Assembly: GCA_019694855.1 (NCBI GenBank)
Contig: JAIBBD010000018.1
Span: 1-37,136 of the forward strand
Source: Dehalococcoidia bacterium
Lineage (GTDB): Bacteria; Chloroflexota; Dehalococcoidia; UBA2979
Direction: 5' to 3'
Length of the DNA stretch: 37,136 bases
Shown here in pieces: positions 1-37,136 of the stretch. Position numbers and translations under genes: made by a program. Within the stretch, counting starts at the first letter, position 1, and each line of letters starts with the position of its first letter. Below the pieces are notes generated by a model. The model worked only from the letters and a program-made list of their open reading frames with translations. It ran no database searches and was not told the DNA's origin.

Positions 1-1238
1 TCGATGCGGCGCACGTAGGCCTGCGCCTGGGGTGGCAAATCGCCGAACTTGCGCACGTGTGAGATGTCGCACTTCCAGCCGGGCAGGTCCTCGTAGACGG
101 GCTGCACGTCACGCGCATCGACGAGCGCCGCGGGCAGCGTCGCCACTCGCTGGCCGTGCAGTTCGTACGCGATGCAGACGCGGACACGGTCGAACTGCTC
201 GAGGACGTCGAGGCGCGTGAGCGCCACCGAAGTGACGCCGTTCAGCCGGGCGGTGTACCTCGCGAGGACGCCGTCGAACCAGCCAGTGCGGCGCGGCCGC
301 CCGGTCGTCGTGCCGTACTCGCCGGTGCCCTGGGCCCGTCCATGGTCACGCAGCGCGACGCCGTCGGCGTCGTTCAACTCGGTGGGCATCGGGCCGTTGC
401 CGACCCGCGTCTGGTAGGCCTTGTAGACGCCGACGACCCGCTCGATCGCGGTCGGGCCGATGCCCACGCCGATGCAGGCGCCCGCGGCAACCGAGGCCGG
501 CGAGGACGACGTCACGTAGGGGTACGTCCCGCTGTCGAGGTCGAGCAGGACTCCCTGAGCCCCCTCGAGGAGGATCTGGTCGCCTCGTTCGTGGGCGTCC
601 TGGATTACCGTCGCGGTGTCGGTGATGTACTTGCGCAGCCGTTCGCCGTACTCGCGGTACTCGTCGCGAATCTTCTCGAATGACAGCGGCTCACCGCCAT
701 AGAGCTCGGTGATGACGCGATTCTTGTAGTCGAGGACGAAGCGAAGCTGCCGGTCGAAGGCGTCGGTCTCGAAGGGGTCGGGACTGACGAGGTCGATCAT
801 GCGGAAGCCGATGCGCGAGGCCTTATCGATGAAGGCCGGGCCTGTGCCAGTACCCGTCGTACCAATCGCGTGCTCGCCACGCATCTGCTCGTCGAGGCGG
901 TCGATGATCGGGTGCCACGGCATGACGAGCTGCGCTCGGTCGCTGATCTTGAGGCGCGAGGTGTCGACGCCGCGGTCCTCCAGCATCGCTATCTCGTCGA
1001 TCAGGGACTGCGGCGGGATCACCATCCCGTTGCCGATGATGCAGGTCTTGTCGCCGTAGAAGATGCCGGCCGGCACGAGGTGGAGGGCAAACTTGCCCCG
1101 CTCGTTGACGATGGTATGCCCGGCGTTACTGCCGGCCGAATAGCGAGCGATCATGGCGCAATTGCGCGCGAAGAAGTCGACGACACGGCCTTTGCCCTCG
1201 TCGCCCCACTGACCGCCGATGACCACTGTTGCCGGCAT
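1..1238 (-). CDS. purA: Adenylosuccinate synthetase, 3' end cut by window edge
   Basis: Catalyses GTP-dependent ligation of IMP and aspartate to adenylosuccinate, the first committed step of AMP synthesis, in the cytoplasm. The N-terminus carries the family signature GGQWGDEGKG at residues 8-17, with the catalytic Asp13. A second signature, SNAGHT, follows at about residues 37-42, and GTTGTGTGPA lies further on. The ATG at 1238 is preceded by a GGGAGGG ribosome binding site at a suitable distance. 412 complete codons are visible against a usual length of about 425-430, so roughly the last 15-20 residues lie outside the window. It is divergent from the lipoprotein gene that starts about 100 bp away. 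Nothing in the visible part suggests inactivation. Confidence 0.97.
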   Translation of the reverse strand, partial: MPATVVIGGQWGDEGKGRVVDFFARNCAMIARYSAGSNAGHTIVNERGKFALHLVPAGIFYGDKTCIIGNGMVIPPQSLIDEIAMLEDRGVDTSRLKISDRAQLVMPWHPIIDRLDEQMRGEHAIGTTGTGTGPAFIDKASRIGFRMIDLVSPDPFETDAFDRQLRFVLDYKNRVITELYGGEPLSFEKIRDEYREYGERLRKYITDTATVIQDAHERGDQILLEGAQGVLLDLDSGTYPYVTSSSPASVAAGACIGVGIGPTAIERVVGVYKAYQTRVGNGPMPTELNDADGVALRDHGRAQGTGEYGTTTGRPRRTGWFDGVLARYTARLNGVTSVALTRLDVLEQFDRVRVCIAYELHGQRVATLPAALVDARDVQPVYEDLPGWKCDISHVRKFGDLPPQAQAYVRRI

Positions 1239-1306
1239 GCGATTCCCTCCCGGCGCCGTCGCCGGTTCTTCCGAGCACGCTGAATGACCGGGGAAAGCCC
1301 GGCGAG

Positions 1307-1312
1307 ATCATA
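1307..1312 (-). promoter_or_regulatory. Candidate -10 element for purA
   Basis: TATGAT on the minus strand, five of six matches to the sigma-70 -10 consensus, about 70 bp before the purA start codon in the divergent purA/lipoprotein gap. I see no convincing -35 hexamer at the usual spacing. The gap also holds a small CCGGG-GAAAG-CCCGG hairpin that would lie in the purA leader. Confidence 0.35.
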
Positions 1313-1341
1313 CAGTACGGTGGATCGTGGGAGGAGCACCG

Positions 1342-2019
1342 GTGCTCGAATCATGGCTACGGAGTGCGGGGGCGCTGGTGCTTGCTTCACTGCTCGTGGC
1401 GTGCGGTGCAATCGAGGATCGGCAGCCCGCTCGGAATCCGCTGGCGGAGACGCCGTTGTCATCGACCGCCGTCGCCAGCGTTACGCGGGGCGCTTCCGCT
1501 ACTCCGACTGCGTCCGCTGGACCCGGAACACGGCCGCCCGACGCCGGGGCGGAGATCGCGGTCGGGCGGGCGACGGAGGCGATGGCGCTGTGGCTCGATG
1601 TGCCGCAGCGAACGCTGACGCCCCGGCTGGTCGAGGCGGTCGAGTGGTCAGACTCGTGCCTGGGCGTGCAACAGCCGCCGTTGTGTGCGCAGGTGGTCAC
1701 GCCCGGCTACCGGATCCGCCTCGAGGATGCGCTCGGCGCGACACACACCGTCCATGTCGAGGCACGCAGCGGGCGCACGGTGTGGGTGGGCGAGGTGACG
1801 CTGCAGGCGACGGTCATCTCGGTGGACGCGACGGCGCGCCGGGCGACGGTCCAGGCGGATGGCCAGACGGTCACGCTGCGCCTCGCGCCGGGGACGCGCT
1901 GGTTTCCGGAGGATGGCGAGGCACGTGCGACGGGGAAGCCCGCGCACGTCGCCTACGACCCGGCCGTTGCCCCCGGCACGTCCGGGACGGCGGCCTGGAT
2001 CGCCCTCGACCGGTCGTGA
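1342..2019 (+). CDS. Putative lipoprotein with two small conserved-looking domains
   Basis: 225 residues, unrecognised by name. The N-terminus has a hydrophobic segment ending in LLVAC (Cys at about residue 21), a lipobox, so the mature protein is predicted to be anchored on the outer face of the membrane. A Ser/Thr/Ala/Pro-rich linker follows. Then comes a segment with W-S-D-S-C-L-G and a downstream V-T-P-G-Y-R-I-R-L, a pattern I associate with secreted Chloroflexota proteins. The C-terminal part (TLQATVISVD, then QTVTLRLAPGTRW) resembles a small beta-barrel of the DUF5666 type. The GTG at 1342 is chosen over the GTG at 1327 because GGGAGGAG at 1329-1336 sits 5 nt before it. Function unknown. 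Confidence 0.75.
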   Translation: MLESWLRSAGALVLASLLVACGAIEDRQPARNPLAETPLSSTAVASVTRGASATPTASAGPGTRPPDAGAEIAVGRATEAMALWLDVPQRTLTPRLVEAVEWSDSCLGVQQPPLCAQVVTPGYRIRLEDALGATHTVHVEARSGRTVWVGEVTLQATVISVDATARRATVQADGQTVTLRLAPGTRWFPEDGEARATGKPAHVAYDPAVAPGTSGTAAWIALDRS

Positions 2020-2077
2020 CCGTCGGCTGTCGGAGCTAGAATCGCGTCGCCAACGAGGCCAGCGCGGGGAGGCAACG

Positions 2078-2872
2078 ATGCGCGTGCAGGCGGACGAACT
2101 CGCACTCAACTACGAGATCTACGGCGAGGCGGGCGAGTGGCTCGTGATGTGCCACGGGCTCGGAGCCGGGCTGCAGTCGATGCGCGAGCCGGCGCACTAC
2201 TTCGCGGACGGGTACCGCGTCCTGATCTGGGACAACCGCGGACTCGGCGGCTCCGACGATGCGGCCGAGGGCGGCGACTACTCGATCGCGACGCACGCCA
2301 GGGACCTCGAGGGGCTGCTGAGAGCGCTCGGGATCGAGCGGCCCATCGTGTACGGCGTGTCCTGGGGCGGGGTGGTCGCGCTGCGGCACGCGATCGACTT
2401 TCCCGGGCGGTCGCGAGCGCTCGTGGTCGATAGCACCTCGGCCGAGATGAACGCGCACGCCGCTGAGAACTGGATCGCCCGCGGCCGCGCGTTGTTCGAA
2501 GGCGGCGTCGAGGCGATGGCGGCGGCGCCGGCGGGGCTGACGGAGGGGGGCGGCGCTGCACCCCGTCCACCGCGACGCGAGGCGGAGCCGTTGCGCATCG
2601 ACGCGCGCGGCTTCCTCGAGACGTGCGAGGCGCTGGCGACGTTGCATACGAAGCCAATGACCGAGGAGTTGCGCGCCCTCGATGTGCCGACGCTGGCCAT
2701 CGTCGGCGAGGACGACCACGTCGCCGGCGTCGGCGGGACTGTGAAGCTGTCGCGCGCGATCCCCGGGTGCCGGCTGGTGATTGTGCCGAATGCCGGCCAC
2801 GGCGTGTGCATGTTCGACCCGGAGCGGCTGCGCTTGGAGCTGGAGTCGCTTATCGCGGGCCTCGATGGTTGA
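2078..2872 (+). CDS. Alpha/beta-fold hydrolase
   Basis: 264-residue cytoplasmic enzyme of the alpha/beta hydrolase fold; substrate unknown. Visible features: the oxyanion-hole motif CHGLGAG near residue 25, the nucleophile elbow GVSWGG with Ser95, the acid in IVGEDDH (Asp212 or Asp213) and the catalytic histidine in NAGHG (His241). The cap region around residues 150-170 is Gly/Pro/Arg-rich and looks poorly conserved. The ATG at 2078 follows GGGGAGG at 2067-2073; the open frame reaches further upstream but without coding character. The last codons overlap the start of the DUF402 gene by 8 bp, so the two are probably co-translated. The family includes esterases, lactonases and haloperoxidase-like enzymes, and the sequence does not decide between them. 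Confidence 0.9.
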   Translation: MRVQADELALNYEIYGEAGEWLVMCHGLGAGLQSMREPAHYFADGYRVLIWDNRGLGGSDDAAEGGDYSIATHARDLEGLLRALGIERPIVYGVSWGGVVALRHAIDFPGRSRALVVDSTSAEMNAHAAENWIARGRALFEGGVEAMAAAPAGLTEGGGAAPRPPRREAEPLRIDARGFLETCEALATLHTKPMTEELRALDVPTLAIVGEDDHVAGVGGTVKLSRAIPGCRLVIVPNAGHGVCMFDPERLRLELESLIAGLDG

Positions 2873-3377
2873 TGGCGTTGGCGGGCGGATCGTCGAGGTC
2901 AAACGGAAGCTCGACGGGAGTGAGCAGCGCTTCGACTGCGAGCTGATCGAGCGCACTCCGAGCCTGGTGATCGCGCGCTACCGCTTTCAAGCCGACGCGG
3001 GCCCGATCGACTCGTACGGCTGCTTCTGGGCACGGCGGCCGTATCTCTGCTACCACATGGTGCATCGCGAGGACGGGCGCGAGTGGGTGTCGCGCTTCGA
3101 TGTCCTCCGGGGGATGCGTCTCGGCGCGGACGAGGTCAGCTACACCGACCTACTGCTCGACCTCTGGGTCGATGCGGACGGCCCTCGATGGGAGGACGAA
3201 GACGAAGTCGAGGCGGCTATTCTGGCGGGCACCCTCGAACCTCACGACCTCGAGCGGATCGAGCGGGTGCGACGGTTCCTGACGCGTCGGCATCGAGCAG
3301 TGGTGCGCGAGATCCGGGGGCGCCTCGGTCGGCTGGCCGCGCTCGAGGGTGGGGCTAACTCGAAAACAGCGAGTTGA
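2865..3377 (+). CDS. DUF402 family protein
   Basis: 170 residues. The pattern IDSYGCFWARRPY, then a basic-acidic core and YTDLLLDLWVDADG followed by a Glu/Asp-rich helix, is typical of DUF402. That family includes nucleoside tri/diphosphate phosphatases (Ntdp) and the FomD phosphatase, which hydrolyse phosphoanhydrides with divalent metals. The conserved Tyr-Thr-Asp and the acidic cluster after it (about residues 95-125) fit a metal-binding site. Activity here is inferred from the family only. The start ATG at 2865 lies inside the 3' end of the hydrolase gene, so translational coupling is likely. The 3' end overlaps the convergent CitE-like gene by 23 bp. Confidence 0.8.
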   Translation: MVDGVGGRIVEVKRKLDGSEQRFDCELIERTPSLVIARYRFQADAGPIDSYGCFWARRPYLCYHMVHREDGREWVSRFDVLRGMRLGADEVSYTDLLLDLWVDADGPRWEDEDEVEAAILAGTLEPHDLERIERVRRFLTRRHRAVVREIRGRLGRLAALEGGANSKTAS

Positions 3378-4050
3378 AGCCGGCGGCCTCGGGTTCGCCG
3401 GTGATGTAGACACCGGCGGCGCCATGCGCGTGAGCGCGCGTCGCGAGCATCGAACGGGCGCCGACATCGAGAGTGGGCGCGAGCAGCAGCCAGGGCAGGC
3501 GAGCGACGCGGGCAGAAATGGCGACCTCCGCCATGGCGTGTTCGAGCAGCGCCAGGTGGTTCCCGGGCGGGCCGGGCAGCGCGAGGTCGGCCGCGAGGGC
3601 GTCGGTGTTGAGCGCGACCGCGGAGTGGCGGTCGACGGCCACGATCATCCCAGGCAGTGCGCGCAGCGCGAGGGCGGAGCCCACCTCGCAGACGAGGCGG
3701 ACCGTGCCGGGCTCGAGGCCAGTGCGCATCTCGCGCCGGCGGAGCGCGACGTCGGCGTCACGCACGTCCTGCGGGCGGTCGACGCCACCGAGGAGCACCG
3801 CAACCACGGCGGGGTGGATCGTCTCGTCGAGGGAAGCCTCGAACCCCAGGCGGCGGTCGATGGCGATTCGCATGTGCAGGGGCCGGCTCAGCGCGAGGGG
3901 CGCGGGCGTTGCGCCACGCCTCGAAGCCGGCTTCGGGATGAGAGCTGCGTCGACGGTGACAGCACCGGCAGCCGTGTGGATGGCCGCGGCGAGCGCCTCG
4001 GCGGAAGTCACGAGGAGGTTCGTGCGTGGCGCGGCGTTCTCGGCGGGCAT
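3355..4050 (-). CDS. Short CitE-like (HpcH/HpaI aldolase superfamily) protein
   Basis: 231 residues, shorter than the usual 270-300 of citrate-lyase beta-like and CoA-ester lyase proteins. The fold landmarks are present: an Arg in HMRIAID (Arg61) at the position of the family VRxN arginine, a Glu in LVCEVGSAL (Glu122) and an Asp in LNTDALAADL (Asp150). The last two are the usual Mg2+ ligands in this TIM-barrel family. The C-terminus, GVYITGEPEAAGFNSLF, resembles the final family segment in which an Asn and Phe close the barrel. Sequence between these points is divergent, so the substrate cannot be named. The ATG at 4050 abuts the stop codon of the upstream hydrolase (no gap), indicating one operon with it and the M16 peptidase. 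Confidence 0.65.
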   Translation of the reverse strand: MPAENAAPRTNLLVTSAEALAAAIHTAAGAVTVDAALIPKPASRRGATPAPLALSRPLHMRIAIDRRLGFEASLDETIHPAVVAVLLGGVDRPQDVRDADVALRRREMRTGLEPGTVRLVCEVGSALALRALPGMIVAVDRHSAVALNTDALAADLALPGPPGNHLALLEHAMAEVAISARVARLPWLLLAPTLDVGARSMLATRAHAHGAAGVYITGEPEAAGFNSLFSS

Positions 4051-4761
4051 TCAGACCGCCTCTTCGCCGCGCACATCGATGCCCGCATCGACATCGTCGA
4101 GGAAGCGGAGCACCGCGTCGGCCCACTCCATCGGGCGCTGGCCCGAGGTGCCGTGACTGCAGTAGCGCATGAGCACGAGCCGCCGATTGGGCAGGCCCGA
4201 GGCCACACGGTCGATGCCGGCCGCGATCATCGGGTCGTACTCCCCGTACAGGATCAGGGCCGGCATCTGCAGCGCGCCGAGCTGGCTCGTCAGGTCCGGG
4301 CGGGAGTCCATCGCAAGGAACGCGCCCTCGAGGCCATAGTCATCTTGGAACATGAGGGGGACCTCACCTCGGGGCGGCGTATCGCCTCGGGTGGTGCTAT
4401 CGGAGAGGATCAGCGCGCGGACGTCCGCCGGATGGTCGACGGTGTACTGCAGCGCAATCTGCCCCCCGAACGACATGCCGCCGATTACGGCGTCCTCGAC
4501 GGCGTCAATGCCCTCGAGCAGGCAGCGCAGGTCGGCGGCCATCCCCGGCATGGAGTAGGCGGCGCGGTCGCGCGGCGCGCTCGAGGCGCCGTGGCCGCGG
4601 GCATCCCAGACGATAAGGCGATGACCCTGCGAAAGGGCGTCGACCTGCGGCCACCACATGTCCAGCGACGCGCTGAAGCCGTGCGCGAGGACGAGCGGTC
4701 GCCCGCTGCCGAACTCCTGATAGCGGATCTGGACGCCGTCGGGGGTCGTGATGAACGCCAT
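4051..4761 (-). CDS. Alpha/beta-fold hydrolase
   Basis: 236 residues with a complete alpha/beta hydrolase triad: Ser97 in GMSFGG, Asp176 in YGEYDPM and His203 in CSHG. The oxyanion segment AHGFSASLDMWW is at residues 26-37. The fold resembles 3-oxoadipate enol-lactonase and related esterases, but the substrate is not determined by what is visible. The ATG at 4761 (MAFITTPDG) is preferred to the longer open frame because the 75 upstream codons read as an out-of-frame shadow of the M16 gene. Only 7 nt separate it from the stop of the M16 peptidase. Its own ribosome binding site is weak, so translation may be coupled to the upstream gene. Confidence 0.88.
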   Translation of the reverse strand: MAFITTPDGVQIRYQEFGSGRPLVLAHGFSASLDMWWPQVDALSQGHRLIVWDARGHGASSAPRDRAAYSMPGMAADLRCLLEGIDAVEDAVIGGMSFGGQIALQYTVDHPADVRALILSDSTTRGDTPPRGEVPLMFQDDYGLEGAFLAMDSRPDLTSQLGALQMPALILYGEYDPMIAAGIDRVASGLPNRRLVLMRYCSHGTSGQRPMEWADAVLRFLDDVDAGIDVRGEEAV

Positions 4762-4768
4762 CGAAGGC

Positions 4769-6043
4769 TCAGGCGGCCAGGATCTCGGCGAGGCGGTCGG
4801 CGCTGGCCGAGGGCCCAACGACCGCGAGCGAGTACTCACGGCGACCGATGACGCGCTGGCCGACACGCTGCACGTCTTCGGCGGTGACGGCGCGCAGACG
4901 GGCGACCGTCTCATCGAGGGGTTCGATCTCGCCGTCCTGGAGCAGCTGCTCACCGAAGCGCTGGCCATACGACATCGGCGTCTCAAAGGAGAGGCGGAAC
5001 GAGCCCGCGGCGTAGTCGATGGCGCGCCGCAGTTCCTCGGCGTCGACGGGCTCCTCAGCGATGCGATGCAGCTGCTCGACGATGACCTGCAACGCCTCCT
5101 CCTGCTGAGCCCGGGTCACGCCGGCCGCAACCGTGAATGAGCCGATGTCCTGGTAGCGCGTGATGCGGGAGCCGACTGAGTACGCGAGGCCCCGACGCTC
5201 GCGCACCTCCTCGAAGAGGCGGGAGGACATCCCGCGCCCGAGGATCGTGTGCAGGATCTCGAGGGCGTAGCGGTCGGGGTCGCGGCGGGCGATGGCCTGC
5301 ATCGACAGGGCGACCTGCGTCTGCTCGGTCTCGCGCTCCTCGACGATCACGCGTTCCGGGGGGAGGCCCCAGTTCGCGGCGGGCGAGCGGTCCGGGGTCG
5401 AGGTCGGGAGGTCGCCGAAGTGCTGCTCGGCAAGCCGGACGACCTGCTCGTGGGTGACGTTGCCGGCGACTGAGAAGACCGCGTTCGTCGAGGTGTAGAA
5501 GCGCTGCATGTGCTCGGTGAAGTCGGCGCGATGCATGCCCTCGACGGTGTCGATGGTGCCCGCGACGGGCCAGCCGATCGGCTGGTCGCCGAAGGTGGCG
5601 CGGCTGAGCAGCTCGCCCACCCACGAGGCGGGGGTGTCGTGACCCCGGCGGATCTCCTGCTGCACCACGGTACGCTCGCGGTCGATCTCCTCCTGGAGGA
5701 GCAGGGAGCGCTGGATCATGTCGGCGACGACGGAGATGCCGGTGGCTGCGGCCTCGAAGGGGACGTTGTTCCAATAGCAGGTCAGTTCGTGCGTCGTGTA
5801 GGCGTTGAGGGTGCCGCCGGCGCCCTCGATCGCCTGGCTGATGAGCTGCGCGTTCGGGCGCTGTTCGGTGCCCTTGAAGAGCATGTGCTCGAGGTAGTGC
5901 GAGAGGCCGTTGGTGCGGGCGGACTCGCCTCGCGAGCCGATGCCGGCGAAGAAGGCGATGCTCGCCGCCTGCGCGGTCGGCAGCGGTGTGGTGAGGACGC
6001 GCAGGCCGTTGGGAAGCGTCGTGAGTTCGGGGATGGCCGCCAT
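4769..6043 (-). CDS. M16 family zinc peptidase
   Basis: 424-residue peptidase of the pitrilysin/processing-peptidase family. The inverted zinc motif HYLEH occupies residues 49-53 and the third ligand Glu130 lies in TVVQQEI, giving the classic HxxEH-(76)-E spacing, so the active site looks intact. The C-terminal half has the second M16 domain with RGLAYSVGS, the segment that closes over substrate. Bacterial single-chain members of this size form dimers and degrade or process peptides; some act at the cell surface, but no signal peptide is visible here. The ATG at 6043 has GAGAGGCG upstream. First gene of a three-gene minus-strand run and divergent from pyrG. Confidence 0.93.
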   Translation of the reverse strand: MAAIPELTTLPNGLRVLTTPLPTAQAASIAFFAGIGSRGESARTNGLSHYLEHMLFKGTEQRPNAQLISQAIEGAGGTLNAYTTHELTCYWNNVPFEAAATGISVVADMIQRSLLLQEEIDRERTVVQQEIRRGHDTPASWVGELLSRATFGDQPIGWPVAGTIDTVEGMHRADFTEHMQRFYTSTNAVFSVAGNVTHEQVVRLAEQHFGDLPTSTPDRSPAANWGLPPERVIVEERETEQTQVALSMQAIARRDPDRYALEILHTILGRGMSSRLFEEVRERRGLAYSVGSRITRYQDIGSFTVAAGVTRAQQEEALQVIVEQLHRIAEEPVDAEELRRAIDYAAGSFRLSFETPMSYGQRFGEQLLQDGEIEPLDETVARLRAVTAEDVQRVGQRVIGRREYSLAVVGPSASADRLAEILAA

Positions 6044-6164
6044 CGCGTCGCCTCTCGTGGACCGCGGGACGAGGGTACAGCGCCGTGGGCGCCGCGGAGC
6101 GTGTGCCCTCAGCCTACGTTGCGCCCATAGGCCTCGCAAGGAGGAGCGGAGCGTCGGGTTTCGG

Positions 6165-6193
6165 TTGACACCCGCCGAGGGGTTACGGAGGAT
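6165..6193 (+). promoter_or_regulatory. Candidate sigma-70 promoter for pyrG
   Basis: A perfect -35 hexamer TTGACA (6165-6170), 17 nt of spacer, and GAGGAT (6188-6193), a weak three-of-six -10. The position 45 bp before the pyrG start codon fits, but the poor -10 keeps this tentative. Confidence 0.4.
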
Positions 6194-6194
6194 T

Positions 6195-6216
6195 GGAGGT
6201 GTCCCCCTTCACCTCC
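6195..6216 (+). other. Small hairpin before pyrG
   Basis: GGAGGTG (6195-6201) and CACCTCC (6210-6216) form a perfect 7-bp inverted repeat around an 8-nt pyrimidine loop, followed by more C residues. Leader hairpins regulate pyrG in some Gram-positive bacteria, but there is no T-run here, and the predicted transcription start overlaps the 5' arm. Regulatory meaning is unproven. Confidence 0.3.
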
Positions 6217-6238
6217 CCCCGCACCCGAGGCACCTGAC

Positions 6239-7873
6239 ATGCCGAAGTACATCTTCGTCACCGGCGGAGTCGTGAGTTCCGTGGGGAAGGGGATTGTGAC
6301 CGCCTCGCTCGGACGCATCCTCAAGTCGCGCGGACACCGCGTGTCCATCCTCAAGCTGGACCCGTACATCAACGTCGACCCCGGGACGATGTCGCCGTAC
6401 CAGCACGGCGAGGTGTACGTCACCGATGACGGCGCCGAGACCGACCTCGACCTGGGGCACTACGAGCGCTTCCTCGATGACAACCTGACGCGAGCGAACT
6501 CGACCTCGACAGGACAGGTGTACGAGGAAGTGATCCGGATGGAACGGCGAGGAGACTTCCTCGGCGGCACCATTCAGCCGATCCCCCACATCACCAACGA
6601 GATCAAGCGACGCATCCGGTCGGCGCAGCAGGCGCTGGACGCGGACATCGTGCTCGTCGAAGTGGGCGGCACGGTCGGCGACATGGAGGGGCAGCCGTTC
6701 CTCGAGGCGATCAGCCAGATGCGGCACGCCCTCGAGCCGCACGACACGATGTCGATCCACGTGACGCTGCTGCCGTACATCGGGGCGACGAAAGAGTTGA
6801 AGACCAAGCCCACGCAGCACTCGGTGCGTGAACTGCGGACGTTCGGCATTCAGCCGGACGTGATTGTGGCGCGGTCCGACTTTCCTGTTGGGCAGTCGCT
6901 GCGCGAGAAGATCTCGTTGTTCTGCAACGTGGACACCGAGGCCGTGATCGCCCTCGAGACTGCCGACTCGATCTACGAGGTACCGCTGTATCTCGAGGCG
7001 GCCGGGTTGTCGCAGATCGTGGCCAGGCAGCTGGAGCTGCCGGTGGCGGAGGCAGACCTCGAGGACTGGCGAGGCTTTGTGCAGCGGCTGCGCGAGCCCT
7101 CGGCGACGGCGCGTATCGCCCTCGTCGGGAAGTACGTCGAACTGCATGACGCCTACCTGTCGATCAAGGAGGCGCTCATCCACGCCGGCGTGCACCACGG
7201 AGCGAAGCTCGATTTGCGCTGGGTGCACTCGGAAGACCTGGAGTCGCGCCCGCCCGAGGAAGTGATCGGCGACGTCGATGGCATTCTGCTCTGCCCCGGC
7301 TTTGGCGACCGCGGCCTCGAGGGGAAGATCGCGGCGGTGCGTTACGCACGCGAGGGCCTCATCCCATACCTCGGTGACTGCCTGGGGCTGCAGATGATGG
7401 TGTGCGAGTTCGCGCGCAACGTTGCCGGGATGCCGGGCGCGAATACGACCGAGGCGGACCCGCGGACACCATTCCCGGTGATCTCGCTGCTGTCGGAGCA
7501 GCGCGGCGTCGACGAGCTGGGCGGCACGATGCGCCTCGGCGGGTACGACTGCCGGCTCGTCGAGGGGACGCGTGCGGCCGAGGCGTACGGCGCATCGAAC
7601 GTGCGGGAACGGCATCGCCACCGCTATGAGGTCAACAACGCGCTGCTGCCGGTGCTGCAGGAGCACGGGCTCGTCGCCTCTGGATGGTCGCCGGACGGTC
7701 GGCTGGTCGAGATCTGTGAGTTGCGCGACCATCCCTGGATGGTCGGGGCGCAGTTCCACCCGGAGTTCACCTCGCGGCCCAACCGGCCGAACCCGCTGTT
7801 CCGCGACTTCATCGGCGCCGCGCTCGAGCGTGCCGGGTCGGCCGCGGCTACAGGAGCGGTTGCCAGCGCGTGA
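6239..7873 (+). CDS. pyrG: CTP synthase
   Basis: 544 residues, the usual family length. Makes CTP from UTP with ATP and glutamine. The N-terminal synthetase domain starts with YIFVTGGVVSSVGKG (ATP-binding loop) and contains LKLDPYINVDPGTM. The C-terminal class I glutamine amidotransferase domain has nucleophile Cys381 and the His507/Glu509 pair in QFHPEF; ERHRHRYEVN is also present. Two usually constant spots differ: the oxyanion region reads CPGFG (352-356) where PGGFG is expected, and the nucleophile is preceded by Asp (GDCLG) instead of Ile or Val. The ATG at 6239 follows GAGG at 6226-6229. The stop overlaps the start of the next gene by 4 bp. Confidence 0.98.
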   Translation: MPKYIFVTGGVVSSVGKGIVTASLGRILKSRGHRVSILKLDPYINVDPGTMSPYQHGEVYVTDDGAETDLDLGHYERFLDDNLTRANSTSTGQVYEEVIRMERRGDFLGGTIQPIPHITNEIKRRIRSAQQALDADIVLVEVGGTVGDMEGQPFLEAISQMRHALEPHDTMSIHVTLLPYIGATKELKTKPTQHSVRELRTFGIQPDVIVARSDFPVGQSLREKISLFCNVDTEAVIALETADSIYEVPLYLEAAGLSQIVARQLELPVAEADLEDWRGFVQRLREPSATARIALVGKYVELHDAYLSIKEALIHAGVHHGAKLDLRWVHSEDLESRPPEEVIGDVDGILLCPGFGDRGLEGKIAAVRYAREGLIPYLGDCLGLQMMVCEFARNVAGMPGANTTEADPRTPFPVISLLSEQRGVDELGGTMRLGGYDCRLVEGTRAAEAYGASNVRERHRHRYEVNNALLPVLQEHGLVASGWSPDGRLVEICELRDHPWMVGAQFHPEFTSRPNRPNPLFRDFIGAALERAGSAAATGAVASA

Positions 7874-8340
7874 CCTGGCACCTTCTGCATACACTCGCGC
7901 TGTTCTGGATGATGGTCGGCATCGGCGCCGTCGTCGTGCCGGTCTGGAAGGCCTGGGCCACGAAGGACCTCGACGCGCGGGCGCTGCTGCTGCAGGAGGC
8001 GCAACGCAGCGAGGTGCAGTGGTTGATCCCCGGCATGCTGGCGACACTCTTCACCGGCGTGGCCTGGGTCTCCTCGGATGAGTCGACGTACAACTTCGTC
8101 CGTACGGGATGGCTCGCGGCCCTCGAGATTGTCTTCGCCATCGACGGGTTCATTTTCCTGCCGCTGATGGGGGTGGGCCTGCGCCGCGTGCGCCTGCTCG
8201 CCCTGCAGGCGAAGCACCAGGGCCGGATGACCGAGGAACTTGACGAGGCGCTGCGCGATAACGTCCCCGTGGTCTTCGGCACGTTGCTTACACTGTCTAT
8301 ACCGGTGATGGTCTGGCTCGCGATCTACCAGCCGATCTGA
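7870..8340 (+). CDS. Small four-helix membrane protein, DUF2269-like
   Basis: 156 residues with four clear hydrophobic segments: about 9-27 (FWMMVGIGAVVVPVW), 57-75, 85-107 and 130-150. Two charged stretches lie between them (AWATKDLDAR and QAKHQGRMTEELDEALRD). The overall pattern resembles the DUF2269 family of predicted integral membrane proteins, function unknown. The GTG start overlaps the pyrG stop (GTGA), so it is very likely translated from the pyrG message. A metabolic link to CTP synthesis cannot be argued from sequence. Confidence 0.75.
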   Translation: MTWHLLHTLALFWMMVGIGAVVVPVWKAWATKDLDARALLLQEAQRSEVQWLIPGMLATLFTGVAWVSSDESTYNFVRTGWLAALEIVFAIDGFIFLPLMGVGLRRVRLLALQAKHQGRMTEELDEALRDNVPVVFGTLLTLSIPVMVWLAIYQPI

Positions 8341-8345
8341 CGTTC

Positions 8346-8368
8346 GGGCGCGGCATGAGCCGGCGCCC
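8346..8368 (+). other. GC-rich hairpin between membrane-protein and aldolase genes
   Basis: GGGCGCGGC (8346-8354), loop ATGA, then GCCGGCGCCC (8359-8368): nine base pairs with one bulged G. There is no T-run after it, so it is not a classical intrinsic terminator. It may be a pause or mRNA-end structure. Confidence 0.4.
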
Positions 8369-8385
8369 CTCGAAAGGCGACGCAC

Positions 8386-9033
8386 ATGCGACTGTTTCTT
8401 GATACTGCAAACATCGACGACATCCGCCGGGGCGCCGCCATGGGCCTCGTGGACGGGGTGACGACGAACCCCACGCTCGTCGCGAAGGAGGGCGTGGAAT
8501 ACCGCGACCGCGTGCTCGAGATCTGCGAGGCCGTCAACGGGCCGATCTCGGCGGAATGCATCTCCACGACGGCGGATGCGCTGGTCGAGGAGGCGCGCCG
8601 GATCGCCTCGTGGCACCCGAACGTGATCGTGAAGGTGGCGTTGACGGAGCAGGGCCTGCAGGCGATCCGCCGGCTGTCGGCGGAGGGGATCACGATTAAC
8701 ACCACGCTGGTGTTCTCGGCGAACCAGGCGCTGCTGGCGGCGAAAGCGGGCGCCGCCTACGTCTCTCCGTTCGTCGGGCGCCTCGACGATGCGGGCGAGG
8801 ACGGTATGCAGGTCGTGCGCGAATCGGTGCAGATCTTCGAGACATACCACCTGCCGACGCAGGTCCTCGCCGCGAGTATCCGCAGCGCGCGTTCCGTCAC
8901 GCAGGCCGCCCTCGCGGGCTCGCACGTCGCGACGGTGCCGCCGAACATCTTCTTTCAGATGATTCAACACCCGCTGACCGACGTGGGCATTGAGCGGTTC
9001 CTTGCGGACGCGGCCAAGTACACACCGGTCTAG
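8386..9033 (+). CDS. Transaldolase / fructose-6-phosphate aldolase family
   Basis: 215-residue TIM-barrel class I aldolase of the short transaldolase (TalC/FSA) group, which transfers or releases dihydroxyacetone units in sugar-phosphate metabolism. Landmarks: Asp6 in LFLDTAN, TTNPT with Asn28, the Schiff-base Lys83 in VIVKVALTEQG, INTTLVFS, and YVSPFVGRLDD, which binds phosphate. The sequence around the lysine is VKVALT where most family members have VKIPMT, a mild change. Transaldolase versus aldolase activity cannot be decided from motifs alone. The ATG at 8386 follows a short AAAGG stretch. It appears to be its own unit between pyrG and rho. Confidence 0.92.
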   Translation: MRLFLDTANIDDIRRGAAMGLVDGVTTNPTLVAKEGVEYRDRVLEICEAVNGPISAECISTTADALVEEARRIASWHPNVIVKVALTEQGLQAIRRLSAEGITINTTLVFSANQALLAAKAGAAYVSPFVGRLDDAGEDGMQVVRESVQIFETYHLPTQVLAASIRSARSVTQAALAGSHVATVPPNIFFQMIQHPLTDVGIERFLADAAKYTPV

Positions 9034-9058
9034 GCGTGCGCGCCCCCGTGCGGTTCGC

Positions 9059-9087
9059 TTGCTGAACGGAAAGGTGGTCTGTAGACT
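9059..9087 (+). promoter_or_regulatory. Candidate promoter for rho
   Basis: TTGCTG (9059-9064), 17-nt spacer, TAGACT (9082-9087), about 78 bp before the rho start. The -10 matches four of six and the -35 three of six consensus bases, with ideal spacing. It would give a leader of about 70 nt. No terminator-like hairpin is evident in that leader. Confidence 0.5.
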
Positions 9088-9164
9088 GAATACGTCCACA
9101 TCGCTGGAAGTCACCGCTCAGGTTCCACGGCGGCGACACGTAGCAGACGGCAACTCTTAACCAC

Positions 9165-10538
9165 ATGGCACGAGGTCCTTCCCGCGGACGCGCGTCGAGC
9201 GCGCCTGCACCAGAATTCACGGGCGATCAGCCGCCTCGCGAGGAGCGGCGAAATGGTCAGCGCGGAGACGCGCCGACCAGCCTCAACATCGCGGAGCTCG
9301 AGCGCCGCAGCCGCGAAGACCTGATCGACTACGCGGCCGCGCTCGAGATCGAGAACGCGGCCGCGCTGCCGAAGCAGGAGCTGATCTTCCGCATCCTGCA
9401 GGACCAGGCAGAGCGGCACGGGAACATCTTCTCGGGCGGGGTGCTCGCGGTCGTCGATGACGGCTTCGGGTTCCTGCGCGGCGAGCGGCTGATTCCCGGT
9501 CCGAACGACGTCTACGTCTCGCAGTCGCAGATCCGGCGCTTCGGGCTGCGCAATGGCGACTACGTCACCGGCCAGGTGCGGCAGCCGAAGGACTCCGAGA
9601 AGTACTACGGACTGCTGCGCGTTGAGGCGGTGAACGGCCTCGACCCGGAGGACGCCAAGCGGCGACCGTACTTCGAGAACCTGACCCCGATCTTCCCCAA
9701 CCGTCAGCTGACACTCGAGAGCGACAGCACCGAGCTCAGCCAGCGCATTGTCGACCTGTTCGCACCCGTCGGGCGTGGGCAGCGCGGCCTCATCGTCTCG
9801 CCGCCGAAGGCGGGCAAGACGATGCTGCTGAAGTCGATCGCGCACGGCGTGGTGATGAACAACCCGGACGTGCACCTCATGGTGCTGCTCATCGGTGAGC
9901 GGCCCGAGGAGGTCACGGACATGCAGCGCTCGGTGCGCGGCGAGGTGATCGCCTCGACGTTCGACGAGCCGGTCGAGGACCACACCCGCGTGGCGGAGGC
10001 GGCCATCGAGCGTGCCCGACGCCTCGTCGAGGGGGGCACGGATGTCGTGATCCTGCTCGACTCGATCACGCGCCTCGCGCGGGCCTACAACCTCGCGATC
10101 CCGACCAGCGGGCGCACTCTGTCCGGTGGTATGGACCCGATCGCGTTGTATCCGCCGAAGCGCTTCTTCGGTTCCGCCCGGAACACCGAGGAGGGCGGAT
10201 CGCTGACGATCATCGCGACCTGCCTCGTCGAGACCGGGTCACGCATGGACGACGTCATCTTCGAGGAGTTCAAGGGCACCGGGAACATGGAGCTTCGGCT
10301 CGACCGGCGCCTGGCCGAGAAACGCGTCTACCCCGCGATCGACATCTTCGCCTCCTCCACCCGCCGCGAGGACCTGCTCTTCGATGAGGAGACCCTGCGC
10401 CAGGTGTGGCTGCTGCGCCGCATGGCGGCGATGGTCGGCGATCAGGGCACGGACGCCACGGAACGCGTGCTCGAGCGGCTGGCCAAGACGAAGAACAACC
10501 AGGAGTTCCTCGCCACTCTGAAGTCCGAAGTCATTTAG
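9165..10538 (+). CDS. rho: Transcription termination factor Rho
   Basis: 457 residues. Hexameric RNA-dependent ATPase that ends transcription of untranslated RNA. Residues 1-40 are a short basic, disordered extension. The Rho N-terminal helical domain ([18 protein letters not shown]) follows, then the cold-shock-like RNA-binding domain with GFGFLR (100-105) and [15 protein letters not shown]. The ATPase domain has Walker A SPPKAGKT at 212-219, [11 protein letters not shown] (Walker B region) and the secondary RNA-binding loops in LSGGMD and [11 protein letters not shown]. All key motifs are intact. The ATG at 9165 is the first plausible start after the promoter. The minimal N-terminal extension differs from the long insertions of some high-GC Actinobacteria. 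Confidence 0.98.
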
Positions 10539-10620
10539 CTCTGGTAGGCCTGCGGCTCGGGTTTCAACGGGCCGTCACTGCATCTTGTTATGTTTCGATC
10601 TATCGGATCCATCGCATTCC

Positions 10621-10650
10621 CGACGTAATCGTTGTGGAGAAATTACGTCG
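10621..10650. repeat. 9-bp perfect inverted repeat upstream of the LysM/M23 gene
   Basis: CGACGTAAT (10621-10629) and ATTACGTCG (10642-10650), separated by 12 nt. The arms are AT-richer than the surroundings. The repeat lies between rho and the next gene, just upstream of a candidate extended -10 element, so an operator is possible. It is not followed by a T-run, which argues against an intrinsic terminator for rho. Confidence 0.55.
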
Positions 10651-10668
10651 CGATGACTTGTTGAGGCG

Positions 10669-10677
10669 TGGTAGACT
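10669..10677 (+). promoter_or_regulatory. Candidate extended -10 promoter for LysM/M23 gene
   Basis: TGG directly before TAGACT (10672-10677) forms an extended -10 (TGn) element. The hexamer is identical to the -10 proposed for rho. No good -35 is present at normal spacing, which suits an extended -10 or an activator-dependent promoter next to the inverted repeat. If it is used, transcription starts near 10684, downstream of the GTG at 10668. Confidence 0.4.
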
Positions 10678-10687
10678 TCCCCCCGTT

Positions 10688-10732
10688 GCGCCGCCGGGAG
10701 CGGGAGTGCGAAAGCACCGAGGCGGGTGGCGC
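10688..10732 (+). other. Candidate structured RNA leader
   Basis: GCGCCGCC (10688-10695) can pair with GGTGGCGC (10725-10732), eight pairs including one G-U. Inside is GTGC-GAAA-GCAC (10706-10717), a perfect stem capped by a GNRA tetraloop. The purine-rich internal loops (10696-10705 and 10718-10724) could form tandem G-A pairs. An A-rich stretch, AAAAAAAGGGG, follows. It matches no riboswitch consensus I know, including the c-di-AMP class often found before cell-wall peptidase genes. Confidence 0.35.
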
Positions 10733-10778
10733 GAGGTTCGACAAAAAAAGGGGCGGCGGTATTCCCGATCACGGAACG

Positions 10779-12014
10779 GTGCGGGCGCGATCCGAGCGCC
10801 CGCGTCGCAGTCGAACGCTGGCCAGGGCCAGGAGGCACACGCGTCCCCACGGGAGACGCTACGCGCTTCGCCTCATCACCCACGCGGCCGTCGCGATCGC
10901 CCTGCTGGCGGTTGTGGTGGCTGGTGCGCGCTTCACCATTGCGGCGCCCGCCAACGGCTACAACGCCTCGCTGAAGGTCTCCACGTTCTCGCTGCCGGGC
11001 CTCGCCGCCTCGATCCCGACCGACACAGTAGGTGCTCCGGTGACGCCGCCAGCGGTTGCGGTCACCGTGGTGCCGGCAGCCGAGCAGCCCCCGGTGGTGG
11101 TCTCGGCTGAGCCCGTGTCGACGCCTGAGTCCGTCCGCCAGGTATCCCAGGCGGTCGTCGAAGGCACGGCGGTGCCGGCCGCCGCGGCGCCCGTGAGGGC
11201 CTCGCGCACGCAGGAGCCGGTGCTCAAGTACTACCAGTACCAGGTTCAGCCAGGCGACACGGTGAACGCGATCGCGTCACGCTCCGGCATTGATCCGAAG
11301 TACATCCTCTGGAACAACATCGACATCATCTCGAACGAGCATGTGCTGACGGTGGGGGACATCCTCATGATCCCGGCCGTCGAAGGCATCCTGCACCCGG
11401 TGCGCATCGGCGACACGCTGTCGGGCATCGCCACGCAGTACGACGCGAAGGTGGCGGACATCGTGGCGTTCGCCGGCAACGGGCTGGCCAACCCCGGTGA
11501 CCTCAAGGAAGGCTCGATCATCCTCGTGCCGGGCGGCCGTATGGTGGACCGCAGCACGCCCGGCGCGCCGACGGCGAAGCCGACGCCGCCGCCTCAGGCC
11601 GCCGCACAGCCGACGGCCGCCGCTGCGGCCGCAGGCTCGAGCACAAACGCGGCGACGGGCTGGATCTGGCCGGTGGTCAACAGCATCACCTCCTACTTCG
11701 GTCCGAGTCACCCGCTGGGCATCGACATCGAGGCACCGTACGTGCCAGTCGTCGCCTCGCGCGCCGGGCAGGTCGTCTTCGTCGGTGGCGACCCGTGTTG
11801 TTCCTACGGCCTCTATGTCATCATTCGCCACGACGGCGAATACGAGACGCGCTACGCGCACCTGTCGCAATTCAGCGTCCAGCTCGGCCAGTGGGTAGAC
11901 GCAGGTCAGCAGATCGGCATCAGCGGCAGCACGGGCCGTTCAACGGGCGCGCACCTGCACTTCGAGGTCATCTACAACGGGTCAGTGATCAACCCGCTGA
12001 CGGTACTGCCCTAG
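10779..12014 (+). CDS. LysM-repeat M23 metallopeptidase, membrane-anchored
   Basis: 411 residues from this start. An Arg-rich cytoplasmic head is followed by one membrane segment (about 30-52, THAAVAIALLAVVVAGARF), an Ala/Pro/Val-rich stalk and two LysM peptidoglycan-binding repeats (YQYQVQPGDTVNAIA and HPVRIGDTLSGIA). A Pro/Ala linker leads to a C-terminal M23 (lysostaphin/LytM) domain. That domain shows SHPLGIDIEAP, RYAHLSQF and HLHFEV, supplying the zinc ligands and catalytic His. Likely a cell-wall hydrolase or divisome/elongasome activator outside the membrane. The start is uncertain: the frame opens at GTG 10668, but that codon overlaps a promoter-like element and lacks a usable ribosome binding site. 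The GTG at 10779 is the next canonical start. Confidence 0.85.
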   Translation: MRARSERPRRSRTLARARRHTRPHGRRYALRLITHAAVAIALLAVVVAGARFTIAAPANGYNASLKVSTFSLPGLAASIPTDTVGAPVTPPAVAVTVVPAAEQPPVVVSAEPVSTPESVRQVSQAVVEGTAVPAAAAPVRASRTQEPVLKYYQYQVQPGDTVNAIASRSGIDPKYILWNNIDIISNEHVLTVGDILMIPAVEGILHPVRIGDTLSGIATQYDAKVADIVAFAGNGLANPGDLKEGSIILVPGGRMVDRSTPGAPTAKPTPPPQAAAQPTAAAAAAGSSTNAATGWIWPVVNSITSYFGPSHPLGIDIEAPYVPVVASRAGQVVFVGGDPCCSYGLYVIIRHDGEYETRYAHLSQFSVQLGQWVDAGQQIGISGSTGRSTGAHLHFEVIYNGSVINPLTVLP

Positions 12015-12110
12015 CCCGCCTGCTCACCCGTCTCGGGGCATCAACGCACGCCGAGCACGCGCGGATGGTGCCCGCCTTCGCGCTTGTTCGTCGACAGGGT
12101 CGGGCGCTTC

Positions 12111-12743
12111 TTAGCCGCGGGGCTCCAGCAGGACGATGCGCTGGCCTTCGCCCGCGCCCCGGCCCTGCACGACCAGCTTTGCGACCGGAGGCTCCGGCTC
12201 AATGCCGACCGCAGCGAGGAATGCTTTGAGCCTCGGGTCGTCGGCGCCATTGGCGTGGTAGCCGGTGGGGATGGCGATCGACGGTTCGAGCATGCGCACC
12301 GTGCGCGCGGCCTGGTCGGGCTCGAGCGCTCCCTCACCGATCGGCAGGATCAGGACGTCGGCATTGACGAGCGGCTCTGCGTCCGACGCGGTGGGCTGAA
12401 CGCCGATGTCCCCGAGTTGGGCGACGTGCAGGCCTTCCGCCTCCATCAGGTACGCGACATTGCGTCCGGCCTTCGCGTCCTCGGCCTCTGGTCGCAGCGA
12501 GGTCGCCACGCCGAGGATCTGCACACCCTGGACCTCGTACTCGCCGGGGCCGGCGATGACCAGCGGTTCGCCCTTTACGCCGGCGACGTACGAGTGCAGG
12601 GGATGGTCGTGACTCACAGTGACGATGTCGGCCGTCGGCCGTCCCATGTCGAGCCCGGCGGAGCGCTCAAAGGGATCCATGAGCACGATCGCCTGTCGCG
12701 TGCGGATTCGCACGCAGGCGTGCCCCAGCCAGGTGATCTCCAC
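12111..12743 (-). CDS. Metallo-beta-lactamase-fold hydrolase, UlaG-like
   Basis: 210 residues of the MBL fold, in the COG2220-type group of small Zn-dependent hydrolases. Strand order and motifs are recognisable: ITWLGHACVRI at the start, SHDHPLH at 44-50 (canonical HxHxDH), GPGEYEVQG, the metal-ligand region QLGDIG and a final His in TGYHANG. In the metal motif the Asp before the third His is replaced by Leu49, so binding of a second metal may be changed. Substrate unknown. The start is GTG at 12743 with GGAGG upstream. It lies 93 bp downstream of the sigma factor gene on the same strand, so co-transcription is possible. Confidence 0.85.
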   Translation of the reverse strand: MEITWLGHACVRIRTRQAIVLMDPFERSAGLDMGRPTADIVTVSHDHPLHSYVAGVKGEPLVIAGPGEYEVQGVQILGVATSLRPEAEDAKAGRNVAYLMEAEGLHVAQLGDIGVQPTASDAEPLVNADVLILPIGEGALEPDQAARTVRMLEPSIAIPTGYHANGADDPRLKAFLAAVGIEPEPPVAKLVVQGRGAGEGQRIVLLEPRG

Positions 12744-12836
12744 GGGTCGCCTCCGTCAACGGTTCGGGAAGATGATCATATCGGTGGCGGCCGTCAGTCG
12801 CCACCAGAAGCGCCTGTCCCGGGGCCGGAGGGCGCC

Positions 12837-13394
12837 TCAGGGCTCGCGGAGCGTCTCTTGAAGCTGCCGCAGCGTGCGGTGGTGGAGCGCCTTCACCGCG
12901 CCTTCGCTGCGGCCCATACGCTCCCCGATCTGCGCATTCGTGAGCCCCTCGACGTATTTGAAGGCCAGCAGCTCCTGGCGGTCTGGCGCGAGCGCGCGGA
13001 CGGCCTCACGCACCCGGCGTACCTGCTCGCTCATCTCGAGGGTCGACTGCGGGTCTGGTCCCTCAGTCGGGATGGTGAGCGCATCGTCGAGGGGGGCGGT
13101 CGGAGGCCGGCGGCCGCGGTCCCGGTACCAGTTGGCGAGCAGGTTGTGGGCGATGGACATGAGCCAGGAGCCAAAGGGATCGGCGCCGCCGCCCCGGCCG
13201 CCGCGGTACCCCTCGAGGTGGGTCAGGGCGTTGAGGAACGTGCGTGAGGTGAGTTCCTCTGCTTCGGCCGGACGGCTGGTGCGGGAGAGCAGGTAACGGT
13301 AGACGCGCGGGGCGTGCGCCTCGTACAGGGCGGAGAAGGCGTCAGCTTCGATGCGCGGGCCGGTGGCGGCGCCGCGCGCGTGTGGGTTCGACAG
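12837..13394 (-). CDS. ECF-type sigma factor with apparent CTG start
   Basis: 185 residues if translation begins at CTG 13394. Region 2 spans about residues 20-92 (FSALYEAHAPRVYRYLLSR, then AEELTSRTFLNAL, SWLMSIAHNLLANWYRDR). Region 4 spans about 130-182 (LAPDRQELLAFKYVEGLTNAQIG, then an HTH ending SEGAVKALHHR). No ATG, GTG or TTG occurs in frame between the upstream stop near 13523 and the ATG at 13160, which lies inside region 2 and would give only 107 residues. AGGAG at 13402-13406 sits 7 nt before the CTG, and a TATACT -10 lies just upstream, so CTG initiation is my preferred model. Target promoters and any anti-sigma partner are not visible. Confidence 0.8.
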   Translation of the reverse strand: MSNPHARGAATGPRIEADAFSALYEAHAPRVYRYLLSRTSRPAEAEELTSRTFLNALTHLEGYRGGRGGGADPFGSWLMSIAHNLLANWYRDRGRRPPTAPLDDALTIPTEGPDPQSTLEMSEQVRRVREAVRALAPDRQELLAFKYVEGLTNAQIGERMGRSEGAVKALHHRTLRQLQETLREP

Positions 13395-13416
13395 CGGGGT
13401 GCTCCTGTGTCGGTGG

Positions 13417-13422
13417 AGTATA
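13417..13422 (-). promoter_or_regulatory. Candidate -10 element for the sigma factor gene
   Basis: TATACT on the minus strand, a five-of-six match. It predicts a transcription start near 13410, giving a leader of about 16 nt that still contains the AGGAG site before the CTG codon. No clear -35 is present. It lies back to back with the hrcA promoter. Confidence 0.45.
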
Positions 13423-13459
13423 GGTGAATGCGTTTGGAATGCGGGCCAGCGGGCGGGAA

Positions 13460-13489
13460 TTGACCCGGTTCGCCGTCGCTCGGTACAAT
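13460..13489 (+). promoter_or_regulatory. Sigma-70 promoter of the hrcA heat-shock operon
   Basis: TTGACC (13460-13465), 18-nt spacer, TACAAT (13484-13489); both hexamers match five of six consensus bases. The predicted start, near 13496, places the CIRCE operator immediately downstream, the usual arrangement for HrcA repression. Confidence 0.85.
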
Positions 13490-13500
13490 CGGGGACGTAG

Positions 13501-13527
13501 TTAGCACTCTCGCGTCGAGAGTGCTAA
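13501..13527. promoter_or_regulatory. CIRCE operator (HrcA binding site)
   Basis: TTAGCACTC (13501-13509), a 9-nt spacer and GAGTGCTAA (13519-13527): an exact match to the CIRCE consensus. HrcA binds this element to repress chaperone operons, with GroE or DnaK activity modulating it. It precedes the hrcA ribosome binding site, so it lies in the 5' untranslated region. Confidence 0.98.
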
Positions 13528-13541
13528 TGGAGGAAACCAGG

Positions 13542-14558
13542 GTGCTGACCCGGCGTCGAACCGAGATTCTCGGGCTGGTCGTCCATCAGTACATCGACAC
13601 TGCCGCACCGGTGAGTTCGCGTGCGCTGGTGTCGCGACATGGCCTCAGCATCTCCACGGCCACCATCCGTAACGAGCTGGCGAAGCTCGAGGAAGACGGC
13701 TACATCGCGCAGCCGCACACCTCGGCGGGGCGCGTCCCGCTGGATCGCGGGTACCGCCTGTACGTCGAGGAGCTCATGGCAGAGGAGCCCATCGGTGTCG
13801 ATGAGCAGCGCACGATCGAGCACCAGTTCCACCAGGCCCCGGCGCACCTCGAGGAGTGGCTGAGCCTTGCCGCGCATGTGCTCGCGACGGCCGTCTCCAA
13901 TGTCGCCGTGATCACGCGGCCCACGAACCGCGTCGCGCAGCTGCGGCAGGTGCAGTTGGTGCACCTCCACGACGAGACTGCGCTGCTGGTCGCCGTGATG
14001 GATGACGGGCGCGTGCAGCAGCGCATGGTGCTGTTGAGCCGCAGCGAGGACCAGGACGGGCTCACGGCGCGGGCGATGCGGCTCAATGCGCGGATCGCGA
14101 ATGCCGAGGCCGCGACCGTGCGCGCCGTGGCCGAGGAACTGACCGACGAGGACGACCGCCGGCTCGCTGAAGTGGCGGCGGAGCTCATCGATGAGCATCG
14201 CGTCGCCGGTGAGACATACCTCGAGGGGCTGCGCTCGGCGCTCGAGCAGCCGGAGTTCGCGTCGGCGGAGCGGATGTTGGACGCGGTGCGCCACCTGCAG
14301 GCATACGAGCTGCTGCGCGCGCTGCCCACGCCCGAGGAGCTTCGGCCCGGCGCGACTCGAGTCATGATCGGCAGCGAGAACAGTGACGACTGGATGCACG
14401 AGTGGAGCGTGGTGACGTCCTCGTTCGGCGACTATAACGGGTCGCTTGGGACGATCGCCGTGTTGGGGCCCACCCGCATGCGGTACGGATACACCATTCC
14501 GCGCGTCCGATACGTAGCTTCGCTGGTGACAGCACTGCTGCAAGGGATGAGCCGGTAA
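13542..14558 (+). CDS. hrcA: Heat-inducible transcription repressor HrcA
   Basis: 338 residues. Represses its own operon, and probably groE elsewhere, by binding CIRCE. The N-terminus is a winged helix (RRRTEILGLVVHQYIDTAAPVSSRAL, then STATIRNELAKLEEDGYI and HTSAGRVPLDRGYR), the strongest HrcA signature. A GAF-like middle domain and the dimerisation region follow. The C-terminal segment with GTIAVLGPTRMRYGYTIPRV is also typical. The GTG at 13542 is chosen because GGAGG at 13529-13533 lies 8 nt before it; ATG 13527 or GTG 13521 would put the start within the operator. First gene of the chaperone operon, 27 bp before grpE. Confidence 0.97.
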   Translation: MLTRRRTEILGLVVHQYIDTAAPVSSRALVSRHGLSISTATIRNELAKLEEDGYIAQPHTSAGRVPLDRGYRLYVEELMAEEPIGVDEQRTIEHQFHQAPAHLEEWLSLAAHVLATAVSNVAVITRPTNRVAQLRQVQLVHLHDETALLVAVMDDGRVQQRMVLLSRSEDQDGLTARAMRLNARIANAEAATVRAVAEELTDEDDRRLAEVAAELIDEHRVAGETYLEGLRSALEQPEFASAERMLDAVRHLQAYELLRALPTPEELRPGATRVMIGSENSDDWMHEWSVVTSSFGDYNGSLGTIAVLGPTRMRYGYTIPRVRYVASLVTALLQGMSR

Positions 14559-14585
14559 CGCCGGCCCCCGCTGACGAGGAAACGC

Positions 14586-15158
14586 ATGACGAATGAACCC
14601 ACGGACAGCATGCCGCCGGACGCGATCGGCGCGACAGCCGGAGCGCCCGAAGACGATGTCGACGCGCTGAGGGCGGAGCTGGAGGAAGCACGCGGCAAGT
14701 ACATGCGGGCAGCTGCGGACTATCAGAACCTGCGCCGCCGATCAGAGGAGGAGCGCAAGGAATACGCGCGCTACACGCTCGCGGCGCTCGTGATCAACTA
14801 CCTGCCGGTGCTCGACGACCTCGACCGGGCACTCGAGTCCGTGCACGAGGAGATCGCCGAGCACCAATGGGTCGAGGGCGTGCGTATGGTGGAGCGGAAG
14901 TTCCGCGCGGTCCTCGAGGCGAGCGGCGTTCGCGAGATCGGAGCGGACGGTTCCGCATTCGACCCGGCGGTACACGAGGCGATCTCGTATGCGCCGGGAC
15001 CGGCGGGTCAGGTCGTCGCGGTCGTACAACCGGGCTACACGCTGGACGGCAAAGTGGTGCGGCCCGCCCAGGTCGTCGTGGGTAGCGGCGCCGGCGGGAC
15101 CGGCGGCTTCTCGGACGGCTCGAACCAGAACGAAGCAACTACCGAGAGCGCGGAGTAG
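14586..15158 (+). CDS. grpE: Nucleotide exchange factor GrpE
   Basis: 190 residues. Dimeric co-chaperone that releases ADP from DnaK. An acidic disordered head (1-25) leads to the long coiled coil ([26 protein letters not shown]), then VLDDLDRAL and the C-terminal beta wing with [10 protein letters not shown] and [20 protein letters not shown], all family hallmarks. The tail after residue 170 is Gly/Ser-rich and not conserved. The ATG at 14586 has GAGGAAA upstream. It lies between hrcA and dnaK with short gaps (27 and 39 bp), so it is controlled by the CIRCE promoter. Confidence 0.97.
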
Positions 15159-15197
15159 ACCGCGCGCCAACCCGTTTGATCGGGAGGATGGGCAGAG

Positions 15198-17105
<1,908 letters not shown>

Positions 17106-17133
17106 CGCGGGGTGCCTCGGAGCCAGGAGACGA

Positions 17134-17166
17134 CAGGAATCCCGCCGGCAACCGGCGGGATTCCTG
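17134..17166 (+). terminator. Strong 15-bp hairpin between dnaK and dnaJ
   Basis: CAGGAATCCCGCCGG (17134-17148), loop CAA, then CCGGCGGGATTCCTG (17152-17166): a perfect 15-bp stem. It lies in the middle of an otherwise co-directional operon and has no T-run, so complete intrinsic termination is unlikely. A partial terminator, processing site or 3'-end stabiliser that keeps DnaK above DnaJ is inferred, not shown. A TAGAAT (17225-17230) just before dnaJ could be a separate -10 but lacks a -35. Confidence 0.6.
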
Positions 17167-17275
17167 CACTTCGAGGGCGCCCCGCTGGGGCGGCGGCGAA
17201 AGGCGCGTTGCCGGGGGCCGTGGGTAGAATGAAGTTTCAATGCAGACGCCCGGTGCGCCGGGCGAGGGGCCGGGC

Positions 17276-18397
17276 ATGAACGCACAGCGCGACCTGTACG
17301 AGGTGATGGGGCTCTCCCGCGACGCGTCGCAGGAGGACATCAAGCGCGCCTTCCGCAAGCTCGCGATGGAGTACCACCCCGACCGGAACAAGGAGGCCGA
17401 CGCCGAGGAGCGCTTCAAGGAGGTGGCAGCCGCTTACGACGTGCTGTCCGACCCGGAGAAGCGCAGCGCCTACGACCGCTATGGGATGGCGGGCGTGGGG
17501 GGCAACGGCAGCCAGGGGTTCCAGGGCTTCGAGGGGTTCGGTGGCTTCGGGGACATCTTCGATGCGTTCTTCCGTGGCACCGGCGCCCGCCGGGCGGGAC
17601 CGCAGCGCGGCGCCGACCTGCGTACGAGCATCACCATCGAGTTCGCCGAAGCCGTGTTCGGCATCGACCGCGAGATCGAGTACCAACGCGTCGAGCAGTG
17701 CGCGGACTGCCGCGGCTCGGGCTCGAAGCCGGGCAGCCGGCCGGCAGCATGTCCGGAGTGCCGAGGCACGGGCGAAATCCGCCGCGTGCAACAGTCGCTG
17801 TTCGGGCAGTTCGTGAACGTCGCGACCTGCGACCGCTGCGAGGGTGAGGGGCAGGTGGTCACCGATCCGTGCGGCACCTGCAAGGGGCGTGGACATCGCC
17901 GCGTCACCGTGAAGCGCACTGTGAAGATCCCCGGTGGCGTCGATGACGGCTCGCAGATCCGCATCTCCGGGGAGGGCGACGCGGGTACCCGCGGCGGTCC
18001 CTCCGGCAACCTCTACGTGGTGTTGAGGGTAAAGGCTCACAAGGAGTTCATGCGCGACGAGGACGACCTGGTCTACGAGTTGCCACTCAACGTCGCGCAG
18101 GCGGCACTCGGTGCGAGCATCGAAGTGCCGACGCTCGACGGCGACCCGGTTGCGCTGAAGGTCGAACCCGGCACCCAGCCGGGGCATGTCTTCACCGTGC
18201 GCGGCCGAGGCGTCCCGCATCTGCGTGGCTCGGGTCGCGGAGACTTACTGGTGCGCGCGAACGTCGTGACGCCGACGAAACTGAACGACGAGCAGCGCGA
18301 GCTCCTCGAACGGCTGGCTGAGTCGCTGGGGACGCCAACCGAGAACGGTGAAGGCGGGGGGCTGTTCGGCCGTATCCGCGACGTGCTGGGCGGCTGA
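17276..18397 (+). CDS. dnaJ: Chaperone protein DnaJ (Hsp40, class I)
   Basis: 373 residues. Delivers substrates to DnaK and stimulates its ATPase. The J domain carries HPD at residues 34-36. A Gly/Phe-rich linker ([16 protein letters not shown]) follows. The zinc domain has four CxxCxGxG-type repeats ([32 protein letters not shown]), so both zinc sites are complete. The two C-terminal beta domains and the dimerisation tail are present. The ATG at 17276 is chosen because GAGGGG at 17264-17269 lies 6 nt before it; the upstream ATG at 17240 has no ribosome binding site and adds 12 atypical residues. 34 bp before prmA. Confidence 0.97.
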
Positions 18398-18431
18398 CAT
18401 CCCTCGCCAGACAGGTCCCTCCTCGGGTGCG

Positions 18432-19346
18432 GTGCAATGGATCGAGGTCGTCCTGCGGGTCGCGCCGGACGACGTAGACGCGGTCGCGGACGCGCTGCGC
18501 GACGTGTCGCCCGCGGGCGTGTCGATCGAACCGGCGATCAGGACCCTCGACCACGACAACTTCCAGTACGAACTGCTCGACGAGCCGACGACGCTGCGGG
18601 TGTGCCTCGCGGGGCCGCTGACGACGGCCGACCGGCGCGCGCTACGGCGGCGGCTCGCCGCGGCCGCGCAGGCAGCGCCGATCGCCCCGATCCGGTATCG
18701 CGAGGTGCGCGACCAGGACTGGGCCGAGGAGTGGAAGCGCTATTTCGGCGTGCTCCACGTGGGGCAGCACTTCGTCGTGCGGCCGTCGTGGGAAGCCTAC
18801 GAGGCGCAACCCGGCGAGCTGGTGATCGAGCTGGATCCGGGGACCGCCTTCGGGACCGGGCAGCACGAGACGACGCGGCTGTGCCTCCAGGCGCTGGAGC
18901 GGTACGTGCGGCCGGGGTGGGCGGTGCTCGACGTCGGGACTGGTTCGGGCATCCTCGCCGTCGGCGCAGTACTGCTCGGTGCGGCCTCGGTGCGCGCCTG
19001 TGACATCGATGACAACGCGATCGCCGCGGCGGTCGAAAACGCACAGCGCAACGGCGTCGACGGCGCGGTCGATGTGCGCGCCGGCTCGGTCGGGGCGGAG
19101 TGGCCCTGGGACGAGCGCGCCGAAGTGAGCGCGGATCTCGTGGTGGCGAACATCTCCTCCGTGGCGCTGAACGCGCTGATGGCGGAGATGGCGGCGGCGT
19201 TGCGCCCGGGCGGGTGCTTCATCGGCAGCGGGTTCATCGAGTCGGGCCGTGCGGGTGTCGAAGCGGCCGTGCGTGCCGCGGGCCTCGAACCCGTCGAGGT
19301 GCTCGAGGACGGCGAGTGGCGCTGCCTGGTCGCGCGGAAGTCGTGA
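18432..19346 (+). CDS. prmA: Ribosomal protein L11 methyltransferase
   Basis: 304 residues. Transfers methyl groups from S-adenosylmethionine to ribosomal protein L11. The N-terminal substrate-recognition domain (WIEVVLRVAPDDVDAV) is followed by the Rossmann methyltransferase domain. Signatures are DPGTAFGTGQHETTRLCLQ, LDVGTGSGILAVGA (SAM-binding motif I), ACDIDDNAI (acidic loop) and LVVANISS (motif IV, with the family NI in place of NPPY). The GTG at 18432 (VQWIEVV) gives the expected N-terminus, although the ribosome binding site is weak. The position after dnaJ and 4 bp before rsmE is the conserved Gram-positive arrangement. Confidence 0.95.
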   Translation: MQWIEVVLRVAPDDVDAVADALRDVSPAGVSIEPAIRTLDHDNFQYELLDEPTTLRVCLAGPLTTADRRALRRRLAAAAQAAPIAPIRYREVRDQDWAEEWKRYFGVLHVGQHFVVRPSWEAYEAQPGELVIELDPGTAFGTGQHETTRLCLQALERYVRPGWAVLDVGTGSGILAVGAVLLGAASVRACDIDDNAIAAAVENAQRNGVDGAVDVRAGSVGAEWPWDERAEVSADLVVANISSVALNALMAEMAAALRPGGCFIGSGFIESGRAGVEAAVRAAGLEPVEVLEDGEWRCLVARKS

Positions 19347-19350
19347 AGCG

Positions 19351-20064
19351 ATGATCCGGCGGCTGTACCTCGACCCCGAGGAGTTCGAGTCCTCGGAGGT
19401 GCTGCTGGTGGGGTCGCGCGCGCGGCGCCTGCGCGAGGTGTTGCGGCTGCGCGTGGGCGCGGCGCTCGAAGTGTTCGATGGCGCGGGGCGTCAGCGAGAG
19501 GCGCGCATCGTGGGATCGGGCAAGGGGCAGGTGACGTTGGCCCTTGGCGAACCGCTGGAGCCGATCGGGGAGCCGCCGGTGCCGGTGGCCGTGGTGTGCG
19601 CGTTCCCACGCGCCTCGCGCGGGGACTGGCTGGTTGAGAAGGCGACCGAGATTGGCGTGTCGCAGCTCGTGCCGCGTCTCGCCGCGCGCTCGGTGATGGA
19701 CCCCGGCGACGGCCGGATCGCCCGCTGGCGCAGGATTGCCATCGAGGCGGCTGAGCAGTGTGAGCGCTGCTTTGTGCCGGTCATTGGCGGCGAGCCCCCG
19801 GCCGGCGCAACCCACATCGTCGCCGACCCGGACTCGGACGTGACCGTGCGCGAGGCCATTGGGCGGCTGCCGGAGCCACCGCGGTCGCTTGTACTCCACA
19901 TCGGCCCTGAGGGCGGCTGGAGTACACACGAGATCGAGGAGTTCCGCGCGGTTGGAGCGCACCTCGTTTCGCTGGGTCCACGCCTGATGCGTGTGGAGAC
20001 GGCGGCCGTGATCGCGGCGGCGCAGCTCCTCGAGGAGACGGGCGGGCTCGTTCCTACGCGGTAG
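19351..20064 (+). CDS. rsmE: 16S rRNA (uracil-1498-N3)-methyltransferase
   Basis: 237 residues. Methylates N3 of U1498 in 16S rRNA. The N-terminal PUA-like RNA-binding domain (RRLYLDPEEF, RARRLREVLRLRVG) is followed by a SPOUT trefoil-knot domain with KATEIGVSQLVP, the SAM-binding LHIGPEGGWSTHEIEEF and the knot signature LGPRLMRVETAA. The last is slightly changed from the common LGxRILRxETA. Complete. The ATG at 19351 lies 4 bp after the prmA stop. The 3' end overlaps the convergent M23 lipoprotein gene by 11 bp, so this gene closes the heat-shock operon. Confidence 0.96.
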   Translation: MIRRLYLDPEEFESSEVLLVGSRARRLREVLRLRVGAALEVFDGAGRQREARIVGSGKGQVTLALGEPLEPIGEPPVPVAVVCAFPRASRGDWLVEKATEIGVSQLVPRLAARSVMDPGDGRIARWRRIAIEAAEQCERCFVPVIGGEPPAGATHIVADPDSDVTVREAIGRLPEPPRSLVLHIGPEGGWSTHEIEEFRAVGAHLVSLGPRLMRVETAAVIAAAQLLEETGGLVPTR

Positions 20065-21082
20065 GCCCGAATGGGGTCGTCAGCCACGTCATCGGATCGA
20101 CGTTCACGCCCCAGAGCGACAGCTCCCAGTGCAGATGCGGACCCGTGGCGAGCCCCGTCGCGCCCACGAGGCCGACGACGTCCCCGGCGGCCACCTGCTG
20201 GTCGACGGTGCTGGAGATCGCCGAGAGGTGGTGATAGCCGGTCTTCACACCGGCGCCATGGTCGACGATGACCGAGTTGCCCCGGATGGGCATCGCGCCC
20301 GTCCAGGCGACGCGTCCGGGCGCGGCCACCTGAACGGGTGTCCCGTTGTCGTTGGCGAGGTCGACGCCCGTGTGGAACGCCCCGACGGGCCCGCCGTTGA
20401 TCGATCGTCCCTGACCGAAGTAGGTCGTGATCTCGCCATTGACCGGGCGGAGAAAGAGCTTCGTCCATCGCGGCGCAGGGTCGAACTGCGCGAACTGTAC
20501 GCCTCGGATCTCTGCCTCGTGCGCGCTGGCATCGGGCGTCAGGACCGAGGACTCGGCCTCCGTCAGCGACAGGTAGTCCACCGGCCGCTCGACCGTGATG
20601 ACCGCGTAGGTCAGGTCGGCGCTCGCCAGCGTCTTACCGAAGGCATCCTTCGCGGTCCCGTGCAGCACCCCGCTTGAGAGCGGCGCGTCCAGGGGAACGC
20701 CGATGGCCAGCCAGAACGTGCCATTCGGCTGCGGCAGCATGTGGTAGGCAGTGCCCCGGAAGTCGATTGAGACGCTCGCCGCCCCGGGCGCCTGGGCGAG
20801 GATCCGGGTCGATTCCCCAATGCCGATTTGCGGAGGCGTCGCGGTGAGGGTGAGCGTCGGCGTCGTACGGGTCACGCTCGCCGACGGCGACTGCTTCGAG
20901 GGCGCGACGTTCGTGGGGCTCGTGGCGGCCACGGTTCCAACGGTCGTGCCGCCCGAGGACTCGGCGGGCGCGTCGTCGCCGCCGCACCCGATCAGCGCGG
21001 CGAGCGGGACAAGTGCGACTCCCCCCGCTGCGAGGCGCAGGAAGCGTCGGCGATGCAGCCTCGGTGAGTGGGACGGTGGCGT
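20054..21082 (-). CDS. M23 peptidase, Tat-type lipoprotein, non-canonical start
   Basis: 342 residues if ACG 21082 is the start. Residues 11-15 read RRRFL, a twin-arginine motif, followed by a hydrophobic stretch ending in LIGC (Cys33), a lipobox, so export and lipid anchoring are predicted. An Ig-like domain follows, then an M23 domain with [16 protein letters not shown] and GPHLHWEL supplying the zinc site. Likely a cell-wall endopeptidase or an activator of one. The frame has no ATG, GTG or TTG between its upstream stop (near 21121) and GTG 20932, which lies after the lipobox and would remove the signal. AGGAGG at 21088-21093 is 5 nt before ACG; CTG 21058 is the alternative. Confidence 0.78.
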
Positions 21083-21087
21083 GGCGT

Positions 21088-21093
21088 CCTCCT
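21088..21093 (-). promoter_or_regulatory. Strong ribosome binding site preceding an ACG codon
   Basis: AGGAGG on the minus strand, a complete Shine-Dalgarno match, 5 nt before an in-frame ACG (21082). No canonical start codon lies within reach in this frame. The site is the main evidence that translation of the Tat-M23 lipoprotein begins here. Confidence 0.55.
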
Positions 21094-21186
21094 GGAGTGG
21101 GCGCTGATTCGGGACGGAGGTTCAGGCGCGAATCGATGGTACGCCGCGCGATGGCAAGGATCCGAGTGACCCGCACCGAGCGTTGT

Positions 21187-21192
21187 TATACT
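21187..21192 (+). promoter_or_regulatory. Candidate -10 element for the first moxR locus
   Basis: TATACT, five of six consensus matches, 85 bp before the moxR start. A GTGACC at 21166-21171 could act as -35 but with only 15 nt of spacing. Predicted leader about 78 nt. Confidence 0.4.
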
Positions 21193-21276
21193 GAATTGCC
21201 TCCTGTTGAGGTGACTCCCACATCTCGAAATGACGCCCGCGCTGTGGAGCACAGACGCGCACCCCCGGGAGGGCCC

Positions 21277-22233
21277 GTGGAAGACCCCCGCATCGTCGCC
21301 GACCGTATTCTGGCCAACGTCGACCGGGTGATCATCGGCAAGGCGCTCGAGACGCGGCTGGCGCTCGTTTGCCTCATGTCGCGGGGCCACCTGCTGATCG
21401 AGGATGTCCCAGGCGTGGGTAAGACCATGCTGGCGCGCGCGCTGGCGCGCTCGGCGGGCTGCACGTTCTCGCGCATCCAGTTCACGCCGGACCTGCTGCC
21501 CTCGGACGTGACCGGCGTCTCCGTCTTCAACCAGGGGACGCGTGACTTCGAGTTCCGGCCGGGGCCGATCATGGCTCAGATCGTGCTGACCGATGAGATC
21601 AACCGCGCCACGCCAAAGACGCAGTCGGCGCTCCTCGAGGCGATGGAGGAGCGGCAGGTCACGGTGGACGGTGTGACGCACCGGACGCCGGACCCGTTCA
21701 TGGTCATGGCGACGCAGAACCCGATCGAGTACGAAGGCACGTTCCCGCTGCCCGAGGCGCAGCTCGACCGCTTCCTGATGCGCGTACACCTCGGTTACCC
21801 CTCGGCGACCGACGAGGTGTTGGTGATGGACGCGCAGCAGAGCGGGCACCCGATCGAGTCGCTCGACCAGGTGACCTCGGCTGACGAGGTGCTCGAGTTA
21901 CAGCAGGCGGTGCGGGGCATCTACATCGACCCGCTGATCAAGCAGTACATCGTGACGCTGGTGGGTGCGACGCGGGAGCACGAGAGCGTGTACCTCGGGG
22001 CGTCGCCGCGTGGGTCGCTGGCGTTGATGCGCGCGACGCAGGCCTATGCGCTTCTCGATGGTCGCGACTTCGTGCAACCCGACGATGTGAAGGCGCTGGC
22101 GTACACCACGCTGGGCCACCGCGTGATTGTCAGCCCGGGCGCCCGAGTCCGCGGGATCGATAGCAAGGAAGTGGTCGAAGAGTGCCTCGAGCGTGTGCCC
22201 GTGCCCGGGGCGCGCGCCCGCGGCAGTGCCTGA
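21277..22233 (+). CDS. MoxR-family AAA+ ATPase (locus 1)
   Basis: 318 residues. MoxR ATPases act as chaperone-like remodelers, usually with VWA- and DUF58-domain partners. Walker A is DVPGVGKT (Lys49, Thr50), Walker B is [20 protein letters not shown], the sensor region is [23 protein letters not shown], and the lid domain contains [20 protein letters not shown]. All are intact. The start is GTG 21277, with GGGAGG upstream at short spacing; an earlier in-frame GTG at 21244 has no ribosome binding site. It is followed after 7 bp by the DUF58 gene, so the two are one transcript. It differs clearly from the MoxR of the facing locus, which has GLAKT in Walker A. Confidence 0.93.
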
Positions 22234-22240
22234 GCGGCCC

Positions 22241-23500
22241 ATGCGACGCTCGATCGTCTGGCTGCGGCGCTATCCAAACGTTGCCTGGGCGCTGTTCGTG
22301 GCGCTCGCGTGCTTCGTGATCGGGTTCGCCACCGGGTTCTGGCTGCTGTTCCGCCTCGCCTACGTGATCCTGCTGGTCATCCCGCTCGTGTACCTGTGGA
22401 CGCGTTCGATGATCAACGCGCTCGAGGTCGAGGTGCACCGCTACACCCAGCGGGTGTCGCAGGGTCAGTCGCTCGACGGACGCATCGTCCTTACCTCGAC
22501 GTCTCGCATTCCGAAGGTGTGGCTCGAGGTGCGCGACGAGGCGAACGTGCCGGGTCACATGCCCCACCGCGTCATCACACTGGGGGCTCGCGGTTCGCAG
22601 TCGTGGCACTACGAGACGCCCACCTTGCGTCGAGGGGTGTACCAGCTCGGCCCGGTCGTCGTGACCGCGAGCGACCCGTTTGGTTTCTTCCGCTTCACGC
22701 GGACGTTCGGCGGGACGACGCCCGTCCTCGTCTATCCCAGCGCGCCGGAGCTGCCCAACTTCTATATCCCGCCGGCCAACCTGCCAGGCGACGGCCGCTT
22801 CCGGCGCCGGACGCACAACATCACCCCGAACGTCGCCGGCTTGCGGGCATACGAGCCGGGTGACTCCTACAACCGCATCCACTGGCCGGCTACCGCGCGC
22901 ACCGGGAACCTGATGGTGAAGCTGTTCGAGCTCGACCCCGCCTCGGACATCTGGGTCGTGCTCGACCTCGAACGCGCGGTGCACGTCGGCGAGGGTGACG
23001 ACGGCACGGAGGAGGCAGCGGTCAAGATCTGCGCCTCAATTGCCCGCTACTTCCTCGCCGCCAACCGCACGGTCGGCTTCATGTCGTTCGGCGATGACCT
23101 CCGGATCAACGAGGCCGACCGCGGGGCGAACCATTACACGCGCATCCTCGAGTCGCTGGCGGTGGCACGAGCGAGCGGCGATGTGTCCCTCGCGAAGCTG
23201 CTGCTCGAGGAGTCGCGACGGTTCGGGCGGCATACGACGGTCGTCGCCATCACGCCCTCCACCGCCTCGGAGTGGCCGCTGACGCTGATGGGACTGCAGA
23301 GCCGCGGCGTGAAGGTCGCTGCCGTGCTGCTCGAAGCGGAGACGTTCGGCGCCAGCGCGAGTTCTCTCGACGTATACGGGACGCTCGCGGCCGGTGGCAT
23401 CTACACGTACACCGTGAAGAGCTCGGACGACCTCGGAAACGTGCTCGCGGCAGGCGCCGACGTCGCGGCGCTCGACCCGCGCTCCGGAGGCCGTCGATGA
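22241..23500 (+). CDS. DUF58 membrane protein (locus 1)
   Basis: 419 residues. Two adjacent membrane segments at about 12-55 (VAWALFVALACFVIGFATG and FRLAYVILLVIPLVYLW) are followed by a beta-rich region (LEVRDEANVPGH, TLRRGVYQLGPVVVTASDPFGFF). The DUF58 signature comes next: LRAYEPGDSYNRIHWPATARTGNLMVKLFE. The C-terminal part resembles a von Willebrand A fold (IWVVLDLERAV). DUF58 proteins are regular partners of MoxR and transglutaminase-like proteins; biochemical role unknown, probably assembly at the membrane. The stop overlaps the next gene by 4 bp (ATGA), indicating translational coupling. Confidence 0.88.
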   Translation: MRRSIVWLRRYPNVAWALFVALACFVIGFATGFWLLFRLAYVILLVIPLVYLWTRSMINALEVEVHRYTQRVSQGQSLDGRIVLTSTSRIPKVWLEVRDEANVPGHMPHRVITLGARGSQSWHYETPTLRRGVYQLGPVVVTASDPFGFFRFTRTFGGTTPVLVYPSAPELPNFYIPPANLPGDGRFRRRTHNITPNVAGLRAYEPGDSYNRIHWPATARTGNLMVKLFELDPASDIWVVLDLERAVHVGEGDDGTEEAAVKICASIARYFLAANRTVGFMSFGDDLRINEADRGANHYTRILESLAVARASGDVSLAKLLLEESRRFGRHTTVVAITPSTASEWPLTLMGLQSRGVKVAAVLLEAETFGASASSLDVYGTLAAGGIYTYTVKSSDDLGNVLAAGADVAALDPRSGGRR

Positions 23501-25830
23501 CGCTGCGCGCGACGTGGGACCGGCCGGCTCCTCCGATGACGCCGGCTGCCGGGCCGGGCGGCCGCCCACGATTGCCCTCGTTCCTGTCGTGGGAAGAGCT
23601 GCTGACCTTCGGGCTGATGCTCGTCGCGCTGCTGTCCGTGGTGATCTCGGTCGAGCGCGCGGACTGGGTGGCAGAGATGCCGCGGCTCACCGTTGCGGCG
23701 CTCGTGGGCCTCGTGTCGGGCTGGATCCTCGGCCGCACGCGTGCGCCGGCCTACGCCCTACACCTCGTTGGCGTGGCAATTGGCCTCGCGGTCGTTGTCG
23801 GCATGGTGATGCACACACTGCGGTTGGCGAATCCGCTCGTCGAGCACGGCGTACAGGCGCGGTGGTCCGAGTTGTGGGAGCGCATCGGCATCTGGTTCGA
23901 CCAGCTGTGGTCCGGCGATGTGTCGACCGACCCCCTGCCGTTCGTGCTCCTTGTCGTCTTTGCGGCCTGGGCGCTCGCATACATCGCGGCGTGGTCGGTG
24001 GTGCGTTGGAAGAACCCCTGGCTGGCACTGGCGCCCGGGGGGATCGCTCTGCTGACCAACATCTCGTATCTGCCGGGCCAGCCGTCGCTCGAGTTCATCG
24101 TGTTCCTGTTCGCCGGCATCCTGCTGTTCGCACGGCTGCACTTGCTGCGGACGGTGGAACGCTGGGAGGGCGAGCGCGCCGAGGCGCCCCCCTGGCTGTC
24201 GCTCGAGGTGTTGAACCTCGCGACGTGGGTCGGCGTCGGGCTGATCTTCGTCGCGTGGGTGATCCCGACGGCGAACAACTTCGGTCCGGTGGCGGGCGTG
24301 TGGGACCGGGTCGCTGGCCCGATCGCAGGCCGGGTGGATGGCGCCGGGCGGCTGTTCGTCGGCGTGAACTCAAAGCAGCCCATCGAGGCGCACACGTTTG
24401 GCACGGTGCTCCCGCTGAAAAGCAGCATCCGGCTCGACTCGGACCCGCTCTTCGCGGTGCAGACAGGCGAGAGCGTCTACCTGCGTGGCGCGACATACGA
24501 CCAGTACGGCATCAGCGGCTGGCGGCAGACGGACGTGCAGCAGCGCAAACCGGCGCCGCTGACCGTCGACGCGGCGGCGCTCGGGACGCAGCAGACCAGG
24601 GCGCAGTTCCGCGAACCTGTGCGCGTGCAGGTGCAGGTGGCCGACCCGGTCGCCGACCAGCGGTTGTTTGTGGCAGGGGACGCGCTGACGGCGGACCGCG
24701 GGGGCGAACTGCTGACCGGGCCACAGGCCGACGACGTCGTCGGCTTTAGGCCCGCGGACCGCCTGACCAACGGAGATTCCTATGTGACGGTTGGCACCCG
24801 GTCGGCGGCTACGGTCGACCGCCTCGTGACGGCGAGCCCCGACTATCCGGCCTGGGTCCGCAACCGCTACCTGCAGCTGCCGGATGACCTGCCTCAGGAG
24901 GTGCGAGAACTCGCGCGCGAGGTTGCTGGCAACGACCGTGTTCCCTACGTGATCGCCTCGAAGATCGAGCGCTACCTGCGCGACACCTACCCGTACAGTC
25001 AGAATGTGGGGAAGCGACCGCCTCTTCGCGACGCGGTGACGTACTTCCTGTTCGACGCGCAGAAGGGGTACTTCGACTATCACGCCTCCGCGATGGCGGT
25101 GATGCTGCGCTCGCTCGGCATCCCCTCGCGGCTCGCGATCGGCTTCGCGGTGGACCAGCAGGCACGCGACCCGCAGAGCGGCCTGATCACGGTGAGCGAG
25201 CAGAACTCGTGGGCGTGGACCGAGGTGTACTTCCCCGGCTACGGATGGGTGGAGTTCAACCCAACCCCCGGTCTGGGCGCGGTCGTGCGGGCGGCAGACG
25301 ACTCGCAGTTCCTCGACCCGACGACCGGCCTGCCCTTCGAGGACCCGACTCTGACCGTGGACCCCGCGTTGCTGCCACCCGAGCTACAGCCCGGCGCGCA
25401 GTCCTCGCCGCTCGCGGAAACGCCGGCCGCCGACGGAACCACGCTCGCGGCGCGGTGGTTCACGTGGCTGCTGCTGGGGGCGGCCGTCCTCGTGGTCGCG
25501 GCAGGCGCGGGCCGCTTCGCATGGGCCTCGGCGTTCCGAGGTCTGAGTCCGGCCGGTAAGCGCTGGGCGAAGCTCCAGACGCTCTCTGGCTGGGCAGGCC
25601 TTCAGCCGGGCGCGCAACAGACCCCGCACGAGACCGCGGCGCTGCTTTCCGCCTCGCTGCGGCCGCCGGTCGACGTGCAGCCACTCGCGCGGTCGTACGT
25701 CGCAGAGCGCTACGGCCGTCCGGGCGCAGACGTTGCGGGCGAGGATGCGGATGGATTGGACGCGCTGTACGCGGCCGCCCGCAAGCGCCTCACGAGGCGT
25801 ATCGTCCGGCGCTTCCTGCCGTTCGTGTAG
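23497..25830 (+). CDS. Transglutaminase-fold membrane protein lacking the catalytic triad
   Basis: 777 residues with the TgpA-like plan: several N-terminal membrane helices (about residues 28-280), a large extracytoplasmic region with a transglutaminase-like domain (about 450-600), one C-terminal membrane helix near 655-680 and a DUF4129-type cytoplasmic tail. The transglutaminase core aligns well (AVTYFLF, ASAMAVMLRSLGIPSRLAIGF, TEVYFPGYGWVEF). The catalytic Cys position is Phe526 (GYFDYH), the His position is Trp572 (NSWAWTEV) and the Asp position is Asn588 (FNPTPG). Classical transglutaminase or protease chemistry is therefore not expected. The ATG at 23497 overlaps the DUF58 stop. It ends 9 bp from the convergent BatB/C-like gene. 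Confidence 0.88.
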   Translation: MTLRATWDRPAPPMTPAAGPGGRPRLPSFLSWEELLTFGLMLVALLSVVISVERADWVAEMPRLTVAALVGLVSGWILGRTRAPAYALHLVGVAIGLAVVVGMVMHTLRLANPLVEHGVQARWSELWERIGIWFDQLWSGDVSTDPLPFVLLVVFAAWALAYIAAWSVVRWKNPWLALAPGGIALLTNISYLPGQPSLEFIVFLFAGILLFARLHLLRTVERWEGERAEAPPWLSLEVLNLATWVGVGLIFVAWVIPTANNFGPVAGVWDRVAGPIAGRVDGAGRLFVGVNSKQPIEAHTFGTVLPLKSSIRLDSDPLFAVQTGESVYLRGATYDQYGISGWRQTDVQQRKPAPLTVDAAALGTQQTRAQFREPVRVQVQVADPVADQRLFVAGDALTADRGGELLTGPQADDVVGFRPADRLTNGDSYVTVGTRSAATVDRLVTASPDYPAWVRNRYLQLPDDLPQEVRELAREVAGNDRVPYVIASKIERYLRDTYPYSQNVGKRPPLRDAVTYFLFDAQKGYFDYHASAMAVMLRSLGIPSRLAIGFAVDQQARDPQSGLITVSEQNSWAWTEVYFPGYGWVEFNPTPGLGAVVRAADDSQFLDPTTGLPFEDPTLTVDPALLPPELQPGAQSSPLAETPAADGTTLAARWFTWLLLGAAVLVVAAGAGRFAWASAFRGLSPAGKRWAKLQTLSGWAGLQPGAQQTPHETAALLSASLRPPVDVQPLARSYVAERYGRPGADVAGEDADGLDALYAAARKRLTRRIVRRFLPFV

Positions 25831-25839
25831 CGTTGTGGC

Positions 25840-27657
25840 CTAGCGGTCCGGCAGGCCGTTTCCCGCCGGCGCTCGCGGTTGCAGGTTCGACGCTTCGCTC
25901 TCGCGTCGCAGTCGGTCGAGGAAGGCGAGCGCCTCCTCGAGGCTAACGCCGTTGGCGAGCAGATCGTTCAGCTGGTCGGACAGCGACTCCGCGCCCTGGC
26001 CCGGTTGTGTCGGCTGGTTGGGCTGTCCGGCGGCGCCCGGGGTCGCGGCCCCCTGCGGAGTTGCCGTTGCTCCGGGCTGGCCGGGACCCGGTGTGGGCGA
26101 ACCGCCAGGCTGACCTGCTCCCGCGGTGGGCGTCGCTCCCGGCGGACCGCCGTCCTGGGGCGTCGGCGTCGGGTTCGCGCCGGGTGAGGGACTGGCGGGC
26201 TGCTGACCGGGTGGCGTGAGCAGGTCGAGCACGACCTCGAGGTTGTGCCGGGCATCGAGGTCGCCTGGGTCACGCAGCAACACTTCGATGTACGCGTTGC
26301 GCGCGTCCTCCAGCACGTTCTGCGAGAAGGCGTGGTTCCCGCTCGCATAGAGCGCGCGTGCCGCCGTCGTCGTCGCGCCCGTGCGGTCGGCAAGGCGGGC
26401 GGCGGCGCGCGAGGCGGTCTGGGCCTCCTCGTACCGCTGCAGCCGGTTCAGCGTGTTGCCGATGTTGTAGTCGACGATCGGGTTGCCGGGCGCCAGATCC
26501 TTCGCGGACTGGTAGGCGGCGAGCGCGTCATCGTAGCGACCGGCGTCGTAGGCCGCATTGCCCTCGGACACCTTGCGGTAGGCAGCAGTGCCGCCGCAGC
26601 CCGCGAGCAGGAGCGCCACCAGCAGTGATCCCGTCAGGGCGATGGTGCGGGCACCCGGCAGTCCGGCTGCCAGCGGCATCTTCGCGCGCTGGCCCGTCGG
26701 GATCAGCGACTGGATGACGAGCAGCACTAGGGCCGCTCCGAGGAACCACTGGAAGCGTTCGATAGGGATGCGCTGCGAGCCTTCGTCGAACGCGGACTGC
26801 TCCAGCCGCGCGAACTCGACGGCGAGGCCCGCGATGTTCTGCAGCTCGCGCGTGCCGCCACCGGTCTGCTCGGCGATGTGCGCGAGGGTCGTGCGGTCAG
26901 CGCGACTCAACGCGTTTTCGTCGCCCGGAGTGGCGGGCGGCCGGGCGCTCGAGGTGCGCGCCGGCACGGCCGCTCCCGCCTCGGTGCCGACCGCGACGGT
27001 GTAGACGCGGACGCCGCGGTCGCGAGCGGCGGCGATCGCGGCGTCGAGGTTGGACCCGAGGTTCTCGCCGTCGGAGAGCAGCACGATCGCCTGGCTGTTC
27101 GCGCGGTCCGGCACATCGAGGAGTGTCAGCGACGTCTGGATCGCCTTCGCGAAGTCCGTGCCGGGCTCGACCAGCGCGCCCTCGAGCTGTGCCCGTTCGA
27201 CGAGGAATGACACCGCGCCCAGATCGAGCGTAAGGGGCGAGCGCGCGAAGGCGCTCCCGCCGAAGGTCACGAGGCCGACGCGGTCACCTCGCAGGTGGGC
27301 CAGCATGTCGTCGAGGCCCGCTGCGGCAGCGTTCGAACGCGACGGCTGCACATCCGTCGCGGTCATCGATCGCGACACGTCGAGCGCGATGACGACGTCA
27401 ATGCCGCGACGGGTGACGGCGCCCTCTGCGCCTCCCCATTGCGGGCGCGCGATCGCGACTGCGACCAGGGCGACGGCCGCGAAGAGCAGCCCCGCCCGGA
27501 GCTGCGCGCGCTGTGGGCTCAGGCCGCGCCGCAGCGAGGCAGATCCGCCATACACGGCGGCGCTGGCGAGGCTTCTGCGGCGCGTGTACCACCAGGCGGT
27601 TACGAGGGGCAGCAACGCGAGCAGCGCCAGCAGTGCGAGCGGCTGTCCGAGGCTCAC
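25840..27657 (-). CDS. Fused BatB/BatC-like VWA and TPR membrane protein
   Basis: 605 residues. The N-terminus has two membrane helices (about 5-22 and 54-70), then a von Willebrand A domain with an intact MIDAS motif DVSRS (Asp93, Ser95, Ser97) and LLSDGEN. A third helix lies at about 303-320. A second part then begins with a lipobox-like LLLAGC (Cys354) and continues with TPR-like repeats (about 360-480) and a long Pro/Gly/Thr-rich low-complexity stretch. In many Bat (aerotolerance) operons these halves are separate proteins, BatB and BatC. The GTG at 27657 overlaps the upstream stop (GTGA). Last gene of the minus-strand MoxR operon. Function: probably part of a periplasm-facing VWA complex. 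Confidence 0.85.
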   Translation of the reverse strand: MSLGQPLALLALLALLPLVTAWWYTRRRSLASAAVYGGSASLRRGLSPQRAQLRAGLLFAAVALVAVAIARPQWGGAEGAVTRRGIDVVIALDVSRSMTATDVQPSRSNAAAAGLDDMLAHLRGDRVGLVTFGGSAFARSPLTLDLGAVSFLVERAQLEGALVEPGTDFAKAIQTSLTLLDVPDRANSQAIVLLSDGENLGSNLDAAIAAARDRGVRVYTVAVGTEAGAAVPARTSSARPPATPGDENALSRADRTTLAHIAEQTGGGTRELQNIAGLAVEFARLEQSAFDEGSQRIPIERFQWFLGAALVLLVIQSLIPTGQRAKMPLAAGLPGARTIALTGSLLVALLLAGCGGTAAYRKVSEGNAAYDAGRYDDALAAYQSAKDLAPGNPIVDYNIGNTLNRLQRYEEAQTASRAAARLADRTGATTTAARALYASGNHAFSQNVLEDARNAYIEVLLRDPGDLDARHNLEVVLDLLTPPGQQPASPSPGANPTPTPQDGGPPGATPTAGAGQPGGSPTPGPGQPGATATPQGAATPGAAGQPNQPTQPGQGAESLSDQLNDLLANGVSLEEALAFLDRLRRESEASNLQPRAPAGNGLPDR

Positions 27658-28613
27658 GGGAACCTCCGCAGCAGCGTGGCCCGCAGCGCCGCCTCGCTGA
27701 TCAGCAGCGCGAGCGCGGCGGCGGCCAGCCAGGGTGCGAACTCCTCGTAGCGGGTGAACGTGCGCTCGGCGACGCGGCTCCGTTCGAGCGCGCCGATCTC
27801 GTCGTACGCCGCGGCCAGCTCCTGCTGCGTCGATGCGTCGTGGTAGGCGCCTTCGGTGTCGGAGGCGATACGGCGGAGCATCGTCTCGTCGACTTCGCCG
27901 GAGCCTCGACGGCTGGTGAAGCCGATCGTGTAGACGCGCACGCCGAGCGCTTTCGCGAGCTGCGCCGCCTGCACGGGCTCGATGTCCCCCGCGTTGTTCT
28001 GGCCGTCCGTCAGCAGCACGACGATGCGGCTGTGCGCCTCGGAGTCGCGCAGGAGGTTGAGCGCCTCGGAGAGCCCGAGTCCGATGGCCGTACCGTCCGG
28101 CAGCAGACCGCTCTCGGTGTCGTGGACTGTGCGTTTGAGCGCAGCGAGGTCGAGTGTGAGCGGCGAGAGCACGAGCGAGCGGCCCTGGAAGATGACAAAC
28201 CCAGCCCGGTCGCCGCGCAGCGTGTCGACGAACTGGGCGATCACGTCCTTGGCGGCCTCGATGCGCGGCGGGCCGATGCCGCCGCCTGAGGGCTGGGTGC
28301 GCTCCGCCATCGAGCCGGAGACGTCGAGTGCGAGGACGATGTCAATGCCCTCCTCGGGGATGGACGTGACTGCCAGGCCGCGCTGCGGACGGGCGAGTGC
28401 GACGACGATCAACGCGATGGCGGCGACGCGGAGTGCGGCAGGCAACCAGCGCAGCCGGATGCGCCAGCTCGACTGGTCCCGGGCCACCGTCGCGAGCACG
28501 CCGAGGTCGGCGACCGCCAGCGCGGGATGAGCTGCGGGGCGGCGCCACTGCCAGAACGGGATCAGCGCCGCGAGCGGCAGGAGCAACAGGAGCCAGGGCG
28601 TACCGAAGCTCAC
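27654..28613 (-). CDS. BatA-like VWA-domain membrane protein
   Basis: 319 residues. The N-terminal helix (WLLLLLPLAALIPFWQW) and a second helix near 63-80 (LRVAAIALIVVALARPQ) precede a von Willebrand A domain with the MIDAS motif DVSGS in IVLALDVSGSM and VVLLTDGQNNAG. A C-terminal helix (PWLAAAALALLISEAAL) follows, so the VWA domain most likely faces away from the cytoplasm. This is the BatA architecture. The GTG at 28613 overlaps the stop of the BatD-like gene (GTGA), and the 3' end overlaps the next gene the same way, giving a fully coupled chain. VWA domains bind protein ligands through a metal ion, here probably within the MoxR complex. Confidence 0.88.
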   Translation of the reverse strand: MSFGTPWLLLLLPLAALIPFWQWRRPAAHPALAVADLGVLATVARDQSSWRIRLRWLPAALRVAAIALIVVALARPQRGLAVTSIPEEGIDIVLALDVSGSMAERTQPSGGGIGPPRIEAAKDVIAQFVDTLRGDRAGFVIFQGRSLVLSPLTLDLAALKRTVHDTESGLLPDGTAIGLGLSEALNLLRDSEAHSRIVVLLTDGQNNAGDIEPVQAAQLAKALGVRVYTIGFTSRRGSGEVDETMLRRIASDTEGAYHDASTQQELAAAYDEIGALERSRVAERTFTRYEEFAPWLAAAALALLISEAALRATLLRRFP

Positions 28614-29575
28614 GGGAGTGCCTCGGCAGAGGCCGGCTCGGCTTGCGGACGCGACAGCTCGATGATCTCGAAGGCGACCGTGAGGTCGTGATCCGCGGAG
28701 GCGGGGTCGGGCCGCCGCCCGGCGTAGACCGCGGCGTCGCAACGGTCGAGGAGGCCCCCGACGAGGCGGGCCTGCCAGCGTTCGACGCCCTGGCCGGTCA
28801 TGCGACGCTCGAGCTCCGGGGTTGTCAGCGCAGTGGCCCGAAACGCAAAGCGCTCCTCGAGGTAGCCGCGAACGACGCCGGAGATGGTCCCGTAGTACGC
28901 GTCGTAGTCGCCGGCCGCGAGCGGATGAGCAGCGGCCATGGTCTCAAGACGTTTTCGCGCGGCGTCCTCCATCGTGAGCGCCGGCTCGGGAGCGGCCACG
29001 CGGATCGCTGTGGGCCGGCGATGGCGCGCCAGCAAGCCTCCCCCGACGCCAATGGCGAGCACGAGGAGCGCTCCGCCGATCGCCGCGGGCAGCTGCCACG
29101 CGACGGGCGCGCCCTCGATTGAGAGCTGTGGCTTCAGTGGCCGCAGCTCGGTGTCGCCGGGCGCCACCGTAGAGGCGACAGTGAACGCGGGCGCCTCGAC
29201 TGCCTGTTCTCCGCTCACGCCGTTGTCATCGATCCAGGTGAGGCGCATTGGTGGCAGCTGCTGCGGACCGAGGCTGAACGCGGCCACGACGAACGCAAAC
29301 TGCGTAACGGATGGTCCGCCTCGCTTGCCCGGGGTCGTCGTCGGGGGCGGCTTCTCGACGACGCGCAGGGTGCTCGAGTCCTCCGGCGGCAGGACGTCAA
29401 TCAGCACGCTGTCCGGGTGCTGCGCCGTGATCGTGATGCGGATGCGTTCGCCCAGGCCAACATCCGTCCGGTCGACGGCCGCGCGGGCGACGATCTCAGG
29501 CCGCTGCGCTGCCGCGACGGCGGGGAGCAGCGCGAGGAGCACAATCGCGACCGCGAACGGAGCGCCGCGTCTCAT
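28610..29575 (-). CDS. BatD-like exported membrane protein
   Basis: 321 residues. A clear signal peptide (FAVAIVLLALLPAVAAAQ) is followed by an extracytoplasmic beta-rich domain (VDRTDVGLGERIRITITAQ, VTQFAFVVAAFSLGPQQLPPMRL), a membrane helix at about 165-188 (LPAAIGGALLVLAIGVGGGLLA) and a helical cytoplasmic tail (YDAYYGTISGVVRGYLEERF). This matches the general plan of BatD and similar oxygen-tolerance proteins in MoxR operons; the identification rests on architecture and neighbours. The ATG at 29575 overlaps the DUF58 stop (ATGA). Exact role unknown. Confidence 0.75.
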   Translation of the reverse strand: MRRGAPFAVAIVLLALLPAVAAAQRPEIVARAAVDRTDVGLGERIRITITAQHPDSVLIDVLPPEDSSTLRVVEKPPPTTTPGKRGGPSVTQFAFVVAAFSLGPQQLPPMRLTWIDDNGVSGEQAVEAPAFTVASTVAPGDTELRPLKPQLSIEGAPVAWQLPAAIGGALLVLAIGVGGGLLARHRRPTAIRVAAPEPALTMEDAARKRLETMAAAHPLAAGDYDAYYGTISGVVRGYLEERFAFRATALTTPELERRMTGQGVERWQARLVGGLLDRCDAAVYAGRRPDPASADHDLTVAFEIIELSRPQAEPASAEALP

Positions 29576-30504
29576 CGGCGGGCCGCCTTGCCTCGGAAGT
29601 AGGCAACGAGGGGGCGCACCAGGTCCTGGTCGAGGTGCAGCGGCACCTCGTCGACGCCGGCGCTGGCGAGGGCAGCACGCCGTTCGCGCACGCGAGCCTG
29701 CGCAGCTTCCGAGTAGCGGCGGCGGAGGCCGCGGTCGCTCGTGTCGATCAGCATGCGCTCACCGCGCTCGGCATCCTCGACCTCGACCAGGCCGAGGTCG
29801 GGAAGTTCGAGGTCGAGCGGGTCGGTGAGCGTGAGCGCGAGCACCTCATGGCGGCGGGCGAGGGTACGTAACGACTGCTCGTAGCCGCGGTCGTAGAAGT
29901 CTGAGATGAGCACCACGATGGACCGACGCGGGAGCACACGCGCGAGATAGTCCGCCGCCGCGGCGATCGAGGTGCCGGGACGCGTGGGCTGGTGGTGCAG
30001 CACCTCGCGCACGATGCGCAGGACATGACGGCTGCCGTGAGCGGGGGCGACGAAGCGCTCGACGCGGTCGGTGAACGTGAGCAGACCGGCCCGGTCGTGG
30101 TGGAAGACCGCCGCGAACGAGAGCAGCGCGCACAGCTCGGCGGCCGCGCCGAGACGGCCGGCGGGCGAGCGGGCGACGAGCTGCGAAGCTGACACGTCGA
30201 CCGCGCACACCACCGACAGCTCGCGTTCCTCGACATACTCCTTCACCCAGGGCGCGCCCATGCGCGCGGTCACGTTCCAGTCGATCAGGCGTACGTCGTC
30301 GCCGACCACGTACTCGCGCGCCTCGGCGAACTCGATGCCCGAGCCTCGGAAGACGCTGCGGTAGTCGCCCATGAGCAGGGTGCTGGCGAGGCGGCGCGCG
30401 CGTATCTCGATGCGGCGGACCTGCGCGAGCAGTTCCGGGGACGTGGGTTCGGCGGCGAGGACGGATGCGGCGGCGGAGGCGTCGGCCGCGGTGACGGCCG
30501 CCAT
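29572..30504 (-). CDS. DUF58 domain protein (locus 2), soluble
   Basis: 310 residues, without membrane helices, unlike the DUF58 protein of the facing locus. The signature is complete: GDYRSVFRGSGIEFAEAREY, then VVGDDVRLIDWNVTARMG and WVKEYVEERE. The rest has a von Willebrand-like fold (VVCAVDVSASQ, IVVLISDFYDRGYE). It therefore belongs to the Bat-type DUF58 group, which works with the MoxR ATPase in the cytoplasm. The ATG at 30504 begins 2 bp after the moxR stop. Codon use is like its neighbours. Confidence 0.9.
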   Translation of the reverse strand: MAAVTAADASAAASVLAAEPTSPELLAQVRRIEIRARRLASTLLMGDYRSVFRGSGIEFAEAREYVVGDDVRLIDWNVTARMGAPWVKEYVEERELSVVCAVDVSASQLVARSPAGRLGAAAELCALLSFAAVFHHDRAGLLTFTDRVERFVAPAHGSRHVLRIVREVLHHQPTRPGTSIAAAADYLARVLPRRSIVVLISDFYDRGYEQSLRTLARRHEVLALTLTDPLDLELPDLGLVEVEDAERGERMLIDTSDRGLRRRYSEAAQARVRERRAALASAGVDEVPLHLDQDLVRPLVAYFRGKAARR

Positions 30505-30506
30505 CG

Positions 30507-31508
<1,002 letters not shown>

Positions 31509-31538
31509 GCACGACCCCCGCCGCGTGGGAGCGACAAG

Positions 31539-31557
31539 GCCGGCCACAACGGCCGGC
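31539..31557 (-). other. 7-bp hairpin in the dnaE-moxR gap
   Basis: GCCGGCC (31539-31545) and GGCCGGC (31551-31557) around a 5-nt loop. On the minus strand it lies after dnaE and before moxR. It is short and lacks a T-run, so termination of dnaE is doubtful; it could also be a 5' stabilising hairpin of the moxR transcript. Confidence 0.35.
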
Positions 31558-31566
31558 GAGACAACA

Positions 31567-31572
31567 AGTCTA
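31567..31572 (-). promoter_or_regulatory. Candidate -10 element for the second moxR locus
   Basis: TAGACT on the minus strand, identical to the -10 proposed for rho. A CTGACT about 15 nt upstream is a possible but closely spaced -35. Transcription would begin near 31560, just before the 7-bp hairpin. Confidence 0.35.
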
Positions 31573-31618
31573 CCCCGTGCGCGGGCGAGTCAGGAGGTCG
31601 CGCGAGTTCGGGCGGGAA

Positions 31619-34600
31619 CTAGCCGGCAGCGGCTGCGTAGATGCGCTCGTACGCCTCGTCGCCGAGACGGCGCGCCTGGCCGAGCACGCCGAGCAGCGCC
31701 TGGATGCGCGGCACAAGCGACTCGATGTCCCCGACCCCGGGCAGCCGCAGCAATTGGGTGGTGCCGGCCCGGGTGGTGATGGTCAGCTCGACGGGCCGGT
31801 CGCCCGGCTCGGCCTGGAGCAGCTCGACGATACGCTTCAGCCGGCGTCGATCCGCCGCCTCGTCGGTCGTCTCCTCCATGTGGATCCGGAGTCGAGGCGG
31901 GCCGCTGGTATCGCCGATGTCGTTCCCGCGGCTCACAAGCGCGGGCGGCGGTTCGTCCTCGATCGCGGGCACCGAGGCTTCGAACGGCTCGACGGCGCGC
32001 AGCTGCGGCCGCTGCGTCGAGACGAACTCCTCGTCGTCGACGCGCGGCGGACCACCGTTTGGCGGCGGCGGGACGGGGCGCGGCCGGGCGGGACGGCCGC
32101 CCAGCACACGGAACTGCGACGGGTCCGGCGTGAGGAGTTGTCCGCTCTCGATGTCGTAGCCGGCGAGGTGCACCGCCGCGATCGTGAGGCGGTCGCCCCG
32201 CTCACGGACCGTGACGCGCGCGAGCACCACGTTCCCCTCCACGAGGAGGTCGCGGAACTGCGCGAACTGCTCGGGCCAGACGGTCAGCTCGCCGGCGCCG
32301 GTCAGGTCCTCGAGCGTCGCAACCCCGAACGGCTTGCCCTGCTTCGTGGCGAGTCGGCGCACGCCCTTCACGGTGCCGGCCACCACTAGCTCCTCGCCGG
32401 CGGCCTCGACGTCGATCTCCGCGAATTGCGCGGTCACGAACTCGCCGAGGCGTTCGGCCGCGCCTCGGAAGGGGTGCTCCGAGATGTACGTCCCGAGGAG
32501 CTCGCGCTCCCAGGAGAGCATCTCCTGCTGCGGCGTGACTACCGCCTCCAGCTCGAGCGCCGGCAGCGGCGTGTCCACCTGCGTGCCGAAGAGGTCGAAC
32601 ATCGAGGTCTGCCCGGTCTCGCGCAGACGCTGTTCCTGCTGCGCCAGCGACAGGATGCGGTCGACGCCGAAGACAATGGCGGAACGGTCGCCGAGGGAGT
32701 CGAGCGCGCCCGCCTTCGCCATCGACTCGAGGACACGGCGGTTCAGGTCGCGGGCGTTGATGCGGCGCGCGAAGTCCTCGAGGGATCCGAATGGGCCGTT
32801 CGCCTCGCGCTCGGCGATCAGCGACTCAACGCCACCCGCGCCCACGTGCTTGATCGTCGCCAGGCCGAAGCGGATCGCGCGGTCGCCGCCGGGCTGCCGC
32901 TCGACCGTGAAGTTGACATGTGAGCGGTTTACGTCTGGCTGGAGCACCTCGACGCCGAGGCGCGTGCACTCGGCCACCGCGGCGGCGACTCGCTCAAGCG
33001 CGCCTGTGGGGTGGGCGCCGGCGGCCATCAGGACCGCCGCCATGTACTCGATGGGGTAGTGCGCCTTCAGGTAGGCGGTCTGGTACGCGATCGTCGCGTA
33101 CGAGAAGGCGTGCGACTTGTTGAAGGCGTAGCCCGCGAACGGCTCGATGAGGTCAAACACCTGCTCAGCGAGTCGTTCCTCGTAGCCCTTGCCCACGGCG
33201 CCGGCGATGAAACGCTCGCGCTCGGCAAGCATGACCGCGGCGATCTTCTTGCCCATCGCCTTGCGCATGATGTCGGCCTGGCCAAGCGTGTAGCCGGCGA
33301 ACGTGCGCGCGATCTCGAGCACCTGGTCCTGGTACGTGATCACGCCGTAGGTCTCGTCGAGGACGGACGCGAGGTCGGCGTGCGGGTAGACGGCCTTCGC
33401 GCGGCCGTGCTTCACATCGATGTAGCGCGGGATGTGCTCCATCGGGCCGGGCCGGTAGAGCGCGACCATTGCGGCGAGCTCGCGGATGTCGCGCGGCTGG
33501 AGCTCGGCGACGTAGCGGCGCATGCCCGCCGACTCCATCTGGAAGATGCCGAACGTTTCCGCCTCGGCGAGGATGGCGGCGGCCGACTCGTCGCCGTCAG
33601 GCAACGTATTGAGATCGAGGTCGATGCCGTGCTGCTCGCGGATGAGCTGGACGGCGCGACCGAGGATGGTCAGGTTCGCCAGACCGAGGAAGTCCATCTT
33701 CACGAGGCCGATCTTGGCGACCTCGTTCATCGAGTACTGCGTGGTCGGCAGCGTCTCCTCTTCGTCCTTGTTCGAGGTTGCGCGCTGCAACGGGACGACC
33801 TCGGTCAGCGGCTCGCGTGAAATGACGATGCCGGCGGCATGGGTGCTCGCGTGGCGCGCGACGCCCTCGAGGCCACGCGCGGTATCGAGGAGTTCCTGGA
33901 CCTGCGCGTCCGACGCCGACAGCTCCCGCAGTTCCGCGACCTCGTTGATCGCGTCCTCGAGGGTCACGTGGAGCGCGTTCGGGATCAGGCGTGCGACACG
34001 GTCGACGTCGCCGTAGCTCATGCCCAGCGCGCGCCCGCTGTCGCGGATCGCCGCCTTCGCGCCGAGCGTCCCGAACGTGACGATCTGCGCGACGCGGTCG
34101 CGCCCGTAGCGCTCCGAGGCGTAGCGGATGACCTCCTCGCGGCGGTCGTCAGCAAAGTCGAAGTCGACATCGGGCATCTCGCGGCGCTCCAGGTTGAGGA
34201 AGCGCTCGAAGACGAGGCGGTACTGGGTCGGCTCGATGTCGGTCACGCCGAGGCAGTACAGGACGATCGAGGCGGCCGCCGAGCCGCGCACGCCCATCGG
34301 GATGCCCTTGCCGCGCGCGAACAACGCGATGTCGCGCACGATGAGGATGTACTCGACGAAGCCGGTTTCCTCGATGACGTGCAGCTCGTAGCGAAGGCGC
34401 TCCTCCTGCTCCGGCTTCGGCGTTACATAGCGGCGGCGCAGGCCCTCCTCGCAGAGGTTGCGCAGGTGCTCGATCGGCGCGAGGCCGGCGGGGATGCCGG
34501 GGTCGGGCAGGAGCGCGCGCCCGAACGGGATCTGGATGTCGACCTGCTCGGCGATGCGGGCGGTGTTGTCGAACGCCTCGGGCAGTTCCGGGAAGAGCGC

Positions 34601-35344
34601 CCGCATCTCGGCCTCGGACTTCAGGTAGAGCGAGTCCGTCTCCATGCGCATGCGGTTCTGGTCGTGCACGGTCGCGTTCGTGCCGATGCAGAGCAGCACG
34701 TCGTGGTGCTTGTGCTGGTGCTGCCAGGTGTAGTGCGAGTCGTTCGTGACCGCGAGCGGGAGGTCGAGCTTCCTCGCGAGGTCGACGAGCGGGCGGTTCA
34801 GCGCGCTGAACTGCGTCAGCCCGTGTTCCTGCAGCTCGATGTAATAGCGCCCCTTGAATACGTCGCGGTACCAGCCGGCGACGTTGAGCGCGTCCTGCTC
34901 GCGGCCCTCGAGGAGGGCGGACATGACCTCGCCGCTCGGGCAGGCCGAGAGGGCGATCAGGCCCTCGCTGTGCCGCTCGAGCAGCTCGTGGTCCATGCGC
35001 GGCTTGTAGTAGAACCCCTCGAGGTGGGAGGCGGTCGACAGCTTCAGCAGGTTGCGATAGCCGGCCTCGTTCTGGGCGAGCAGCGTGAGGTGGAACTGCG
35101 AGCGGTCGGCGGCGCCGCGGTCGAAGCGGCTGCCCTGCGCGACGTACGCCTCGATGCCGAGAATCGGCTTGAGGTCGTGCTTGCGCGCCTCCTCGTAGAA
35201 CTGGATCGCGCCGTACAGGTTCCCGTGGTCGGTAATCGCCAGCGCCTCCTGGCCCATCTCCTTCGCGCGCGCGACGAGGTCCGGGATGCGGCTGAGCCCG
35301 TCGAGGAGCGAATACTCAGAGTGGGTGTGGAGGTGGGTGAACAT
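31619..35344 (-). CDS. dnaE: DNA polymerase III alpha subunit
   Basis: 1241 residues, full length. Main replicative polymerase. The PHP domain opens with FTHLHTHSEYSLLDG and continues with AITDHGNLYGA. The polymerase core has PDVDFDFAD with catalytic Asp392 and Asp394, and KMDFLGLANLTIL, MVALYRPGPMEHIP, and AGYAFNKSHAFSYATIAYQTAYLKAHYP downstream, all DnaE hallmarks. An OB-fold follows (VVAGTVKGVRRLATKQGKPF) and then a Pro-rich linker and a C-terminal domain. Metal-binding histidines of the PHP domain are present at the N-terminus, so associated nuclease activity is possible. The ATG at 35344 has no clear ribosome binding site. It is of the DnaE1 type, not PolC. Confidence 0.98.
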   Translation of the reverse strand: MFTHLHTHSEYSLLDGLSRIPDLVARAKEMGQEALAITDHGNLYGAIQFYEEARKHDLKPILGIEAYVAQGSRFDRGAADRSQFHLTLLAQNEAGYRNLLKLSTASHLEGFYYKPRMDHELLERHSEGLIALSACPSGEVMSALLEGREQDALNVAGWYRDVFKGRYYIELQEHGLTQFSALNRPLVDLARKLDLPLAVTNDSHYTWQHQHKHHDVLLCIGTNATVHDQNRMRMETDSLYLKSEAEMRALFPELPEAFDNTARIAEQVDIQIPFGRALLPDPGIPAGLAPIEHLRNLCEEGLRRRYVTPKPEQEERLRYELHVIEETGFVEYILIVRDIALFARGKGIPMGVRGSAAASIVLYCLGVTDIEPTQYRLVFERFLNLERREMPDVDFDFADDRREEVIRYASERYGRDRVAQIVTFGTLGAKAAIRDSGRALGMSYGDVDRVARLIPNALHVTLEDAINEVAELRELSASDAQVQELLDTARGLEGVARHASTHAAGIVISREPLTEVVPLQRATSNKDEEETLPTTQYSMNEVAKIGLVKMDFLGLANLTILGRAVQLIREQHGIDLDLNTLPDGDESAAAILAEAETFGIFQMESAGMRRYVAELQPRDIRELAAMVALYRPGPMEHIPRYIDVKHGRAKAVYPHADLASVLDETYGVITYQDQVLEIARTFAGYTLGQADIMRKAMGKKIAAVMLAERERFIAGAVGKGYEERLAEQVFDLIEPFAGYAFNKSHAFSYATIAYQTAYLKAHYPIEYMAAVLMAAGAHPTGALERVAAAVAECTRLGVEVLQPDVNRSHVNFTVERQPGGDRAIRFGLATIKHVGAGGVESLIAEREANGPFGSLEDFARRINARDLNRRVLESMAKAGALDSLGDRSAIVFGVDRILSLAQQEQRLRETGQTSMFDLFGTQVDTPLPALELEAVVTPQQEMLSWERELLGTYISEHPFRGAAERLGEFVTAQFAEIDVEAAGEELVVAGTVKGVRRLATKQGKPFGVATLEDLTGAGELTVWPEQFAQFRDLLVEGNVVLARVTVRERGDRLTIAAVHLAGYDIESGQLLTPDPSQFRVLGGRPARPRPVPPPPNGGPPRVDDEEFVSTQRPQLRAVEPFEASVPAIEDEPPPALVSRGNDIGDTSGPPRLRIHMEETTDEAADRRRLKRIVELLQAEPGDRPVELTITTRAGTTQLLRLPGVGDIESLVPRIQALLGVLGQARRLGDEAYERIYAAAAG

Positions 35345-35388
35345 AGGATCAGAGGTGTAGGCAATTACGCGAACGGGTGTACGAAGGG

Positions 35389-35417
35389 ACTATACCCCCG
35401 TCGGCCACCCCTGACCA
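35389..35417 (-). promoter_or_regulatory. Candidate sigma-70 promoter for dnaE
   Basis: On the minus strand TGGTCA (35417-35412), 17-nt spacer, TATAGT (35394-35389). The -10 matches five of six and the -35 four of six consensus bases. Predicted leader about 38 nt before the dnaE ATG. Confidence 0.55.
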
Positions 35418-35432
35418 CCCGAAGGGGCCGCC

Positions 35433-36224
35433 CTACCGCCCACGAAACCGAGGCTCGCGTCGTTCGAGGAAGGAGTTCACGCCCTCGGCGCCGTCCTCCG
35501 TGTTTCGGAGCTGGCCGATGTACGCGATGCTCATCTCCTGCACCCTCGTGAGGTCAGGATCCTCCACGGCGTACACGAGGCGCTTCGCGGCAGCGTTGCC
35601 GAGCGGCGCGCCTTCAGCGTAGGTGCGGGCGAGGGCGATGGCGCGCGCTTCGAGGTCGTCGCGAGGCACGACGTCGAGCACCAGGCCGAGCGCGAGCGCC
35701 TCGGCGGCGTCGACGCGGCGGGCGGAATAGATGAGGTCGAGCGCGCGCTGCCGGCCGAGCGCCTCCTGGAGGAAGTAGCTCAAGCCGTACTCCGGGACGA
35801 TGCCGCGCTTCATCTGCGCCACCTGGAAGACCGCGTCGTCCGCCGCCATGCGGACGTCGCAGGCCAGGGCGATCGAGAATCCACCGCCGAGGGCATACCC
35901 GTTCACAGCTCCCACCACGGGCACGTCGGCGTCACGGATGGCGCGGATCGACTCCAGCTCCGGATGGGAGCGGTGCCACGCGGGCGGCTCGGCGTTCGGG
36001 TCCCGCGGGGCGAAGTCGCCGCCTGCGCAGAACGCGCGGCCCGCCCCCGTGAGCACGACGGCGCGCACCTCGTAGTTGCCGGTGCGCAACGAGCCAAACC
36101 AGTCGTTCAACGCCTGGATGAGGCCCGGGTTAAGCGCGTTCAGCCGCTCAGGCCGGTTCATGCGGACGAGCGCGACACCGCCCTCGAGATGTTCGACCTG
36201 GAGCAGTTCGGACGGTTCGGTCAC
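35433..36224 (-). CDS. Enoyl-CoA hydratase/isomerase family protein
   Basis: 263 residues of the crotonase fold. The oxyanion-hole segments are present: GRAFCAGGDF (about 62-71) and NGYALGGGFS (108-117). The two glutamates that catalyse hydration in classical enoyl-CoA hydratases (rat Glu144 and Glu164) are replaced by Ser117 and Gln137. A Glu in IVPEYG (Glu145) occupies a position seen in other crotonase subgroups with PE-G sequences. CoA-ester binding is likely, but the reaction may be isomerisation, hydrolysis or another chemistry. The GTG at 36224 has GAGGAGG upstream. It lies 70 bp downstream of lysC on the same strand; a functional link is not evident. Confidence 0.88.
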   Translation of the reverse strand: MTEPSELLQVEHLEGGVALVRMNRPERLNALNPGLIQALNDWFGSLRTGNYEVRAVVLTGAGRAFCAGGDFAPRDPNAEPPAWHRSHPELESIRAIRDADVPVVGAVNGYALGGGFSIALACDVRMAADDAVFQVAQMKRGIVPEYGLSYFLQEALGRQRALDLIYSARRVDAAEALALGLVLDVVPRDDLEARAIALARTYAEGAPLGNAAAKRLVYAVEDPDLTRVQEMSIAYIGQLRNTEDGAEGVNSFLERREPRFRGR

Positions 36225-36294
36225 AGGCGTGCCTCCTCGGATGCGTCAATCGAGGACAGCCTACCGCCTCTCCCCGGCTTGGGGATGACCGGGC

Positions 36295-37136
36295 CTACTC
36301 CTTGTCGAGGTCGAACGCCGTATGGAGGGCGCGGACGGCCTCGGGGACCTGCTCGCCGCGGACGAGGCAGGTGATGCGAATGTCCGAGGTGGAGATCAGC
36401 TCGATGTTGATGCCGTGATCGAAGAGCGTGCGGAACATGACCGCCGCGTAGCCGGGCGCCGACGCCATGCCCGTTCCCACGATGGAGACCGTGCCGAGGT
36501 TCGGGTCGGAGACCACCTCGTTCGCGTTGAGGGAGGGAAGGAGCCCGTTCACCACCTCCAGGGCGCCGTCGAGGTCGCCCTTCGCCACGGTGAAGGTCAT
36601 GTCCGTGAGGCCCTCGACGCTCGCGTTCTGGACGATCGTGTCGACGGAGATGTGGGCGTCCGCGAGGGGCTCGAAGAGCTGGGCGGCGATGCCGGGGCGG
36701 TCGGGGACGCCTCGGACGGTGATCTTTCCCACCTGCGTCTGGTGCGCGATGCCGCGCACCTTGTTGGACTGCTCCATCGTGGTCTCCTTGTGGATCAGGG
36801 TGCCGGGCGCGGACTCGTCGAAGGTGCTGGCGACCAGGATCTCGACGCCGTACAGCGCGCCCACCTCGACGGCGCGGGGGTGCATCACGACGGCGCCGGT
36901 GGTCGCCAGCTCGAGCATCTCCTCGTAGCCGATGTCGCGCAGCGGGTGCGCGCCGGGGCAGATGCGCGGGTCGGCGGAGTAGACGCCGGCGACGTCCGTG
37001 TAGATCTCCGCGCGGTCGGACTTGAGGGCTGCAGCGAGGGCGACCGCGGTCGTGTCCGAGCCGCCGCGGCCGAAGGTCGTGATGTCGAGCTCCTCGGTGA
37101 TGCCCTGGAAGCCGGCGACGATTACCACTCGGCCGG
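36295..37136 (-). CDS. lysC: Aspartate kinase, 5' part outside the window
   Basis: The visible 280 residues are the C-terminal two thirds. Aspartate kinase phosphorylates aspartate, opening the lysine, threonine and methionine pathway. Seen are [19 protein letters not shown] (substrate and ATP binding), [13 protein letters not shown] (the family usually has TDVDGV) and MHPRAVE, then two ACT regulatory domains ([21 protein letters not shown] and [20 protein letters not shown], the latter with [16 protein letters not shown]). The ACT pair predicts feedback control by lysine and/or threonine. The N-terminal catalytic segment lies beyond the right edge. The stop is TAG at 36297-36295. Confidence 0.96.

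Follow-up and report, generated by a model that had tools for sequence, protein, structure and literature searches.

Operons that combine a MoxR ATPase, a DUF58 protein and a transglutaminase occur in several phyla. In the DNA analyzed here (the window, namely the whole 37,136-nucleotide stretch of contig JAIBBD010000018.1 from a Dehalococcoidia bacterium), one such operon ends in a gene whose product lacks the Cys-His-Asp/Glu triad of an active transglutaminase and carries F526, W572 and N588 instead. What, then, does a transglutaminase domain do in this system once all three of its catalytic residues have been replaced? The relevant features of the window are as follows.

21013..22233, plus strand: MoxR-type AAA+ ATPase (AAA_3 + AAA_lid_2), first gene of the operon; longest open reading frame, true start uncertain
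22241..23500, plus strand: DUF58 protein with hydrophobic N-terminal helices, without the DxSxS metal-site motif
23497..25830, plus strand: TgpA-type pseudo-transglutaminase gene, 777 amino acids
23584..24276, plus strand: N-terminal membrane region, residues 30-260, about seven helices, TgpA_N/DUF3488-like
24907..25263, plus strand: Transglut_core domain, residues 471-589 (Pfam E = 4.5e-22)
25072..25074, plus strand: F526, codon TTC, opposite the catalytic Cys of TgpA
25210..25212, plus strand: W572, codon TGG, opposite the catalytic His; invariant in the F-W-N/S-W-N clade
25258..25260, plus strand: N588, codon AAC, opposite the catalytic Asp/Glu; invariant in the F-W-N/S-W-N clade
25441..25530, plus strand: C-terminal membrane helix, residues 649-678
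25594..25731, plus strand: DUF4129-like tail, residues 700-745 (E = 0.0016), predicted cytoplasmic
25840..31547, minus strand: second, convergent operon of MoxR-DUF58-Bat type
25840-27657, minus strand: vWA+TPR protein of the second operon
27654-28742, minus strand: BatA-like vWA protein of the second operon
28610-29575, minus strand: 321-residue protein between DUF58 and BatA, unassigned
29572-30504, minus strand: DUF58 protein of the second operon
30507-31547, minus strand: MoxR of the second operon

The product of 23497-25830 is a TgpA-type membrane protein and not a generic transglutaminase-like protein. The first-pass annotation had recognized the transglutaminase-like identity, which stands, and the family is now narrowed to TgpA. 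The domain around the replaced residues is preserved, as that annotation had also held: the Transglut_core match scores 78.8 bits against a Pfam cut-off of 23, and the domain together with the preceding beta region matches 6g49/6g4h across residues 295-597. The family sequence profile finds the solved TgpA periplasmic domain 6g49 at E = 1.3e-20, and a structure search with the predicted model (mean pLDDT 77; transglutaminase core mostly 84-97) identifies the fold as that of the TgpA periplasmic domain, with Z scores of 24.9-25.0 over 257-263 residues (for 6g49, Z 24.9, 263 of 288 residues aligned, rmsd 3.1). The flanking regions fall below their Pfam cut-offs, TgpA_N at 28.0 bits against 30 (with a match at E <= 0.1 in 10 of the 25 family members) and the DUF4129 tail at 18.9 bits against 24.8 (20 of 25 at E <= 0.1, the best at 2.8e-6). 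The layout of about seven N-terminal helices, the transglutaminase domain, one helix and the tail, compared with that of TgpA, suggests that the domain lies outside the membrane and the DUF4129-like tail inside.

In the profile alignment to 6g49, F526, W572 and N588 face the Cys, His and Asp of TgpA at sites without an adjoining gap, and all three codons lie inside 25060-25265, where the replacement of the triad had first been noticed. The 777-residue protein contains no cysteine, and none of the histidine columns in the core is conserved across the F-W-N clade, so that the triad cannot be restored by a small shift; the absent cysteines and the gap-free sites rule out misalignment or missed residues. 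W572 and N588 are among the 63 columns out of 777 that are fully conserved in the 41-row F-W-N/S-W-N set. As a control, 29 TgpA-type proteins sampled from the rest of the phylum were aligned in the same way, and 26 of them showed C-H-E/D (two others are A-H-E and one S-H-E), which argues that the replaced triad is not an alignment error, and an assembly error is ruled out by the agreement of dozens of genomes. Loss of catalysis in the domain is, on the sequence evidence, well supported. A further control, the only other transglutaminase domain of the genome (L002), keeps C-H-D in a short protein of another type, and no compensating active TgpA paralogue was found in this genome, which is 96% complete. 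A second TgpA-like gene, with Ser replacing Cys, is present in genome G008; genome G056 has two TgpA-like genes (L257, L083), one C-H-N and cut by a contig end, the other S-L-A.

The gene is the last of a MoxR-DUF58-TgpA operon, as had been proposed: its start ATG shares four bases with the DUF58 stop (ATGA, 23497-23500), and the next gene lies on the opposite strand. MoxR looks like an intact ATPase, since it carries Walker A (GVGKT) and Walker B-like (LTDEIN) motifs. Loss of the DUF58 metal site was considered as a companion of the pseudoenzyme and ruled out, since the DUF58 counterparts beside C-H-E TgpA genes in the class likewise lack DxSxS. Public genomes were scanned with the family alignment, a search that was seeded with the family itself and so returns close relatives by design, some of them from genomes already sampled. 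It gave 60 loci with readable sites, and each of them has DUF58 on the same strand directly before the TgpA-type gene; MoxR precedes DUF58 in all but four, and those four sequences end there. The 60 loci are labelled Dehalococcoidia, Chloroflexi or similar, and Cys, His and the acid are absent from the three positions in every one.

The second operon converges on the first. Its 321-residue protein, for which no Pfam or NCBIfam match was found at the thresholds used, is by position probably a BatD-like member. Of the 30 F-W-N/S-W-N loci whose downstream sequence is long enough, 26 have two MoxR-DUF58 operons tail to tail, as against none of ten F-Y-N loci. With MoxR-vWA ternary conflict defence systems in mind, seven proteins of the locus were compared with the PADLOC models of known anti-phage defence proteins and gave no match at E <= 1e-5; the bpMoxR score is far below the one for AAA_3, the general MoxR model. 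A short way upstream of the MoxR operon are heat-shock genes (13521-18397, plus strand), with hrcA at 13521, dnaK at 15198 and a dnaJ-like gene recognized by eye at 17240; M23 peptidase genes flank this cluster at 10668 (plus) and 20054 (minus).

A clade with conserved Phe/Trp/Asn in MoxR-DUF58 operons had been predicted, and it exists: the 28 family relatives with readable sites comprise 26 F-W-N and two S-W-N proteins. A survey of the class, consisting of all-transglutaminase searches of 294 class genomes plus the DNA of many matches, yields a series of TgpA-type proteins that runs from intact C-H-E/D through S-H-E, in which only Cys is lost, and A-H-N and A-L-N to fully replaced forms, namely F-Y-N, F-F-N, F-F-S, F-W-N and minor others. 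An LG+G4 tree was built from the alignment minus the triad columns, with other Chloroflexota as the root. It unites all 74 sequences that lack a working triad in a single clade (SH-aLRT 100), and no member of this clade has the triad restored. A quick mixture-model tree (LG+C20, 61 rows, triad columns again left out) likewise unites its 28 no-triad rows with SH-aLRT 100. In 72 of the 74 rows the His site carries an aromatic residue (W, Y or F), and in 71 the third site is N or S. Some members have other combinations (S-E-S, S-L-A, Y-Y-D, P-Y-S), so the wider clade does not strictly depend on these particular residues. The single clade on the rooted tree indicates that complete loss of the triad happened once and was then kept; Cys alone was lost several times.

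The domain is also under constraint. Pairwise Nei-Gojobori estimates for close clade pairs give dN/dS of 0.04-0.32 over the whole gene and 0-0.27 over the core, a range that overlaps that of relatives with an intact triad (three C-H-E pairs, 0.06-0.13 for the gene and 0.04-0.10 for the core). As read from these sequences, conserved non-catalytic residues, purifying selection and one origin together define a stable pseudoenzyme clade. The class offers a natural experiment: its catalytic residues were exchanged a single time, and strong selection has maintained the system. This suggests that part of the function of the system is independent of catalysis. The intact, Cys-only-lost and fully replaced forms, all in the same operon, provide a series for testing the purpose of each residue.

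That the same replacements are kept in dozens of relatives under strong selection points to a part that is probably non-enzymatic and binds. MoxR ATPases and their partner proteins are ATP-driven remodelling machines (NorQ/NorD, PMC9976466), which makes a binding or docking link between an extracytoplasmic client and MoxR-DUF58 the most likely role. We consider it probable that the protein is a stable extracytoplasmic binding or docking pseudo-transglutaminase of the MoxR-DUF58 system whose catalysis was lost once in a Dehalococcoidia-class ancestor. According to this model, the extracytoplasmic domain of an inner-membrane TgpA-type protein would have lost its enzymatic function a single time, in an ancestor shared by the large clade within Dehalococcoidia-class Chloroflexota; the former active-site cleft, lined by F526, W572 and W574, would hold either a peptide or a protein of the envelope or membrane; and this client would be presented, or its state reported, to the MoxR ATPase through DUF58. 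The protein may be an effector or scaffold of the MoxR-DUF58 system, as first suggested; a shared operon alone is no proof of physical coupling. More tentatively, binding an extracytoplasmic client and signalling to MoxR might be the conserved role of the domain at large, with the transglutaminase reaction dispensable for MoxR-DUF58-TgpA. If this extension, which is possible though not probable, were true, the clade that discarded the chemistry and the several Cys-to-Ser lineages would expose a client-binding role, and the critical function of TgpA in Pseudomonas could be partly non-enzymatic.

The aromatic replacements stand beside the invariant W574 and could form either an aromatic-lined cleft or a filled core. 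A purely structural role, in which the Phe/Trp pair fills the cleft, no ligand binds there and the domain is kept for folding or for assembly of a MoxR-DUF58-TgpA membrane complex, is the alternative that we take most seriously, and we judge it possible though not probable. Bulky aromatics at the Cys and His sites of most rows (65 of 74 pair Phe at 526 with Trp, Tyr or Phe at 572, and one more is Y-Y) would fit a packed core, and the membrane part and the tail are conserved as well. Against this, the wider clade does not settle on one aromatic at 572 but has W, Y or F, and several lineages carry S, A or P at 526, which is unexpected for one rigid core.

The binding reading has a narrower form, in which the domain is a receptor specifically for the stem peptides of peptidoglycan. 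murC is found over the cut-off in 61 of 65 genomes with fully replaced forms (the other four have partial or weaker matches), and M23 peptidase genes lie nearby in the window. Against this stand TgpA-type orthologues in the MoxR-DUF58 operons of class members without murC over the cut-off, among them all 18 genomes with S-H-E proteins, in which Cys is replaced by Ser and His and Glu are kept (18 of 18 without murC over the cut-off, tallied by hand from tables and uncorrected for shared ancestry). Because these orthologues persist without murC, the job of the operon needs no murein, and a stem-peptide receptor seems improbable. Of the role first proposed for the protein, the non-catalytic character is thus upheld, and peptidoglycan as its ligand is weakened. 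That catalysis was lost because peptidoglycan was lost is ruled out by the presence of murC in the pseudoenzyme clade, and intact-triad forms occur in genomes both with and without murC. In the S-H-E proteins (loci L040, L054, L055, L064, L068, L071, L072, L074, L084, L087, L098, L100, L231-L233, L235, L238 and L254), His and Glu are both retained, so a Ser-His-Glu enzyme is conceivable.

Could other residues act on a substrate through a new catalytic chemistry? The domain is strongly constrained, and it contains the invariant polar residues D512, R538, R545 and N588, with D527 nearly so. Yet the protein lacks cysteine, a conserved histidine is missing, and near the site no conserved Ser/His/acid set is evident; R538, R545 and D512 are just as conserved in C-H-E proteins, where they are non-catalytic; we regard new chemistry as very unlikely. 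Drift of a degenerating gene, to which the absence of all three catalytic residues might point, can be dismissed as the first-pass annotation had done, given open frames, dN/dS far below the value of near 1 expected of decay, replacements conserved in dozens of genomes and a conserved operon. The two findings that the first-pass annotation had named as refuting its view, a triad restored in homologues and dN/dS near 1, were both sought and did not turn up.

The closest known system is TgpA (PA2873) of Pseudomonas aeruginosa (PDB 6g49/6g4h), which has the same order of parts, namely N-terminal membrane helices, an extracytoplasmic transglutaminase domain and a C-terminal helix, and the same periplasmic fold (Z 25). 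TgpA shares its operon with PA2875 and PA2874, which we take to be MoxR and DUF58 genes, much as the gene here follows MoxR and DUF58. In contrast to the Phe-Trp-Asn protein without cysteine described here, TgpA keeps Cys-His-Asp. It acts as a transglutaminase in vitro, and the viability of P. aeruginosa depends critically on tgpA (PMC3507681). Another relevant case is RloB of the P. aeruginosa rlo operon, in which seven membrane helices carry an inactive transglutaminase domain in the periplasm (PMC12239564); its partners are an ATP-grasp protein and retropepsin-like proteases instead of MoxR-DUF58; a Pfam search with 25 family members, without profile-profile comparison, gave no match at E <= 0.1 to the RloB-type family of inactive transglutaminases with seven transmembrane helices. 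Inactive transglutaminase domains have been proposed to bind peptides and occur in polymorphic toxins (PMC3482391) and also in eukaryotes (PMC10318531). Erythrocyte protein 4.2 and Rad4/XPC reuse transglutaminase folds as scaffolds without catalysis, and the corresponding structures are matched by our predicted model (8csw/7uzs, Z about 8; 6uin, Z 5.6), but both are eukaryotic, share no membrane part with the protein studied here and have an unrelated domain make-up. The bifidobacterial PFNA operon, which encodes an AAA-ATPase, DUF58, a transglutaminase, Pkb2 and FN3 (PMC12067865), resembles our locus in bringing a MoxR-type ATPase, DUF58 and a transglutaminase together, and differs in that its partners include a Ser/Thr kinase and an FN3 protein. 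In the open-licence literature we found no paper that combines Dehalococcoidia and transglutaminase, and no description of TgpA-type pseudoenzymes, whether from MoxR-DUF58 operons or from this class. Inactive transglutaminases are already known in RloB, protein 4.2 and Rad4; within that literature, the TgpA-type form in a MoxR-DUF58 operon is new.
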